A stretch of DNA of 64,000 nt from an uncultured Granulosicoccaceae bacterium. GTDB taxonomy: Bacteria > Pseudomonadota > Gammaproteobacteria > Granulosicoccales > Granulosicoccaceae. A program made the translations under genes and the position numbers. The notes beneath the pieces were generated by a model. That model did not search any database, was not told the DNA's origin, and was given only the letters and a program-made list of their open reading frames with translations. Shown here one piece after another: positions 1 through 64,000 of this stretch. The stretch is taken from the NCBI GenBank assembly GCA_937957915.1, contig CALGNZ010000046.1, forward strand, positions 1-64,000. Direction: 5' to 3'. How positions within the stretch are numbered: position 1 is the first letter of the stretch; every line of letters begins with the position of its first letter.

Positions 1-439
1 ATTGGTTGTGCGCGACAATAATCAATACACGGTTAGATTAATTACTCTGTATGGACGGTGTCGCTATTGGTACCGGTGTTCGGACCGGAGTTGATATGCT
101 GCAATTACGGTTGTGCCTGCGAGACCGGAATAAAAGATAGAAGTCTGATAACACTAATAGAGTGCTGGTCCTTTTTTAGACCTTACCAATTTTTGGTGTC
201 GGGACTTCTATTAATTATCTTCAGCCCATGACGAGTTGGTGCGCTTCGCACCACTCAGCACACCCTACCATTCCGCACTACAGTTTTACTGGCCGATGTA
301 CGTGACTTTCCATCGTAGGGTGTGGTGAGAGGAAACGAACCGCACCGCACCACATCGTACCAGACCGCACTGCACCAGACCGACCCACTAATCACACCAC
401 AGCATCAACCCACACTCTCTCGCCGCGGGGCGTAATCTC
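1..439. other. Left-edge intergenic DNA with REP/BIME-like repeats
   Basis: No supportable gene is seen in the first 439 bases. The stretch holds a pair of inverted repeats at 238-350 (separate entry). Just downstream is a degenerate run of short CGCAC/CAGACCG-like units at about 337-390, including a 15-bp near-repeat (ACCAGACCG recurs at about 359 and 374). It lies downstream of efp, which is read leftwards, so it may also act as the end of that transcript. No obvious T-tract terminator was seen. Confidence 0.5.
238..350. repeat. REP/BIME-like inverted repeat pair
   Basis: The left unit at 238-267 starts with the small palindrome GGTGCGCTTCGCACC and ends in CACACCCTAC. The right unit at 315-350 starts GTAGGGTGTGGTGAG and ends with AACCGCACCGCAC. 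Reverse-complementing the left unit gives a sequence that aligns with the right unit over about 30 bases, with a perfect 10-bp match at GTAGGGTGTG. Two palindromic units in opposite orientation with a short spacer is the layout of a bacterial interspersed mosaic element. The GTAGGGTG...GAACCGCACC pattern resembles REP sequences mobilised by RAYT (REP-associated tyrosine) transposases in other gammaproteobacteria. No RAYT gene is present here. Confidence 0.6.
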
Positions 440-1012
440 CTATGATTCTTTAACCCTGCTAACATATTCACCCGAACGGGTATCAATTTTGATCATCTCG
501 CCCTCTTCAACAAACAGCGGCACTTTGACCACAGCACCGGTTTCCAGCGTTGCTGGCTTGTTGCCGCCCTGCGCTGTGTCGCCACGAACGCCCGGGTCTG
601 TTTCGGTGATTCTCAGCTCGACGAAGTTGGGCGGAGTGACAATCAGTGGCTCGCCGTTCCACAGCGTAATTTCACACATATCCTGTTCTTTCAGCCAGTC
701 TTTGGCGTCAGCTACCGCGCTCTCACCAGCGCCGATTTGATCGTAGCTGACCGGGTTCATGAAATACCAGAACTCACCATCGGCATAGAGGTACTGCAAT
801 TCTGTGTCGATGACGTCAGCCGCTTCTACGGACTCACCGGATTTAAACGTCTTTTCAACCGTGCGGCCGGTTTTCAGGTTGCGCACTCTGACGCGACTGA
901 ATGCCTGCCCTTTTCCCGGCTTGACGAACTCATTTTCGACGATGGTGTAGGGATCGCCGTCGAGCATGATTTTCAAACCGCTCTTGAACTCGTTGGTGCT
1001 GTAATTGGCCAT
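440..1012 (-). CDS. efp: Translation elongation factor P
   Basis: EF-P binds between the P and E sites of the ribosome and relieves stalling at polyproline stretches. The 190-residue product has the expected length and three beta-barrel domains. The tip of the N-terminal domain reads VKPGKGQ, with Lys34 at the position that EpmA/EpmB beta-lysylate in Escherichia coli. EpmA and EpmB are not in this window, so modification is inferred. I start at MANYST rather than 25 codons upstream because the longer frame would run through a good -10 box (1057-1062) and because family members begin here. An AGG lies about 10 bases upstream. The gene is transcribed leftwards and separated from the next minus-strand gene by a hairpin terminator. 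Confidence 0.96.
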
Positions 1013-1056
1013 GAATTGATTACCTGAGGAATTGATTGCCTGCTGCAAACGCCGCA

Positions 1057-1062
1057 AGTATA
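1057..1062 (-). promoter_or_regulatory. Putative -10 box of the efp promoter
   Basis: On the minus strand the sequence TATACT (5 of 6 to TATAAT) lies about 45 bases upstream of the efp start codon, giving a predicted leader of roughly 40 nt. The -35 match (TTGGCC-like, 18-19 bases upstream) is weak. Position between the upstream terminator and the gene supports it. Confidence 0.4.
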
Positions 1063-1114
1063 GCGGGTGAAGGGCAAGTCGGGCCAATGGAAAACGAACT
1101 TAGCCTGCGCAGAA

Positions 1115-1147
1115 CAGAAAAAGGGCCGCCAGGCGACCCTTTTTCTG
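1115..1147 (-). terminator. Rho-independent terminator after the Zn-protease gene
   Basis: CAGAAAAAGGG (1115-1125) pairs perfectly with CCCTTTTTCTG (1137-1147), an 11-bp stem with A-rich and T-rich edges on both sides. It lies 60 bp beyond the stop of the minus-strand gene at 1207 and before the efp promoter. It probably ends transcription of the protease gene and isolates efp. Confidence 0.7.
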
Positions 1148-1206
1148 CGGTTTAGCAACAGCCAACGGTTACCGCCTGTGACTGTTCCGGCTTGTTACCC
1201 CAAAAT

Positions 1207-1917
1207 CTACCGACGATTCAGCAGCCCTGAACGGTGCAGGTAGTAAAGCAATGTCATGATTGAAGCAATCGCAGAGGCCAGATAGGTCAGAAATGCTGCA
1301 TTCAACACCCTGCCCGCTCCGACGACCTCATCGGACGTGACAATACCTGCATTGACCATCGCTGTTTTAGCTCTGGCACTGGCGTCCCACTCTACCGGCA
1401 GCGTCACTACCGAAAACAGCACGGCAGCACCGAACAGTGCGACACCCAGCAATACCACCGGTGTGCCGAGCGCCGGCGCCATGCTCATCAGCATCATGCC
1501 AACCATCAGCACAGGCATCGACATTTTGCTCGAGATATTGGTGACCGGAACCAGCTTTGAACGCATCTGCAGAAATTTGTACCCGGTCGCGTGTTGCAGT
1601 GCATGACCGGCCTCGTGGCAGGCAACGCCGATCGCAGAAATGGAGCGAGCATTGTAGACCGGCTCTGACAACCGCAGGGTTTTGTCTCGTGGATCGTAGT
1701 GGTCGCTCAAACGACCGGCCACCGGCTCGATACGGCAATCGTGCACACCGGCACGCTCAAGCATCAGTTTAGCGGCTTCGGCGCCGGTCATGTTTTTCGC
1801 CGTGCCCACCGTCTCGTACTTGCTGAAGGTTTTTTTAACCATCATGGACGCGAGGCCCGATAACACCATGCCAGGCAACATCACCATTAGCATATACCCC
1901 ATGTCAAATCCCATCAT
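1207..1917 (-). CDS. Membrane zinc metalloprotease, YugP-like (Zn_peptidase_2 family)
   Basis: The 236-residue protein carries the metal-binding HEAGH motif at residues 101-105, followed by HALQHATGY-like sequence typical of the YugP/Zn-dependent neutral protease family. An acidic VEWDAS motif near residue 175-180 could supply the third zinc ligand. Hydrophobic stretches near residues 6-25, 133-170 and 205-225 indicate an integral inner-membrane protein with the active site in a membrane-adjacent loop. The substrate is unknown. It is transcribed alone on the minus strand and ends at a strong hairpin. The start with two Met codons gives the normal family length. Confidence 0.85.
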   Translation of the reverse strand: MMGFDMGYMLMVMLPGMVLSGLASMMVKKTFSKYETVGTAKNMTGAEAAKLMLERAGVHDCRIEPVAGRLSDHYDPRDKTLRLSEPVYNARSISAIGVACHEAGHALQHATGYKFLQMRSKLVPVTNISSKMSMPVLMVGMMLMSMAPALGTPVVLLGVALFGAAVLFSVVTLPVEWDASARAKTAMVNAGIVTSDEVVGAGRVLNAAFLTYLASAIASIMTLLYYLHRSGLLNRR

Positions 1918-1977
1918 GTACTCGTCTCCAATAGGTTTATTTTATTTTAGCAGGCAGGTTAAACATCGGACGCCCGG

Positions 1978-2226
1978 TCAGAGCGCAATTGGCGATTGAT
2001 CGACCTGCTCGTACAAAAGCCAAAAGCAGCGTTGTTGGATCAAGTCTGCCAGCAACGGCATACCACTCAACTCGTCGCCCGGGCCGTTTCTCAATCTCCG
2101 GTGCGTCGTGCCGCGAGCCAACGGATCGATAATCACCGGTCTGTGGCTGTTTTCGATGGCACCCGCCTTTATTGAGAATATGGCGTTGCCCGGCTGCATC
2201 TCAAGCAATGCCATGTTTTTTAACAC
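1978..2226 (-). CDS. Small hypothetical protein
   Basis: An 82-codon frame lies between the Zn-protease gene and parC. It starts with GTG at 2226 or ATG at 2214; neither has a strong ribosome-binding site. The product is soluble-looking, with no signal peptide or membrane segment and no motif I recognise. Residue composition is protein-like, with balanced charge and hydrophobics, which is why it is kept. It could equally be a chance frame. Upstream DNA (2227-2428) contains a short tandem repeat and no alternative gene. Confidence 0.3.
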   Translation of the reverse strand: MLKNMALLEMQPGNAIFSIKAGAIENSHRPVIIDPLARGTTHRRLRNGPGDELSGMPLLADLIQQRCFWLLYEQVDQSPIAL

Positions 2227-2321
2227 TTATCTATTCTTACCATTCAAGGCTGTTTGGCCGGTCGCACCGCATTCCGCCGGCTCACAGCAGCCTTTTCACA
2301 CCTGCGCCTGCAAACTACTAT

Positions 2322-2356
2322 CAACCCGACAGGAACCGGGCAACCCGACAGGAACC
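2322..2356. repeat. Two-unit tandem repeat, 19-bp period
   Basis: CAACCCGACAGGAACC occurs at 2322-2337 and again at 2341-2356, separated by GGG. It lies in the short intergenic stretch between parC and the small hypothetical gene. It looks like a recent local duplication; no function is apparent. Confidence 0.7.
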
Positions 2357-2428
2357 AGGCGCCACGCAACAGCCAGGGCAGCAGGGTTCTGCCGCAGTTC
2401 TACTTAACAGCACCTCTCAGCAATACGC

Positions 2429-4675
2429 CTACTCAACAATAACCTGCGCAACCTTTTGAAATCCTCTGGGCAGGCTGCTGCCACGTCTGCCGCGCTCACC
2501 AATGTATTCCTTGATGTCCTTGTAGCGCAGCGTGGTGTGGCGCTTGCCACTCACTATTTTAAGCGTATTTTTTGGCCCCATGACTCTGACGGCCTGCAAG
2601 AATACGCGGTCTTTGCCGGTCGTCTTGGGGATGCCCAGAATTTTATTGCCTTTACCCTTGGTGAGTTCCGGCAGCTCAGTTGCCGGAAATGCCAGCAGCT
2701 TGCCATCCGATCCAATCGCAATCACCAGATCCGATTCCGGCTGACTCACTCGCTGCGGTGGCAGCACCATCGAATCAGCGGGCACGCTGAGCACCGCCTT
2801 GCCGCTCTTGTTTCTGCTGATGGTGTCTCCCAGTTTGCCGATAAAGCCATAACCACTGGTTGTCGCAAACAAAAAGCGCGCTTCGTCATCGCCCATCATG
2901 ACACCGACAAACGTGGCACCATCAGGTGATTTAACCCGTCCGGACAGCGGCTCGCCCAAACTGCGTGCAGACGGCAGGCCGTGTGCGGCTACCGCATAGA
3001 CTCTTCCGGTTGAATCAATAAAGAGGGCAGAATGATTACTGCGACCCCGCGCTGAATCCTGAAAACTGTCACCGGACTTGTAATTCAGGCCCAGCGGATC
3101 AACCTCGTGGCCTTTTGCCGCTCTGACCCAACCCTTCTCAGACAGCACCACTGTTACCGGCTCACTTGGAATCAGGTCACTGGCACTCATGGCCTGTGCG
3201 GCGTCACGGCTGACAATTGGCGAACGGCGATCATCGCCATAGGTCTCGGCGTCTTCACGCAGCTCTTTTTTCAGCAGGGTTTTCATGCGGCGCTCAGAAC
3301 CCAGGGTTTTTTGCAGCCCGTCGCGCTCTTCCTCAAGCGCTTTTTGTTCATCGCGGATTTTCATTTCCTCGAGCCGCGCCAGATGCCGCAACTTCAGCTC
3401 AAGAATCGCTTCTGCCTGCTCGTCAGACAGGGCGAAGCGCTTGATTAACACTGGCTTGGGTTCATCGTTGTTACGGATGATCGCGATAACTTCGTCGATA
3501 TTCAGAAACGCGATCAGCAAACCTTCGAGAATATGCAGGCGTTTCTCGACTTTCTCCAAACGCCACTGCAACCTGCGCCGGACCGTTTCCAGGCGAAAGG
3601 TCAGCCATTCCCTGAGCATGGTGCTCAGATTCTTCACCTGCGGACGACCGTTAATCCCGATCACGTTCAGATTCACGCGGTAGGTGCGCTCAAGATCGGT
3701 AGTGGCGAACAGATGGCCCATCAGCGATTCGATATCAACCCGATTACTGCGTGGCACAATGACAAAGCGCACAGCCTGCTCGTGATCAGACTCGTCGCGC
3801 AGATCTTCCACCATTGGCAGCTTCTTGGCCTGCATTTGCTGAGCAATTTGCTCCATGATGCGCGCACCCGACACCTGATGCGGCAATGCGTTGATGACAA
3901 TCGAACCTTCTTCAACCCGATACACCGCACGCATGCGAACGCTGCCGTTACCGGTTTCATAAATCTTGCGCAGTTCTTCCGGCTGGCTAATTACCTCGGC
4001 GGAGGTCGGGTAATCAGGGCCGCTGACAAATTCCATCAGCTCTTCGACGCTGGACTTGGGCTTTTCGAGCAGATGCACACAGGCATTCACCAGCTCATGC
4101 AAATTATGCGGTGGAATATCCGTCGCCATGCCGACAGCGATGCCGGTTGTGCCATTGAGAAGCACGTGCGGCAATCTTGATGGCAACAGGGTTGGCTCCT
4201 GCATCGTGCCATCGAAATTCAGCTCCCAGTCAACTGTGCCCTGCCCCAGCTCCTGCAGCAGCATTTTTGCAATACGCGATAAGCGGGCTTCGGTGTAACG
4301 CATAGCGGCAAACGATTTGGGATCGTCGGGTGAACCCCAGTTACCCTGCCCATCAATTAGCGGATAGCGATACGAAAACGGCTGCGCCATCAGCACCATT
4401 GCCTCGTAGCAGGCTGAATCGCCGTGCGGGTGAAACTTGCCAAGCACGTCGCCAACGGTACGGGCGGATTTCTTGTGTTTTGATGTGGCAGACAGACCCA
4501 GCTCTGACATCGCGTAGATGATTCGTCGTTGCACCGGCTTCAGTCCATCACCTACGTGAGGCAGAGCACGATCGAGAATCACGTACATCGAGTAGTCGAG
4601 ATAGGCCTTTTCCGTGAATTCACTGAGGGGCTGTTCTTCCATATTGTCAAACAGCGGCGGCAGCTCGTCGGTCAT
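2429..4675 (-). CDS. parC: DNA topoisomerase IV subunit A
   Basis: ParC cuts and rejoins DNA in topoisomerase IV, which decatenates daughter chromosomes together with ParE (not in this window). The 748-residue protein has the winged-helix DNA-cleavage core with catalytic Tyr127 in the [10 protein letters not shown] motif. A coiled-coil region follows near residues 370-470 ([12 protein letters not shown]...), then a C-terminal DNA-wrapping beta-propeller. The quinolone region reads [12 protein letters not shown], with Ser87 and Glu91 corresponding to E. coli Ser80 and Glu84, the unmutated state. It is parC rather than gyrA by length and by the short N-terminus. The gene stands alone and diverges from the lipoprotein gene at 5124. 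Confidence 0.97.
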
Positions 4676-5123
4676 TGATTTGTTTGTCCCGAAGGTAGGT
4701 AACGGCTTACACCATTGCTATGGCGGTGATCTGCCAGGTAAGCATCGTGGCTCAACCGGCTAAGGACTGCTGGTCAGCCCGTGATTGCAACCCGCTATTC
4801 TACCGCGCCAGATACCATGACGGCCAGCGTTCACTCATCAAGGTCGTTACCAGAGGGGAAAACCGATTTCCGCTCCAGCCCCGACCAGCGAACAGTTAAT
4901 AAAAAAAACTGCTCTCGCCGCTTTCCTCAGACCGCGCTAAGCCACTGAATACTAACCCGCATGGTTGAACCATCTCCGCAGAGTTTTCAATCGAAGTTAA
5001 AACAACCTCAATTTAATTCTCAAGAAATCCCAGCCCGCGTCGTTAACCCGGTTCGCAACTTGGAGGGCACACCAAAAAGTTGTAACGAATTAATAATTAC
5101 TTGGAAACTTTGGGGCAATAATT
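4676..5123. other. Divergent intergenic region parC / lipoprotein gene
   Basis: The 448 bases between the two divergent genes should contain both promoters. The half next to the lipoprotein gene is AT-rich (for example AATTAATAATTACTTGG near 5090-5105). A small plus-strand frame at 4961-5146 overlaps the lipoprotein start and has no protein-like features, so it is not called. No RNA gene or riboswitch pattern was recognised. Confidence 0.4.
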
Positions 5124-6281
5124 ATGAACGGTCACAAGAACCGTAAGCCCGGGTCGATTGGGCGTGAGAACCTTCTGAGACTGGCAGTATCGGCAGCTAT
5201 AATCACTCTTACCGCTTGCGGCGGTGGTAGTGGCGACAGCGAAGAAAACTGGCTTGATCTATCGAACCTGCAGGGCAACGAACCATCAATAGGCGCTGCA
5301 AATGCTGCTGGCCTGGTCGTTGAAACTGACGTCGCCGAGACCACCGCAGGTGAGCCAATCACCGTCGCGGTACTCAGCAACGACAGCTTCAATTCCGCTG
5401 ACAGAATGCGCATCATAGGTGCACCTGAAAACGGTACGGCCGAACTTTTGCCCACTGGCGAGTTGCAATACACCGCCAATGAAGATTTCGAAGGATCGGA
5501 TTCTGTAGACTACGTATTAGTAGATGCAGAAGGCAATGAAGCAACAGGCACGTTGTACCTCTCTGTTCTCTGCAGCACCTGCGATATCGCACCGGTTGCG
5601 GCAACACATGCACCAGGCGGCGAGCCCTACTGTGTGGTCGACGTATCCGACCCCGACGGTGACGGCTTTGGCTGGGAGAATGACGAGTCATGCGCAGTCA
5701 GAGGCGCTAACGATGGCGGCGGGTTCGCAGCGAAAGCAGACTCCTTCGACATTGCAGCAGGCTCCGTCAAGACGGTATCGCCACTGCGCAATGATACGAT
5801 CGCTGATCGTGCAAATGTAACGTTTCAGGTAGATACACAACCGACTGCAGGTTCTCTGCTGGCTGTAGAAGCTGGTTTGCTGGTTTACTCAGCACCGGCC
5901 GACTACACCGGAACCGACCAGATTTTGTACAGCATTACCGATGCCTCGGGTAACTCGTCTTCAGCGAGTATCGACTTCAATGTTGCCTGCGAAGGCTGCA
6001 TTGACTACCAGGCACTGCGTTTGAGCTGGCCTGCCAATCCTGAAGGCGAAGCTATAGATGGTTATCGTGTGTTCTTCGGACCGGACGAAAACACGCACAC
6101 CGCATCACTGTTGAGCGAGCTTTCTGCTACCGCCTTCTCTGATGACGGGCCAAGTGTTGTCTACGACCTCGCATCAGACCTGAATGTGTCAAATCAGGAA
6201 GGCGGTTGCTTCCGCATACAGGCATACCGAGGCGCTGAAGTGTCTGAAAAATCAGAACCAGCCTGTTTCACCAAAGGCTAA
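5124..6281 (+). CDS. Surface lipoprotein with cadherin-like and fibronectin III-like domains
   Basis: The 385-residue product begins with a basic stretch and a hydrophobic signal ending in the lipobox LTAC at residues 29-32, followed by a Gly/Ser-rich linker, so it should be lipidated at Cys32. Two tandem all-beta domains of the bacterial cadherin/Ig-like type occupy about 65-148 and 200-288, each with the VLSNDS/LRNDT-type repeat start. Between them is a Cys-bounded motif with SDPDGDGFGWEN (residues 175-186), also seen in carbohydrate-binding modules of marine secreted enzymes. A C-terminal fibronectin III-like domain spans about 295-385. Paired cysteines (CSTC, CEGC) suggest disulfides. A role in surface adhesion or polysaccharide binding is inferred. 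No catalytic domain is seen. Confidence 0.75.
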   Translation: MNGHKNRKPGSIGRENLLRLAVSAAIITLTACGGGSGDSEENWLDLSNLQGNEPSIGAANAAGLVVETDVAETTAGEPITVAVLSNDSFNSADRMRIIGAPENGTAELLPTGELQYTANEDFEGSDSVDYVLVDAEGNEATGTLYLSVLCSTCDIAPVAATHAPGGEPYCVVDVSDPDGDGFGWENDESCAVRGANDGGGFAAKADSFDIAAGSVKTVSPLRNDTIADRANVTFQVDTQPTAGSLLAVEAGLLVYSAPADYTGTDQILYSITDASGNSSSASIDFNVACEGCIDYQALRLSWPANPEGEAIDGYRVFFGPDENTHTASLLSELSATAFSDDGPSVVYDLASDLNVSNQEGGCFRIQAYRGAEVSEKSEPACFTKG

Positions 6282-6300
6282 ATCTGTAAAAGCTGTAGAC

Positions 6301-6320
6301 GGGCTGGTGCGAATCAGCCC
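6301..6320 (+). other. Hairpin after the lipoprotein gene
   Basis: GGGCT and AGCCC flank the loop GGTGCGAATC, 20 bases past the lipoprotein stop. There is no T-tract, but the loop closely resembles that of the true terminator at 6465-6496 (GGTGCAAATC). The two hairpins look like diverged copies of one another. Confidence 0.45.
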
Positions 6321-6464
6321 GGTAGTAAAAGATAATAAGAAGAAGAAAAGTAAGTCGAATACGAAAGGCATGAGCACCGGCCAGGGTGCAAGACTGCTAA
6401 TAAAAAAGCTGTCTAATAATAATACGACAGTATTCTCCGCCAAGCGCTTTTGTTAGCGCACTTA

Positions 6465-6496
6465 AACGGGGTGGTGCAAATCGCCCCGTTCTTTTT
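6465..6496 (+). terminator. Rho-independent terminator
   Basis: AACGGGG (6465-6471) pairs with CCCCGTT (6484-6490) and is followed directly by CTTTTT. It lies 180 bases downstream of the lipoprotein stop and before the cupin gene. The 6282-6628 interval otherwise holds only a purine-rich stretch (AAGAAGAAGAAAAG near 6335) and small hairpins. Confidence 0.75.
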
Positions 6497-6628
6497 AACA
6501 CCAATCACTCTTCCACAGCACGTATGGAACTTGAGTGTCATTGATTTCCGGTTGACGCGGACCATGCGGTAGCACATCATCGCGCGTCGACTTGCAGATT
6601 ACGCGCTGCAATTTTCGCGGAGTAACCC

Positions 6629-7345
6629 GTGTCAAATGAAACTGCGGTAGAAATAAATTCAAACTTCGATGTCCCTGTTGTGGTCGTCAGTCGTTTCGAC
6701 GAGGCGGATTCGAGCGACATCACCGGATCCACAGAGCCCTCCGAGCGAGACGCACAAACGCTTGAAGAGCCTGAAATCATTCTCGAGCGAACGGCGCAAA
6801 ATCCCCCCAGAATCACTTCATTGTGTCGATTGCAAAAGGGCCAGTCGCTGACTCTGCACAAAGACACTGGCAGCATCGAAGCCCTCGTGTTATCGGGCAC
6901 ATGCAATAACAAACAGTCGCTGTACGATCGGGGCAGCTATCTGCGCTTTCCAGTGGGCGTTGAGCTGCAAAGCAAGGATGGTTGTATCCTGTTTGTAAAA
7001 CAGAATCAGTTTATGGATGGCGATGACGGGCAGCGCCATATATCAATCTATGACGATCAAAACTGGATGCCCGGCCCTGTCGATGAAATGCTCATCAAAC
7101 CACTCCATGTCTTCGGTGGCGAAAGCATCATGGTGCTGCGCTGGAAACAGGCTTGCGAATTTCGCCCCAACCTCAATCCAAATGGTGAAGAAATTCTGGT
7201 ACTCGACGGACTGTTACAAAACCGCGACCACCTGTACCGGCCACTGAGCTGGATCCGCAACCCGGTGCCTGACTGGCGCGACTGGCACGGCAGCACAGAT
7301 ACCTATCTGTACTACAAGAGCGGGCACTTTCCAAAGCAGCAATAG
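6629..7345 (+). CDS. Cupin-domain protein, ChrR-like
   Basis: The 238-residue protein contains two consecutive cupin-like halves. The second (about residues 160-238) has the GEEILVLDG and SWIRNP pattern of the ChrR-type cupin, a fold used as a metal-binding sensor domain in anti-sigma factors. There is no N-terminal zinc anti-sigma domain here and no sigma factor gene next door, so it is unlikely to be a classical ChrR. The first 55 residues are acidic and probably disordered. The GTG start at 6629 is preceded by GGAG six bases upstream. It is flanked by a terminator on the left and queG on the right, so it appears monocistronic. Confidence 0.7.
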   Translation: MSNETAVEINSNFDVPVVVVSRFDEADSSDITGSTEPSERDAQTLEEPEIILERTAQNPPRITSLCRLQKGQSLTLHKDTGSIEALVLSGTCNNKQSLYDRGSYLRFPVGVELQSKDGCILFVKQNQFMDGDDGQRHISIYDDQNWMPGPVDEMLIKPLHVFGGESIMVLRWKQACEFRPNLNPNGEEILVLDGLLQNRDHLYRPLSWIRNPVPDWRDWHGSTDTYLYYKSGHFPKQQ

Positions 7346-7454
7346 CGTTGTTGGCCGCGCGCATAGCTACCGGCCTGCCTATTTATCTACTTATCTATCA
7401 CCGCTGAGTTATGCCAGGGGGACTCGACAGGGTAGACTGCCGGCACCGTTTCTC

Positions 7455-7460
7455 TACAAT
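7455..7460 (+). promoter_or_regulatory. Putative -10 box upstream of queG
   Basis: TACAAT at 7455-7460 has a TAGACT-like -35 (4 of 6) 16 bases upstream. It lies about 47 bases before the queG ATG. A 16-codon mini-frame starting ATG at 7467 ends across the queG start, so coupling is possible. Confidence 0.35.
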
Positions 7461-7506
7461 GCACCCATGACAAATGCACCTCTGACACACATTAAACGTT
7501 ACTGCC

Positions 7507-8592
7507 ATGTCGGCTGACACGGCCATAGACACGTCTCAGTTTCGCCAGCAGGTTATCGACTGGGCAACTGAACTAGGCTTTGCCAAAACCGGATTCACCA
7601 ACACCGAGTTGGGTGAACATGAAGCACGCTTGCTCAATTGGCTTGCCTGTGGCTATCACGGTGAGATGTCGTACATGCAGCGTCATGCTGATCTTCGATT
7701 GAAGCCAGCAGATTTGCACGACGGCACGATCAGTATTATTTCCGTTTGCATGAACTACTATCCGGAGCAGACAACTGATCCATGGCAGATCATAGAAGAC
7801 CCGACACTGGGCTATGTCTCTCGCTATGCACTGGGTCGCGACTATCACAAACTCATGCGCAAACGCCTGCAGGCTCTGGCCCGTAAAATCGAAACACACA
7901 CGGGCGCATTTGGTTACCGGGCATTTGTTGACAGTGCGCCCGTAATGGAGAAAGCACTTGCCCAGCAGGCCGGACTAGGCTGGATTGGTAAAAACAGTAA
8001 TCTGTTAAACCGCGAGGCAGGGTCCTGGTTTTTTCTGGGTGAGCTCTATACCAATCTGCCATTGCGAGCCGATACCGATGTGCCCATTGATCATTGTGGC
8101 AGTTGTACCGCCTGTATTGATATATGCCCGACTCAGGCAATTGTAGAACCCTATGTGGTCGATGCGCGGCGCTGTATTTCCTATCTTACTATCGAACTGC
8201 GCGGCAGTATTCCGGTTGAACTGAGGCACCTGATCGGCAATCGAATCTATGGGTGTGATGACTGCCAGCTCATTTGCCCGTGGAACAAGTTTCTGCAACA
8301 AACCTGTGAACAGGATTTTTCTCCGCGCAATGATCTGGACAGCAGTTCATTGCTTAGTCTGTTCAACTGGACTGAACAGGAATTTCTGGATCGCACTCTG
8401 GGCTCCGCCATCAGGCGTATCGGTTACGAATGCTGGCTGCGAAATATAGCAATTGCGATGGGCAACGCACCGCATGATCAGGCGATCAAAGATGCACTGC
8501 AGTCACGATTGCAAACGGCTACTGAACTGGTGAAAGAACATATTATCTGGGCGCTGCACCAACAGATGGCAACACAAAGCACTTCCAGTTAG
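7507..8592 (+). CDS. queG: Epoxyqueuosine reductase
   Basis: QueG is a cobalamin- and iron-sulfur-dependent enzyme that reduces epoxyqueuosine in tRNA to queuosine, the last step of queuosine synthesis. The 361-residue protein has the catalytic Asp in FVDSAPVMEK (residue 142). The first cluster motif is CGSCTACIDICPT (residues 197-209) and the second is CDDCQLICPW (residues 250-259), each followed by the expected folding elements. Length matches the family. It converges on rarA with only 20 bp between the stops. Other queuosine genes are not in the window. Confidence 0.95.
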   Translation: MSADTAIDTSQFRQQVIDWATELGFAKTGFTNTELGEHEARLLNWLACGYHGEMSYMQRHADLRLKPADLHDGTISIISVCMNYYPEQTTDPWQIIEDPTLGYVSRYALGRDYHKLMRKRLQALARKIETHTGAFGYRAFVDSAPVMEKALAQQAGLGWIGKNSNLLNREAGSWFFLGELYTNLPLRADTDVPIDHCGSCTACIDICPTQAIVEPYVVDARRCISYLTIELRGSIPVELRHLIGNRIYGCDDCQLICPWNKFLQQTCEQDFSPRNDLDSSSLLSLFNWTEQEFLDRTLGSAIRRIGYECWLRNIAIAMGNAPHDQAIKDALQSRLQTATELVKEHIIWALHQQMATQSTSS

Positions 8593-8612
8593 CAACTGAC
8601 AGGTAACGCAAC

Positions 8613-10013
8613 TCAATTACCACGCGCTTTGATCCTCGCCAGTTTTTCCGCAATTTGAATTTCCAGCCCACGATCAACCGGTACATAAAACTGCTGGTCC
8701 GATACGCTGTCTGGAAAAAAACGTTGCCCACTTGCCAGCCCATCACTTTCATCGTGATCGTATCGGTACTCTTTGCCGTAACCCAGATCTTTCATAAACG
8801 CCGTTGGCGCATTGCGCAGATGATCAGGCACTGTTGCATTACCATGCTCCTTCACAAACTGCATAGCGCTGCCGTAGGCTCGGTAGCTGGCATTGCTTTT
8901 GGCAGCACAGGCCAGATAGATAATTGCCTGCGCTATCGCCAGCTCTCCCTCCGGACTGCCAAGGCGCTCATACACCGACCATGCATCCAGTGCGAGGTGC
9001 AGGGCTCGCGGGTCAGCATTGCCTATATCTTCTGAAGCCATGCGAACTGCGCGTCGGGCAATATACTGAGGGTCGCAGCCGCCATCAAGCATTCTGCAAA
9101 ACCAGTACAACGCTGCGTCCGGATTACTGCCTCTGACCGACTTGTGCAACGCCGAAATCTGTTCATAAAAAATGTCACCGCTCTTGTCAAAGTGACGCAG
9201 GGAATCGCGGGTGACTTCCGCAATGGTGGCATCGGTCAGTTGCACGACACCGTCATCATTGGCTACCGCTACATCAGATGCCAGTTCCAGCAGCACCAGC
9301 ATACGGCGCGCATCACCGTCTGCAGCCTGAGCGAGCTTGCCCAGCACATCGTCAGTAGCTGTGATTTTCCGCGCCCCCAGACCCCGCTCACTATCAGTCA
9401 GTGCGGCTTTTGCAATCGCACAGATATCCACCAGCTCAAGGCCTTTTAATATGTATACACGCACCCGAGACAACAGCGCGTTGTTCAGGGCAAAAGACGG
9501 ATTTTCAGTGGTGGCACCAACGAAGTAAAACGTACCATCTTCAATATGTGGCAGAAATGCATCTTGCTGAGACTTGTTAAAGCGATGTACCTCATCAACA
9601 AATAATATTGTGCGGCTGCCACTTTCACTGAAGGTGTTACGAGCGTTATCTACAGCCGCTCGAATGTCTTTTACGCCGGATAGCACCGCAGACAGACTGA
9701 TAAAATTCGCATCGCACTGCGCGGCTATGATTCTCGCAAGTGTCGTCTTGCCAGTGCCAGGTGGCCCCCAAAAAACCATCGAATGCAGCAATTGTTTTTC
9801 TATTGCACTGCGCAGGGTGCTGGTTGCTCCGAGCAAATGCGTTTGGCCGAAAAACTGCTCCAGCGATTGTGGACGCATTCGGTCTGCAAGCGGGGCGGCG
9901 AGATGTGCGTCTGTTTCTACGGATGCCGCGGTCCTGGTGCCGGCTTTACCTGAACGTGCTCGTTCGGATCCGCCAGTGCCCTCATCGCCAATTAATGTGA
10001 ATTGCTCGCTCAT
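8613..10013 (-). CDS. rarA: Replication-associated recombination protein A (MgsA/RarA, AAA ATPase)
   Basis: RarA is a clamp-loader-like AAA+ ATPase acting at stalled replication forks. The 466-residue protein has the Walker A GPPGTGKT at residues 83-90, Walker B LFVDEVHRF at about 137-145 and the C-terminal MgsA tetramerisation domain with the HYDHD-type motif near the end. The first 40 residues are low-complexity, as in many homologues. It is the last gene of the ftsK-lolA-rarA block common in Gammaproteobacteria. A 75-bp gap separates it from lolA. Confidence 0.95.
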   Translation of the reverse strand: MSEQFTLIGDEGTGGSERARSGKAGTRTAASVETDAHLAAPLADRMRPQSLEQFFGQTHLLGATSTLRSAIEKQLLHSMVFWGPPGTGKTTLARIIAAQCDANFISLSAVLSGVKDIRAAVDNARNTFSESGSRTILFVDEVHRFNKSQQDAFLPHIEDGTFYFVGATTENPSFALNNALLSRVRVYILKGLELVDICAIAKAALTDSERGLGARKITATDDVLGKLAQAADGDARRMLVLLELASDVAVANDDGVVQLTDATIAEVTRDSLRHFDKSGDIFYEQISALHKSVRGSNPDAALYWFCRMLDGGCDPQYIARRAVRMASEDIGNADPRALHLALDAWSVYERLGSPEGELAIAQAIIYLACAAKSNASYRAYGSAMQFVKEHGNATVPDHLRNAPTAFMKDLGYGKEYRYDHDESDGLASGQRFFPDSVSDQQFYVPVDRGLEIQIAEKLARIKARGN

Positions 10014-10088
10014 ACAGGCACTGTATCAAACCTGCACACTGATTGGCATTGGTAACCCGGCGGGCAGGCACACCAACCAGTCGGCTAA

Positions 10089-11267
10089 CTAATTGGTTAC
10101 CTTGCGCTCTTCAAAAGTGATTTCGCGACTCGGATTGGCCGTATCAGCTTGTGGCGCCTCGTCCGCGGCAGGCGGAGTGGCAGGTTCCATTGAGCTACCA
10201 GCAGAGGTTTCAGTTTGCAGCGCCGGGTCTGTGGACCGCAACTCGTCGCCACCGAGCAGATCTTCATCCGAGTTAGGCACCGGGTTTTGCTTGATCGCGC
10301 TGGATTCTAAAGGCGCGGACTCTACAGGAGCAGACTCTTCTACGCCAGGTGCGCCAGGTGCGCCAGGCGCGACAGACGCGGGCACCAGCGTCACATTCTC
10401 CTGCAACGCGGGATCCTGCGACTCGGGATTTTCCGACCCAGAGATGGAAATATCGTCGAGTAGAGGGTCGGTGTCTTCCTCCAACAATGGATCGGACTCC
10501 AGCGTTGGCTCGCCAGCGGGCAGATCTGCCGGCGCGTCAGTATCAGAGGACTGCGATGTTGAAACCCCGGACTCGTCCACTGGTGAATCATCTCGTAGCA
10601 GATCATCCTGACTTTCAGGCACTCCACCTTCACCAACAACGTCGACACCCTCTGGCACGACAAAAGTGAACTGATCGCTGTCCAGTGCAATATTTTTTTC
10701 AAACTGCGAAAACACAATCTGTGTAGCCTGATCAAAGTTATCACGCAACTCCATTGCGTGTAGTCCGTCGCCATCCAGTGCAATAAAAATCTCGTTAAAA
10801 TCAGTATCGCTTACGAGTGGTTGCAGCTGAAACCACTCCAGATCATCTTTCTTTCCCAACTCTTCAATAACGAACTCATTTTCAATATCTCGCTGCCCGC
10901 TTAGCAATCCGATAGGCGCGCTGCCGAGCGTAGTTGACTGAGGCTGTTTGGTAACTTGCTTTATCTCCTCGTCGTACACCCACAGGGTTAATCCATCGGC
11001 TACGATTACCTGATTGACGGGCGCATCGTAGGTCCACTTAAAGCGGCCTGGTCTGGCCAGTACCACTACACCGGTTGACTCCTGCAACACAACAGAGTCA
11101 GCATCGTAGACAGTCTGTGTGAAATTCGCGCTAAAAGACTTCAGGTTTTCACTGAAATCAAGCAACGCGTTAGAAGCCAGTGCTGACATCGGTGCGCCTA
11201 GCAACGATGCTCCCAACAACAGGGCTGCCATCGTTACGCGCAACAGGGAAGAGATTTTTATCATCAT
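10089..11267 (-). CDS. lolA: Outer-membrane lipoprotein carrier LolA with long C-terminal extension
   Basis: LolA ferries lipoproteins across the periplasm from LolCDE to LolB. Residues 1-31 form a signal peptide ending ALAS. Residues 32-212 form a complete LolA domain, including the conserved RPGRFKW and PIGLLSG motifs and the FVVPEGVDV end at which ordinary LolA proteins stop. A further 180 residues follow (213-392), strongly acidic and rich in Pro, Ser and Glu, with an APGAPGAPG run and several DPLL/DDLL repeats. This tail has no recognisable domain and is probably disordered. The start codon lies two bases after the ftsK stop, so translation is probably coupled. Carrier function is confident; the tail's function is unknown. 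Confidence 0.9.
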   Translation of the reverse strand: MMIKISSLLRVTMAALLLGASLLGAPMSALASNALLDFSENLKSFSANFTQTVYDADSVVLQESTGVVVLARPGRFKWTYDAPVNQVIVADGLTLWVYDEEIKQVTKQPQSTTLGSAPIGLLSGQRDIENEFVIEELGKKDDLEWFQLQPLVSDTDFNEIFIALDGDGLHAMELRDNFDQATQIVFSQFEKNIALDSDQFTFVVPEGVDVVGEGGVPESQDDLLRDDSPVDESGVSTSQSSDTDAPADLPAGEPTLESDPLLEEDTDPLLDDISISGSENPESQDPALQENVTLVPASVAPGAPGAPGVEESAPVESAPLESSAIKQNPVPNSDEDLLGGDELRSTDPALQTETSAGSSMEPATPPAADEAPQADTANPSREITFEERKVTN

Positions 11268-11269
11268 GA

Positions 11270-14089
11270 TTAAAGTTCGACTGGTGGTGCTGCAATCACT
11301 TCGCGAGAGCCGTTGTGCTGTACCGCACTAACCACTCCGGCGGCTTCCATATCTTCGACAATCCGTGCCGCTCGGTTGTAGCCGATTTTTAATCGCCTTT
11401 GAACATAGGATATTGATGCCTTACGGGTTTCGGTGACAATGGCAACTGCCTGATCATACAGAGCGTCCCTTTCACCATCAGCGTCATCTTCACTGGCCAT
11501 GCCCGGCAAGGGTAACGTCGACTCCTGCAGGATTTCGTCAACGTAGACTGCGGTGCCTGATTCCTTCAGCCAGCTAACGACACTGTGAACCTCATGGTCA
11601 TCAACAAATGCCCCGTGCACACGCTCGGGCTGTGCAGTACCGGGTGGCAGATAGAGCATATCGCCATGACCCAACAGGGTTTCAGCACCGCCCTGATCAA
11701 TAATGGTTCGCGAGTCTATTCGAGACGATACCTGAAACGCCATACGGGTTGGAATATTCGCTTTGATAAGCCCGGTAATAACGTCAACAGAGGGACGCTG
11801 TGTCGCCAGCACCAGATGAATACCTGCGGCACGCGCCTTTTGCGCTATACGCGCAATTAACTCTTCGACTTTTTTACCAACCACCATCATCATGTCGGCA
11901 AATTCATCAACCACAACAACAATAAACGGTAATGTTTCCAGCAGAGGCGCCGGTGCAGATGGATCCAGTGCCTCTTCCGGCTTGTACAATGGATCCGATA
12001 GTGGCTCTCCGGCTTCCTGTGCCGCCAATACCTTGGTGTTATAGCCGGTAATATTTCTTACCCCTAACGACGCCATTAACCGGTAACGCCTTTCCATCTC
12101 GCCGACACACCAGCGCAGCGCGTTGGCAGCCTCTTTCATATCGGTGACAACCGGTGCCAGTAAATGTGGAATACCTTCATAGACGTTGAGTTCGAGCATC
12201 TTCGGATCGATCAGAATTAACCGCACCTGATCCGCAGTAGCCTTGTACAACAGGCTAATCAACATTGCATTAACAGCAACTGACTTACCCGAACCGGTGG
12301 TACCCGCAACCAGTAAATGCGGCATTTTTGCCAGATCAGCCACTACCGGCAACCCGCTGATATCCTTACCCAGTGCAATGGCCAGTGGCGACTTCGTTTG
12401 CTGGTACTTGCGCGATTGCAGTATCTCGGTTAATTGCACAATCTCGCGATCTTCGTTTGGAATCTCCAGACCGATTGTCGATTTACCCGCGATTACCTCG
12501 ACAACACGAACACTCATCACTGACAGAGACCGTGCAATGTCTTTCGACAGGTTAGTGACCTTACTGACTTTAAGCCCCGGCGCTGGCAACACCTCGAATC
12601 GGGTAACCACCGGACCAGGGTGCACTTCGACGACTTCAATCGAGACATTGAAATCAGCCAGCTTGGTCTCGAGAAGGCGCGATAAATTTTCCAGTGATTC
12701 CTTTGAATAGCCTTTGCGGATACCCACGATGGCATCGAGCAGTTTTACCGGAGGAATTTCGCCACCCGGTATCTTGGGTCGCTCGCGTTCAAACAGCTGG
12801 AATTGTTTTTCTCGCTCCGTCGGTGGCGTTACCGGATCCGGGGTAGCGGGCCGATCGGTAATATTGATTTTCTTGTCTGACTTCGCCGCAGAAGGCGCAA
12901 CAACCGGAGCTGGCACGGCAGCGGCCAGAGGCACCGCGGGAACAGAAACTATGACGTCGTCATCGACAACCGGCGGGGCAACTATTCTCGGATCTTTACG
13001 CTTCTGTTGGCCGGCAGGATCGGGGGCGGTACCAGCAGCACCTGCTGTAGTAGCGGCCTCATCTTCGATCAGCGCCTGTTCGATCTCGCGAGCTTCGGCC
13101 AACTCGCGCTCGGTGCGAACCCGACGCTTTAGCTTACGCGCCTCAAGATAGGTCAGATAGTCGCCGAAGCGGTGCCAGGTCTGTACCAGAAATACTCGCA
13201 ATCTGACCGCGCTTTGCAAAGTCCACTGCCCGGTTCGCTCGACAATGGAAAACCAGGATATTCCGGTGATAAATGTAATTGACCCGAGAAACAGTGCCAG
13301 CAGAATCAGCGTGGTGCCCAGCGTATTGATCACCCGCACCATGTTGCCGGCAACCCAGGTACCGAGTACGCCGCCACCATTGGTGCCAATCGGCAAATCG
13401 CCTCGATGCACAAAGAAATGCAGATCCGCTAATCCGCAGGCCGTAAAGAGCAGCAGCACCAGCCCACCCAACCGGGCAAAGGCCAGTACCGGGGCGGTGA
13501 CTTCTCTGCTGTCTCGGAATGCGTTCCAGCCAATAATGGCGAGGGCAACAGGTAACAAATAGCCGACGTAACCAAACAGGAACATCGTGATATCGGCAAA
13601 CCAGGCGCCAAAAATTCCACAGGCATTGCGTACCTGGCCATAACCCCCCGTGTGAGACCAGCCCGGGTCACTGACATGAAAAGTCAACAGTGCGATAAGC
13701 ATCAGGATGGCAACAACTGCAACCAGAATAGCGGTTACCTCACGCAAACCGCGGTGCACCAGCGACAGCGCGCGCGCAGACAACTCGGCTTCCATGGGTG
13801 TTTTTACGCTGCGCCCGAATTTGGGGGAATTCCCCAGTATCGAGCTGATGCCGCCCGCACTGGAATCCTGATTTCTGCTGGAAGTGGTTGAAGCGCGCCG
13901 GCCTGAGCCGCTGCCAGAAACACGCGAAGCGGCAGCTTTACTCTTCGGCTTCGCTTTGCTTTTGGCCGCCGTGGACCCTGCTGCCTTACCAGTTGCTTTG
14001 CTGCGCGTCGCAGGCTTGGTTGATGATGCGCGTCCGGGGCGTGTTGTTCGCCCGCGAGCAGCTTTAGAGGCAGCGGCTTTGGAAGTCAA
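11270..14089 (-). CDS. ftsK: DNA translocase FtsK
   Basis: FtsK pumps DNA at the septum and activates XerCD at dif to resolve chromosome dimers. From the TTG at 14089 the protein has 939 residues: a Lys/Arg/Ala/Ser-rich tail (about 1-85), four membrane segments (about 100-300), a linker, the RecA-like motor with Walker A GTTGSGKS (Lys602) and Walker [10 protein letters not shown], and the C-terminal gamma winged helix ([13 protein letters not shown]) that reads KOPS. No ATG is available near the start. TTG at 14089 has a GGA seven bases upstream; a second TTG at 14152 would add 21 unconvincing residues. The basic tail is unusual: it resembles histone H1 or AlgP rather than standard FtsK N-termini. 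Confidence 0.93.
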
Positions 14090-15454
<1,365 letters not shown>

Positions 15455-15456
15455 CG

Positions 15457-16596
15457 GTGCAGATAGAGGTATGCGACTCGATCGCAAAAACCACAGCGGC
15501 CGAGTGGAATTTACTGACGGACGGCAGCAACCCGTTCGTTCGCTACGAGTTTCTGAGCGCGCTCGAGAACAACAAGTGCGTTGACGCCGAGCATGGCTGG
15601 CATCCGTGCCACCTGATGATGAAAGATGGCGATGCACTGATTGCAGCCGCCCCTGCATACCTCAAAACCCACTCGTATGGTGAGTTTGTATTCGACTGGG
15701 CATGGGCAGAGGCATACGAGCGCCATGGTGCGACTTACTATCCCAAGCTAATCAGCGCAATACCCTTTACACCGGCCACCGGCCCAAGACTGCTGGTGGC
15801 CGACGGGCAGGATCGCAAGCACTGCACCGAAGCGCTGATGAGTGCAGCAGTTGCGCTGTGCCAGCAACAGAACTTCTCCAGTGCGCACTGGTTGTTTCCA
15901 ACCGCTGAAGAAGCCCAGGAACTGGAACAGGGAAACTACATGTTGCGGATGGGCTGTCAGTACATCTGGTCGAACGATAGCTACACTGATTTCGAGGATT
16001 TCCTGTCACGCTGCACCTCTAAGAAGCGCAAGAACATGCGTCGAGAACGCAAGCGGGTGCAGGAACAGGGCGTCACGCTGCAACTCCTGCACGGTAAAGA
16101 ATTGAAGTCCGAAGACTGGCAACAAGTGATGCAGTTTTATCTGGACACATTTAGCCGCAAGTGGGGCAACCCGACACTGAACCATGGATTCTTCAGCGAG
16201 ATTGGCCAGTCGATGGGTGACGACGTCATTATTGTATTCGCAAGCTTTGAAGGGAAACGCGTCGCCTGCTCCGTTATGCTCAAAGGCACTGACACTCTCT
16301 ATGGGCGCTACTGGGGTTGCGCCGAGGAGTTTCACAGCCTGCACTTCGAGGCTTGCTACTATCAGGGCATAGATTACTGTATCGCCAACGGACTAAAACG
16401 ATTCGAGCCTGGCGCACAAGGTGAACACAAAATTGGCAGAGGCTTTGTGCCTACTCCAACCTGGTCGGCACACTATCTGACAAACGAAGAATTCTCCGAC
16501 GCCGTGCAGCGTTTTCTCAATCAGGAAAGGCCGCTGATGGAAAAACATTGCGAGGAGTTACATCAGTTGCTGCCGTTTAGAAACACGGATGGATAG
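15457..16596 (+). CDS. GNAT/FemAB-like acyltransferase (DUF482 family)
   Basis: The 379-residue protein belongs to the FemAB-like family formerly called DUF482 (COG3146). Supporting features are the early NPFVRYEFL motif, the YPKL and FTPATG region, the SKKRKNMRRERK basic segment near residues 187-198, and the C-terminal FEPGAQGEHKIGRGF signature. Members have two GNAT-like folds and are thought to transfer an acyl or aminoacyl group; the substrate is not established. The GTG start lies two bases after the trxB stop, implying translational coupling. It occupies the slot between trxB and aat, which are adjacent in Pseudomonas. Confidence 0.85.
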   Translation: MQIEVCDSIAKTTAAEWNLLTDGSNPFVRYEFLSALENNKCVDAEHGWHPCHLMMKDGDALIAAAPAYLKTHSYGEFVFDWAWAEAYERHGATYYPKLISAIPFTPATGPRLLVADGQDRKHCTEALMSAAVALCQQQNFSSAHWLFPTAEEAQELEQGNYMLRMGCQYIWSNDSYTDFEDFLSRCTSKKRKNMRRERKRVQEQGVTLQLLHGKELKSEDWQQVMQFYLDTFSRKWGNPTLNHGFFSEIGQSMGDDVIIVFASFEGKRVACSVMLKGTDTLYGRYWGCAEEFHSLHFEACYYQGIDYCIANGLKRFEPGAQGEHKIGRGFVPTPTWSAHYLTNEEFSDAVQRFLNQERPLMEKHCEELHQLLPFRNTDG

Positions 16597-16713
16597 TGTC
16601 AATCGTATTTGATCGATTCAGCATCATTAGCGCGCAAACACCAAGCCCCTGCGTTCACTTAAAAAACTTACTTACCTGCAACAGACACGACAGGCACATA
16701 GACAATTTGTGGT

Positions 16714-17373
16714 ATGAATAGCTCGCCCATTATTTATTTACAGGAAGATGACGATCTAACGCCCTTCCCTCATCCACAGCAGGCGATGCTAAACCCCAAT
16801 GGCTTGCTGATGGCGGGCTCAAACCTCAAACCCGCTCGACTGGTGCAAGCCTATCAGCAGGGCATTTTTCCATGGTACTCCGAGGGAGAGCCTATTTTAT
16901 GGTGGTCGCCCGATCCGCGTTGCGTCATCTGGCCTGACCGTATCAAGGTTAGCCGCAGCCTTGGAAAAACCATACGCAAACAGAAATACACCGTTAGTTT
17001 TAATCAGGCCTTTAGCGATGTTATTGCCAATTGCGGCAAACCCAGGCCAGGTTCAGATGGTACCTGGATCACTGCAGATATGGCCGATTCATACCGCGAA
17101 CTGGCAAGACGAGGCATTGCAGAATCCATTGAAGTCTGGAATGGTGAAACACTGGTCGGTGGCTTGTATGGTGTTGTCGTCGGGCGCATCTTTGTTGGTG
17201 AATCAATGTTCAGCAAGGAGTCCGATGCGTCAAAGGTAGCACTGGTATCGCTGGCCGGTTGCGGCAGATTTGAACTGATAGATTGTCAGTTGCCGACACC
17301 TCATTTATCCAGCATGGGTGCCGAGTGCATCGATCGCGGCGACTACCTGGAGCTTCTCAGGATTCTGGCCTGA
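16714..17373 (+). CDS. aat: Leucyl/phenylalanyl-tRNA-protein transferase
   Basis: Aat attaches Leu or Phe from tRNA to N-terminal Lys or Arg residues, marking proteins for ClpS/ClpAP degradation. The 219-residue protein has the diagnostic GIFPWYSEG and ILWWSPDPR motifs in the N-terminal half, the GTWITADM motif, and GLYGVVVGRIFVGESMFS in the GNAT-like half. Length is slightly under the usual 230 but nothing is missing. The arginyltransferase gene ate, which often follows aat, is absent; instead a 200-bp gap leads to a HAD-like gene. Confidence 0.96.
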   Translation: MNSSPIIYLQEDDDLTPFPHPQQAMLNPNGLLMAGSNLKPARLVQAYQQGIFPWYSEGEPILWWSPDPRCVIWPDRIKVSRSLGKTIRKQKYTVSFNQAFSDVIANCGKPRPGSDGTWITADMADSYRELARRGIAESIEVWNGETLVGGLYGVVVGRIFVGESMFSKESDASKVALVSLAGCGRFELIDCQLPTPHLSSMGAECIDRGDYLELLRILA

Positions 17374-17580
17374 CGTCCTGCACTTCTGCCGTAAACTGGC
17401 TATATCTGCGACCGTCATGTGCATCAGGTCAGCTTTTTACATTTCTCTACATGGCAGAAATAGATCAGACCGATCTCAATCGGCCATTGGCTGCTTGCAC
17501 TGCTTTGCATACTGCCCTAATCTGCGTTATCACCAAACCTGACCAGCACTATATGTCCGGAAGTAAAAGGGAACCAAAAG

Positions 17581-17991
17581 ATGTCCAGCAATGACTCCAA
17601 CCAACAAGCTCAAAAGCCTCGGCGCGAAAAACGAATTGGAGACAAATGGATAGGCGTCGATTTGGACGGCACACTGGCTGAGTGGGACGGATGGAAAGGC
17701 CATGAGCATATCGGCCCTCCCATTCCGGCAATGCTTAACCGCGTAAAACGCTGGATAAAAATGGACATCGAGGTTCGAATATTTACTGCGCGAGCTTCAG
17801 TGCCAAACCACATACCGCCGGTTGAAAAATGGCTTGAAGAAAACGGCCTGGGCGGACTGCAGGTGACAAACCAAAAAGACTATAAGATGTTACAACTGTG
17901 GGACGACCGTTGCGTTCAGGTGATCCCCAATTCCGGCGAGTTGGTAAAAAATGCAACCTGGGTTCAGCCCAAGGCTGACGGAGAGCTTTAA
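17581..17991 (+). CDS. Small HAD-like hydrolase
   Basis: The 136-residue protein carries the HAD nucleophile motif as GVDLDGTLAEWDGW, with Asp27 and Asp29. Motif II lies in IFTARAS and a late WDDRCVQVIPN segment serves as the acidic motif. There is no sizeable cap domain. Similar small proteins are common in proteobacteria and phages; substrates are not known, though nucleotide or polynucleotide phosphatase activity is typical of the superfamily. The first 20 residues are polar and probably flexible. It stands alone between aat and the convergent aminotransferase gene. Confidence 0.75.
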   Translation: MSSNDSNQQAQKPRREKRIGDKWIGVDLDGTLAEWDGWKGHEHIGPPIPAMLNRVKRWIKMDIEVRIFTARASVPNHIPPVEKWLEENGLGGLQVTNQKDYKMLQLWDDRCVQVIPNSGELVKNATWVQPKADGEL

Positions 17992-18102
17992 ACCTGTACT
18001 CCAGCGACAGTAGACAATCGTACTTCATCAACACTCCGTCAACCTGGTACCTCCCGGCTAATAATTCTACTGAGCGACACGACGACTACAACAACCAACC
18101 CT

Positions 18103-19233
18103 TCAAACGTTTCCAAGCGCGTCCAGACAGGTGTTGATATCGTCGCGGTCGTTGTAAACATGACACGATATTCGCAAACGCTCATCACCCGCGTAAGTTC
18201 CCCACACCAGCACGTTACGCTGTCTCAATGCACGGGCCACCTCATCCACCCTGTCGGTCATAATACAAACATTCCCGGCCCTGGCATCGCTGTGCTCAGG
18301 GGTCATTAACTCCCACCGTTTCATTGAATCTATGCCTTGCCAGAGCACACGCGTTAATTCAAGCGCGTGGTTTTCCACCCGCTGCATTCCGACTGCTGCA
18401 AGGGTTGCCAATGCATTATGCAATATGTACACACTGATAAACGATGGGTTGCCAGGTATGAATCTCAATGCGTCGTCACGCAATGTCATGCTGGTTGGCT
18501 GTTGCCAGCCACCGGCCGACGACACACTGTTCCAGCCCAAAAATGGCGTTTTAAGTTCCGGAAAGCGCTCTTTGTTCCAGTAAAAAATTGCCGTACCATG
18601 CACACCCAGCAACCACTTGTAGCAACTGCTTACCACAACGTCTGCCAGACCAGCGTCGACATTAACAACGCCCGCAGCGTGAGTGGCATCCAGCACCAGT
18701 TTGGCATTTGAACTTCTGACCAGTGCAGAAAGTGCCGACAATGACACGCGCTGGCCGGTAAACATACTCACATGGCTTATTAATACAACGCGGGTTCGAT
18801 CATCAATCTGATCGGCAATATCGTTGATATCTATCTGCCAGTGTTTATGCCTGACAACCCTTACTTCAACCCCGCGCTCCTGCAACAGGAGCCATGGAAA
18901 TACCCCTGAGCCAAACTCTACGTCGGCAATAATGACGTTATCACCCGCCTTCCATTCGATTCCATAGGCCACTATGTTAATGCCCTCGGATGCCGACCCA
19001 AGAAGACTGATGCTATCAACGGGAACGGCAAACAACTCCGCACACTGCTTGCGCGTCGCCTGCAGCACGTCATCCTGCAAAGCGCGCGCACGTTCGCCCC
19101 GGGATTTATCAATGGTAAATTGCCGGATAGCATTTTGGTGGGAACGCAGCATGGGCGTCTCGCCTCCTGCCGACAGATGCACCACCTGTTCAATACCATC
19201 GAATTCACTTTTTGCAATTAATGGCTCAGACAT
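18103..19233 (-). CDS. Class V PLP-dependent aminotransferase / cysteine desulfurase-like enzyme
   Basis: The 376-residue protein has the class V fold: substrate-side LSAGGETP near residue 20, SASEGINIVA (80-89), the PLP ring-stacking DATHAAG (Asp182, His185) and the Schiff-base lysine in SSCYKWLLG (Lys206). It lacks the C-terminal Cys loop of IscS/SufS, so a desulfurase role is unlikely. Isopenicillin N epimerase-like or selenocysteine lyase-like aminotransferases are the nearest type. No pathway partner is next to it. The substrate cannot be deduced. Confidence 0.8.
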   Translation of the reverse strand: MSEPLIAKSEFDGIEQVVHLSAGGETPMLRSHQNAIRQFTIDKSRGERARALQDDVLQATRKQCAELFAVPVDSISLLGSASEGINIVAYGIEWKAGDNVIIADVEFGSGVFPWLLLQERGVEVRVVRHKHWQIDINDIADQIDDRTRVVLISHVSMFTGQRVSLSALSALVRSSNAKLVLDATHAAGVVNVDAGLADVVVSSCYKWLLGVHGTAIFYWNKERFPELKTPFLGWNSVSSAGGWQQPTSMTLRDDALRFIPGNPSFISVYILHNALATLAAVGMQRVENHALELTRVLWQGIDSMKRWELMTPEHSDARAGNVCIMTDRVDEVARALRQRNVLVWGTYAGDERLRISCHVYNDRDDINTCLDALGNV

Positions 19234-19663
19234 AGTTTCTCCCCTGCGAATGCATAATCAGCCTGGCTGGCATTTTAGTGGGCTTGAGGACGCCTCACTC
19301 TCTCTTTGCAGCTCTCGAAGAATTTACACTCGAACTATCGAGTGGTTGTTCGATGCGAGCGACAAACGTTAAACGCGAGAAGAATCCTCCGTGACAGCAA
19401 AACTCTGCGCGTTATGATTGCCACTCCATAACCAATACAGCTAAGGGGCGGGCCCGTTTTCGACAGACAACCGCATAAGCAACGCGTTAGGGTTCGGTGC
19501 CACTCGCCTTGCCCTGCAGCCACCAGTTAGGGTTAAAAGCATTGAACTGCCGACTCGCTCACTGCACTATAACAGCGTAAGAAAAACTCTCAACTATGAC
19601 ATCGTGCCGGTGGCTGACGCCGCACAAACAAACAGAATTAAGCCAGATACAACAGGTATTGCC
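19234..19663. other. Divergent intergenic region, no gene seen
   Basis: The 430 bases between the aminotransferase and the VOC protein contain only short frames without protein-like character. Promoters for both divergent genes are expected. No convincing box, hairpin with T-tract or RNA gene was found. Confidence 0.35.
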
Positions 19664-20056
19664 ATGCAACAATCGATTATCCACATAGCACTGGTTGTTC
19701 GCGACTATGACGAAGCAATCGATTTTTACACGGAGAAACTAAACTTTACGCTGGTAGAAGATACTTACCAGCCTGAACAGGACAAACGCTGGGTAACCGT
19801 CGCTCCTCCAGGCTCAAACGGTATGACGTTGCTGTTGGCCAAGGCAAGTAATGATCAACAGGAAAGGTTTATTGGCGATCAGGCTGGTGGTCGGGTGTTT
19901 CTGTTTTTACATACTGATGACTTCTGGCGCGACTACCAGCGGATGTTAGAGCAGGACATCGAATTCACGCGGCCGCCTGTTGAGCAGGATTATGGTACCG
20001 TCGCCGTGTTTAAGGATTTGTACGGAAATCTGTGGGATCTGATCCAGAAAACATAA
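19664..20056 (+). CDS. VOC superfamily (glyoxalase-like) protein
   Basis: The 130-residue protein is a single vicinal-oxygen-chelate unit with two beta-alpha-beta-beta-beta repeats: IIHIALVVRDYDEAIDFYTEKL at the start and FLFLHTDDFWRDYQRM plus DLYGNLWDLIQ in the second half. Candidate metal ligands are His6 and the late His of FLHTDD. The usual terminal Glu is replaced by Asp in NLWDL, so metal chemistry is uncertain. The start is ATG at 19664, with AGG eight bases upstream; a GTG 20 codons earlier would add a tail unlike the family. Confidence 0.85.
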   Translation: MQQSIIHIALVVRDYDEAIDFYTEKLNFTLVEDTYQPEQDKRWVTVAPPGSNGMTLLLAKASNDQQERFIGDQAGGRVFLFLHTDDFWRDYQRMLEQDIEFTRPPVEQDYGTVAVFKDLYGNLWDLIQKT

Positions 20057-20087
20057 AGCCGATTAAGGACTCCGGTTAACAAGGAAC

Positions 20088-20552
20088 CTACGACATCCGA
20101 CCAGACTGCCCGACAATCGCATCAATAGTGCCCTGCTCGTTGCTCGACCACCACTGCACTGCAAAGAAAAACAACAATCCGACCGGCCCAAATACCAATG
20201 TCAAAAACAGGCAAGGCACGACCAGCGTGACCGGTAAGTTTGTTGCCATTGCGCGACGTACCTGCCAGCCACCCAAAAACAAATCAAATGCGAGGTAATG
20301 TGTCCAGCCAGCCAGCACGGCTACCGGGTTTTGGTACAACCGACTCAGCGACTCAATCGACCCGAATCCACCACTAAAAAAGGGCAACGCAAAACAAAGC
20401 GAACCCAGATAGGCCAGCGAGAGCCCGATCGGCATACAGATACCGGCGAACAGCACAGCTCGTGCGGGGAGTACAGGATACAGAAGCAATACAAGCCAAC
20501 CGCTGAGCGCCCAAATGTTTGCCATCCAGTAGAGACTATTAAATGTAATCAT
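20088..20552 (-). CDS. ABA4-like integral membrane protein (DUF4281)
   Basis: The 154-residue protein has four hydrophobic segments (about residues 7-27, 32-55, 80-98 and 112-135). It matches the ABA4-like family in the NPVAVLAGWTHYLAFDLFLGGW region and in the following basic WQVRRAMA loop. In plants ABA4 is needed for neoxanthin formation; bacterial members are of unknown function. No carotenoid genes are visible here. The start is ATG at 20552, since AGGAG lies eight bases before it; an in-frame codon nine residues upstream is less likely. Confidence 0.8.
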   Translation of the reverse strand: MITFNSLYWMANIWALSGWLVLLLYPVLPARAVLFAGICMPIGLSLAYLGSLCFALPFFSGGFGSIESLSRLYQNPVAVLAGWTHYLAFDLFLGGWQVRRAMATNLPVTLVVPCLFLTLVFGPVGLLFFFAVQWWSSNEQGTIDAIVGQSGRMS

Positions 20553-20896
20553 CTTCGTGGCTCCTGGCGCTTGGCGCACCGGTTATCTCTGTGTAGATGG
20601 CTGAGAAGATGCAATCTCCCCTGGCCAACGCATTAACGGCGCGCGCTGAGAAACTTTGATCTGCAAGCAACGCTTTATAGTTTTCAGGCATTCCGTTGGT
20701 GAAATACCCGGGGGTGTCACTCTTATCTTATAAGGTAGAGTCTGTTCAAACGAGGGCGACGTTCGTCCGCAGTGTAGAGGTTGTGTACATCTGTTGTGCG
20801 TCTGATCGAGTGCCGACGTCGATTCCGACTTTCGGATATAAGCAAGGGCGCCGACTACTGTGGCGCCCCTTCATACCAGCTTCTAGTTATACGAAA
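20553..20896. other. Intergenic region with terminator-like hairpin at 20845-20870
   Basis: The 344 bases hold no gene. AGGGCGCC (20845-20852) pairs with GGCGCCCCT (20862-20870) just past the stop of the minus-strand fasciclin gene, so it probably ends that transcript although the following T-tract is poor. Small palindromes such as CCTTATAAGATAAG (minus strand, about 20729-20742) lie in the ABA4-side promoter area. Confidence 0.45.
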
Positions 20897-22411
20897 TTAC
20901 TGAATGACTGCGTCAATGACGTGGATAATGCCATTCTCGGCTTTTATATCTGTCTGTATTACTTTGGCGTTATTTACGAACAGCGACCCGTCCCGGATTG
21001 CCAAGGTGATTGAGTTTCCACTGGCAGTGTCTACATTGCCTCCTGACAAAGAGAATGCCGTCACAGAATCCACAGTGGCGCCCGCAACGACGTGGGTCAG
21101 CAGAATGTTGGACAATGTATCTGTGTCTCCCAACAGTGCGTTGATCGTATCCTGACCCAGCGCTGCGAATGCGTCATCAGTCGGTGCGAATACCGTAAAA
21201 ATACCACTGTGGTCTGCCAGCACGGTATCCAGGTGCGTTGCCTGCAGAGCAGCAATCAGTGTGGTGAATCGGCCATCAGCTAATGCCAGGTCAACGACAG
21301 AACCGTGCGTTTCAACAATCGATGGTGGTAATAGCACTGTGTCGATCTCGTGTATTACGCCATTGCTTGCCATGATGTCTGTCGCGATAACTTTGGAAGT
21401 ATTAACAAACAGGCTGCCATCGTTAAGAGACAGTGCAAACTCAGCGTTATTTGCCGCTGTGATTTTTGTACCTGCCAGACCAATTGCAGTTTCCGCGTTT
21501 ACTGCCGTGCCGCCAATCACGTGGTAGAGCAGAATGTTTTTGAGAGCGTCCGGATCTGCCAACAGGGCATTGATGGTATCACTGCCAAGCTTGTTGAATG
21601 CTTCATCGTTTGGCGCGAAAACGGTGAACGTTGCCGATTCATCAGCCAGAACACTGTCGAGCCCGGTTGCCTGCAATGCAGCTGCCAGCGTATTGAATCG
21701 ACCAGCTGATACAGCCGTATCGACAATAGAAGTGCCGCCGGAAGAACCCGAATTGCCCCCTGCGCCCGAGTCGTTATTACCTGAGTCATCGTTACCTGAG
21801 TCATCGTTACCCGCGTCGTCGTCACCTGAACCACCACCGCCCGACGTATCATTGTCTGCAGGGGGCAGCAACACTGTATCTATGACGTGGATTACGCCGT
21901 TGGTCGCGTTGATATCCGTTGCAGTAACCTGTGAATCATTGATGAACAGTTCGGTACCACGCAATGATATATTCAGCAAATCGTCATTGGCTGCTGGAAC
22001 CGATGTGCCCGCCAGTGAGATTGCCGTTTGAGCATCAACCGCATTGCCTGCCAACACGTGATACAGGAGAATATCTGAAAGAGCGTCGGTGTCCGCCAGC
22101 AATGCAGTTATTGTCGCATCACCCAATTTGGCAAATGCGTCGTCGGTCGGTGCAAATACGGTGTATGTCTGCGAGCTGTCTGCCAGCGCGGCATCCAGTC
22201 CGGTTGCCTGCAATGCAGCAACCAGCGTTGTAAAGCTACCAGCAGCTACCGCTGTGTCAACAATGTTGGCGGTGGCTGTGCCGTCTGTGTTTTCTCCGGT
22301 GTCAGCTCCTGAGCCTTTCACCACCACATTGCTCTCGCCGTCGCAGGCGACCAACGCGCCAAGCGCCAACCCGGCTAATGCTAATTTGCCTAGCTTATTT
22401 CTTAAAACCAT
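20897..22411 (-). CDS. Lipoprotein with three fasciclin (FAS1) domains
   Basis: The 504-residue product starts with a signal peptide ending in the lipobox LVAC (Cys23). Three FAS1 domains of about 130 residues follow (roughly 45-175, 225-360 and 370-504). Each begins with the VDTAVAAGSFTTL-like motif and contains the TVFAPTDDAFA and NGVIHVIDTVLLP signatures. Domains 1 and 2 are joined by a 40-residue Gly/Asn/Asp/Ser linker encoded by a DNA tandem repeat. FAS1 proteins mediate cell or matrix adhesion, so a cell-surface adhesion role is inferred. The start is ATG at 22411, preceded by GAGGGTG, not the codon 50 residues upstream. It is divergent from galU. Confidence 0.88.
   Translation of the reverse strand: MVLRNKLGKLALAGLALGALVACDGESNVVVKGSGADTGENTDGTATANIVDTAVAAGSFTTLVAALQATGLDAALADSSQTYTVFAPTDDAFAKLGDATITALLADTDALSDILLYHVLAGNAVDAQTAISLAGTSVPAANDDLLNISLRGTELFINDSQVTATDINATNGVIHVIDTVLLPPADNDTSGGGGSGDDDAGNDDSGNDDSGNNDSGAGGNSGSSGGTSIVDTAVSAGRFNTLAAALQATGLDSVLADESATFTVFAPNDEAFNKLGSDTINALLADPDALKNILLYHVIGGTAVNAETAIGLAGTKITAANNAEFALSLNDGSLFVNTSKVIATDIMASNGVIHEIDTVLLPPSIVETHGSVVDLALADGRFTTLIAALQATHLDTVLADHSGIFTVFAPTDDAFAALGQDTINALLGDTDTLSNILLTHVVAGATVDSVTAFSLSGGNVDTASGNSITLAIRDGSLFVNNAKVIQTDIKAENGIIHVIDAVIQ
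21765..21824. repeat. Four-unit 15-bp tandem repeat in the FAS1 linker
   Basis: Units at 21765, 21780, 21795 and 21810 vary around CCTGAGTCATCGTTA; the second and third are identical. On the minus strand they encode the pentapeptide GNDDS repeated within the linker of the fasciclin lipoprotein. Copy number may vary between strains by slippage without breaking the frame. Confidence 0.85.
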
Positions 22412-22642
22412 CTTCTTCACCCTCGTCTGTGTAATTTCTTTCGATGTGTGCGTCACCGCGAGGCGAACAATAGTTGTTCGACTATGACCAGTCGGTAGCC
22501 GGCTTGTGAACCGCAGGAGAACGGGCGTGAACAGACTGTGAACCAGCCGCATTGGCGGCACAGACCAGCCAATGGACTCGCAATGATCCGGTCTCCCTCG
22601 AGCGCTTGCAAAGTCATCGCGATTGCATGGTGTGCGTACTGC

Positions 22643-22648
22643 TACAAT
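22643..22648 (+). promoter_or_regulatory. Putative -10 box for the galU operon
   Basis: TACAAT lies 35 bases upstream of the galU start codon, preceded by a TTGCAT hexamer at a short 14-base spacing. It is the only promoter-like sequence close to the gene in the 270-bp divergent region. Confidence 0.35.
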
Positions 22649-22682
22649 CTGGCGTCAATCAAAAAAACCTAATCGAGTAAAA

Positions 22683-23576
22683 ATGTCCGTTGATGTTGCT
22701 GTTGTGCCTGTTGCAGGCCTGGGCACCCGTCTGCTGCCTTTGACGCGCTCCGTCCCCAAAGAGTTACTGCCACTGGGGAGTAAACCGGTATTGCAGCATG
22801 TCATTGACGAGCTCGAGTCAGCCGGAATCCGTCATATTGTGCTGGTCACAGGAGCGGGTGAGAGCAGCATCCGACAACACTTCGGTATTGATTCAAATCT
22901 CGAACGACAATTGCTGGCCAAGGGTAAAGCTGATCAGCTTACACAACTGCAGTCATTAGCTGACGGCATTCAGATCGACTATGTCAGGCAGTCTCGCCAA
23001 CTGGGACTCGGCCATGCAATCTGGTGCGCTCGCGACATAATCGGAGATCGACCTTTTACCATCGCACTCGGCGACGCCATGTTCGGCCTCAACAATTCAA
23101 CTTTGTGCCAGCGGCTGCAACGAGTATTTATAAACACATCTGCGGACGCGGTAATCGCCTTTCACGAAGTACCAAAAGACAGGGTCAGTCGCTATGGAGT
23201 CGCAAAGGTCGGGGCCACCAATATCGACGGCGAAGGCTCCTTCGAAGTGGCAGATCTCATCGAGAAACCGGCAACAGCAGACGCGCCAAGTCAATACGCT
23301 ATTGCCGCCCGTTATGTTTGTCATAGTCAGATATTTAACTTACTTGGCAACACTAAAGAAGGGGTTGGTGGTGAAATACAGCTAACCGACGCCCTGCGCA
23401 CACTGATACTTGCAGGAGGCAAAGTGGTAGGGGTGCCGCTTCAGCAAAACGAAAAACGATTTGACGTAGGTAATTTCGACTCTTATTTTTCAGCGTTTGT
23501 AGAAGTCGCCTGTGCCGACCCGATTCATGGCAATGCCTTAAAGCAACAACTGCAAGCAATTCTCGACAAAGATTAA
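22683..23576 (+). CDS. galU: UTP-glucose-1-phosphate uridylyltransferase family protein
   Basis: The 297-residue protein has the nucleotidyltransferase signature GLGTRLLPLTRSVPKELLP at residues 12-30, SRQLGLGHAIWCA in the middle and the Asp of ALGDAMFG for metal binding. This is the GalU family, which makes UDP-glucose from glucose-1-phosphate and UTP; related enzymes act on other sugar-1-phosphates. The start is ATG at 22683; an earlier in-frame codon would run through the -10 box. Four bases after its stop begins a glucuronokinase-like GHMP kinase gene. That pairing raises the possibility that the real substrate is glucuronic acid-1-phosphate, giving UDP-glucuronate. Confidence 0.88.
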   Translation: MSVDVAVVPVAGLGTRLLPLTRSVPKELLPLGSKPVLQHVIDELESAGIRHIVLVTGAGESSIRQHFGIDSNLERQLLAKGKADQLTQLQSLADGIQIDYVRQSRQLGLGHAIWCARDIIGDRPFTIALGDAMFGLNNSTLCQRLQRVFINTSADAVIAFHEVPKDRVSRYGVAKVGATNIDGEGSFEVADLIEKPATADAPSQYAIAARYVCHSQIFNLLGNTKEGVGGEIQLTDALRTLILAGGKVVGVPLQQNEKRFDVGNFDSYFSAFVEVACADPIHGNALKQQLQAILDKD

Positions 23577-23580
23577 AACC

Positions 23581-24582
23581 ATGCAAGTGATACACAAGAC
23601 AGCGTACGCGAGAGCAGGCTTGATCGGCAATCCATCAGATGGCTACGGTGGAAAAACTATTGCGTTTACGATGCAGGAGTACCGTGCGGAAGTATCTCTG
23701 CATGAGTGGCCGACAGTAGAGATTATTGCCGGTCGCGACGACCTGGATCAATACGCTAGCGTGCAATCACTACACAGCAGAGTATCGCAACATGGTTACT
23801 ACGGCGGCACCAGGCTAATCAAGGCCACCATCAAACAGTTCGTTGACTACTGCATAGCCAGTAAACTGCAACTGCACGAAAGAAATTTTGCTATCCGTTA
23901 TACATCGAATATCCCGCAGCAGGTCGGCATGGCCGGATCCAGTGCCATTATCATTGCCACTCTTCGTGCGCTAATGGATTTTTATGGCATTTCCATTGAT
24001 AAACGCATCCAGCCCTCCATGGCGCTTGACACTGAACGCTGCGAGTTGGGTATTGAAGGCGGGTTGCAGGATCGGGTTGCTCAAATTTATGAGGGGCTGG
24101 TGGCAATGGACTTCAGTAACATTAACTACCGGCAAAACTATCAATTCGGTTCATACGAAACCATAGACCCTGCACTGTTGCCGGGCCTCTACGTGGCATA
24201 TAAGCCCTCCAGCAGCGAACCTACGGAAGTCTTTCACAATGACCTGCGTGCGCGCTACGATGCCGGTGACAGTATCATTGTCGCTGCAATGTCCAGATTT
24301 GCCGAGTTAACCGTCATCGCAAAAACTGCCATCCTGAATCAGGACTATCAAGCACTGCACAACGCCATTGACGCCAATTTTGATTTGAGGGATTCAATCT
24401 GCACATTGAACCCCTCTCATACCGAAATGGTTGCGGTGGCGCGATCCTGTGGCGCATCCGCAAAGTACGCGGGCTCGGGCGGAGCAATCGTTGGCACCTT
24501 TCAAGACGATGAGCAGTATGCTCGCCTGCAAGCGCGGCTAACTAATCTTGGCTGTACGGTGCTCAAACCGACGATTATCTAG
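23581..24582 (+). CDS. GHMP kinase, glucuronokinase-like
   Basis: The 333-residue protein has GHMP kinase motif 1 as GLIGNPSDGYGGKT (residues 14-27), the ATP-binding motif 2 as QVGMAGSSAIIIATLRAL (about 113-130) and the C-terminal motif KYAGSGGAIVG. The stretch ELGIEGGLQDRVAQIYEGL is strikingly like plant glucuronokinase, which phosphorylates D-glucuronate to glucuronate-1-phosphate. Galactokinase, mevalonate and homoserine kinase signatures do not fit as well. With the uridylyltransferase four bases upstream, it could form a two-step salvage route to a UDP-sugar. Substrate assignment is inference from motif memory, not from a search. Confidence 0.8.
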   Translation: MQVIHKTAYARAGLIGNPSDGYGGKTIAFTMQEYRAEVSLHEWPTVEIIAGRDDLDQYASVQSLHSRVSQHGYYGGTRLIKATIKQFVDYCIASKLQLHERNFAIRYTSNIPQQVGMAGSSAIIIATLRALMDFYGISIDKRIQPSMALDTERCELGIEGGLQDRVAQIYEGLVAMDFSNINYRQNYQFGSYETIDPALLPGLYVAYKPSSSEPTEVFHNDLRARYDAGDSIIVAAMSRFAELTVIAKTAILNQDYQALHNAIDANFDLRDSICTLNPSHTEMVAVARSCGASAKYAGSGGAIVGTFQDDEQYARLQARLTNLGCTVLKPTII

Positions 24583-24641
24583 ATGCCCTATCTCGGCGAG
24601 CGGTGCAAAGCGTAAGATCAAGATCAAAAAACAGAGCTGGC

Positions 24642-24725
24642 AAAAACGCTTAGCGTTTCTTATCTACAGCGAAAGTCTTTAAACCTGGCCGTTCTCGCTT
24701 CGCAGATTTCTACTGCACTGACCTG
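24642..24725. repeat. Degenerate copy of the palindromic intergenic element
   Basis: AAAAACGCTTAGCGTTTCTTATCT (first part at 24642) matches the left flank of the 26866-27029 element. GTTCTCGCTTCGCAGATTTCTAC (starting about 24691) matches its right arm (GTTCTCGCTACGCAGACTTCTAC). The left arm has been lost. It lies between the convergent kinase and hom genes, which otherwise have no gene between them. Confidence 0.5.
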
Positions 24726-24828
24726 AACAAAAAAATATGGCAGCTGGCCTGAGAAATCTAATTCGACCTCAGCAACTCACTCACTGAGAGTGTATTAAAC
24801 TTGTTCGCAAAGACGCTATGTCGAGATG

Positions 24829-26139
24829 CTAACCAAGGCTTTCCACACGAATTCGAACAACAGCACCCTCAACGGACTTGAGCTGTTCCAGTTGTGCAAT
24901 CGCCGCATCCATTGCGCCTTCCACGATCTGCTTTGTCAGTAGTACGATGGGCAATTTACTGGAACCGGAAGCTGGTCCTTTTTGGATAATCGCCTCGATA
25001 TTAATATTTTGATCGGCGAGTATCCTGCTTATATCTGCCATCACCCCGGGCACATCTTCCGCCAGTATTCTCAGGTAATAGGAAGTCTGAAATTCGCTAC
25101 TGGGAACGGTGCGGCTCTCGTTGATAGAGTCGTGCTGGAACGCCAGCACCGGTACTCTGTTGTGCACATCTGCCGAGGCCACTCTGACCACATCCAGTAT
25201 ATCGGCCACCACGCTCGAGCCGGTGGGCTCAGCTCCCGCACCAGCGCCGTAATACAGCGTCGGCCCTACCGCATCAGCTTGCACCAGCACCGCATTCATC
25301 ACCCCGTCAACATTGGCAATTAAACGCCGCTCGGGCAATAGTGCCGGATGCACCCGCAATTCAATTCCGTTACCCGTATCAATCGCCAGGCCGACATGTT
25401 TTATACGATAGCCGAGCTCTTCAGCATAGACCGTATCTTCCTGTGTGATATGACTGATGCCCTCGGTATACACCGCATCAAATTTCAACGGAACCCCGAA
25501 TGCGATCGAGGCAAGAATTGTCAATTTATGCGCTGCATCTATTCCCTCAACATCAAAGGTAGGATCCGCCTCGGCATAGCCAAGCGCCTGCGCTTCATCC
25601 AGTACTTCCGGGAAATCTCTTCCTTTATCTCTCATCTCGGTGAGTATGTAATTACTGGTACCGTTAATAATTCCCGCAAGCCACTGAATTTTGTTACCGG
25701 CCAGTCCCTCTCTTATCGACTTGATCACCGGGATACCTCCGGCAACTGCTGCTTCAAACGCAACGCTCACCCCGTGTTTTCTGGCAGCTTCGAAAATCTC
25801 GTTGCCGTGCACGGCAATTAACGCCTTGTTGGCGGTGACCACATGTTTACCATTGGCAATTGCCTTTAGCAGCAGCGACCGTGCTGGCTCATCACCGCCC
25901 ATCACCTCGATCACCACATCAATTTCAGGATCGTTGACAATGTCGTCATGATTAGTAGTTAGTGCTACGCTGGCAAGCTCCGGCGCACGCTCTCGACTGA
26001 TATCGCGCACCGCTGCAGACTTTACAATGATATCCCGACCGGCCCGGCGATTTATCTCTACTGCATTTCTGGCCAGCACAACAGCTGCGCCCTGACCGAC
26101 CGTACCAAAGCCAAGGAATCCAATTTTTACCGGGTTCAA
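24829..26139 (-). CDS. hom: Homoserine dehydrogenase
   Basis: Hom reduces aspartate semialdehyde to homoserine, the branch point to methionine and threonine. The 436-residue protein has the Rossmann motif GFLGFGTVGQG near residues 7-17, the VVTANKALIA and AAVAGGIPVI regions, GIINGTSNYIL for substrate binding and a C-terminal ACT domain (about 350-430) for feedback control. It is the monofunctional form, not fused to aspartate kinase. The start is a TTG at 26139, favoured by an AGGTGAG ribosome-binding site seven bases upstream; no ATG is available. thrB and thrC are not adjacent. Confidence 0.95.
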   Translation of the reverse strand: MNPVKIGFLGFGTVGQGAAVVLARNAVEINRRAGRDIIVKSAAVRDISRERAPELASVALTTNHDDIVNDPEIDVVIEVMGGDEPARSLLLKAIANGKHVVTANKALIAVHGNEIFEAARKHGVSVAFEAAVAGGIPVIKSIREGLAGNKIQWLAGIINGTSNYILTEMRDKGRDFPEVLDEAQALGYAEADPTFDVEGIDAAHKLTILASIAFGVPLKFDAVYTEGISHITQEDTVYAEELGYRIKHVGLAIDTGNGIELRVHPALLPERRLIANVDGVMNAVLVQADAVGPTLYYGAGAGAEPTGSSVVADILDVVRVASADVHNRVPVLAFQHDSINESRTVPSSEFQTSYYLRILAEDVPGVMADISRILADQNINIEAIIQKGPASGSSKLPIVLLTKQIVEGAMDAAIAQLEQLKSVEGAVVRIRVESLG

Positions 26140-26236
26140 TGTTGTCTCACCTTGTGGGGTAGAAGCTGCAGCGCTGTGTGGGGAGAACTGCCCAAATGCG
26201 ACAGTCTATCGCAGCAGCCTAAAAATGTAAGTTTAT

Positions 26237-26276
26237 CGCGGCGGGCTGTGTACCCGCGCCGCAGCGCGCTATTATA
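26237..26276 (-). promoter_or_regulatory. Putative hom promoter (-10) and leader hairpin
   Basis: On the minus strand TATAAT (26271-26276) is a perfect -10, with a weak GATTGC-like -35 sixteen bases upstream. The first transcribed bases would form a GC-rich hairpin (GCGGCG...CGCCGC type, about 26237-26261). About 125 nt then lead to the TTG start. The same box read on the plus strand (TATTAT) could serve the gene at 26305. Confidence 0.4.
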
Positions 26277-26304
26277 ACCATCAAGTGAGCCAGCAATCTA
26301 AACA

Positions 26305-26694
26305 ATGAAATTTACCCAAGACAACCCAGGTAGCGAATTAGTATTCAGCGATTACGACGACCACAGCGTCACAATCAACGAACAAAAGCTCGTCAGCAGT
26401 CTGATCGTCTTTCCCGATGCTCTGCACGAACAGTGGCAAACCCGAAATGTAAGCAGTTTGACCATAGAAAACTTCGACTTATTGCTACAGCGTCGGCCCG
26501 ACATCGTAATTCTGGGCACCGGAAACAAACAGAAATTCCCCCCAATTGAACTGCGACGTCAGCTCGCCGCCAACCGGCTGCACCTGGAAATTATGACGAA
26601 CGCCGCCGCCTGTCGAACCTACAACCTGCTCGTATCCGAAGATCGCGATGTCGCTGCAGCCATCATTATTGAAACAGCTGACAATGGTGCGTAA
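26305..26694 (+). CDS. Mth938-like domain protein (DUF498)
   Basis: The 129-residue protein shows the Mth938/NDUFAF3-like pattern: a beta-rich N-terminus, PDIVILGTGNKQKFPP in the middle and the MTNAAACRTYNLLVSEDR motif near the end. Bacterial members are soluble proteins of unknown function; the mitochondrial relative helps assemble complex I. It is divergent from hom and ends 64 bases before a terminator, so it is a single-gene unit. Confidence 0.85.
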   Translation: MKFTQDNPGSELVFSDYDDHSVTINEQKLVSSLIVFPDALHEQWQTRNVSSLTIENFDLLLQRRPDIVILGTGNKQKFPPIELRRQLAANRLHLEIMTNAAACRTYNLLVSEDRDVAAAIIIETADNGA

Positions 26695-26757
26695 TCCGCA
26701 CGAACGCAGGAATGACAGGCTACCAAACAAAGTCGAACCAACAGCATACACAATAAC

Positions 26758-26802
26758 ACCGGCATCAAGCCGGCTTGGCTCGACCCGGAATTGCCGGTTT
26801 TT
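26758..26802 (+). terminator. Rho-independent terminator after the Mth938-like gene
   Basis: ACCGGCA (26758-26764) pairs with TGCCGGT (26792-26798) and is followed by a five-base T-tract. An inner small hairpin (GCCGGCTTGGC region) strengthens the fold. It is 64 bases beyond the stop codon of the plus-strand gene. Confidence 0.6.
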
Positions 26803-26865
26803 GCAACAGACCATTGCGATCAAACTCGGAAGGAAAAAAACGCAAGGCGTTTACGATCTCGCTCC

Positions 26866-27029
26866 AGGAGTCTGCGCGGCAGAACCTCTGCTACTGCGAA
26901 CGCGCCCTGACGGTGCGTTTTTATCGATCCTTTTCGTTGCGTATGAATAACTATGCGCCTTAAATAATCGTAAAAACGCCCTCGCCGTGGCACGTTCTCG
27001 CTACGCAGACTTCTACCGCGCAGACTCCT
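26866..27029. repeat. Long palindromic element, full-length copy (MITE-like)
   Basis: The ends are inverted repeats: AGGAGTCTGCGCGGC at 26866 against CTACCGCGCAGACTCCT ending at 27029. The symmetry continues inwards: CCTCTGCTAC versus GCTACGCAGA, and GAACGCGCC...GCGTTTTTATCGAT versus the complement of ATCGTAAAAACGCC...GTTCTC. Almost the whole 164 bases can therefore fold into one imperfect hairpin. Within it, 26899-26922 alone resembles a terminator (8-bp stem plus T-tract). A 64-bp copy lacking the centre is at 38691-38754 and a relic at 24642-24725. No transposase is encoded, so it would have to be mobilised in trans. Confidence 0.7.
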
Positions 27030-27076
27030 AGCCCGTATTATCTGGCACCCGCAAATCTGACTGGTCGCAAAAAGAC

Positions 27077-27276
27077 TTTTGGCTTTGTTATGGTCTTTTC
27101 AGAAATGAAGCCCCCGGTGCGGGTGTCCTGTTCGCAAAGCTGCAGACATCCTCGGGGTTGGTGCGGTGTAGTTCGCGTTTCTCACCAGCACCCCACGTTC
27201 GACCGCAGAAAGGCTTTCTGCTTCGTTTTTGATATTTTCAAACATGCAGCCCCCGGCAGGGATGCCATAAGCAGAC
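27077..27276. repeat. Imperfect direct repeat pair
   Basis: About 27077-27147 and 27216-27276 share the order TTTTCAxAxATGxAGCCCCCGG, then GGG-TGxC, then GCAGAC, with moderate divergence between. The 70-base spacer includes GTTGGTGCGGTG and CACCAGCACCCC. Minus-strand frames here are repetitive (GIPAGGCMF and GHPHRGLHF), reflecting the repeat rather than a gene. Confidence 0.45.
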
Positions 27277-27316
27277 AGCCCGTGCAACAGCACCTAACCC
27301 ACCGGCGTGCACACTC

Positions 27317-27523
27317 CTAACCGAAGGTAAACTCCTGAAATTTGTTTCTTTTATTCGAGCTCGCTCGAATCGATGCTTCAACGGAACTCAGGATAGATGG
27401 CTTGGGCTCTAATAACGAGAAACCACCGTCATAGTCGCTTTTGTTATTTGCCTGGCTGCCAACAGCAGCATCAGCCGGTAATAGACTGAGGTCAGAAACT
27501 TCTGAATTACTTTGATTTGTCAT
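27317..27523 (-). CDS. Small hypothetical protein (doubtful)
   Basis: A 68-codon frame starts with ATG at 27523, eight bases after GAG in TTGAGAAAAG. The product is polar and Ser/Asn-rich with no signal peptide, membrane segment or known motif. It is the only frame in the 1-kb gap with a usable ribosome-binding site. It diverges from the iron permease gene and would sit close to the Fur box. It may be a chance frame. Confidence 0.25.
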   Translation of the reverse strand: MTNQSNSEVSDLSLLPADAAVGSQANNKSDYDGGFSLLEPKPSILSSVEASIRASSNKRNKFQEFTFG

Positions 27524-27649
27524 CTTTTCTCAACCACTTTTTAATGTCAGCTGATTGTTTCATTTCAGTTACATATCGTCTGATTAATGAATCACAAATT
27601 TCCAATTTTCCAGATTAATCTTCATACTGACGTCAAAGGAATTGAAAAT

Positions 27650-27668
27650 GAGAATAATTCGCATTATC
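27650..27668 (+). promoter_or_regulatory. Fur box upstream of the iron ABC permease
   Basis: GAGAATAATTCGCATTATC matches the 19-base Fur consensus GATAATGATAATCATTATC at 14 of 19 positions, with the outer GA-AAT and CATTATC halves intact. It lies 70 bases before the permease start codon, so iron-bound Fur should repress the gene. Confidence 0.75.
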
Positions 27669-27737
27669 CTCACCATCTCAAATTTACAAAGCCCTGTTAA
27701 CCATGATGCAAAAAAACGGTATTGACGAACGCGCATC

Positions 27738-29447
27738 GTGCGTAGCCTGACCCTGTCAAAAGACTCAAAATACCGAACCAGCGTGGGCGGAGCCTCAAAG
27801 CTCAGTGTCTTGGCAGGGTTTGCCGTCGCCCTGACCATTTGTCTGCCGCTGGCTTCAGTGCTGTGGCTGGCATTTTTTCCAGAAGAGAACATCTGGCCGC
27901 ATTTGCTTGCGACGGTTTTATCCGACTACATCCTGAACACGCTGGCGTTAATGGCTGGGGTGGCCGTCGGCACGTTGATTATTGGTGTCGGTACTGCCTG
28001 GATGGTTACCCACTATGAATTTACCGGCCGCGGCTACCTGGTGTGGGCATTACTGTTGCCGTTTGCTGTGCCTGCCTATGTTGTCGCCTACGTCTACACC
28101 GACCTGTTGGAATTTTCCGGCCCGCTGCAATCCGCATTGAGGGAGTTGTTCGGCTGGCAAACCACTCGCGATTACTACTTTCCGAAAATACGTTCACTTG
28201 GCGGCGCCATCTGCATGATGATTCTGGTGCTGTATCCCTATGTGTATCTGTTGGCCAGATCTGCTTTTGTCGAACAATCCGCATCGCTGTTTGAAGCTGC
28301 ACGAATACTGGGACAATCGCGCCGCAGTGGTTTTTTTGCTGTCTCATTGCCAATGGCCCGGCCGGCCATCGCTATTGGTGTCGCAATGGCTTTGATGGAA
28401 ACCGTGAATGACTACGGTACGGTGGATTACTTTGCCGTTCCAACACTTGCCGCAGGTCTGTTTGATGTTTGGCAGGGCATGAACAACCTCGGCGGTGCTG
28501 CACAAATAGCCTGTCTGATACTGGTGTTTGTTATGTTTCTGGTTCTGCTCGAGCGCTTTAGTCGCAAGCATCAAAAGATCTACCAACCATCAGCCACCAG
28601 ATTTCGTCAACTCGAAAGGACACGCCTGCAGGGAGGCGCAAACTTCGCCGCTTTTATACTGTGTTTGCTGCCCGTGTTACTGGGTTTTGTGATTCCGGCT
28701 GGTGTGCTGCTGGACTACGCAATTCGTTACTTCCATATTTCCTGGACACCGGAGTTCCGCACCATCGCAGTGAATAGTCTGATGCTGTCAGCAATCGCTG
28801 CCTGCGTTGCGGTCTGCCTCGGTATTTTCCTGTGTTACAGCGCGCGCATTAATAAAAGCGAGCTACTAAACGCCAGCAAGCGGCTCGCGAGCAGCAGTTA
28901 CGCATTGCCCGGTGCTGTGCTGGCTATCGGGGTTATGGTTCCGTTCGCCTACTTTGACAATACTATTGACAGCCTCACACGCCGTTACTTCGATTTCCCC
29001 ACCGGGCAACTGCTGACTGGCAGTATTTTTATCCTGGTTTTTGCGTATGCCGTACGTTTTATGGCTGTTGCGCTCGGCGCAGTCGAATCTAGCCTCGAAA
29101 AAATCACACCCAGCATGGATATGGCGGCGCGCTCACTGGGAGACAAGCCTCAGCGAATGTTGTGGCGAGTGCATATACCGCTAATGCGAAGCGGCATCGT
29201 CACAGCACTGCTGGTGGTATTTGTCGATTGCATGAAGGAATTGCCAGCCACACTGATTCTGCGGCCATTTAACTTCGACACACTGGCAACGTATGTCTAT
29301 CAGTTTGCATCAGATGAATTGCTGGAGGAGAGTGCGCTGGCAGCGCTAATGATCGTTGCCACCGGGCTTATTCCGGTATTGCTCCTGAGCCTGACCCTCG
29401 ATAGAGGAAACCGACTTACCAGCGCCGGTAAGCCGGAGATTAAATAG
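27738..29447 (+). CDS. Ferric iron ABC transporter permease (FbpB-like)
   Basis: The 569-residue protein is a fused double permease with about twelve membrane segments in two halves. Each half carries an EAA loop for docking the ATPase: EAARILGQSRRSGF near residue 186 and MAARSLGDKPQRML near residue 461. This is the FbpB/AfuB/SfuB type, which imports Fe3+ delivered by a periplasmic binding protein. The binding protein and ATPase genes are not in the window, so the system is split. The GTG start has no clear ribosome-binding site; an upstream ATG is out of frame. The Fur box supports iron as substrate. Confidence 0.88.
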   Translation: MRSLTLSKDSKYRTSVGGASKLSVLAGFAVALTICLPLASVLWLAFFPEENIWPHLLATVLSDYILNTLALMAGVAVGTLIIGVGTAWMVTHYEFTGRGYLVWALLLPFAVPAYVVAYVYTDLLEFSGPLQSALRELFGWQTTRDYYFPKIRSLGGAICMMILVLYPYVYLLARSAFVEQSASLFEAARILGQSRRSGFFAVSLPMARPAIAIGVAMALMETVNDYGTVDYFAVPTLAAGLFDVWQGMNNLGGAAQIACLILVFVMFLVLLERFSRKHQKIYQPSATRFRQLERTRLQGGANFAAFILCLLPVLLGFVIPAGVLLDYAIRYFHISWTPEFRTIAVNSLMLSAIAACVAVCLGIFLCYSARINKSELLNASKRLASSSYALPGAVLAIGVMVPFAYFDNTIDSLTRRYFDFPTGQLLTGSIFILVFAYAVRFMAVALGAVESSLEKITPSMDMAARSLGDKPQRMLWRVHIPLMRSGIVTALLVVFVDCMKELPATLILRPFNFDTLATYVYQFASDELLEESALAALMIVATGLIPVLLLSLTLDRGNRLTSAGKPEIK

Positions 29448-29461
29448 CCCGTAACAGCCGC

Positions 29462-30280
29462 TTAAAAGTGAGCCGTTATACCGACGAATGCCCCCTCAAT
29501 GGTCGCATCAGAATTCCAGTCATCAAGATCATCGATATCCAGTGACAAGCGACGTAAGCCACCCTGTATGCCAAAATCCAGTAACGGCACCAGATCAACT
29601 TCAAGGTGCAGGTATGCCTCAAGATCACTGAGATTATTACCTTCAAAGCCAATAATGTTTGCCCTCAATCCTGCCGCCAGACCACTGAATGGCAGGTCAA
29701 ATCGGGCATGGCCGTATAACATCGGTATCGTCGCATCGACATCGACTCGATCACTGCCAGCAGCGACATTGTTGACTGTCGCCTCTTGCGCCGCGATATA
29801 GCCATTGAGCATTCTTGCCGTAAGCCCAAAATCCAGACTCACCCAGTTATCGAGTAACTGGTAATACAGGGTGATGTCAGTCATATCCAGATCGATTTCA
29901 GCGTCAACCTCGCCTTCCAGCGGAATAACACCGCCGAGCGTTCCGGAGGCTGAACTGGAAGTTCCGGTCCAAGTTAACGGCGTGCGCTTGAGCATGGCGT
30001 TCGGTACCAGCGGTACAAAGTGCTCGACGGCCACGTAGATGGTAGAGCTCTCTGCACTCGATTCAGAAAACTCACCGGTTAGATCAAAAGCATTGTTGCG
30101 CTGTCCAACTGATCCGTCCACATCCGGATTCCAGATGGAGGCACCAGCGTGCACACCAAAAATTGAATCTGCCGATGATACCGACACCACTGAACTTGCC
30201 AGCAGCAGTGCCGCGCCAAACGTTTGAAGAATACCGGTAACACCGGTAGTCGGGATTCTACGATACGTGGTATTTGTCAA
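29462..30280 (-). CDS. Outer-membrane beta-barrel protein, TIGR04219 family
   Basis: The 272-residue protein has a signal peptide (hydrophobic core LLLASSVVSV, cleavage near SSADS), then FGVHAGASIWNPDVDGSVG and alternating hydrophobic/polar strands. It ends VGITAHF with a C-terminal Phe, typical of BamA-inserted barrels. This fits the TIGR04219 family of unknown function. The start is TTG at 30280, supported by AGGA eight bases upstream; there is no ATG before the signal. It converges on the iron permease gene with 14 bp between the stops. Confidence 0.8.
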   Translation of the reverse strand: MTNTTYRRIPTTGVTGILQTFGAALLLASSVVSVSSADSIFGVHAGASIWNPDVDGSVGQRNNAFDLTGEFSESSAESSTIYVAVEHFVPLVPNAMLKRTPLTWTGTSSSASGTLGGVIPLEGEVDAEIDLDMTDITLYYQLLDNWVSLDFGLTARMLNGYIAAQEATVNNVAAGSDRVDVDATIPMLYGHARFDLPFSGLAAGLRANIIGFEGNNLSDLEAYLHLEVDLVPLLDFGIQGGLRRLSLDIDDLDDWNSDATIEGAFVGITAHF

Positions 30281-30487
30281 TTATCTGTCCTGTATAACCG
30301 GGAGCCGATGTATGGCCCGGTCTTGTGGCTGCCGGCAGGCCCGTGCCTGGATAAGCAGGGTTTCGTGCGGGAGCTAATTCCATTGTTATGCCAGATTTGC
30401 GCCCAATCGATGACAGACGGGCAATACCGGCACCACGATTGAGGTGCAGACGGCGCCGCACCCGATGACATACCTGTTTGTTTCGGG

Positions 30488-31129
30488 CTAACCGCTCAGT
30501 TCAGCAATAAAACGATCTGACTCGGCAATCGACCGATTCATTTGCTCGATCAGCACTGCAATATCGCTTTTCAGCGACGCAAACTCACCCTTCAGAGAAC
30601 CAATCGCCTGAGCATTAAGGTTGTGCTTGAGAAAAAGGACATTGTCGCGAAAGGTGTTGAGTACCGGTGTCATACTTTCCTCGGAACGCCGCATACTCAC
30701 CAGCATTTCGTTATATTTTGAGCGGGTTTCCTTCAATTGACGTGTACTGGTGCGTTTAAACTCGGGTTTGGTGTACTGCTCGATCTCTTGTTCCCATTCT
30801 TTAAACAACGCTTTCGCGACTGCCTCGACTTTGTCTATTCGATCTGAAACTTCTTCAGCAGCCTCTGTGCTGTCTTCGTACTCACCATTCAATCGGTCAT
30901 AGGCCTGTTTTAAATCGGTATTTTCAATCTCCACGATCGATCCGAACTGCTCCAGCGCATCCTTGAATTCTTCCTGCGCATCCTGCTGAGCATCTCGAGT
31001 GTTTTCCACTCTGCTCACCAGAATATCGCGCTTGTGGTACCCCGCCTTCTCCCAGGCATTATAGTAAGTGGAGGAGCACGCTGTCGTTGCCAAGCACGCT
31101 GCCACTATTGCCACACGACCCAGATTCAT
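30488..31129 (-). CDS. DUF2959 lipoprotein
   Basis: The 213-residue protein has a short signal with lipobox TTAC (Cys18), followed by SSTYYNAWEKAG, which is diagnostic for DUF2959. The remainder is highly charged and helical with long heptad-like stretches (about 40-120 and 170-213), suggesting a coiled-coil periplasmic protein. Function is unknown. It diverges from a second small lipoprotein gene. Confidence 0.85.
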   Translation of the reverse strand: MNLGRVAIVAACLATTACSSTYYNAWEKAGYHKRDILVSRVENTRDAQQDAQEEFKDALEQFGSIVEIENTDLKQAYDRLNGEYEDSTEAAEEVSDRIDKVEAVAKALFKEWEQEIEQYTKPEFKRTSTRQLKETRSKYNEMLVSMRRSEESMTPVLNTFRDNVLFLKHNLNAQAIGSLKGEFASLKSDIAVLIEQMNRSIAESDRFIAELSG

Positions 31130-31487
31130 GATTGTTATCCCGCTTGTAAAGACAAAAAAGTCAACATTGTAGTAACTATTAGCTTATCGCGAACTCGGTG
31201 CCCCAAGTGCAAAATTTCGTGCGTCAGCTTTTCTGACAAGCCAGGCCAATCTGGCACTGGTCAGATCTGCCTGGATCAGAATGAATGACCGCAGCAATCC
31301 CTGGACTATCGCTGGCGCTTTGCGGCGCAAGCATTCGGACCTCCGCCAGCAACACCCGCATGCCCTGAAAAGAGCCTATCACCGGACGCCGCGCAGCAAT
31401 ATTGACGATCAGTTAGCCTAACAATTCGTAATAGACGATATCGTTAACTTGCCCTAACCTGTGCGGCTGTCTCACTGCAAGCTACCT
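31130..31487. other. Divergent intergenic region with a strong hairpin at 31241-31274
   Basis: The 358 bases between two divergent lipoprotein genes contain CCAGGC-CA-ATCTG / CAGAT-CT-GCCTGG (31241-31274), an 11-bp interrupted stem with an 8-base loop. It lacks a T-tract. It could be an operator or a small RNA element. Nothing else was recognised. Confidence 0.4.
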
Positions 31488-31775
31488 ATGAAAAAAATAA
31501 AGGTTTGCGGGCGACGCGTTAGTGTGTTCATTGTTGCTGGTTTCTGCCTAGGCGCTGGATGTTTCCTGAGCGGCTGTGCCGTACCGGAAAGAATCCCGTA
31601 TCAACACGTGATTTACAAAGCCACTTACAACTACTTACGCGCAGCCGAATGCCAAAACTCCGCCGATCAGCAACTGGCCTATGAGCCATGCATCAAGTCT
31701 TACGCCGAGGATTATGAATCCTATCGTAAACTCAGGGAGCAGTACGTCAATCACAGAGCCCGCAAGGCCTCATGA
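31488..31775 (+). CDS. Small lipoprotein
   Basis: The 95-residue product starts with MKKIKVCGRR and a hydrophobic segment, ending in lipobox LSGC at about residue 30. The mature part is short, charged and rich in Tyr, with two Cys (AECQN, YEPCIK) that could form a disulfide. No family recognised. I start at ATG 31488 rather than the GTG nine codons upstream, because the basic MKKIK start makes a normal signal peptide. A terminator is not obvious. Confidence 0.7.
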   Translation: MKKIKVCGRRVSVFIVAGFCLGAGCFLSGCAVPERIPYQHVIYKATYNYLRAAECQNSADQQLAYEPCIKSYAEDYESYRKLREQYVNHRARKAS

Positions 31776-31874
31776 CTTCAGCGCACTTTTCGTTAGCAGT
31801 TTCTGAACTTCACTGAAGCCTGGCGCTCGCACCAGGCACAATCAGAGCCCCGAAGCCCGGGGCAGCACCGTTGT

Positions 31875-33008
31875 TTAGCGCGCCTGGCCAGTAAGCGCAT
31901 GTATCCGGGCAAAGTAATGCTGCACCGATGCTCGATCCGCGCATTGATCAAATTGCGATATGAAACCCGCTGTACCAGCTAACCCTCCGGTGTGGACAAA
32001 AACCACTTTCTCACCGCGAGCTATGGAATGCAGAAAAGCTGCGGACAGCGCCGCTGACAACGCCGGTCCGGTATAAACCGGATCAAGAGCAATGCCTGTC
32101 GATTTATAAAATTGAACAATAAACTCAAGCAATCGGCTAGAAGGCTTTGCATACGGACTGACCGCCGTGCTTTTTGAGCCCGCGCTTGTTGAACCCGTGC
32201 TTTTTGAGCCCGCGCCTGTAAACCCGGCTCCGTTAAATAAAGACCAGCTCGCCGACACCCCGTTACCTACCCAGTGATCTATGCGATCAAATACACCGGG
32301 ATCACTAACGACCTGGATACCTGTAACTTTCTGTGTCGGACTGCACCCTCGAACAATACCCGCTAACGTGGCGCCAGTGCCCACTGCTGATATTACCTGG
32401 GTAAATTTACTCCGGTTACCAATTAGACTGGCTATCTCCTCACAACCACTCACCGCCAGCTCGTTAGCCCCACCCTCTGGCAACCAGGTATCGCAATCGA
32501 GCTGCTGACACAGCTCGCCGCAAAAATCCGGGTCGTGCCTTCGCCGGTATTGCGCCCGACTGATAAAGTGCAACCGCATACCGTGCGACCGCATTCGTGC
32601 GAGCAATTTATTATCAAACCCCTCTTCACCTCGAACCACGCCTACTGATTGAATGCCACTGATCTGTGCTGTCTGTGACAGCGCAAGCAAATGATTTGAC
32701 CACGCTCCGCCGAAACTCAGGACCCGCCGCGCCTTCTGTACAACCAGTTGATCAAGATTATCTCTTAGCTTGAAGTACTTGTTACCCATGGCCCAGCGAG
32801 TACCGAGGTCGAGCCGTAAAACTGAAAACTCAAAATCTGACCGAGGCTGCCCTGCCCCGCAAACACCGGAGCCATGAAGCAAGGCTTCGCGGAGTTGGGC
32901 GCCGGAGAGCGTGCTGTATTTCACAGAAGCTAGATCCTTAAATTGCAGCGATATAACGCCTCGCACATTGGATTTTACACACTCCCCGCCTTCATTTTGC
33001 ACCGGCAA
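31875..33008 (-). CDS. ACC deaminase / D-cysteine desulfhydrase-like PLP enzyme
   Basis: The 377-residue protein is a fold-type II PLP enzyme of the ACC deaminase family. It has GNKYFKLRDNL with the Schiff-base Lys80, LSFGGAWSNHLLAL (98-111), the EGGANELAV motif and the phosphate-binding SAVGTGATLAG. D-cysteine desulfhydrase activity is more likely than true ACC deaminase in this kind of organism, but sequence alone does not decide. An insertion of about 25 Gly/Ser/Thr residues (TGAGSKSTGS / TSAGSKSTAV) is encoded by a 30-bp tandem duplication. The start is uncertain: TTG 33008 is the longest, and GTG 32966 gives a shorter N-terminus. Confidence 0.82.
   Translation of the reverse strand: MPVQNEGGECVKSNVRGVISLQFKDLASVKYSTLSGAQLREALLHGSGVCGAGQPRSDFEFSVLRLDLGTRWAMGNKYFKLRDNLDQLVVQKARRVLSFGGAWSNHLLALSQTAQISGIQSVGVVRGEEGFDNKLLARMRSHGMRLHFISRAQYRRRHDPDFCGELCQQLDCDTWLPEGGANELAVSGCEEIASLIGNRSKFTQVISAVGTGATLAGIVRGCSPTQKVTGIQVVSDPGVFDRIDHWVGNGVSASWSLFNGAGFTGAGSKSTGSTSAGSKSTAVSPYAKPSSRLLEFIVQFYKSTGIALDPVYTGPALSAALSAAFLHSIARGEKVVFVHTGGLAGTAGFISQFDQCADRASVQHYFARIHALTGQAR
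32165..32224. repeat. Two-unit 30-bp tandem repeat inside the desulfhydrase gene
   Basis: CCGTGCTTTTTGAGCCCGCG is present at 32165 and 32195, with the remaining ten bases of each unit diverged. Each unit is itself two related 15-base parts. In frame, they add a flexible Gly/Ser/Thr loop to the enzyme. Confidence 0.8.
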
Positions 33009-33124
33009 GTGCGAAGCAACAGTGTCGTGCGCACTAAAGACTGATCACTGTCCGCCGTTACCTTGCCCAGCCGAAAAAACAGCGATCGGCTTTTAACATT
33101 AAGCAAGATAAAAATAATAATAAA

Positions 33125-34861
33125 ATGATTAACGTTAACAGGCGAAAATTGCTGGGTCAAAGTGTCCGTTTGGCACTGACATCCGGCTTACTGGGATATG
33201 CGGCAACACCCGTGTTTGCCAACATCGAGAAACGGGATTCCAGCCCAAGATCAATGTTGCTAGCCGCACTGAATAACCTTCCGGATGGTGTGCAACTGCG
33301 CAACGTCGACGACGTACTGCGCGTCTATCGGCAACGTCAGTTCACACCAATGTGGCACAAACACCGTCGCCCGACTTTCACCAGTCAGGCAGTAATTAAA
33401 AAACTGTCCGGAGCGGCAAACCAGGGACTTGATCCTTCCAAATACTACAGCCAGTTGCTGCAGAGCTGGTCAACGTTTGCAGCACCCTCTAATCCGTATC
33501 ATCTCGAATTGTTGCTGACAGATTCGTTGTTTAGTTTTTTTGACGATCTGGCGCACGGTAATCTCGACGCTCCTCCCAAGAGTAATGGCTGGCACCTGCC
33601 TCAAACCAGAATAAACACACGCGACATTACCGACAGTTTTTTTTCTGGCGAGGGATCATTCCGCCAGACTGTCACTGCACTGCAACCTGACCATCGTCGC
33701 TATCAGGGACTGTTAGATTCTCTGCAGGAGCATTTGCGGGTGGTGGAACGAGGTGGCTGGACACGCGTTCCAACCGGGCCGACATTACGACCCGGTGACA
33801 AACATCCACGTGTAGAACTCCTTCGAAGGCGCTTGGCCGAAGGAGGTGACTTACCGGTGGTAAAGATCGTTGAAGCCAACAACGCAAACACAGTGCAGTC
33901 AGATGACTTATTCGATTGGGCGATAACGGAGGGGCTTAAGGCTTTCCAGGAGCGTCATGGCCTTGAAGCTGACTCATTACTCGGCGCGCGCACCGTTGCC
34001 GAATTAAACGTACCTGCCGAACAGCGGATCTCACAGATCGAGGTGAATCTGAACCGATGGCGCTGGTTGCCGCGCGATCCGGGCCATTCACACATCATGG
34101 TCAACACAGCAGGCTACGACATGGAGGTTAACCTCTCCGGCGAAGTAGCAGTGAATATGAACGTGGTAGTAGGAAAACCCAAACATCGCACGCCGATGTT
34201 CTCTGACACGATGGAATACCTGGTGGTCAACCCGTCGTGGTATGTGCCAACAAGTATTGCGCGTGAGATCATGCCAAAGGAAGCGGCAAAACCCGGTTAC
34301 CTCGAGCGAAATAACTTTGAAATCATACGCCGATCGACGAACAAGCCGGTGGAAAGATGGAGACTCTCCGATGACGAATTGCGCCCGAACGCATTTGTTC
34401 GCAAGTATCGTCTGCGCCAATTGCCCGGCAAGTCCAATGCACTGGGTGATTTGAAATTCATGATGCCAAATCAGTACAGCATTTACCTGCACGATACTAA
34501 CGCAAAGTCATTGTTTGCAAAAAACCGTCGAGCCTACAGTCATGGTTGCATCCGGGTTGAACACCCTCAGCAACTGGCACGTGTCATTTTGGCGGAAGAT
34601 GGCTGGACTGAATCAGAGCTCACTGCCCTGTTCGACCGTAAAGAAACCCGGACAGTGCGACTGAAAAGAAACCTGCCTGTGCACCTGACGTATCAGAGCA
34701 GCTGGGTAGACAATAGTGGAAGAACGCATTTTCGCGAAGATATCTACGATCACGATGCACACGCTGCAGCGCAACAGGAAAGTCACAAGTCAAAGCATGA
34801 GAATGCGCAAAAGCTTGCATTGGCCAGTTCCGGCATAACCGTGGCGACCAATACCTACTAG
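33125..34861 (+). CDS. L,D-transpeptidase, YcbB/LdtD-like
   Basis: The 578-residue periplasmic enzyme should make 3-3 cross-links in peptidoglycan. An N-terminal signal begins NRRKLLGQS, a twin-arginine-like pattern, with a cleavage region near TPVFAN. A scaffold domain (about 60-230) is followed by a peptidoglycan-binding repeat (about 250-300, with LKAFQERHGLEADSLLG). The YkuD catalytic domain carries YSHGCIRVEHP with nucleophile Cys475. Size and domain order match E. coli YcbB. It stands alone, divergent from the desulfhydrase gene. The Tat-like signal is suggestive only; Sec export is also possible. Confidence 0.9.
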   Translation: MINVNRRKLLGQSVRLALTSGLLGYAATPVFANIEKRDSSPRSMLLAALNNLPDGVQLRNVDDVLRVYRQRQFTPMWHKHRRPTFTSQAVIKKLSGAANQGLDPSKYYSQLLQSWSTFAAPSNPYHLELLLTDSLFSFFDDLAHGNLDAPPKSNGWHLPQTRINTRDITDSFFSGEGSFRQTVTALQPDHRRYQGLLDSLQEHLRVVERGGWTRVPTGPTLRPGDKHPRVELLRRRLAEGGDLPVVKIVEANNANTVQSDDLFDWAITEGLKAFQERHGLEADSLLGARTVAELNVPAEQRISQIEVNLNRWRWLPRDPGHSHIMVNTAGYDMEVNLSGEVAVNMNVVVGKPKHRTPMFSDTMEYLVVNPSWYVPTSIAREIMPKEAAKPGYLERNNFEIIRRSTNKPVERWRLSDDELRPNAFVRKYRLRQLPGKSNALGDLKFMMPNQYSIYLHDTNAKSLFAKNRRAYSHGCIRVEHPQQLARVILAEDGWTESELTALFDRKETRTVRLKRNLPVHLTYQSSWVDNSGRTHFREDIYDHDAHAAAQQESHKSKHENAQKLALASSGITVATNTY

Positions 34862-34990
34862 CGTAGCCGCCAGCCAGTAACACGAGCCCGCCCGGTCGCG
34901 GGCGCCGTAAATTGCCTGAAAAGCGACTGGCTGGCTCAGGAACCATGCCCGAGGCGAGGGAAAAACAGGGAAACCGCCACCTATTGCGTT

Positions 34991-34996
34991 TATAAT
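34991..34996 (+). promoter_or_regulatory. Putative -10 box for uraH
   Basis: A perfect TATAAT lies 35 bases before the uraH ATG, within TTGCGTTTATAAT. No good -35 is seen at 17 bases. Upstream, 34867-34960 contains a hairpin (GCCCGC / GCGGGC) enclosed by a distant GCCAGCCAGT / ACTGGCTGGC inverted pair that may end the transpeptidase transcript. Confidence 0.4.
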
Positions 34997-35030
34997 CTGC
35001 GCTCAATTCAATGGGCGTACAAAAGACACA

Positions 35031-35372
35031 ATGAGTGGCTTGTCAACACATATCCTGGACACCAGTGCTGGCTGCCCGGCAGCGAATGTTCAGATAGAAC
35101 TGTTCAAAGATGGCACTGTGATGAAGCAGTGCCGCACCAACTCGGACGGGCGCACAGACGAGCCGCTGATCGCAAGTGGCGAACTCGCCACCGGCACGTA
35201 TGAACTGCATTTCCATGCCGGCGACTATTTTAGAAAAAGCGCTGGCACCAAAGACACGATTCTGTTTCTCGATGTGGTCGTCATACGCTTTGGCATCAAT
35301 GCGGTCGACCAGCACTACCACGTGCCACTGCTGCTATCGCCGTTTGGCTACAGCACCTATCGAGGCAGCTAG
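35031..35372 (+). CDS. uraH: 5-hydroxyisourate hydrolase
   Basis: UraH hydrolyses 5-hydroxyisourate in the urate-to-allantoin pathway. The 113-residue protein has the transthyretin-like fold with the N-terminal LSTHILDTSAGCPA motif and the C-terminal signature HYHVPLLLSPFGYSTYRGS ending in the family's characteristic YRGS. Length is exact for the family. No uricase or OHCU decarboxylase gene is nearby. The gene is followed by dapC after 68 bases. Confidence 0.95.
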   Translation: MSGLSTHILDTSAGCPAANVQIELFKDGTVMKQCRTNSDGRTDEPLIASGELATGTYELHFHAGDYFRKSAGTKDTILFLDVVVIRFGINAVDQHYHVPLLLSPFGYSTYRGS

Positions 35373-35440
35373 AGGTGCATCCAGCCTGTCAGTGCCAGCC
35401 TGGCACCGCGCACTACCGCTACCCGTTTTAGGCGCCAGTT

Positions 35441-36640
35441 TTGAATTCCAGACTCGACGCCCTGCAGCCCTACCCGTTCGAGCGCTTAAGTGCATTGTGC
35501 GCAGGCGTTACTCCTGCCTGCGCATTTGAGCCGGTTAAGCTGTCGATAGGCGAACCTCAGCACCAGCCGCCAGCTGAGGTAATGGAGGCACTTCAACAGG
35601 CGCTGACCGCTGTTGTGAGGTACCCCCCGACGGCAGGCAGCCCGCGCCTGCGTGAAGTCATCAGCAAATGGCTTATATCACGATTTTCACTGCAGCCGGG
35701 TTCGCTGGACCCTGCGATCAATGTGTTACCTGTGGCCGGTACCCGCGAGGCACTGTTCGCGATCGCACAATGTGTATTCGACTCTGCAGACACCGCACGC
35801 AGGCACGTGCTGATGCCGAATCCGTTCTATCAGATTTATGAGGGCGCAGCATTGCTTGCCGGTGCAGACCCCTGGTTCTATAACAGCCCGGCGTCACTCG
35901 CCTATCAACCAGACTTTCACTCAATACCTCCGGCAGTATGGAAAAGCTGTCAGATGCTCTACATTTGCACGCCTGGCAACCCTTCCGGTGCCGTGCTACC
36001 GCTATCGACGATGATGCATCTGATTGAACTGTCTGAACGCTATAACTTTGTTATTGTGTCAGACGAGTGTTACTCGGAAATCTACAACGACGAGTCGAGC
36101 CCGCCCGCCGGATTGCTGCAGGCTGCCAGGCAGTGCGGTAACGACAACTACAAAAACTGTATCGTTTTTAACAGCCTGTCCAAACGTTCCAATTTGCCCG
36201 GATTACGATCGGGGTTTGTAGCGGGTGATGCCGCCATTATCAAATCTTTTCTGCTTTACCGAACCTACCACGGCTGCGCCATGCCGGGTCACACCGATGC
36301 AGCAAGCATTGCAGCCTGGTCTGACGAAGCCCATGTCACTGCCAATCGCTCCTTGTACCAGGCAAAATTTGATAAAGTACTGGATATTCTGGCGGGGCCG
36401 CTGAACCTGAAGAAACCGGCAGCCGGTTTTTTTCTATGGCCCGATTTAAAACGAGACGATACTGAATTTACGCGCGAGCTTTTCGCTCAAAAAAACGTAT
36501 TGGCCCTGCCTGGCAGCTACCTCTCTCGCAAGGCACAGGGAACTAACCCCGGCACTAACCATGTTCGGCTGGCTCTCGTCGCCCCAATTGCGCAATGTAC
36601 AGATGCCGCGAAACGCATCGCTGACTACCTTGACGATTAA
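35441..36640 (+). CDS. dapC: Succinyldiaminopimelate aminotransferase
   Basis: DapC transfers an amino group to N-succinyl-2-amino-6-ketopimelate in lysine and peptidoglycan diaminopimelate synthesis. The 399-residue class I/II aminotransferase has the family start MNSRLDALQPYPFERL, GTREALFA for PLP phosphate binding, CTPGNPSGAVLP, and SLSKRSNLPGLRSGF with Lys248. The TTG start at 35441 reproduces the conserved N-terminus and no ATG is available. It is followed after 54 bases by dapD, which acts one step earlier in the same pathway. Confidence 0.93.
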   Translation: MNSRLDALQPYPFERLSALCAGVTPACAFEPVKLSIGEPQHQPPAEVMEALQQALTAVVRYPPTAGSPRLREVISKWLISRFSLQPGSLDPAINVLPVAGTREALFAIAQCVFDSADTARRHVLMPNPFYQIYEGAALLAGADPWFYNSPASLAYQPDFHSIPPAVWKSCQMLYICTPGNPSGAVLPLSTMMHLIELSERYNFVIVSDECYSEIYNDESSPPAGLLQAARQCGNDNYKNCIVFNSLSKRSNLPGLRSGFVAGDAAIIKSFLLYRTYHGCAMPGHTDAASIAAWSDEAHVTANRSLYQAKFDKVLDILAGPLNLKKPAAGFFLWPDLKRDDTEFTRELFAQKNVLALPGSYLSRKAQGTNPGTNHVRLALVAPIAQCTDAAKRIADYLDD

Positions 36641-36694
36641 CAGGCGGCTCTCGGTTCGATAGCTGCACGACACATACACACTCCGGAGACACTG

Positions 36695-37525
36695 ATGTCA
36701 TCAATAGAGCAAACGATAAACGAAGCGTTCGAACGACGTGCAGATATCACCCCGACTAGCGTCGATAGCAACACCAAAAGTGCAATTGAAGAAGCCATCA
36801 ATCTGATCGATTCGGGCCAGGCGCGAGTTGCAGAGCAAAAGGGTATTGGTGACTGGGTAGTTAATGAGTGGCTGAAAAAAGCAGTGCTTTTATCGTTCCG
36901 CATTCGCGACAACGAGCCGATGAGCGCAGGTGGCTTTACGCAGTTCTACGACAAAGTTGACAGCAAATTCACCGACTACAGCGCCGAACAGTTCGCCAGC
37001 TCCGGGGTTCGTGTTGTACCGCCTGCAGTCGCTCGTAAAGGCTCATACGTTGCGCCAAACACGGTACTCATGCCTTCGTATGTGAACATTGGCGCCTATG
37101 TTGATAGTGGCACTATGGTTGATACCTGGGCCACTGTTGGCTCCTGTGCACAGATTGGCAAGAACGTGCATCTGTCCGGTGGTGTCGGTATCGGTGGCGT
37201 CCTCGAGCCACTACAGGCCTCGCCGACTATAATCGAAGACAATTGCTTTGTCGGTGCTCGATCAGAAGTCGTTGAAGGCGTGATCGTTGAGCAGGGGTCA
37301 GTCATATCGATGGGCGTATACATCGGGCAAAGCACTCGCATCTACGATCGTGAAAACGACGAAATCATCTATGGCCGAGTACCCGCCGGTTCGGTAGTTG
37401 TCTCTGGCAATCTGCCGTCTGCTGATGGTAAATACAGTTTGTACTGCGCTGTCATTGTGAAAAGAGTTGACGAAAAAACCCGCAGCAAGGTTGGCATCAA
37501 CGAACTACTCCGAGTTGTCGATTAG
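36695..37525 (+). CDS. dapD: Tetrahydrodipicolinate N-succinyltransferase
   Basis: DapD transfers succinyl from succinyl-CoA to tetrahydrodipicolinate. The 276-residue protein has a helical N-terminus, then the left-handed beta-helix from hexapeptide repeats (about 105-235: [22 protein letters not shown] and on), with the [10 protein letters not shown] loop and the late [23 protein letters not shown] end. Length matches. A GGAGA ribosome-binding site precedes the ATG. It is in a run with dapC and the ArsC-like gene; dapE is not present in the window. Confidence 0.97.
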
Positions 37526-37590
37526 CGCTACTAAATATTGAGTCAGCTTGCCAGCAGCCAGGCTGCTGGCAACAGTCCGGAGATAGTGTA

Positions 37591-37944
37591 ATGGCTACAA
37601 TTACAATGTACGGTATCAAAAACTGCGACACGATAAAGAAAGCTCGCCGGTTTCTGGAATCCCACGATATAGCCTATCAGTTCCACGACTATCGGACTGA
37701 TGGCGTGGATAAAAAGCTCATTCAAACTCTCATTAAAAAACATGGGTGGGAAACCGTGGTAAACAAGCGCGGCACCACATGGCGCAAGCTTGATGACTCA
37801 GTCAAAACTGCAACTGATGAAAGCAACGCAGCAGACCTGCTGGCTGAGCATCCCGCTATGGTCAAACGCCCGGTACTGATGATCGGCAAAGAGTCTCTGA
37901 TCGGCTTTACCGCTGACAGCTACACAGATGCACTGAGCCTATAA
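37591..37944 (+). CDS. ArsC/Spx-family protein, YffB-like
   Basis: The 117-residue protein has a thioredoxin-like ArsC fold starting TMYGIKNCDTIKKA, with the single redox Cys at residue 11, and RGTTWRKL and KRPVLM motifs further on. This is the YffB branch, which in E. coli lies next to dapE. Classical arsenate reductase activity is not shown for it, and glutathione-dependent thiol reductase activity has been proposed. Placement after dapD agrees with the conserved neighbourhood. GGAG precedes the ATG. Confidence 0.9.
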   Translation: MATITMYGIKNCDTIKKARRFLESHDIAYQFHDYRTDGVDKKLIQTLIKKHGWETVVNKRGTTWRKLDDSVKTATDESNAADLLAEHPAMVKRPVLMIGKESLIGFTADSYTDALSL

Positions 37945-37974
37945 CCGGTAGCCATCAAGAGTTCGGAAAAAGCT

Positions 37975-38679
37975 ATGTCTGTCAGTCAGGTCATTTCGAC
38001 ACTCAAACGCCTGTCGGACCCAGAGTTCGCCATCGGAAGCCGCCGCTTTAATAAGGTTGGGCCAGGCGAGTACGCGGAGAAAGACAAGTTTCTCGGCATT
38101 CGGGTTCCACTGATCCGCGAGCAGGTTAAAATATTTGGTGAGTCCCTCGACCTCAGCGATCAATCAACTTTACTGCAAAACGAGTGGCATGAAGTCAGGC
38201 TGTTTGCGCTGCTGTCCATGGTACACAGTTTCAATCACTCAGCGAATACCAGCAAAGGCCAAATAACCAAACAGTACCTTAAGCTCAAAGAGCACATCAA
38301 CGGCTGGGATCTGGTCGACGTGTCGGCCCCTCAGATTATTGGCGGCTGGTACGTCGATAAAGACCGCTCCAGAATCCACAAGCTGATTGAGTCGAATAAT
38401 CTATGGGACAGACGTATCGCAATACTGTCGACGTTTTATTACATACGTCTGCATGACTTTGACGATACTTTCAGGTACGCAGAAGAAGTGTTAAATGACA
38501 GCGAAGACCTGATTCACAAGGCATGCGGTTGGATGTTACGAGAAGCAGGCAAGAGAGACGAAAAGAAACTGTTAAAATTTCTGGATCAACACTGTACAAC
38601 CATGCCGCGCACTATGTTGAGATACTCAATGGAAAAGCTTACTCCGCCTGTACGACAACGATATCTACACAGAAAATAA
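37975..38679 (+). CDS. DNA alkylation repair protein, AlkD-like
   Basis: The 234-residue all-helical HEAT-repeat protein carries the motifs of the AlkD glycosylase family: KFLGIRVPLIRE near the start, HEVRLFALL, INGWDLVDVSAPQIIGGW in the centre and a KACGWMLREAGKRD segment. AlkD excises bulky or positively charged alkylated purines. It is separated from the ArsC-like gene by 30 bases, so it is likely cotranscribed. It ends close to a palindromic element that may act as its terminator. Confidence 0.88.
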   Translation: MSVSQVISTLKRLSDPEFAIGSRRFNKVGPGEYAEKDKFLGIRVPLIREQVKIFGESLDLSDQSTLLQNEWHEVRLFALLSMVHSFNHSANTSKGQITKQYLKLKEHINGWDLVDVSAPQIIGGWYVDKDRSRIHKLIESNNLWDRRIAILSTFYYIRLHDFDDTFRYAEEVLNDSEDLIHKACGWMLREAGKRDEKKLLKFLDQHCTTMPRTMLRYSMEKLTPPVRQRYLHRK

Positions 38680-38690
38680 CTGCAATGGCA

Positions 38691-38754
38691 AGGAGTCTGC
38701 GCGGCACTACCTCTGCTACCAATTGCTACGCAGGGTTCTAGCGCGCAGACTCCT
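38691..38754. repeat. Palindromic element, short copy
   Basis: AGGAGTCTGCGCG (38691-38703) and CGCGCAGACTCCT (38742-38754) are perfect 13-bp inverted repeats. Inside, CCTCTGCTAC and GCTACGCAGG continue the arms around a 5-base centre. Both ends and the first inner arms match the 164-bp element at 26866-27029, so this copy lacks roughly 100 bases of centre. It lies between the convergent alkD-like and rstB genes. Confidence 0.75.
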
Positions 38755-38861
38755 GACCGTACTACTATTAGATAGCTCTGGTAATAGATCGGTCGCAACG
38801 GGAACCCCGCACCACACTCACAGCACGTTGTCCTAACCTGCACGTGGCTTGGCGGAAGCAG

Positions 38862-40160
38862 TTATACTGCCTTCGGGAACGTCAGCTTGAATACGGCGCC
38901 ACCAAGTGCATCATCGTTGTTAACATCAAGTGTTACATCGTGCGACCTGGCAATTCGAGCTACTATAGCGAGTCCAAGACCGTAGCCAGATTGGCTGCCT
39001 TCAGCAATCCGCTGAAAAGGTTTTAAAATCTCGGTTCGCATTTCAGGAGCGATGCCCGGTCCATCATCAGCTATGCGCAGGTGGATACTGTCCACTGATC
39101 GATACAGGCTCACTTCCACTTGATTGTCGGCATACTTTATTGCATTAGTAATCACATTATTAAACAACATAGCCAGATAATCAGCATTTCCAGTCACGAT
39201 GCAGGATTCGCGTGTATTGTCCTTCCCCACAGAACTTTTGTCGCCGCAGTCGCTGGTAAATTGAATCGCTACTTTCTCATCACGGAACTGAACCAGACAC
39301 TCATCGAGCAACGCACCAAGGTCAATATGGCTCCGTCTGGCATCGTGTAATTGATTATCGAGCCGGGCGTAGTTAAGCAGAGAATTTACCAGCTTTTCCA
39401 TAAGCTCGATGTCAGAGCTAATTCGATCTATGTACTTATCTCTGGTAGCCGAATCTTCGGTATCTGACAACGCATCGATTCCAAACCTTAAGCGTGCGAT
39501 CGGTGTTCTCAACTCATGACTCACCGCTGAGCTAAGCAACTTGTTATCTGCCACGAGCGTCTGTATACGATTGGCCATGTGGTTGAACTCACGTTCAATT
39601 TGCCCAATGTAGGATACCCCCTTTTGGCTAACCCGCTCACTCAGATCTCCCAGACCAAATTGTCTTGCCGACCGCTCAAGTGCAAGCAAGCGCTTGATCA
39701 ACGGGTAAATCCAGAACAACAATAGCAAGAGCACGCCGGCGTAGAATATTGATGTAAACAGAATCGGTAAGTGCGAGTCCTCTGCATAAACCGGCGTGGG
39801 CCCAAGCACCAGCACTTCTTGTTTTTTCGGCAAGTAATAATGAACCGAGATACCACTGTCGGACTCGAGTATCAGAGGGTCACCGGCGAAAAAAGAATTT
39901 CGCACCTGTGCTGGTAGTGGAAACTCGGCCATAGGGATTAATTGCAGGGGTGTATCGGCTGGCCAGCGGCTAACAAACTCTTCACTGAAATCGATTTTAT
40001 CAAGCGTTATCGCCAGTTTTCCGGCAACACCGGACCAGTCAGTAACTTCGGTTACCTGGCCTGCCGGTGTCGCTCTGACAAAAAGCACATCGAGCGCCCA
40101 GCCAAAGCCAATCAGTGTCACAAACGTGACCAGTATTAATGAGGCAGCAAGTAGCCGCAT
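38862..40160 (-). CDS. rstB: Sensor histidine kinase, RstB-like
   Basis: The 432-residue inner-membrane kinase has membrane segments at about 5-25 and 132-152 around a 100-residue periplasmic domain, a HAMP linker (about 153-205), the phosphorylated His215 in SHELRTPIARLRFG, and the ATPase domain with NNVITNAIKYADN, DDGPGIA (365-371) and GYGLGLAI (392-399). It forms a two-component pair with the regulator whose stop lies two bases upstream. Context with mipA and DUF3019 points to an envelope or cationic-compound stress sensor. The RstB name reflects family resemblance. Confidence 0.88.
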   Translation of the reverse strand: MRLLAASLILVTFVTLIGFGWALDVLFVRATPAGQVTEVTDWSGVAGKLAITLDKIDFSEEFVSRWPADTPLQLIPMAEFPLPAQVRNSFFAGDPLILESDSGISVHYYLPKKQEVLVLGPTPVYAEDSHLPILFTSIFYAGVLLLLLFWIYPLIKRLLALERSARQFGLGDLSERVSQKGVSYIGQIEREFNHMANRIQTLVADNKLLSSAVSHELRTPIARLRFGIDALSDTEDSATRDKYIDRISSDIELMEKLVNSLLNYARLDNQLHDARRSHIDLGALLDECLVQFRDEKVAIQFTSDCGDKSSVGKDNTRESCIVTGNADYLAMLFNNVITNAIKYADNQVEVSLYRSVDSIHLRIADDGPGIAPEMRTEILKPFQRIAEGSQSGYGLGLAIVARIARSHDVTLDVNNDDALGGAVFKLTFPKAV

Positions 40161-40162
40161 AG

Positions 40163-40852
40163 CTACCAGGCATCAGCCGCTAGAAGATAGCCCTTACCCC
40201 AAACTGTTTTTATTCTGGCTGGTGCCGCAGCATCATCGTGCAACTTCTTGCGCAAACGCGAAACAAGAATGTCAACTGAACGGTTGAATCCATCGTATTC
40301 GATGCCACGCAGGTTCTCTACCAGTTGATCACGACTGCGAACCTGCCCTGCGTGTTCTACCAATTGGCGCAGCAGATCGAACTCGTTCGACGATAGTTCA
40401 ACCGGAGTTCCGTATAGCGTGACTGACCTGGAATCCGTATCGACACTCAGTCCACCGGTTTCGATCCGATTCGGTGCTGTATCTGTTTTCAACAGCTTTG
40501 CAATTCTTGCCAGCAATGCACGTGGCCGAACCGGCTTCACCATATAGTCATTAGCGCCACACTCCAAGCCCTTTACCTCATCGTGCTCTTCCGACCTGGC
40601 TGTCAGCATTAAAATTGGCGCCTTATAGAATTTTCGCACGGTACGACACACCTCAAAACCATTTACCTCGGGCAGGTTAACATCAAGAATCACCAGATCT
40701 GGCGAATCGTCTTCGATCAGGGTTATCGCAAAGTCCCCCTGATTCGCCATGGTCACGAGATACCCGTTGTCATTGAGGTAGTCTGACATCCAGCTGGCCA
40801 ATGATGGATCATCTTCGACAACAAGAACGTTCACCGACTTTTCTTCATTCAT
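40163..40852 (-). CDS. rstA: OmpR-family response regulator, RstA-like
   Basis: The 229-residue regulator has a receiver domain with the acidic pocket EDD (13-15), phosphoacceptor Asp57 in VILDVNLPE and Lys106 in YMVKPVRPR. A C-terminal winged helix follows, with SSNEFDLLRQL and RSVDILVSRLRKKL. The start is ATG at 40852, preceded by GAGG, rather than the in-frame codon 22 residues upstream that would overlap the DUF3019 gene. It lies 10 bases after the DUF3019 stop and two before rstB, so all are cotranscribed. Confidence 0.92.
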   Translation of the reverse strand: MNEEKSVNVLVVEDDPSLASWMSDYLNDNGYLVTMANQGDFAITLIEDDSPDLVILDVNLPEVNGFEVCRTVRKFYKAPILMLTARSEEHDEVKGLECGANDYMVKPVRPRALLARIAKLLKTDTAPNRIETGGLSVDTDSRSVTLYGTPVELSSNEFDLLRQLVEHAGQVRSRDQLVENLRGIEYDGFNRSVDILVSRLRKKLHDDAAAPARIKTVWGKGYLLAADAW

Positions 40853-40862
40853 AGCATAAACC

Positions 40863-41351
40863 TCAGAACAGGCGCCAACGCCCACGGCTGCGTTTTTTAC
40901 TACGATAAACCCACGCAACCTGCAATGTGACGCTACCGACTCTTCGTTTGTCAGCCTGGTTAATTAAATAATAATTTTTATTCTCTTGAGATGCGAATTC
41001 GGTGATATGAGAACCAGATCGGAGCTGTGCCCAGCATACAATCGGATCTGCTGCCGACTCTTCAATCAAACAGTAGTCGCCGACATCGCGCTGCGACCAT
41101 TCAAATCTGACTCGCTGATAACAGATCAAACCCTGGCTGAGCGATATGCATTTGTCAGGCCTTACCTTGAGCGCATCTGTCTGTGGCGCACCATCTGCAA
41201 TGGCTGTGACCGGGGATGCTGCGGTAGAGACAAACACAAAGGTAAGCACCAAAGTGATCAAACGTGTCGATGAAAAAATACAATTGCTTGCTGACACTCG
41301 CTTCGACGGTGGAGTATCAGAACTATTTATGTGCAGAGATCTAGCTACCAT
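40863..41351 (-). CDS. DUF3019 periplasmic protein
   Basis: The 162-residue protein has a signal peptide (hydrophobic core LITLVLTFVFV, cleavage near VTAIA). The mature domain has the family pattern KPDKCISLSQG-like RPDKCISLSQGLICYQRVRFEW, with three or four Cys. Function is unknown. It is found between mipA and rstAB in several gammaproteobacteria, as here, which suggests a shared role in envelope sensing. The basic C-terminus (RSKKRSRGRWRL) is unusual. Confidence 0.82.
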   Translation of the reverse strand: MVARSLHINSSDTPPSKRVSASNCIFSSTRLITLVLTFVFVSTAASPVTAIADGAPQTDALKVRPDKCISLSQGLICYQRVRFEWSQRDVGDYCLIEESAADPIVCWAQLRSGSHITEFASQENKNYYLINQADKRRVGSVTLQVAWVYRSKKRSRGRWRLF

Positions 41352-41366
41352 GCCATTTGTCCAACA

Positions 41367-42209
41367 CTAAAAAATGTAGACGACATTTGCGCCAAATAAC
41401 CACGCCATCCGATCAGTGACAAACGGGCTGTCGACAATCGAGTCTGGTAATCGATAGGCACTCGCTGTACTTCTGAATATCCAGTCTTCATTGATCGGGC
41501 GCGTTGCGCCCAACTCGATCGAACTCAAGATACCGTCTGATGCTTTATAGGCTGGTAGTCCGTTATCCACGTTTGCTTCCGCCTCAGTCACACCAAAGTA
41601 GTGATCATTCATATCCTCGGAAAAATAGCGTAAACCGAATAAGGCGTGAGTAGCCCAGTTCCGCAACTGCCAGTGGCGTCCGAACTGCCAACTGACCGAG
41701 AATCCATCGTGGGTACTGGACAGGTCAGTTATCGCTTCAAACTGGATGACATTTTCACCTTCGTACACAATGGTTCTGATGCCGCCTTCAGCCGCGGCAT
41801 CACGCTCCTGAAGCGATTCAAAGCCCTGCACCTCTGCAGGGTCGAACCCACCCAGCGTACTGGTTAATATCAAGTCAAACTCAACAGAGTCATTACCCCA
41901 GGCGTTGTAGCCGATAGTGGCCACGGCAAAGCTCTCGTTAAATAATTCCAGAAACAGCCCGTTCCAATCCAGCCTGGTGTTCAGAAAAATACCAAGCTCT
42001 CCGTCAACCCCGTCAACCTCGGAAAGCGTGTCTGCATCCGGATAGCCCGCTATAGGTACGCGCTCCAACGCAATGCCAACCCCTATTTCAACGAACGAAT
42101 CCGTTCGTGCATCGGCACGCACATCACGTGAAATGTCCGCCGCGTTTGACACATTTACAAGCCAAAACAGTAGAAAAAAACTTGCAATGGCGGTTTTTAA
42201 AGTGTGCAC
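41367..42209 (-). CDS. MipA/OmpV family outer-membrane protein
   Basis: The 280-residue protein has a signal peptide and a beta-barrel of alternating strands ending WLFGANVVYIF with a terminal Phe. The FEIGVGI-like opening, the 'YFGVTEAEA' segment and 'LGATRPINEDW' are typical of MipA/OmpV. In E. coli MipA scaffolds peptidoglycan synthases; other members affect antibiotic or metal sensitivity. I start at GTG 42209 because GGGAG lies seven bases upstream; the first ATG at 42239 adds a ten-residue polar extension. It heads the mipA-DUF3019-rstA-rstB operon. Confidence 0.85.
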   Translation of the reverse strand: MHTLKTAIASFFLLFWLVNVSNAADISRDVRADARTDSFVEIGVGIALERVPIAGYPDADTLSEVDGVDGELGIFLNTRLDWNGLFLELFNESFAVATIGYNAWGNDSVEFDLILTSTLGGFDPAEVQGFESLQERDAAAEGGIRTIVYEGENVIQFEAITDLSSTHDGFSVSWQFGRHWQLRNWATHALFGLRYFSEDMNDHYFGVTEAEANVDNGLPAYKASDGILSSIELGATRPINEDWIFRSTASAYRLPDSIVDSPFVTDRMAWLFGANVVYIF

Positions 42210-42386
42210 AACCAATCTCCCATGTGCGGAACAGTGCATTCCGACCTACAGTCATTATCGGTAATTTACCCGATTAACCTGTAACAGGATGTACAACCGG
42301 CCTTGACGATTACGCCGAATTCACCGGCATCAGCAGTGATCCTCGGTGGCGTGGTGGTTGCGGCAGTAGTCTGCAGTCAACTGCTG

Positions 42387-43124
42387 CTAAACAGATTTGT
42401 CAGATAACTGTGCTTTTTCTCGCAGGCGCTGTTCCTCGGTTTTGGCGACATTATTACGCAGATACACCGGCGTTGCCTGATCTGGCGACACGGTATTGCC
42501 CTTTGCGAACTGATCTATACCAAGATCAAGGATATCGAGCGCATGCGGAAACGGCGCAGCGCCAGTGAGACGGCCGGCTCGATTGTGCTCAAGCTGTTCT
42601 GTGTAACTTTCCCATCCGGTGCCCGCGACGCTCCAACTGCTGTCCAATGGTGGCACCGCCCCCGGCGCGCAGACCATTTCTTCGCCAACCAGCTCTGGCT
42701 CTCCTTGCAGATTTTGGTAAGCCCCCCAGTACACTTCACCCATGCGCGCATCGATGGCAACAGCGACTTTGTTGTGGCCATGCTCACGATGGCAACGCCG
42801 CGCAATCGCGGCCATAGTCGACACCGGGATGGTATCGACATTGGCAGCAAGTGCTATTGCCTGCGCTGTAGCGGTGGCGATTCGAACGCCGGTAAAAGCA
42901 CCTGGCCCTCGGCCAAAGGCAACACCGTCAAGTTGCAGCGGCACAATGCCAGCCTCCAGTAATAATTCGTCCAGCATCGGCAACAATGCCTTTGCATGGA
43001 CACGAGGCTCTACCGTGTAGCGAAAGCTGATGTCACCATTACAGTACAGGGCTGCGGAGCAGGCCTCTGTGGCCGTGTCGATGGCTACAAGCTTCAGCGG
43101 GCGATTTGATTTTGAATCTGGCAT
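42387..43124 (-). CDS. tsaB: tRNA threonylcarbamoyladenosine biosynthesis protein TsaB
   Basis: TsaB works with TsaD and TsaE to make t6A37 in tRNAs reading ANN codons. The 245-residue actin-like protein has VAIDTATEACSAAL at the start, HAKALLPMLDELL, the GRGPGAFTGVRIATA motif and DARMGEVYWG. Length is standard. The ATG at 43124 follows the yoaA stop by 15 bases, so the genes are cotranscribed; no clear ribosome-binding site precedes it. tsaD and tsaE are elsewhere. Confidence 0.94.
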   Translation of the reverse strand: MPDSKSNRPLKLVAIDTATEACSAALYCNGDISFRYTVEPRVHAKALLPMLDELLLEAGIVPLQLDGVAFGRGPGAFTGVRIATATAQAIALAANVDTIPVSTMAAIARRCHREHGHNKVAVAIDARMGEVYWGAYQNLQGEPELVGEEMVCAPGAVPPLDSSWSVAGTGWESYTEQLEHNRAGRLTGAAPFPHALDILDLGIDQFAKGNTVSPDQATPVYLRNNVAKTEEQRLREKAQLSDKSV

Positions 43125-43139
43125 CAATGCAATTGCAGT

Positions 43140-45182
43140 TTAGGTAGAGTTGTCTGATTCTGCGTTGGAATCAGGCGTTTGGGAATCCTCACTGGCAAAA
43201 AAATTCTCAACGCTCAATGGATTTTGAACAATTCTCATGCTCGGCAGGCTGTTTAAGAATGTATTGCCGTAGTCGCGTGTCTGCAATCTGGGGTCACAAA
43301 TGACCAGCACCCCTCTGTCGTCGACATCACGGATCAATCTGCCAACGCCCTGCTTCAGGGTTAGTATCGCCTTGGGCAGCTGAAAATCAGCAAAAGCGTT
43401 CACACCATTATTTTGTAAATGTTTGATGCGAGCCTGCAGCACCGGATCACCAGGCGATGCAAACGGCAAGCGATCTATAATGACAGCAGACAATGCATGC
43501 CCGCGTACATCAACCCCTTCCCAAAAACTGCTGGTGCCAAGCAATACCGCATTGCCCATCGATTGAAATGCGTCCACCAGCTCACGCTTGGGCATTTGTC
43601 CCTGAACCAGAATGGGATAGTCACAATCGCGCTTTAATTCGGCTGCAACATAGCCGAGCGCGCGATGGCTGGTAAACAGTACAAAGCAGCGACCACTGCT
43701 GGCGACAATAACCTGTTTGGCGACAGCCAGCACCGCGTCATTGAATGCCGGCTCCTGAGGTTGCGGCATATTGGCTGGCAAGAACAACATCGCATTCTTC
43801 TTGTAGTCAAACGGACTGTCTAACAAAATTTCATTGGCGTCTTCGATGCCGAGTTGTGATTTAAAGTGATCGAAATTGCCGTTAACCGCAAGCGTTGCAG
43901 AGGTAAAAACCCACGAGCATTTCAACTGCCCAAGTGCCGCTGAAAATGGCTTGGCTACCGTTTGCGGGGTCAGGTTAAGACTAAAGCCTGTGCGATAGGT
44001 TTCGAACCAATGAATGTAGGTCTGATCTCTAAGATCAGTGTAAGACTCGAGCACTTCCATTTGATCCAGACAGCGTCTGCGACAACTCTCCAGCCCCTTG
44101 CCACGCACAGAGGCCACATCCAGAGGCTCGAACAGTAATTCCAGTGAATCACGCAAGTGATCAAGTGCAGATTGAACCCCTTGTTGAGATTCAACTTCTG
44201 CCCAGGCATCACGACGTGCCTCGACTCCCAGAGACAATCGAAAATCCCTGACGGCCTTCTCCAGCCGCGTAGACCGCTCTCTGATTTCAGTGACATCCGG
44301 GGCTTCAGCGAGTGACTCAGCCAGCGAATCGCGAGCAAGATCGAGCAATTGCCGACTGCTCAGGCGTCGGCCAAAAAATACCGCGGCCGTGTCAGGTAAC
44401 TGGTGAGCCTCATCAATAACCACAACTTCGGTATCTGGAAGAATTTCACCGAAATCACCTTCCTTCAAGGCCAGATCTGCGCAAAACAGATGATGATTTA
44501 CCACAATCAGTGTAGCGTCCATCGCCTTTTTGCGTGCGCGATTTACGAAGCAACCCGCCTGCTCTTCGCTTGAGTGATCAGAGCAGAAGTCATCACTGGA
44601 GGTAATGTATGACCATATTTCGGAACTCTCCGGAACCTCCAGGACCTCGGAAATATCACCCGTTTTAGTCTGCAACGCCCAACTGCGGATTTTTGCCAGT
44701 TGCGAGCTGCTTTCAGAATTTCGGAGCACAGGGTTCTGCAGCGCTCGATCGAGACGACTGCGGCACAGATAGTTGGAACGCCCTTTCAGCAGTGCAGTTT
44801 TTGGATTGCGCCCGAGAGTGCGTTTAACAATCGGCAGATCGGTGTGAAAAAGCTGATCCTGTAAATGACGCGTGCCAGTAGATATGATGACACGCTTGCC
44901 GCAGGTAATGACCGGCACCAAATACGCAAACGTTTTGCCAACGCCGGTACCCGCTTCGCCAACAAGAATGTTGTCTTCCGCAATGCAGCGATCTATCTCA
45001 TCCGCAAGTTGCTGCTGCTCAAGGCGAGTCTTAAACCCCGGCTTGCTTTGAACAAACGGACCGTCGTCACTGAGCAACTCTGCTGATGTGGCGTCAATAA
45101 CAGAGTCAATCGGCAATTGTGACTTTGCTACTACACCATCAGAATCAGAGTCTGATGGTTCCCCATCAACGTTATTACCCAT
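43140..45182 (-). CDS. yoaA: ATP-dependent DNA helicase, YoaA/DinG-like (XPD family)
   Basis: The 680-residue helicase has Walker A GEAGTGVGKT (about 73-82), DEAH-box IDEAHQLPD, and late motifs LLGTSSFWEGVDVRG and GVGRLIRD. Cysteines near CRSRLDRAL, the CSDHSSEEQAGC region and the following stretch can ligate the 4Fe-4S cluster of XPD-like helicases. YoaA partners HolC to repair stalled forks in E. coli. The first 40 residues are acidic. It is directly upstream of tsaB. DinG is the alternative name; the shorter length and context favour YoaA. Confidence 0.92.
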   Translation of the reverse strand: MGNNVDGEPSDSDSDGVVAKSQLPIDSVIDATSAELLSDDGPFVQSKPGFKTRLEQQQLADEIDRCIAEDNILVGEAGTGVGKTFAYLVPVITCGKRVIISTGTRHLQDQLFHTDLPIVKRTLGRNPKTALLKGRSNYLCRSRLDRALQNPVLRNSESSSQLAKIRSWALQTKTGDISEVLEVPESSEIWSYITSSDDFCSDHSSEEQAGCFVNRARKKAMDATLIVVNHHLFCADLALKEGDFGEILPDTEVVVIDEAHQLPDTAAVFFGRRLSSRQLLDLARDSLAESLAEAPDVTEIRERSTRLEKAVRDFRLSLGVEARRDAWAEVESQQGVQSALDHLRDSLELLFEPLDVASVRGKGLESCRRRCLDQMEVLESYTDLRDQTYIHWFETYRTGFSLNLTPQTVAKPFSAALGQLKCSWVFTSATLAVNGNFDHFKSQLGIEDANEILLDSPFDYKKNAMLFLPANMPQPQEPAFNDAVLAVAKQVIVASSGRCFVLFTSHRALGYVAAELKRDCDYPILVQGQMPKRELVDAFQSMGNAVLLGTSSFWEGVDVRGHALSAVIIDRLPFASPGDPVLQARIKHLQNNGVNAFADFQLPKAILTLKQGVGRLIRDVDDRGVLVICDPRLQTRDYGNTFLNSLPSMRIVQNPLSVENFFASEDSQTPDSNAESDNST

Positions 45183-45214
45183 CGGTTACCAGAACAAATC
45201 TGGCCACAGCAACT

Positions 45215-45727
45215 TTACTGGCCCAGCCGGGTAGATTCAATTCCCGCTTCGCGAGCGCCCAACAGATCACCCCGCCCTTCACGTGCTCGCTGAATAATTA
45301 ACCAGTTTCGGTAACGTAATGGGCGATTTCCCACAGTTGCCAGAAAATTTGATTTAGCTGCATAGTTCTCAGCGCGTAAATGCGCTTGCCGCGTTAGTTC
45401 TATTTCTGCAGCTCGGCTCCACAACACTGCGTCTTTGGGAGTTATTACAATGGCTTGCTGCAGCTTGCTTCTGGCGCTTTCCAGATCTCCGTTGCGTCTG
45501 AATATTTCAGATTCCTGCCACAGGCGAGCAACGTTCTCATCCGTGACTTCATGAGAAATAACGCCTGCCTCGACAACATACTCGTCCAGCTTTTGAGCGA
45601 CGGGGTCCTTCCTTTCACTGCCACCATTTACGGCACAGCCGGTGGTAACCAGGCCAAACAACCCGAGCATGGTAATCACGGTGCCGAGTCGCCGCGCGGG
45701 ACTCATTTGAATTTTATCGGTGTTCAC
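45215..45727 (-). CDS. TPR-containing lipoprotein
   Basis: The 170-residue product has a signal ending in lipobox TTGC (Cys31) and two or three helical tetratricopeptide-like units (about 65-145: ARLWQESEIFRRNGDLESARSKL, then ALWSRAAEIEL...). It is probably a periplasmic adapter protein; the partner is unknown. It lies 32 bases upstream of yoaA in the same direction and is preceded by the ompA terminator, so it may lead the yoaA-tsaB transcript. Confidence 0.75.
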   Translation of the reverse strand: MNTDKIQMSPARRLGTVITMLGLFGLVTTGCAVNGGSERKDPVAQKLDEYVVEAGVISHEVTDENVARLWQESEIFRRNGDLESARSKLQQAIVITPKDAVLWSRAAEIELTRQAHLRAENYAAKSNFLATVGNRPLRYRNWLIIQRAREGRGDLLGAREAGIESTRLGQ

Positions 45728-45749
45728 CGTTGTATGATCTCAGAAATGA

Positions 45750-45786
45750 AAAAGCCGCGCCCCGATTAATTCGGAGCGCGGCTTTT
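45750..45786 (-). terminator. Terminator after the OmpA-family gene
   Basis: AAAAGCCGCGC (45750-45760) and GCGCGGCTTTT (45776-45786) form a perfect 11-bp stem with a 15-base loop. On the minus strand it ends in a run of T. It lies 46 bases beyond the ompA-like stop and overlaps the promoter area of the TPR lipoprotein gene. Confidence 0.85.
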
Positions 45787-45832
45787 AGTGTATCAACTGC
45801 GCGCGGCAGTTGTAAGCCGTTGTGAACGGTTA

Positions 45833-46903
45833 CTACTGATCGGTCATATGGAACTCAACACGACGATTGGCTTCCCGGCCTTCCGCTGTATCGTTTGATT
45901 CCAATGGCTTTGATTCACCAAATGCACGAGCCTGCAGCTGCTCGGATGGTACACCACGAAGCATCAGGTAGCGGACAGTGGCAAGTGCGCGTCGCTTGGA
46001 CAGGCCGAGATTGTAATCTGCCGCACCCTGACTGTCGGTATGCGCCTGAACTTCAACATTAATATTTGGATACTTTAACAGTGCATCGGCTGCATCGTTC
46101 AATACAGACTGAGATTCGTCAGTCAGCTCGTCTGAACCGCTTTGGAAGTTAACACCCTCCAGAACACCACCGAACATTGCGCAACCCGTGGCCGTTACCG
46201 GCTCACCTTCGCCAGTATCAGGGCAATCGTCCAAGTTGTTTGGCACGCCATCACCATCGCTGTCATCGCCACCAAGTCCTAGTGCACCGCCATCACCGTT
46301 GGAGAACAAGCCACCGCCAGTATCACCGCTGCGACCAAGGCGCCATAGCAGACCGACTGAAGCCAACAACGCGTCTTCATCAAACGCCTCAACTTCCCCA
46401 CGCAATGCCAGACCTATGCGGGTGCCATATTCGAGACCAAATCCGGCCATCGCATGCACATCGTTTTTGCGCGTTACGTTTAACTCGCTCTCGTTGTCCA
46501 TTGCGCCAATGCCGAGCTTCCAGAAAGCACCCAGGCCCTGGCGGTTGATCAGCTTTTCGTAGCCGCCCAGGTTATAGAAATGGTAGACGAGGCTCAGATC
46601 AGCGACTTCATAGCCGACTGTACCTGCGTTGTTTGGTCCAATATCAGCCTCACCAAGGTCAGCAAAGCCTAATTCCAGTGCCATGTGAGGGCGGAAATCC
46701 CATCCGATGAAGACTTTGGCGCCTTCACTCTCATCGTCTGTTACTTCAAGACTCTGGTCACCACGGATCTCTGGAGACACTTTCGTTATGCCGCCAGCAC
46801 CACCGATGTACAGCTTTTTGTGAAACTCACCCTGATCCGCTACTGCGGGGACGCACAAGCATGTACTAATGAGCGTGGCAAAGAGGGACTTTTTGATCTT
46901 CAT
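45833..46903 (-). CDS. OmpA family outer-membrane protein
   Basis: The 356-residue protein has a signal peptide ending VPAVA, an N-terminal eight-stranded barrel (about 22-190), a calcium-binding thrombospondin type 3-like repeat (DSDGDGVPNNLDDCPDTGEG, about 218-237) and a C-terminal OmpA domain with VQAHTDSQGAADYN and LSKRRALA, which binds peptidoglycan. It anchors the outer membrane to the wall. The start is ATG at 46903 (MKIKKSLF), giving a normal signal; an in-frame GTG 14 codons earlier is rejected. It has its own terminator. Confidence 0.9.
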   Translation of the reverse strand: MKIKKSLFATLISTCLCVPAVADQGEFHKKLYIGGAGGITKVSPEIRGDQSLEVTDDESEGAKVFIGWDFRPHMALELGFADLGEADIGPNNAGTVGYEVADLSLVYHFYNLGGYEKLINRQGLGAFWKLGIGAMDNESELNVTRKNDVHAMAGFGLEYGTRIGLALRGEVEAFDEDALLASVGLLWRLGRSGDTGGGLFSNGDGGALGLGGDDSDGDGVPNNLDDCPDTGEGEPVTATGCAMFGGVLEGVNFQSGSDELTDESQSVLNDAADALLKYPNINVEVQAHTDSQGAADYNLGLSKRRALATVRYLMLRGVPSEQLQARAFGESKPLESNDTAEGREANRRVEFHMTDQ

Positions 46904-47124
46904 TGTTAGGTTTCCCGATTTTCTGATTAATAGCTGTTCGCCCACTAGTCAACTGATGACCTATTGGGAAGCTGTTAGCCGCTTCTTGTTACTGATACGG
47001 CATCACGCGCAAACGCGTACCTAGTACTTCTTATAGACGAACAATTCAAAAATTGAACAAGAAACTATAAGCAATCGGCATTCCGCTTCAGCAACGGATC
47101 ATTTCAAATCGGGAAGGAGTTCAC

Positions 47125-48711
47125 CTATTCCCACTCAATAGTGGCAGGCGGTTTACCTGAAATGTCGTATACAACACGTGATATCTGATCAATTTCGTTG
47201 ATGATTCTGCGTGATACCAGGTCGAGAAATTCATAGGGCAAATGAGCCCAGCCAGCGGTCATGAAGTCAGTTGTTTCGACCGCTCTGAGACTGACAACAT
47301 GTGCATATCGCCTGCCATCGCCAGTAACACCGACGGACTTGACAGGCAAAAAAACTGCAAACGCTTGTGACACTTTCTCGTACAGCCCGTGCCTGCGCAG
47401 TTCTTCAATATAGATATGGTCAGCCCGGCGCAGTGTGCTGGCAAATTCACGCGTTACCTCGCCAAGAATACGCACACCCAGCCCAGGGCCTGGAAACGGG
47501 TGCCTGTCAATCATTTGCGCTGGCAGGCCAAGTTCTCTGCCCACGGATCGCACCTCGTCTTTAAAGAGTTCGCGCAGCGGCTCAAGCAGCTTTAAAGACA
47601 TTTTCTCTGGCAGTCCGCCGACATTGTGATGAGACTTGATCAAATGTGCCTTGCCGCTAGCACTGGCGGCCGACTCGATTACGTCAGGATAAATTGTCCC
47701 CTGCGCCAGCCATTTGACCTGCTCCAGCTTCTGCGCCTCACGTTCAAATATTTTGACAAAGAGATTGCCAATGATTTTTCTTTTGTTTTCCGGGTCAGCC
47801 TCACCTTGCAATGCGTCAAGAAACTCGTCTTCGGCATCAACACGAATGACATTGACACCCAGCGACTCGGCAAAAGTCTGCATTACCTGATCACCCTCGT
47901 TGAGTCGCAGCAGACCGGTATCGACAAACACACAGATCAGCTTGTCGCCAATTGCCTTGTGTAACAGGGCAGCTACCACCGATGAATCAACACCGCCCGA
48001 CAGAGCCAGCAGTACTTTGTCGTCACCTGCCTGCGCACGCATTTCCTGGATACAGCGTTCGGCAATACCGCCTGGCTGCCAACTGGCGCTGCAGCCGCAG
48101 ATATCCAAAACAAAGCGCCGCAGAATGTCACTGCCTTTCGCGGTATGCGTCACCTCGACATGGAACTGCAAGCCATAGAGCTTGCGAGACTCATCTGCAA
48201 TGCCCGCAATCGGGGCATTGTCTGTACTCGCAATCAGCTTGAAATTGTCAGGCAGAGTCTCGACTCTGTCGCCGTGACTCATCCATACATCAAGCAATCC
48301 GTGCCCTTGTTCGTTGCTGTGATCCTGAATACCCCGAAGCAGTTCTGAATGCCCGCGTGCACGCGCAACGGCGTAACCAAATTCACTGTGATCAGCTATT
48401 TCAACCTGCCCGCCGAAGTAGGCCGCCATGGCTTGCATGCCGTAGCAAATACCGAACACCGGTACATTAAGCTCAAATACGGCATCAGGAATGGCGAGCC
48501 GTTGGTCTGCAACTACCGATTCAGGCCCGCCTGATAAAATAATGCCTCGTGCACCGAAGTTACGAATAACCGCATCGTCTGCGTCGCAACTGTGAATTTC
48601 ACAATAGACACCCTGCTCCCTGACACGTCGCGCAATCAATTGAGTAAATTGCGATCCAAAATCAAGGATCAGTATTTTATCTTCTTTGATGTCTGAAACT
48701 GAGTTGACCAT
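47125..48711 (-). CDS. guaA: GMP synthase (glutamine-hydrolysing)
   Basis: GuaA converts XMP to GMP. The 528-residue protein has the class I glutaminase with [12 protein letters not shown] nucleophile Cys and GLQFHVEV His. The ATP-pyrophosphatase follows with [16 protein letters not shown], then the dimerisation domain ending KPPATIEWE. Length and domain order are standard. It lies 158 bases downstream of guaB in the same direction; the pair is a purine operon. Confidence 0.98.
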
Positions 48712-48869
48712 AGATACGATTTACCTGTCATAGCTGCCTGACTGACAACTTTGAAACGGAAAAGAGAATTCGGGAGCCTCGAGCGGAACCCCAGACGTAG
48801 AGTGTTTATCCGGGCACAACGGTGCCACCAATCGATAAATCCGCTCAGCGAACGGTTAGATGAGATCGG

Positions 48870-50330
48870 TTAATCGAGTCGGTAGTTGGGCGGTTCACGA
48901 GTAATCTGCACATCGTGTACATGGCTCTCACGCATGCCTGCTGCACTCACCCGAACGAACTCCGATTGGCTGCGCATCATTTCAACGTCTTTACAGCCGC
49001 AGTAGCCCATACCGGACCGAAGACCGCCAACGAGTTGATGGATGACTGCAGAAAGAGGCCCTTTGTAGGGAACGCGGCCTTCGATGCCCTCGGGTACAAG
49101 CTTCCGCTCTGACTCAACCTCATCCTGAAAATATCGGTCGCTGGAGCCCTGCTGCATAGCGCCAACCGACCCCATACCACGATAGGATTTATAAGAACGC
49201 CCCTGGTACAGCTCTACTTCACCCGGCGCCTCTTCAGTACCAGCCAGTAAACTCCCCACCATGACCGTGGACGCGCCTGCAGAAATTGCCTTGGCTAGAT
49301 CACCGGAGTAACGGATGCCACCATCGGCGATAACCGGTATATCATCTTTGGCAACAGCTTCAGCGACGTTGTCAATCGCAGATATTTGCGGCACGCCAAC
49401 ACCGGCAACGATACGTGTCGTGCAAATGGAGCCCGGACCTATGCCCACTTTAAGGCCGTCTGCACCAACATCAACCAAAGCTCTGGCAGCATCGGCCGTC
49501 GCAATGTTGCCGGCAATTATCTGAATATGCGGATAGTCCTTTCTGGTTTTGCTGACTCGATCTATTACGCTTTGTGAATGACCGTGCGCTGTATCGACGA
49601 CTATCACATCGACACCCGCCTCTACCAGCGCCGCTGCTCGTGCGTCGGTATCAGCACCGACACCGATTGCGGCACCACTGATCAACCGTTGCTGATCATC
49701 TTTACACGCCAGCGGGTAATCCCGTGCACGGCGTATGTCCTTGACAGTGATCATGCCTCGCAAATCGAAATCTTCGTTTACCACCAATACTTTTTCAATC
49801 CGATGCTGGTGCAATTTGGCCATCGCATCTTCACGTGGCGCATTGACCGGCACTGTAACCAGCCTTTCACGCGGCGTCATGATCGACACCACCGGTTCGT
49901 CTTCACGTGTATCGAAACGAATATCTCTCTTCGTCACAATGCCAACCAGGCCGTCACGGTCCACAACGGGCAATCCGGAAATACCGTGTTTTGCGGTTAA
50001 CTTGCGGACTTCCCCGATGGTTGTGTCGGGTGTAATGGTAATGGGATCAAGTACAACGCCGCTTTCAAAGCGTTTTACTTTTCGTACCTCGGCAGCCTGA
50101 TCGGTAACCGACATATTCTTGTGAATAATGCCAATGCCCCCCTCTTGTGCCATTGCGATGGCAAGACGCGCCCCGGTCACGGTATCCATCGCAGCCGACA
50201 ACAGCGGGATGTTCAAATGCAAGCTTGCCGTGAGCCGGGTACGAAGATCGATTTGGTTAGGCAAGACGAGCGAGTGGGCAGGGATTAGCAATACGTCGTC
50301 GAAGGTAAGCGCATCCTGAACTATTTTCAT
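48870..50330 (-). CDS. guaB: Inosine-5'-monophosphate dehydrogenase
   Basis: GuaB oxidises IMP to XMP, the first committed step to GMP. The 486-residue TIM-barrel protein has two inserted CBS domains (about 90-205), the catalytic Cys in [15 protein letters not shown] and the GGIRYSGD and GMGSVGAM motifs. I use ATG 50330 ([15 protein letters not shown]), the conserved family start, instead of GTG 50339. A clear promoter lies 60 bases upstream. It is divergent from xseA, a common arrangement. Confidence 0.97.
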
Positions 50331-50388
50331 GCTCGGCACATTTCGCTTTATGACCGTTGGGAAGGGATAAAAATTACTCGGTCAGCGC

Positions 50389-50417
50389 ATTATACGGTTT
50401 GACCGCAACTGCGTAAA
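50389..50417 (-). promoter_or_regulatory. guaB promoter
   Basis: On the minus strand TTTACG (50412-50417) and a perfect TATAAT (50389-50394) are separated by 17 bases. The leader of about 50 nt contains TGACCG...CGGTCA (50351-50384), an inverted repeat that could form a hairpin before the guaB ribosome-binding site. Confidence 0.65.
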
Positions 50418-50497
50418 TTGATTAACCTCTTTTAAGTTGCTTTTTTTTTCAACTTCTTCCACCCACTTACCCCTACTCATAAGCGAGCGCCACGCTA

Positions 50498-51847
50498 ATG
50501 CAGCAAATGTCCATGCCTCTGGACCAGGTGTTCTCTGTCAGTGAACTCAACAGCGAAGTAAAGCTCCTGCTCGATCAGACCTTTGGTGCAGTGTGGGTTG
50601 AAGGGGAGCTCTCGAACGCGATGCGTGCTCGCACCGGACACCTGTACTTTTCACTGAAAGACAAGCGATCTCAATTGCGCTGCGCCATGTTTCGTAACGA
50701 CAACCGCCGCCTCGGCTTCGAACCAAAAGATGGCCAGAAGGTACTCTGCCGCGGCCGACTGGGCTTGTACGAGGCACGTGGCGATTATCAGCTGATTGTC
50801 GACCGGATGACGGAGACGGGAACCGGTGATCTTCAACGCCAGTTTGAATTGACGAAAAAGAAGCTGCACGAGCAGGGATTATTTGATCAGGAACACAAAC
50901 AACAATTGCCGCTTTACCCGAAGTCAATTGGCATCGTCACATCGCCAACCGGCGCTGCCGTGCAAGATGCCATCAAAGTTTTGCAACGCAGGTATCCGCG
51001 CGCATCGATCATTGTTTACCCGGCAACCGTGCAGGGACGTGACGCCGCACCGTCAATCGTCAACATGTTAATGCGAGCAAATCGTCGCGCAGAGTGCGAT
51101 GTATTGTTGCTGGTGCGAGGCGGAGGATCACTGGAAGATTTGTGGGCATTTAACGAAGAGGCTGTGGCCCATGCTGTTTTTGCCTCGACCATTCCTGTGA
51201 TCTCGGGCGTAGGCCATGAGATCGACTACACCATCGCGGATCTGGTTGCAGACATGCGAGCGCCCACTCCGTCAGCAGCGGCGGAGCTGTGCAGTCCTGA
51301 TCAGTCTGCACTGGAATTATTGATAGCGCAGCACACACAGCGTTTGGGCCGGGCATTTTCACAGCGCCATGGATCTTTCGATATAAGTTGCCAGCGGCTG
51401 TTAAAGCGACTGGCAGCCCAACACCCCAGTAACAGACTGCAGCAGCGGTCGCAACGCTGCGATGAACTTGAAATGCGCTTGCTTCGCGCAGTCAGGACAC
51501 AGAACACCACACGAGACGCTCGCTTTCAGTCGCTGGGCCGGCGATTACACCGCCTGTCTCCCGATCGGCAACTGCAGCGCCGACAACAGACGCTGGCAGG
51601 GCTCGGCAATCGCCTTGTCGCACTGGCGGGGGCAGCGACCGGTAAACAACGACTGAGGCTGGAAGGCAGCAGACGTGCGCTGCAGGCGATCAGCCCGCTA
51701 CAGACATTGGAACGAGGCTACGCAATTGCGCAGGACCAGTCCGGACAGATCATTCACGATGCGTCGACACTGACGCAGGGGCAATTGGTACAAATTCGTG
51801 TCGCCAAAGGTAATTTTGACGCCGAAGTCAGTAAAAAGCCCGAATAG
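50498..51847 (+). CDS. xseA: Exodeoxyribonuclease VII large subunit
   Basis: XseA with XseB degrades single-stranded DNA. The 449-residue protein has an N-terminal OB fold (about 10-105, VWVEGELSN), the catalytic domain with GIVTSPTGAAVQDAI, VRGGGSLEDLWAFN and SGVGHEIDYTIADLVADMRAPTPSAAAEL, and a long C-terminal coiled-coil. Three close Met codons at the start leave a small ambiguity. xseB is not here. It is divergent from guaB. Confidence 0.95.
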   Translation: MQQMSMPLDQVFSVSELNSEVKLLLDQTFGAVWVEGELSNAMRARTGHLYFSLKDKRSQLRCAMFRNDNRRLGFEPKDGQKVLCRGRLGLYEARGDYQLIVDRMTETGTGDLQRQFELTKKKLHEQGLFDQEHKQQLPLYPKSIGIVTSPTGAAVQDAIKVLQRRYPRASIIVYPATVQGRDAAPSIVNMLMRANRRAECDVLLLVRGGGSLEDLWAFNEEAVAHAVFASTIPVISGVGHEIDYTIADLVADMRAPTPSAAAELCSPDQSALELLIAQHTQRLGRAFSQRHGSFDISCQRLLKRLAAQHPSNRLQQRSQRCDELEMRLLRAVRTQNTTRDARFQSLGRRLHRLSPDRQLQRRQQTLAGLGNRLVALAGAATGKQRLRLEGSRRALQAISPLQTLERGYAIAQDQSGQIIHDASTLTQGQLVQIRVAKGNFDAEVSKKPE

Positions 51848-51978
51848 TTGCCGCCAGGATAGACTCCACATAAACCCCGCTAGATGATCTGAAGATCACA
51901 GAAAAACAACACAATATTTGCCATTCGGACGAGATTCTGGTAGAAACGTGCGGCTTCGATTTTGGACAAGGTGTGAGT

Positions 51979-52719
51979 ATGGCTGCCAAAAAAAAATCTT
52001 CAACAAAAGTGTCAAAGACGGTCGCCAAGACGGCCTCCACAAAATCCGCAACGGCCAGGACCGCTGTTAGCAAGACAGCTGCGACCAGCCGTGCTCCAGC
52101 CGTGAAAAAGCCCGTTACCAAACAAACCGCCGCAAAGAAAAAGGTAAGTAAAAAGTTGACTAGCACACCGACAGCTGATGCCCCGAAAAAAACTGCCGCG
52201 AAAAAGGCAACCACCACCAAATCCGCGACCGCCGCGACCGCAGTGAAGAAAAAGGCAACTGCGAAGAAATCTGCGGTTAAGTCAACTGCAACAGCGATGT
52301 CCGCCAACGGTCAGTTCAAGACCTTCTCGCCATACGAGCCAGCGAAAGACGAGGAGTACATGAGCGCCGAGCAACTGGAGCACTTCCGCGAAATATTGCT
52401 CAAATGGAAGCAATCTCTGATGGAAGAAGTCGACAGAACGGTTGGCCACATGAAAAGCGATGCGACAAATTTTCCCGACCCCAATGACCGGGCCACGCAG
52501 GAAGAAGAGTTCAGTCTGGAACTCAGAACCAGAGATCGGGAAAGAAAGTTGATCAAGAAAATCGATGAATCCATAGTCAAAATTGACGAGGACGAATACG
52601 GGTTTTGCGACGGTTGTGGCGTTGATATCGGCATTCGCCGCCTGGAAGCGAGACCAACCGCCAATATGTGCATTGAATGCAAGACACTGGAAGAAATACG
52701 CGAAAAACAAATCGCATAG
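51979..52719 (+). CDS. dksA: RNA polymerase-binding DksA with histone-like N-terminal tail
   Basis: DksA enters the RNA polymerase secondary channel and, with ppGpp, redirects transcription. Residues about 115-246 match canonical DksA closely: the coiled-coil tip NFPDPNDRATQEEEF keeps the Asp-x-x-Asp-x-Ala motif, and the zinc finger is CDGC-(17)-CIEC. In front is a tail of about 107 residues made almost only of Lys, Ala, Thr and Ser with repeated AAKK/KSAT units, like histone H1 tails. Ordinary DksA is about 150 residues. The start is ATG at 51979, with AAGG seven bases upstream. It is followed by gluQ, as in many gammaproteobacteria. Confidence 0.92.
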   Translation: MAAKKKSSTKVSKTVAKTASTKSATARTAVSKTAATSRAPAVKKPVTKQTAAKKKVSKKLTSTPTADAPKKTAAKKATTTKSATAATAVKKKATAKKSAVKSTATAMSANGQFKTFSPYEPAKDEEYMSAEQLEHFREILLKWKQSLMEEVDRTVGHMKSDATNFPDPNDRATQEEEFSLELRTRDRERKLIKKIDESIVKIDEDEYGFCDGCGVDIGIRRLEARPTANMCIECKTLEEIREKQIA

Positions 52720-52755
52720 CCCCGCACTTCTCGAAACCTGTTTCGGGCAACTACC

Positions 52756-53676
52756 GTGGCGCAAATCTCCGGTTACATTGGCAGATTTGCGCCGTCCCCC
52801 ACAGGCCCGCTGCACCTCGGGTCGCTGGCAGCAGCGTTAGCCAGCTGGGTTGATGCGCGAGCTCATGACGGACTGTGGTTACTGCGCATCGAGGACATTG
52901 ACCGTGAACGCGAGCAGCCAGGCGCCTCTGATCTGATTATTAACAGCCTGGGCGCGCATGGCCTGAGCTGGGACAAACCAATCACTTACCAAAGCGAACG
53001 CTCAATTGAGTATGAAGACGCGCTCACCCTGTTGCGACAACAGGGAAGACTGTACGCTTGTACCTGCACCCGCAAACAACTCCGCGAAATTGCCGGCAAC
53101 CGAGTTGATCGCTCTTATCCGGGGTTCTGCCGCGACCGGCAGTTACCAGAGGCTGACAGCGCACTTCGCCTCACAGTTCCGGCAGATCAGCGCACCAGTT
53201 TTCAGGATGCTAATTACGGCGAAGTATCTGAAACGGTGGCAGACACGATCGGAGATTTCATTGTCAGGCGCCGTGGCCCGTTCTACGCGTATCAGTTGGC
53301 CGTCGTCGTGGATGACGCCGCACAGGGCGTGACACACGTTGTAAGAGGCGCCGACTTACTCGACAACACAGCCAGGCAAATTATCCTGCAACAAGCTCTA
53401 GGCTGCTCTCAGCCCGCCTACCTGCATGTGCCGCTGGTGACTAGCGGCGAGCAAAAGCTCAGCAAACAAAGCGGCGCTGCAGCACTTGATGACCACAAAC
53501 CTGTCGAGAACCTTGTCGATGCGTGGGCCTGCCTGGGGCAGGATGCGCCGGATGCAGCAGATCTGCGCACTGTAGATGAATTTTTGTCTTTCGCTGTTTC
53601 AAATTGGAATCGCAACTGTATCGGAAATGATTCAGTTGATATCCAGAATAAGAATTTGGTTGACACAAATGGTTGA
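52756..53676 (+). CDS. gluQ: Glutamyl-Q tRNA(Asp) synthetase
   Basis: GluQRS attaches glutamate to queuosine at position 34 of tRNA(Asp). The 306-residue protein resembles the catalytic half of glutamyl-tRNA synthetase: FAPSPTGPLHLGSL carries the HIGH-like motif, a zinc site is formed by CTCTRKQ and later Cys in YPGFCRD, and KLSKQSG replaces KMSKS. There is no anticodon-binding domain. The GTG start follows dksA by 36 bases. The window also contains queG, which makes the queuosine it needs. Confidence 0.95.
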   Translation: MAQISGYIGRFAPSPTGPLHLGSLAAALASWVDARAHDGLWLLRIEDIDREREQPGASDLIINSLGAHGLSWDKPITYQSERSIEYEDALTLLRQQGRLYACTCTRKQLREIAGNRVDRSYPGFCRDRQLPEADSALRLTVPADQRTSFQDANYGEVSETVADTIGDFIVRRRGPFYAYQLAVVVDDAAQGVTHVVRGADLLDNTARQIILQQALGCSQPAYLHVPLVTSGEQKLSKQSGAAALDDHKPVENLVDAWACLGQDAPDAADLRTVDEFLSFAVSNWNRNCIGNDSVDIQNKNLVDTNG

Positions 53677-53745
53677 CCGCATAGCTAACTCACCATATCT
53701 TTCAACATCTTGCGCCACCAAGTGCAGTCACAAGCGGAGAACTGA

Positions 53746-55689
53746 ATGTCTGAATCGAAAACCTACCCGGTAAGTGCCGAGTCATCGGACCGGGCCTGGA
53801 TCGACGATGAGAAGTATCAGGAAATGTATAAACGGTCTATCGAGGAACCAGACGAGTTCTGGGCCGAGCAGGCCAACCAGTTTATTGACTGGTACACCCC
53901 CTGGGACAAAGTTCAGGAGTGGGACTACCACAAAGCAGAGATCAAGTGGTTCGAGGGGGCAAAACTTAATGTCTCGCACAACTGTCTGGATCGGCACCTC
54001 GAGACCCGTGGTGATCAGGTTGCCATCATCTGGGAAGGTGATGACCCCAATGTACAGCGTAAAATCACCTACCGAGAACTGCATGCGGAAGTCTGCCAGT
54101 TCGCGTCTGCGCTAAAAGGACTTGGCGTTAAAAAAGGCGATCGAATCTGCATCTACATGCCAATGATCCCGGAAGCTGCAGTAGCCATGCTCGCCTGTAC
54201 ACGCATTGGCGCAATGCATTCCATAGTCTTTGGTGGATTTTCACCAGATGCACTTCGGGATCGCATCAATGATTCAGAGTGCTCGGTGGTTATCACCGCT
54301 GATCAGGGCCTGCGCGGTGGCAAGAAAGTGGCTCTGAAATCCAACGCTGACAAAGCCTGCGAAGACACTCCCAGCGTTCGCAAAATGGTGGTGGTCAAGC
54401 ACGGTGCAGAACCGACCGGATGGGTAGACGGACGCGACGTCTGGTACCACGAACTGGTCGAAGCGGGCTCGGAGTCGTGCCCTGCCGAGGAGATGGGCGC
54501 TGAAGATCCGCTCTTTATTCTGTACACATCCGGCTCTACCGGTAAGCCCAAAGGCGTGTTGCACACGACCGGTGGTTATATTCTCTATGCTGCGATGACG
54601 CACAAGTATGTCTTCGACTACCACGACGGCGACATCTACTGGTGCACGGCGGATGTTGGCTGGGTAACAGGTCACTCCTACATCGTTTACGGGCCGCTAG
54701 CGAACGGTGCTACCACGCTGATGTTCGAAGGTATCCCCACCTATCCCGACGCGGGCAGGTTCTGGGAAATTATCGATAAGCACCAGGTTAATATCTTCTA
54801 CACAGCGCCAACTGCACTGCGTGCGCTGATGGCTCAGGGCGACGAACTGGTGAAGAAACATTCGCGTGAAAGTCTGCGCTTGCTCGGCTCTGTCGGCGAG
54901 CCGATTAATCCGGAGGCCTGGGAGTGGTACCACAAAGTTGTGGGCAACGAGCGCTGCCCGGTCGTCGACACCTGGTGGCAAACCGAAACCGGCGGCATCA
55001 TGATTAGCCCGCTACCTGGCGCAACACCGTTGAAACCAGGGTCTGCCACTCGGCCATTTTTCGGCGTAGAGCCGGCGCTGGTCGATGACCAGGGCACCAT
55101 CATTGAAGGCCCGGCCTCCGGCAATCTTGTTATCAAGCGACCCTGGCCCGGGCAAATGCGATCAGTCTACGGCGACCACAAACGATTTCACGAAACCTAC
55201 TTTGCAATGTACCCTGGTTACTACTTCAGCGGTGACGGTGCACGTCTCGACGAAGATGGCTACTGGTGGATTACCGGCCGAGTAGACGACGTGATCAATG
55301 TCTCCGGACATCGCATGGGAACAGCCGAAGTCGAGAGTGCGCTGGTGCTGCACGAACTGGTTGCGGAGGCCGCAGTTGTCGGTTACCCGCATGACATCAA
55401 AGGCCAGGGAATCTACGCCTACGTCACGCTGATGATCGGCACCGAACCAACCGATGAGTTGCGCGCCGAGCTGGTAAAGCATGTACGCAAGGAAATCGGC
55501 CCAATCGCCAGCCCCGACGTTATTCAGTGGGCACCCGGCCTGCCAAAGACTCGCTCTGGCAAAATCATGCGTCGTATTTTGCGCAAGATTGCAGAAAACG
55601 AGATCGAGAATCTGGGAGATACTTCAACACTGGCGGATCCGGGTGTGGTTGATGACCTGGTAGAGAATCGGGCAGCCAACCAGGCCTGA
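53746..55689 (+). CDS. acs: Acetyl-CoA synthetase
   Basis: Acs activates acetate to acetyl-CoA via acetyl-AMP. The 647-residue protein shows the ANL-family motifs [39 protein letters not shown] and the C-terminal [14 protein letters not shown] with Lys606, the residue that is acetylated for control in other bacteria. GGAGA precedes the ATG. It ends at a strong terminator. The neighbour gluQ is in the same direction but 69 bases away. Confidence 0.97.
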
Positions 55690-55718
55690 TTGCGTCACTG
55701 CTTTAAAGACTGAAATCC

Positions 55719-55746
55719 CCCCGGAACGCTCGTTCCGGGGTTCTCT
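55719..55746 (+). terminator. Rho-independent terminator after acs
   Basis: CCCCGGAAC (55719-55727) pairs perfectly with GTTCCGGGG (55732-55740) around a 4-base loop and is followed by TTCTCT. It is 30 bases past the acs stop. Confidence 0.85.
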
Positions 55747-55780
55747 AAGGCTCAATACGCAAACCAGTCAGCCGGTTTAG

Positions 55781-55990
55781 TCAGTACCGCAGGAAATACC
55801 AGACCAGATAGGCAATGCTGCAAAGTATCAGCCCGATACTCCACACCATTAGCCACAATTGCTTGCCGTATCTGCCAACGAAAAACAAAATAAAACCTGT
55901 TACCAGTGCCAGGCCTACTGTAAATGCCAGTAAACCCGGTGAGGTCTCTGTGTAGGGAAGCCCGGTTGTGGGCTCAATTTTATAGCGCAA
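55781..55990 (-). CDS. Small two-segment membrane protein
   Basis: The 69-residue product has hydrophobic segments at about 18-38 and 46-66 joined by a short basic loop (GRYGKQ), with YRYKIEPTTGLPYTET-like polar N-terminus. It starts with TTG at 55990. It lies 35 bases downstream of msrB on the same strand and may be translated from that transcript. No family recognised. Confidence 0.6.
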   Translation of the reverse strand: MRYKIEPTTGLPYTETSPGLLAFTVGLALVTGFILFFVGRYGKQLWLMVWSIGLILCSIAYLVWYFLRY

Positions 55991-56025
55991 TGATCCAGCC
56001 TGTTCTGCGGGTTACCAACGGTTGC

Positions 56026-56418
56026 TCAGGAATCGTCAGACGGTTCAAACTGCAATGATGCCGAGTTAATGCAATAACGCATTCCGGAAGGTTCAGGGCC
56101 ATCTGGAAACACGTGCCCCTGATGTGCATTGCACTTCTTACAGTGCACCTCTGTGCGCCGCATACCGAGGCTGTCGTCCGACGTTTCTTCCAGGTTGTCG
56201 CCAGCAGGAGCCCAGAAACTTGGCCAGCCACTGCGAGAGTCGTATTTGGTGTCAGAATCAAACAGGTGTGTGCCACAGACCACACACAGATATTTACCGG
56301 CCTGTTTGTTGTCGTTGTACTCGCCGGTGAAGGGGTGCTCGGTACCGTGCCCCTGGGTGACACGATATTGAATATCTGTCAGGCGATCGCGCAAATCTTT
56401 ATCATCGGGTTTTGACAT
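56026..56418 (-). CDS. msrB: Peptide methionine (R)-S-oxide reductase
   Basis: MsrB reduces methionine-R-sulfoxide in proteins. The 130-residue protein has zinc-binding CVVC and CKKC pairs, the substrate motif YDSRSGWPSFW and the catalytic Cys in MRYCINSASLQFEP. Length is right. A GAGG ribosome-binding site precedes the ATG. It is a cytoplasmic form without signal peptide. Confidence 0.96.
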   Translation of the reverse strand: MSKPDDKDLRDRLTDIQYRVTQGHGTEHPFTGEYNDNKQAGKYLCVVCGTHLFDSDTKYDSRSGWPSFWAPAGDNLEETSDDSLGMRRTEVHCKKCNAHQGHVFPDGPEPSGMRYCINSASLQFEPSDDS

Positions 56419-56566
56419 CTGAGTGACCTCTGTGGCTCCGGAGCTGCTAACATGAATGGTACTTATACAACGCCCTTACAACTTTTCACACTGTTAACGC
56501 GCTTCAACTCGAGTTTCCGGGCATGGCGTTGAAGGTAAAGACAGATTCCGGCAGTCACGGGTTAAA

Positions 56567-57130
56567 ATGAGCAACGACCACCCGCCAAACGAAGACGATC
56601 CAATGGAGCTATTTCGACAGTCCGTCGGCGATGTCAAGCGGGTTGCAGACGATCGAGTGCCAGACCGACCAACACCACCGGCGCCGAGACCCCGTCAGCG
56701 AGAGCTCGATGAAAAACAGGTCATGTACGATGCCATGCATGACCCGATCGATTTTGATGCGGCCGATACGGGCGAGCATCTGTCCTGGGCTCGTGCAGGC
56801 GTTCAGCGCCGGGTACTACGCAAGCTTCGCAACGGTTACTACGCGGTGGCAGCCGAGTTGGATTTGCATGGAATGACTGTCGTTGAAGCACGTGCCGCGT
56901 TGGCAGAGTTTCTGGTTGAGGCAACAAGTTTGCGCGGCAGTTGCTGCGTCCGGGTGATTCATGGCAAGGGCCGCAAAACAGCGACGGATGCCCCGGTCCT
57001 GAAGCCAATGGTCGCGGGCTGGCTGAAAAACAGAAACTTAGTGCTCGCCTATTGCTCTGCAAAATCCAGCCATGGCGGCACCGGCGCTTTGTACGTGCTG
57101 CTGCGGTCTAACAACGACGGGAAGCACTAG
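56567..57130 (+). CDS. Smr domain protein
   Basis: The 187-residue protein has a C-terminal Smr (MutS2-related) domain (about 95-187) with LDLHGMTVVEAR and VIHGKGRKT, which in relatives confers nicking or RNA-cleaving endonuclease activity. The N-terminal 60 residues are polar, including PTPPAPRPRQRELDEKQ-like sequence. It is SmrA-like; the exact substrate is unknown. It converges on scpB with a 69-bp gap. Confidence 0.85.
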   Translation: MSNDHPPNEDDPMELFRQSVGDVKRVADDRVPDRPTPPAPRPRQRELDEKQVMYDAMHDPIDFDAADTGEHLSWARAGVQRRVLRKLRNGYYAVAAELDLHGMTVVEARAALAEFLVEATSLRGSCCVRVIHGKGRKTATDAPVLKPMVAGWLKNRNLVLAYCSAKSSHGGTGALYVLLRSNNDGKH

Positions 57131-57199
57131 CACTAGCAACACCCGGCAGGACCCCGAGTATGGTAACAAGAGCAGTACCTTGCCCACTCAAAAGCTGAC

Positions 57200-57877
57200 C
57201 TAATGCAGCGTAACGTTGCCTTGCAATGAGTCGGTGTCATCCCCGACAGACAGCATTTCGCCGTCGACATCCTCTTCACTGCCACCATTCTCATCGCCGC
57301 CTTCACTATCGCCTGAAAGGGGTATTTCGAGCTGGCTGCTGATTGTGTCGAGATCAGCCAGTTCTGATAGTGGCGGCAATTCGTCAATGCGCCGCAGATT
57401 AAAGTAATCCAGAAATTCTTTGGTCGTCGCGTACATTGCTGGCCGACCCGGCACTTCTTTGTGACCCACTACCCTCACCCATTCACGTTCAAGCAGCGTC
57501 TTGATGATATTGGTACTCACTGAAACACCGCGCACCTCTTCGATTTCAGTTCGTGTGATAGGTTGGCGGTAGGCAACAAGCGCCAGTGTCTCGAGCAACG
57601 CCCGCGTGTATCTGGGAGGCCGCTCATCAAACAACCGGGAGATCCAGGGTGACACTTCCTGATCAATCTGCACCCGGAAGCCGCTCGCAACCTCGACAAT
57701 ACTGACGCCTCGCGATGCGTACTCGGCCTGCAAATCAACCAGCGCCCGCGTTACATCGGTGCGCTCAACGGCATCATCGTCTTTCGCAAACAGCTTGTGT
57801 AATTGTGCTACCGAGAGCGGCTTGTCGACCGCCATCAACGCCGCTTCTACGATATTTTTGATCTTGTCCTGGTCCAA
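57200..57877 (-). CDS. scpB: Segregation and condensation protein B
   Basis: ScpB binds ScpA and SMC-family condensins to organise the chromosome. The 225-residue protein has two winged-helix domains: IVEAALMAVDKPLSVAQLHKL in the first, and ALVAYRQPITRTEIEEVRGV in the second. An acidic tail of about 45 residues follows. The start is TTG at 57877 with AAGG eight bases upstream. A 161-bp gap, filled by a 13-bp tandem array, separates it from scpA, longer than usual for this pair. Confidence 0.92.
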   Translation of the reverse strand: MDQDKIKNIVEAALMAVDKPLSVAQLHKLFAKDDDAVERTDVTRALVDLQAEYASRGVSIVEVASGFRVQIDQEVSPWISRLFDERPPRYTRALLETLALVAYRQPITRTEIEEVRGVSVSTNIIKTLLEREWVRVVGHKEVPGRPAMYATTKEFLDYFNLRRIDELPPLSELADLDTISSQLEIPLSGDSEGGDENGGSEEDVDGEMLSVGDDTDSLQGNVTLH

Positions 57878-57916
57878 TCTTCTTGCCTTATTATTCTTGT
57901 CGGCGACTAGTGTCTT

Positions 57917-57994
57917 CAGAGCGCGTTTTCAAAGCGTGTATTCAGGGCGCGTTTTCAGGGAGCAATTTCACAGAGCATTTTCACGGAGCATTAC
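57917..57994. repeat. Six-unit 13-bp tandem array between scpA and scpB
   Basis: Six consecutive 13-base units start at 57917, 57930, 57943, 57956, 57969 and 57982 without spacers: CAGAGCGCGTTTT, CAAAGCGTGTATT, CAGGGCGCGTTTT, CAGGGAGCAATTT, CACAGAGCATTTT and CACGGAGCATTAC. The pattern is CA(G/C)-GAGC-(G/A)-TTTT. It is in the scpB leader on the minus strand. It looks like iterons or a protein-binding array; no known binding site is matched. Confidence 0.8.
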
Positions 57995-58038
57995 CGGTTG
58001 TCGGGTTTCAGTTTTACTCGCCTGCCGCCAGCCACACT

Positions 58039-58923
58039 CTAATTATACGACGCATCCGGGTTTTCGTTTGTATCCAGATAGTTAGGCCGTTCATCATCGT
58101 CGTCAATGGCCGCCGTTCGCGCCTGTATGAAAATCGGTCCAAAGGGTTTCTCCTGGATAATTTCCAACAGCGATTCCTTACATAACTCGAGCATGGCTAA
58201 AAATGTTACAACACACCCTGCCCGGCCTTCCTCAACTGAAAAAAGTGACAGGAAATCGATTCGCTGATGCTCATTAATCATGACAAGCAGGCTCGACATA
58301 CGTTCCCGAACCGAGAGAAACTCACGCTTAACATTGTGATGCTGATTTAACTTCGCGCGCATTACCACACTGCGAAAGGCACCAAGCATCTCTTCCAGCT
58401 TGATATCAGGCAAGGGTTGTCGGTTCTCAAGCACCGGCAGGCCGGCGCCCGCTTCGAACACGTCACGCTCCATGCGTGAGAGGTCATCCAGATCTTCTGC
58501 GGCCTGTTTAAATTGCTCATAGGCCTGCAGCCGCCTTATCAGCTCTGCGCGCGGATCGTCTTCATCCTCTACTTCCTCGGGCCTAGGCAGCAACAGTCTT
58601 GATTTGATTTCGGCGAGCATCGCTGCCATCACCAGATACTCAGCGGCAAGCTCGATCCGCATCATCTCCATAACAGCAATGTACTGCATGTATTGCTCGG
58701 TGATCGCCGCTACCGGAATATCGAGAATATCGAGGTTTTGTCGCTTGATCAGATATAACAGCAGGTCGAGCGGCCCTTCGAAAGTCTCAAGGAATACCTC
58801 CAGGGCGTCGGGCGGAATGTATAAATCGGTGGGGGTATCGACATAGGGCTCGCCAAGCACCACGGCGACAGGCAGCTGCATATCCAGCTGTTCTGCTGCA
58901 CCTTCTTGTTTGATATCCGACAT
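58039..58923 (-). CDS. scpA: Segregation and condensation protein A
   Basis: ScpA is the kleisin that bridges SMC-family heads and binds ScpB. The 294-residue protein has the N-terminal FEGPLDLLLYLIKRQNLDILDIPVAAITEQY motif, the MAAMLAEIKSRLLLPRP helix and a C-terminal winged helix (LSLFSVEEGRAGCVVTFLAMLELCKE). It is downstream of yciO, with 44 bases between, and upstream of scpB. Confidence 0.95.
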   Translation of the reverse strand: MSDIKQEGAAEQLDMQLPVAVVLGEPYVDTPTDLYIPPDALEVFLETFEGPLDLLLYLIKRQNLDILDIPVAAITEQYMQYIAVMEMMRIELAAEYLVMAAMLAEIKSRLLLPRPEEVEDEDDPRAELIRRLQAYEQFKQAAEDLDDLSRMERDVFEAGAGLPVLENRQPLPDIKLEEMLGAFRSVVMRAKLNQHHNVKREFLSVRERMSSLLVMINEHQRIDFLSLFSVEEGRAGCVVTFLAMLELCKESLLEIIQEKPFGPIFIQARTAAIDDDDERPNYLDTNENPDASYN

Positions 58924-58967
58924 GTAATACTGGCGTTTGAAAGCTCTAGTCTATTGCGTGCGCCAGG

Positions 58968-59588
58968 CTAGTGCAGCAAACTTGTGTCACCCTTTCCTTC
59001 TCGTAAAATTTCAACATCATCACCTTCCAGAGAAATAACTGAAGTCTCCTCGAGACCACAGGCTCCGCCGTCCATCACTAAATCGACCTCGGCTTTGACA
59101 ATCCGGGAAATTTCGTATCCTTCGTTGAGAGGAAACTCATCTCCTGGCATCAGTAGCGTTGTGCTCATCATCGGCTCGCCCAGTTCGGCCAACAGCGATT
59201 GCGCGATATTATTTTCCGGCACCCTGACGCCAATGGTCTTACGTTTCGGGTGTAAAAATCGCCTGGGAACCTCATTCGTGCTTTTGAGAATAAAGGTATA
59301 GGGCCCCGGCGTCAGGCTTTTCAACAATCGGTAATTTCGATTGTCTACTTTGGCATAAACTGCAATCGCCGACAGATCGGCGCACATCATCGACATGTGG
59401 TGGCCCTTGTCGAGCTGGCGCAGGCGATAGATTCTTTCCACCCCGCGTTTATTGTCGAGCAAACATCCCAACGCATAACAAGAATCGGTTGGATAGACGA
59501 CAACTCCGCCCTCTCGCAGCACATCCACAGCTCGGGCAATCAGGCGCTGTTGTGGATTGTCCGGATGTATTTCAAAGTACTGGCTCAT
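58968..59588 (-). CDS. YciO/Sua5/YrdC-family protein
   Basis: The 206-residue protein has the YrdC fold with VVYPTDSCYALGCLLDNK at the start, LDKGHHMSMMCADLS and the RVPENNIAQSLL motif. Sua5/TsaC proteins make threonylcarbamoyl-AMP for tRNA t6A; the YciO branch lacks clear proof of this. Size and the conserved position before scpA favour YciO. It is separated from the parvulin gene by a 557-base intergenic stretch. Confidence 0.88.
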   Translation of the reverse strand: MSQYFEIHPDNPQQRLIARAVDVLREGGVVVYPTDSCYALGCLLDNKRGVERIYRLRQLDKGHHMSMMCADLSAIAVYAKVDNRNYRLLKSLTPGPYTFILKSTNEVPRRFLHPKRKTIGVRVPENNIAQSLLAELGEPMMSTTLLMPGDEFPLNEGYEISRIVKAEVDLVMDGGACGLEETSVISLEGDDVEILREGKGDTSLLH

Positions 59589-60145
59589 GTGTTATTCGTA
59601 CAAGTCCTGGCAGGCGACCACTGTATTAATGGCTCCGGCGGAGTTAAAGCAGAAAGATTTGTAAAGCAAATAGTGGCAAAACCACAGACTAAATACAGAA
59701 CAATTTACTGTCTCCTGAATAGCCCCGGCCACAAATACCCGGACATCTAACAGCCAGGCGGCCTCATTTTCCGGAACCGCGCAGGAACTTCAGGCAAAAA
59801 GTGCCAACAATGCCCGCCAGTCAGTCACGCATTATACCTGTCCGAGATCCTTTTAACTCACAAGCTGGTCCTGTTCTTTCGATAACAGACAGTTAAACCC
59901 GATCACAGCCCCTGCCAGACCAAACCACAGCGAAAACAAATCGGCAAACTATTTGGTTTGTTGCCTGTGACCCTACTATCCTACTTTAAGAGTTTCTATT
60001 GTTGCAGGCTCGCGGATTGGTGTGACGGTAGCCCCGGTCGCCCAACCATGACAGTCCGACCGTCCAACAATCGAATTCGGACCAGTCATTTTCCATCATT
60101 ACTTTGAACGCGGGCGTCACCCGCCTACCACGGAAATTTACGTTT
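59589..60145. other. Divergent intergenic region, no gene seen
   Basis: The 557 bases between yciO and the parvulin gene show no convincing frame. A hairpin GGCAAAC / GTTTGTTGCC (about 59949-59971) with a 6-base loop is the main structure. The AT-rich stretch near 59920-60000 is a likely promoter area for the parvulin gene. Confidence 0.35.
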
Positions 60146-60934
60146 ATGGCTTCCAAGCTACTTGTTTCAGCGCTGACAGCCGCAATTCTCGCCGGCAATC
60201 CGGTGACCTTTGCAATCGCCGATGGCGAAGATACTGTTGCCAGCGTCAACGGCAAAGCTATCACCACCCTTGAGCGAGATACTCAGGCCGCACAATTCAA
60301 AGCCAGGGGACAAAACGCAACCGATGAACAGGTTGTCGATGAACTGGTAAGCCTGTCGCTAATGAGCCAGGAGGCCGAAAAGATGGGGCTCGACAAAACC
60401 CCGACCATGGAAGCAGAGATGAAAATCATGCGAGCCAGAGTCCTCGCGAACGCGCTGCTTACCCAATTTACCGAAAGTCTTGACCTGACAGACGATGCAT
60501 TACGCAACCAGTACGACAAGCAAATAGCCAGCACGCAGGCAAAAGAATTTAAAGCCAGCCACATTTTGCTGGAAGATGAGGCAAAGGCGAAAGAAGTCAT
60601 TGGCGAACTGGACGACGGCGCAGACTTTGCCGAGTCGGCAAAGAAATACTCGACAGGCCCATCCGGACCAAACGGTGGCGATCTCGGCTGGTTTGATGCC
60701 GGCGCGATGGTCCCTGAATTTTCACAGGCCGTTGCCACCATGGAGCCTGGCAAGCACAGCGCAGAACCAGTCAAGACCGATTTCGGATGGCATGTTATCA
60801 AACTCGATGATGAGCGAGCAAAAAGCCCGCAACCGTTCGAGACTGTTAAGGATCAGATTAGAAATATGATGCTACGCGACAAGGTTGCTGAGTACATCGA
60901 TGGCTTGCACGCGAACGCCACTATTGAACGTTAA
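60146..60934 (+). CDS. Periplasmic parvulin peptidyl-prolyl isomerase (PpiC/PrsA-like)
   Basis: The 262-residue protein has a signal peptide ending FAIADG, a SurA-like helical N-domain (about 25-130) and a PpiC rotamase domain (about 133-225) with ASHILLEDEAKA, GPSGPNGGDLGWF and FGWHVIKLDD. It should assist folding of periplasmic or outer-membrane proteins. The start is ATG at 60146; a TTG 14 codons earlier would mask the signal. It stands alone. Confidence 0.92.
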   Translation: MASKLLVSALTAAILAGNPVTFAIADGEDTVASVNGKAITTLERDTQAAQFKARGQNATDEQVVDELVSLSLMSQEAEKMGLDKTPTMEAEMKIMRARVLANALLTQFTESLDLTDDALRNQYDKQIASTQAKEFKASHILLEDEAKAKEVIGELDDGADFAESAKKYSTGPSGPNGGDLGWFDAGAMVPEFSQAVATMEPGKHSAEPVKTDFGWHVIKLDDERAKSPQPFETVKDQIRNMMLRDKVAEYIDGLHANATIER

Positions 60935-60953
60935 ACGTGATTTTTTAACGAAG

Positions 60954-60986
60954 CCAGGAGTCTGTGGGGCGTGCCACAGACCCTGG
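60954..60986. other. Strong hairpin after the parvulin gene
   Basis: CCAGG-A-GTCTGTGG (60954-60967) pairs with CCACAGAC-CCTGG (60974-60986), a 13-bp stem with one bulged A and a 6-base loop. No T-tract follows, so it is either a weak terminator or a stabilising 3' structure. It lies 20 bases past the stop. The following bases to 61134 hold no gene. Confidence 0.5.
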
Positions 60987-61134
60987 ATTGCCAGTCACAG
61001 AATTACTGATTGATTGCTGCGAGTAGTTATTCACTTTAAAAGTATTGATCGAAATTACCGACTAAAAAATTCGCGAACGCAGCAGATCACAGGCGACAGT
61101 TACAACCAGCCGAACCAAAGCGCAGCCGATTCAT

Positions 61135-62334
61135 CTATAAGTTTGTTATTGCATCGAAACCGGATTGCAAATCTGCCTGTATATCCACCACCGACTCAAG
61201 TCCAACGGCCACTCGTATTAATGAACCACTAATACCTGCCGCCTCGCGTTGCTGATCAGACAAACGTCCATGTGTAGTGGTAGCCGGGTGTGTAATCGTA
61301 GACTTAGCATCCCCCAGATTGGCGGTAATAGATAGCAAATTACAACTGTCGATTACCCGCCATGCTGATGTGCGCCCACCCACCACTTCAAAAGAAACGA
61401 TTCCGCCAAAGTCGCTTTGTTGCCTGCAGCAAAGCTGATGCTGGGGATGACTTTCCAGCCCTGGGTAATACACACGGGATACTTGCGGGTGTTGCTCCAG
61501 CCATCGCGCCAGTGACAACGCACTTTCACTGTGACGGGCCATTCTGATTTCAAGTGTCTCCAGCCCTTTTAAAAATACCCAGGCGTTAAAGGCACTCATT
61601 GTCGGACCGGCGGTGCGCAAAAAGCCAAACACCTCATCACCCATGTCTTGCTTGTTGCCCAACACCGCGCCACCAACACAGCGCCCCTGCCCGTCGATAA
61701 ACTTCGTGGCTGAGTGAATCACCACGTGTGCGCCATGTTCGAGCGGCCGTTGCAACGCAGGTGTACAAAAACAGTTATCGACAACCAGCCGCGCATTAGC
61801 CTGTCGCGCCAGTTCTGCCAACGCCGCAATATCCACCAGTTTGGTCAACGGATTTGATGGCGTTTCAACGAACAACATGCGTGTCCTTGGGGTAATTTTC
61901 TCGCGCCATTGATCTATATTGTCCGGCGCCGCGAACTGCACAGGGTTGCCCATTCGTGTCAGATACTTGTTAAAGAATTGTGCTGTTGAGCCAAACAATC
62001 CATCAGATGCAATCAACTCATCACCCGGCTGTAACAGCGAGACACAAGTCGCCATTATTGCTGACATACCCGACGCCGTTGCCACGCACGACTGCGCACC
62101 TTCCAGCGCCGCTAACCGTTGCTCAAAGGTTCGCACAGTCGGGTTGGTAAACCGTGAATAGATATTACCCGGCGCATTGTTTTGAAATCGATCAGCAGCT
62201 TGTGCTGCATTGTCAAAAACAAAACTTGATGTAGCAAACAGCGCCTCGCTGTGTTCGCCTTCCGCAGTTCGCTGGTAACCTGCACGCACTGCGGTTGTTG
62301 AAAAACTCGCCTGCGACCAGTCTGTATTACTCAT
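61135..62334 (-). CDS. metZ: O-succinylhomoserine sulfhydrylase
   Basis: MetZ makes homocysteine from O-succinylhomoserine and sulfide. The 399-residue Cys/Met-metabolism PLP enzyme has YSRFTNPTV, TASGMSAIMA, VDNCFCTPALQRP and the Schiff-base Lys211 in HSATKFIDGQGR. Its position downstream of purF matches Pseudomonas and relatives. A promoter and a SAM-II-like riboswitch precede it, with the start codon about 207 bases beyond the aptamer. Homoserine for this pathway comes from hom at 24829. Confidence 0.95.
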   Translation of the reverse strand: MSNTDWSQASFSTTAVRAGYQRTAEGEHSEALFATSSFVFDNAAQAADRFQNNAPGNIYSRFTNPTVRTFEQRLAALEGAQSCVATASGMSAIMATCVSLLQPGDELIASDGLFGSTAQFFNKYLTRMGNPVQFAAPDNIDQWREKITPRTRMLFVETPSNPLTKLVDIAALAELARQANARLVVDNCFCTPALQRPLEHGAHVVIHSATKFIDGQGRCVGGAVLGNKQDMGDEVFGFLRTAGPTMSAFNAWVFLKGLETLEIRMARHSESALSLARWLEQHPQVSRVYYPGLESHPQHQLCCRQQSDFGGIVSFEVVGGRTSAWRVIDSCNLLSITANLGDAKSTITHPATTTHGRLSDQQREAAGISGSLIRVAVGLESVVDIQADLQSGFDAITNL

Positions 62335-62540
62335 GACTATCTTCGTCCGCTATAAACGCTGTAGGTGTTAACAATTTAAATGCACCGCTCACTGCCGTAT
62401 CTGACAAAGACAGCTCGGCATGTGCGGGTAACGCGCACGAAGCAAATAGTGTTTGCGGATTTTTGGGAGGGCGTGGTGTCGGGGTAGATCTGCATGGATC
62501 TGTGACAGGTGGGCCCACCATTCACTAGCAGCGGGCCGAA

Positions 62541-62594
62541 GCACGCTTTAGCTGAATTTTTCAAGCGCCCGCAAGCTGTATCAAATCGGCGCGT
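62541..62594 (-). ncRNA. SAM-II-like riboswitch aptamer upstream of metZ
   Basis: Read on the minus strand, ACGCGCC is followed by GATTTGATACAGCTTGCG, GGCGC, TTGAAAAATTC and AGCTAAAGCGTGC. The five-base stem GCGCC/GGCGC corresponds to P1 of SAM-II. The loop has the conserved GATTT and TTGC. The 3' strand has TGAxAAATxxAGCTAAA, as in the metX riboswitch of the crystal structure (TGATAAATGTAGCTAAA). The bases CAGC in the loop can pair with GCgTG at the 3' end, with one bulge, as the pseudoknot. The aptamer starts at the predicted transcription start. The related SAM-V class is the main alternative. Ligand binding is inferred from pattern only. Confidence 0.72.
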
Positions 62595-62599
62595 AGAGA

Positions 62600-62627
62600 A
62601 TTATGCACCCACTGACAGGGGTGTCAA
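62600..62627 (-). promoter_or_regulatory. metZ promoter
   Basis: On the minus strand a perfect TTGACA (62622-62627) and CATAAT (62600-62605, 5 of 6) are 16 bases apart. Transcription would start at about 62593, at the first base of the riboswitch, about 260 bases before the metZ start codon. The rest of the 62335-62706 interval shows a GTGGGCCCAC palindrome (62510-62519) and no terminator T-tract. Confidence 0.75.
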
Positions 62628-62706
62628 GTCAATTTGCTGTGCTGCTCTGACTTAGCTCGGAATAAATTTTGAAGAGCAACTTATCTTACGGCGTTCGGAG
62701 GAAAAG

Positions 62707-63303
62707 TTACCCGATAAAAACCGCGGTATCTGTATTGACCAATCCAAATAATTCAACCACATCAGAATTGGCCATACGGATGCAGCCTTCGGACATGGGC
62801 TTACCAAGTAAATGTTCCTGTGCTGTACCATGTATATAGATATAGCGATTTTTTGAATCAACCTGCCCGCCCTGATTAAACCCGGGTTGCAGACCACTGA
62901 GCCACAAGATTCTACTGGTAATAAGATCATCTGCACTGTCAGAAGATAGATCCGTGGCTAGCCCGGTTACCCTGCGACCTTTGAAAATTGTCCCCGGGGA
63001 TACATCCTCACCAATTCTCTCTGCAACAACGTGCCAGCCTATCGGAGTACAACCTGTGTTTTGACGACAGCCTGTTCCGAACTTTGATGTTGAAATTATA
63101 TACGTATTCTTTAGTTTCCCGTCGACAACATAGTCAAGGGTTTGCAATCTGACATCGATGCACAGCATTTTCTCAGGCGGTTGCAGATCACAATCAGAGA
63201 CTTCGCCACCGCGGTCAAGCGTCAGCCGGCTCAACACAAACGCAGCATCAAACGCTGTGCTGTCTAGCCGCGAGCTGAAGTTGTCCCACCAGGTGCCATA
63301 CAT
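62707..63303 (-). CDS. L,D-transpeptidase (YkuD domain) without signal peptide
   Basis: The 198-residue protein consists almost entirely of a YkuD catalytic domain, with YIYIHGTAQEH and the active-site SEGCIRMANSDV. The FGTGCRQNTGCTPIGWH segment is typical of a compact family lacking signal peptides. How it reaches peptidoglycan is therefore unclear. The start is ATG at 63303 with AGG nine bases upstream; TTG 63363 would overlap the purF end by 23 bases. It lies between purF and metZ, which are usually adjacent. Confidence 0.82.
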   Translation of the reverse strand: MYGTWWDNFSSRLDSTAFDAAFVLSRLTLDRGGEVSDCDLQPPEKMLCIDVRLQTLDYVVDGKLKNTYIISTSKFGTGCRQNTGCTPIGWHVVAERIGEDVSPGTIFKGRRVTGLATDLSSDSADDLITSRILWLSGLQPGFNQGGQVDSKNRYIYIHGTAQEHLLGKPMSEGCIRMANSDVVELFGLVNTDTAVFIG

Positions 63304-63340
63304 ACGAGGTTGCCTGTGACCAGCGCGCCAGTTACTCCAG

Positions 63341-64000
63341 TCAGTCCATACCGACGTCGACAAATTGCTCGTCAGTCGCTGACTCGTTTACAGCATCCGC
63401 CCGCTTGCTGCTTAGCCAGTTTAAATAATCCTCATTGATATCGCCGGCTATGTAGTGCCCGTCAAAGCAACTGGTTTCAAATTGCTGCAAATCAGCGTTG
63501 AGCTCACGCACCGAATCGATAAGGTCCTGCAAGTCCTGGTAAATTAATCCATCGGCACCTATGGCCAGGCAAATTTGCTCTACCTGCCGATCATGGGCGA
63601 TCAGCTCATCGGCAGCAGGCATGTCAATGCCATAGACATTGGGATAGCTCACCGGTGGGGCAGCTGATGCCATGTAAACCTTGTTGGCGCCCACTTCACG
63701 TGCCATCTCGACAATTTGTTCAGACGTTGTGCCCCTGACAATCGAGTCATCCACCAACAGCACGTTCAGGCCTTTAAATTCAGACTCAATGGGATTGAGC
63801 TTCTGCCTGACCGATTTGCGACGCATAGTCTGCCCGGGCATGATAAAAGTTCGGCCGATGTAGCGGTTCTTTACAAACCCTTCGCGATACTTGATTCCTA
63901 ACTCCATTGCCAATTCCAGCGCAGACGTTCGGCTGGTATCTGGAATGGGAATAACCACGTCAATATCGTGATCAGGCCAGGTTTTGCGAATTTTTGCTGC
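63341..64000 (-). CDS. purF: Amidophosphoribosyltransferase, C-terminal part
   Basis: PurF makes phosphoribosylamine, the first step of purine synthesis. Only the last 219 residues are in the window; the gene continues past the right edge. The visible part has [12 protein letters not shown], the [17 protein letters not shown]-like region and the PRPP-binding [17 protein letters not shown], followed by [17 protein letters not shown]. Translation before the internal Val at 63958 is open to base 64000 with coding-like residues. The end runs close to the L,D-transpeptidase start, consistent with one transcript. Confidence 0.95.

Follow-up and report, generated by a model that had tools for sequence, protein, structure and literature searches.

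A SAM-II riboswitch ahead of metZ in a Granulosicoccaceae genus, with a possible platform for translational control at a distance

A SAM-II riboswitch aptamer lies directly ahead of metZ in the window, by which we mean the whole stretch of 64,000 nucleotides analyzed, from an uncultured Granulosicoccaceae bacterium. The element is ordinary in its identity and in its target gene, and unusual in its expression platform. The intrinsic terminator that usually follows the aptamer in the class Gammaproteobacteria is missing or weak in this genus. Leaders of the genus carry above-chance complementarity between the 5' half of the aptamer and a distal stretch, and locking of the aptamer is predicted to make the metZ Shine-Dalgarno sequence (SD) less accessible. 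These computations suggest a platform characteristic of the genus, with exceptions. We consider the chances about even that the element is an OFF switch on metZ that acts on translation at a distance, via long-range pairing. The features of the locus are collected in Table 1.

Table 1. Features of the metZ leader in the window (positions are those of the window)
Feature	Position	Strand	Basis or remark
-35 box TTGACA	62622..62627	minus	read from window sequence
-10 box CATAAT	62600..62605	minus	read from sequence; P1 begins 7 nt later
SAM-II (SAM_alpha, RF00521) aptamer, covariance-model extent	62527..62602	minus	27.9 bits, E 5.2e-4
P1 5' strand GCGCC	62588..62592	minus	pairs with 62569-62565
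P1 3' strand GGCGC	62565..62569	minus	pairs with 62592-62588
Predicted outer P2 pseudoknot 5' strand UAC	62578..62580	minus	with GUG 62544-62542
Conserved 3' tail GCUAAAGCG	62544..62552	minus	alignment of aptamers
Putative proximal switching strand GGCCCGCU	62530..62537	minus	complementary to P1 3' region GCGGGC and SD GCGG
Putative distal anti-aptamer	62393..62442	minus	30 predicted base pairs with aptamer nt 2-34; coordinates hand-converted
Shine-Dalgarno region GCGGA	62346..62350	minus	starts 16 nt before metZ
metZ, O-succinylhomoserine sulfhydrylase	61135..62334	minus	NF006003 660.7 bits, cut-off 522

The SAM-II identity of the aptamer is near certain. When 1.1 kb (61900-63000) was scanned against all 4227 Rfam families, the RF00521 match spanned positions 1-79 of the 79 in the model, and SAM-V was not among the four matches at E<=10. 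The other three, all sub-threshold and on the plus strand (62444-62625, 62250-62326 and 62595-62654), were taken as chance. The original prediction had read TTGACA, a 16-nt spacer and CATAAT, followed by P1, the loop and the 3' part in SAM-II order. The sequence bears this out, and the covariance model confirms the aptamer, although its score falls below the 36 bits that RF00521 requires for gathering; at that threshold the window gave no Rfam match. The gathering cut-off is an annotation threshold and not a defining property of SAM-II. Seven places in the whole genome matched at E<=10; the window locus scored highest (E 6e-4), and the runner-up, at 16.1 bits, was 11.8 bits lower; all 14 control genomes also gave RF00521 matches at E<=10, none above the cut-off. 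Two orthologues from the same genus pass the gathering score (G010, 40.1 bits; G009, 37.6 bits). A model made from 21 orthologous leaders, the window included, scored the window at 82.6 bits, partly by construction. We are highly confident that the element is a real SAM-II riboswitch; SAM is its predicted ligand.

Only two of eight tested loci (L009 and L011) passed the Rfam gathering score, and the remaining six (L014, L127, L013, L018, L025 and L123) are clear metZ SAM-II orthologues below it. Since clear orthologues fall below the cut-off, automatic annotation undercounts the SAM-II class.

The aptamer, beginning 7 nt after CATAAT, reads GCGCCGATTTGATACAGCTTGCGGGCGCTTGAAAAATTCAGCTAAAGCG, with GATTTGATACAGCTTGC as its loop and AAAAATTCAGCTAAAGCG as its 3' part. 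It was aligned with others in a set of 21, made up of the 14 loci of the genus and seven more directly before metZ; fetched loci without metZ were set aside. The core GAUUU..UUGC..AAAU..GCUAAA is present, and most of these columns are invariant in 21/21. All five P1 pairs are formed in every one of the 21 aptamers; since four pairs are invariant and one varies on one side, P1 offers no covariation to judge by. The outer P2, whose register was fixed by comparison with known SAM-II structures, is paired in 84% of the cells of this alignment, and its middle pair in the window is A-U, both nucleotides being changed relative to the prevailing U-A. Covariation in the outer P2 was weak over 108 loci, the count for the middle pair being reached by 112 of 2000 shuffles and that for the third pair by 239 of 2000. 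The tail GCUAAAGCG is predicted to be the SAM-binding strand, which we assume by analogy with known SAM-II structures.

The arrangement resembles that of the RF00521/metA element of Corbino et al. 2005 (PMC1273637): P1, loop, predicted pseudoknot and GCUAAA tail follow in the same order, a promoter stands just ahead of P1, a methionine gene lies downstream and the whole is kept in relatives. Unlike RF00521, the window element reaches only 27.9 bits, its outer P2 has only about three pairs, no terminator was found in its leader and it does not overlap the SD.

A promoter of the form TTGAC[A/T]-16-[C/G]ATAAT precedes the aptamer in 14/14 leaders of the genus. Because the -10 box is only 7 nt ahead of P1, the transcript in the window probably starts at the aptamer. 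The gene behind it had been called metZ from the sequence, and the NF006003 score, well over its cut-off, bears this out. The placement of the start codon 207 bases beyond the aptamer also held, with the ATG at 62334 as against 62541. In the window 258 nt separate P1 and the start codon; the other loci of the genus have 123-204 nt there, with start codons that were in part hand-picked, two of them GTG. A hom gene had likewise been placed in the same window, and a homoserine dehydrogenase domain (PF00742) was found at 25195-25731 on the minus strand. The upstream neighbor (62707-63363, minus strand) shows similarity to an L,D-carboxypeptidase/transpeptidase, with 145.7 bits for NF040925 against a cut-off of 270.

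Within the genus metZ stands directly behind the aptamer in all 14 genomes. Averaged over 91 pairs, pairwise identity came to 0.93 in the aptamer, 0.72 across the first 300 nt of metZ and 0.53 in the leader between them; from the aptamer and leader values we conclude that the aptamer is under selection while the leader is nearly free. Among 57 genomes of relatives, its own included, 25 match RF00521 at E<=0.1 and five of these exceed the cut-off. The weak matches mean little, since three of the 14 control genomes also match at E<=0.1. A custom model, built on the 21 aptamers with P1 as the sole structure, matched 14/14 genomes of the genus and 20/48 in the order. In one other genus of the family (g4, 27 genomes) a single weak match (E 0.004) is the only trace of the element; genera g2, g3 and g5 have it.

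The expression platform was compared with that of a class sample. This comprised 27 new loci from the survey of the class, 60 from lower on its score-ranked list and L009, L010, L014 and L017, 91 in all, or 90 after the loss of L193, in which the motif was not found; it leans to high scores and includes a few second copies from one genome. L125, a partial match beside metZ in G014, was dropped. Within the first 130 nt, 78 of the 90 loci have a hairpin at or below -5 kcal/mol that is followed by a T tract, and 77 have one under -9 kcal/mol. The typical terminator is CCTGCTTTAGC..GCGGGTTTTTTT followed by a T tract, and its 5' arm can pair with the aptamer tail by at least eight base pairs in 72 of the 78, as a terminator/antiterminator switch would show. 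Corbino et al. 2005 (PMC1273637) saw that many SAM-II elements are followed by terminators, and PMC9373788 gives transcription termination as the predicted mode of the S. meliloti metZ SAM-II.

The genus shares with these terminator-bearing loci an orthologous aptamer ahead of an orthologous metZ. Where gammaproteobacterial metZ SAM-II elements typically have CCTGCTTTAGC..GCGGG and a T tract some 35-50 nt beyond the aptamer, the genus has at most weak candidates. Across whole leaders, 0/14 loci have a hairpin and T tract at less than -9 kcal/mol, and the 213-nt leader of the window gave no such candidate of any strength. Weak hairpins resembling terminators occur in L015 (-8.1 kcal/mol, interrupted T run) and L019 (-5.4 kcal/mol). 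One of four loci in other genera of the family, L027, has a weak hairpin of -6.6 kcal/mol before T8. Most sampled relatives thus couple the same orthologous pair of aptamer and gene to a terminator, and this genus couples it to no strong one; since both forms exist for one pair, a change of platform can be tested directly by leader swaps.

When leaders were folded without constraint, the 5' half of the aptamer was found in a duplex with a distal stretch. Its mean pairing with the leader was 0.62 in the genus against 0.35 in the class, where leaders are shorter. In the window the duplex amounts to -36.2 kcal/mol (z -3.05, p 0.005, 400 dinucleotide shuffles). An initial test of the 15-nt P1 3' part alone had reached p<0.05 in just two of 21 loci, and because of this it was widened, after the folds had been seen, to the whole aptamer 5' half. 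With aptamer nt 1-40 the mean z was -1.75 over the 14 loci of the genus (Fisher chi2 84.5, 28 df) and seven loci singly gave p<0.05; these combined statistics overstate the case, since the 14 leaders are related and represent, in our judgement, perhaps seven lineages. The corresponding mean over 74 metZ leaders of the class was -0.11, with 7/74 under -1.5. The duplex and accessibility tests used class loci whose estimated start fell within 60-300 nt. The exceptions in the genus were L015 (z 0.60) and L021 (z -0.47), which fail the test. Omitting the proximal 18 nt left the mean z at -1.71, with five of 14 loci singly at p<0.05 and L026 falling to z -0.40.

Several further comparisons bear on this duplex. 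The 3' end of the anti-aptamer lies 20-32 nt ahead of the metZ start in 10 of the 14 loci (null 0.16), a range picked after seeing the data; in the window it ends 58 nt before the start, outside that range. Behind P1, one variable nucleotide of the linker forms a Watson-Crick pair in 13/14 loci (GC 7, AU 4, UA 1, CG 1), where 6.1 would be expected (P 3e-5), although this site too was picked after seeing the data. Pitted against foreign aptamers, a leader's own duplex was best in 4/14 loci and beat the mean of the others in 11/14, which supports the pairing weakly. Four loci in other genera of the family showed no anti-aptamer (z 1.2, -0.9, 0.1 and 0.6). Twelve class loci without a terminator averaged z -0.29; L180 (-3.4) and L213 (-2.2) stand out, and the feature is not shared by them as a group. 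The putative distal anti-aptamer sets this genus apart from the terminator-type metZ SAM-II of other Gammaproteobacteria.

The second feature of the platform is the SD itself. GCGG, which also occurs in the aptamer next to the P1 3' strand, is found at -30..-5 of metZ in 10/14 loci of the genus, as against 8/75 class loci and 6/45 long frames of the window; class start codons were extrapolated from tblastn, which makes the class counts less exact than the genus ones. The SD of the window is of modest strength (-3.2 kcal/mol). The effect of the aptamer on the SD was computed by forcing P1 and masking the remainder of the aptamer, in folding that was pseudoknot-free, at equilibrium and ignored co-transcriptional order. 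With the aptamer locked in this way, the SD was predicted to be less accessible in 12 of the 14, in nine by more than 0.1 (mean 0.19). In controls, 60 leader shuffles per locus gave about 0.03, and five of the 14 loci stood singly at <=3%; the combined value (Stouffer 4.96) is inflated by the relatedness of the loci. In the window predicted accessibility fell from 0.46 to 0.17, and in the locked fold GCGGA pairs with GGCCCGCU at 0.93. The change went in the wrong direction in L026 (-0.15) and L024 (-0.02). Over 73 class loci the mean change was 0.04, with 23 over 0.1 and 11 under -0.1. An earlier, noisier measure, the mean over an 18-nt SD window, was positive in 10/14 loci of the genus, in some by just 0.01-0.04.

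These features can be joined in a single model. In the absence of SAM, the aptamer 5' half would sit in a long-range duplex with its complement, usually just upstream of the metZ SD, and the SD would stay open. With SAM plentiful, the aptamer would fold on itself through P1 and the pseudoknot and release the switching strands; the freed GGCCCGC, the CCGC of the anti-aptamer or both would then pair with the SD, GCGGR, block initiation and turn metZ off. The SD holds the same GCGG as the aptamer, and a switching strand would pair either with the SD or with the unfolded aptamer. This logic also applies to the class terminator switch, because the 3' arm of the terminator, AGCGGG, copies the GCGGG of the aptamer. 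Swapping that arm for an SD with GCGGR would convert one platform into the other. We propose, tentatively and at somewhat less than even confidence, that in one gammaproteobacterial genus a terminator-type SAM-II became translational by gaining a distal anti-aptamer (20-34 base pairs) near the start codon and an SD copying the aptamer GCGG. SAM binding, the direction of the switch, its action on translation and the evolutionary order are all parts that we infer. If the model is true, ligand binding at the 5' end would decide ribosome access 120-260 nt away by an exchange of look-alike strands.

PMC9373788 describes a Sargasso Sea metagenome SAM-II with which the window shares the aptamer core and the proposed translational OFF logic; there the SD is part of the pseudoknot, and here it lies about 190 nt behind the aptamer. 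The suspicion that control must differ from SD overlap in this bacterium stands. A literature search over titles and abstract openings, with subscription journals largely outside its reach, returned nothing on the platform of gammaproteobacterial metZ SAM-II or on a distal SAM-II anti-aptamer.

Other explanations were weighed against translational control by long-range pairing. SAM-II could turn metZ off through Rho-dependent termination, the SAM-bound, untranslated leader exposing, between aptamer and metZ, a C-rich, G-poor stretch for Rho loading. A long leader and the lack of an intrinsic terminator fit this, and the window has a 78-nt stretch (C/G 3.2), starting 31 nt after the aptamer, that is reached by 3% of mononucleotide shuffles. 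However, the stretch is not conserved, at least 18% of shuffles reaching the observed value in the other 13 leaders, and the anti-aptamer and SD features are left unexplained. We regard this route as unlikely, if the best placed of the alternatives.

An intrinsic terminator of the kind seen in other Gammaproteobacteria, its hairpin overlooked by the detector, is a distinctly unlikely explanation. A GGCCCGC/GUGGGCC hairpin does stand right after the window aptamer, in the same place as the class terminator, and the frequency of terminators in the class (78/90, with 72/78 arms able to pair with the aptamer tail) and the weak candidates in L015 and L019 speak for it. This hairpin is not followed by a T tract, however, the leader of the window holds no candidate, and under -9 kcal/mol the genus scores 0/14 against 77/90.

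Control through a standby site, in which ribosomes for a distant start codon are drawn to an SD located within the riboswitch, we hold to be improbable. A precedent is S. meliloti metA, reported in PMC9373788 as a SAM-II that acts on a start codon 74 nt further downstream, and the two cases are alike in the translational control proposed for a distant start codon. In S. meliloti the SD is within the riboswitch with a terminator between; here it is next to the start codon, and the proposed mode is long-range pairing. GAGG does occur in the tails of L011, L012 and L026, but the tail of the window, GCGUGCUUC, has no SD and its start codon has its own GCGGA.

The original prediction had also offered an upstream frame as the direct target; if such a frame were conserved, metZ could follow by translational coupling. 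The window does contain a 64-codon ATG frame (62327-62521, minus strand) that ends 8 nt inside metZ, but it has no conserved counterpart in the genus: out-of-frame ATG frames of at least 15 codons ending <=8 nt from the metZ start occur in just three of the 14 leaders (L001, 64 codons; L019, 39; L021, 28). We give this alternative very little credence, and the metZ SD itself, reached via long-range pairing, would be the more likely direct target. A relic aptamer without present function, or a chance match, as the score below the Rfam cut-off might suggest, is hardly credible given an aptamer identity of 93% against 53% for the leader and its presence in 14/14 genomes of the genus.

The occurrence of SAM-II in this gammaproteobacterium had been thought worth confirming. 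Its presence is supported (27.9 bits, and 14/14 genomes of the genus), but its exceptional status is not, as the custom model matched 187 of 369 sampled Gammaproteobacteria genomes at E<=0.01, by our reading 14 of them only at E>1e-6. A 2009 paper (PMC2704228) lists SAM-II for Alpha-, Beta- and Gammaproteobacteria; in another (PMC4239095), which covers about 200 proteobacterial genomes, SAM_alpha is reported from Rhizobiales and Rhodobacterales only. Our survey indicates that SAM-II is common in Gammaproteobacteria and lies mostly before metZ in the loci examined (75/90). Among named metZ loci, 14 of 80 were scanned with the custom model and gave a single partial match (L045, E 0.14). Locus L142 (G376:C57) carries a tandem pair of SAM-II-like aptamers about 115 nt apart, with no metZ found on the locus. 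Some gammaproteobacterial genomes hold several SAM-II copies, with eight matches at E<=0.01 in G293, six in G404 and four in G338.
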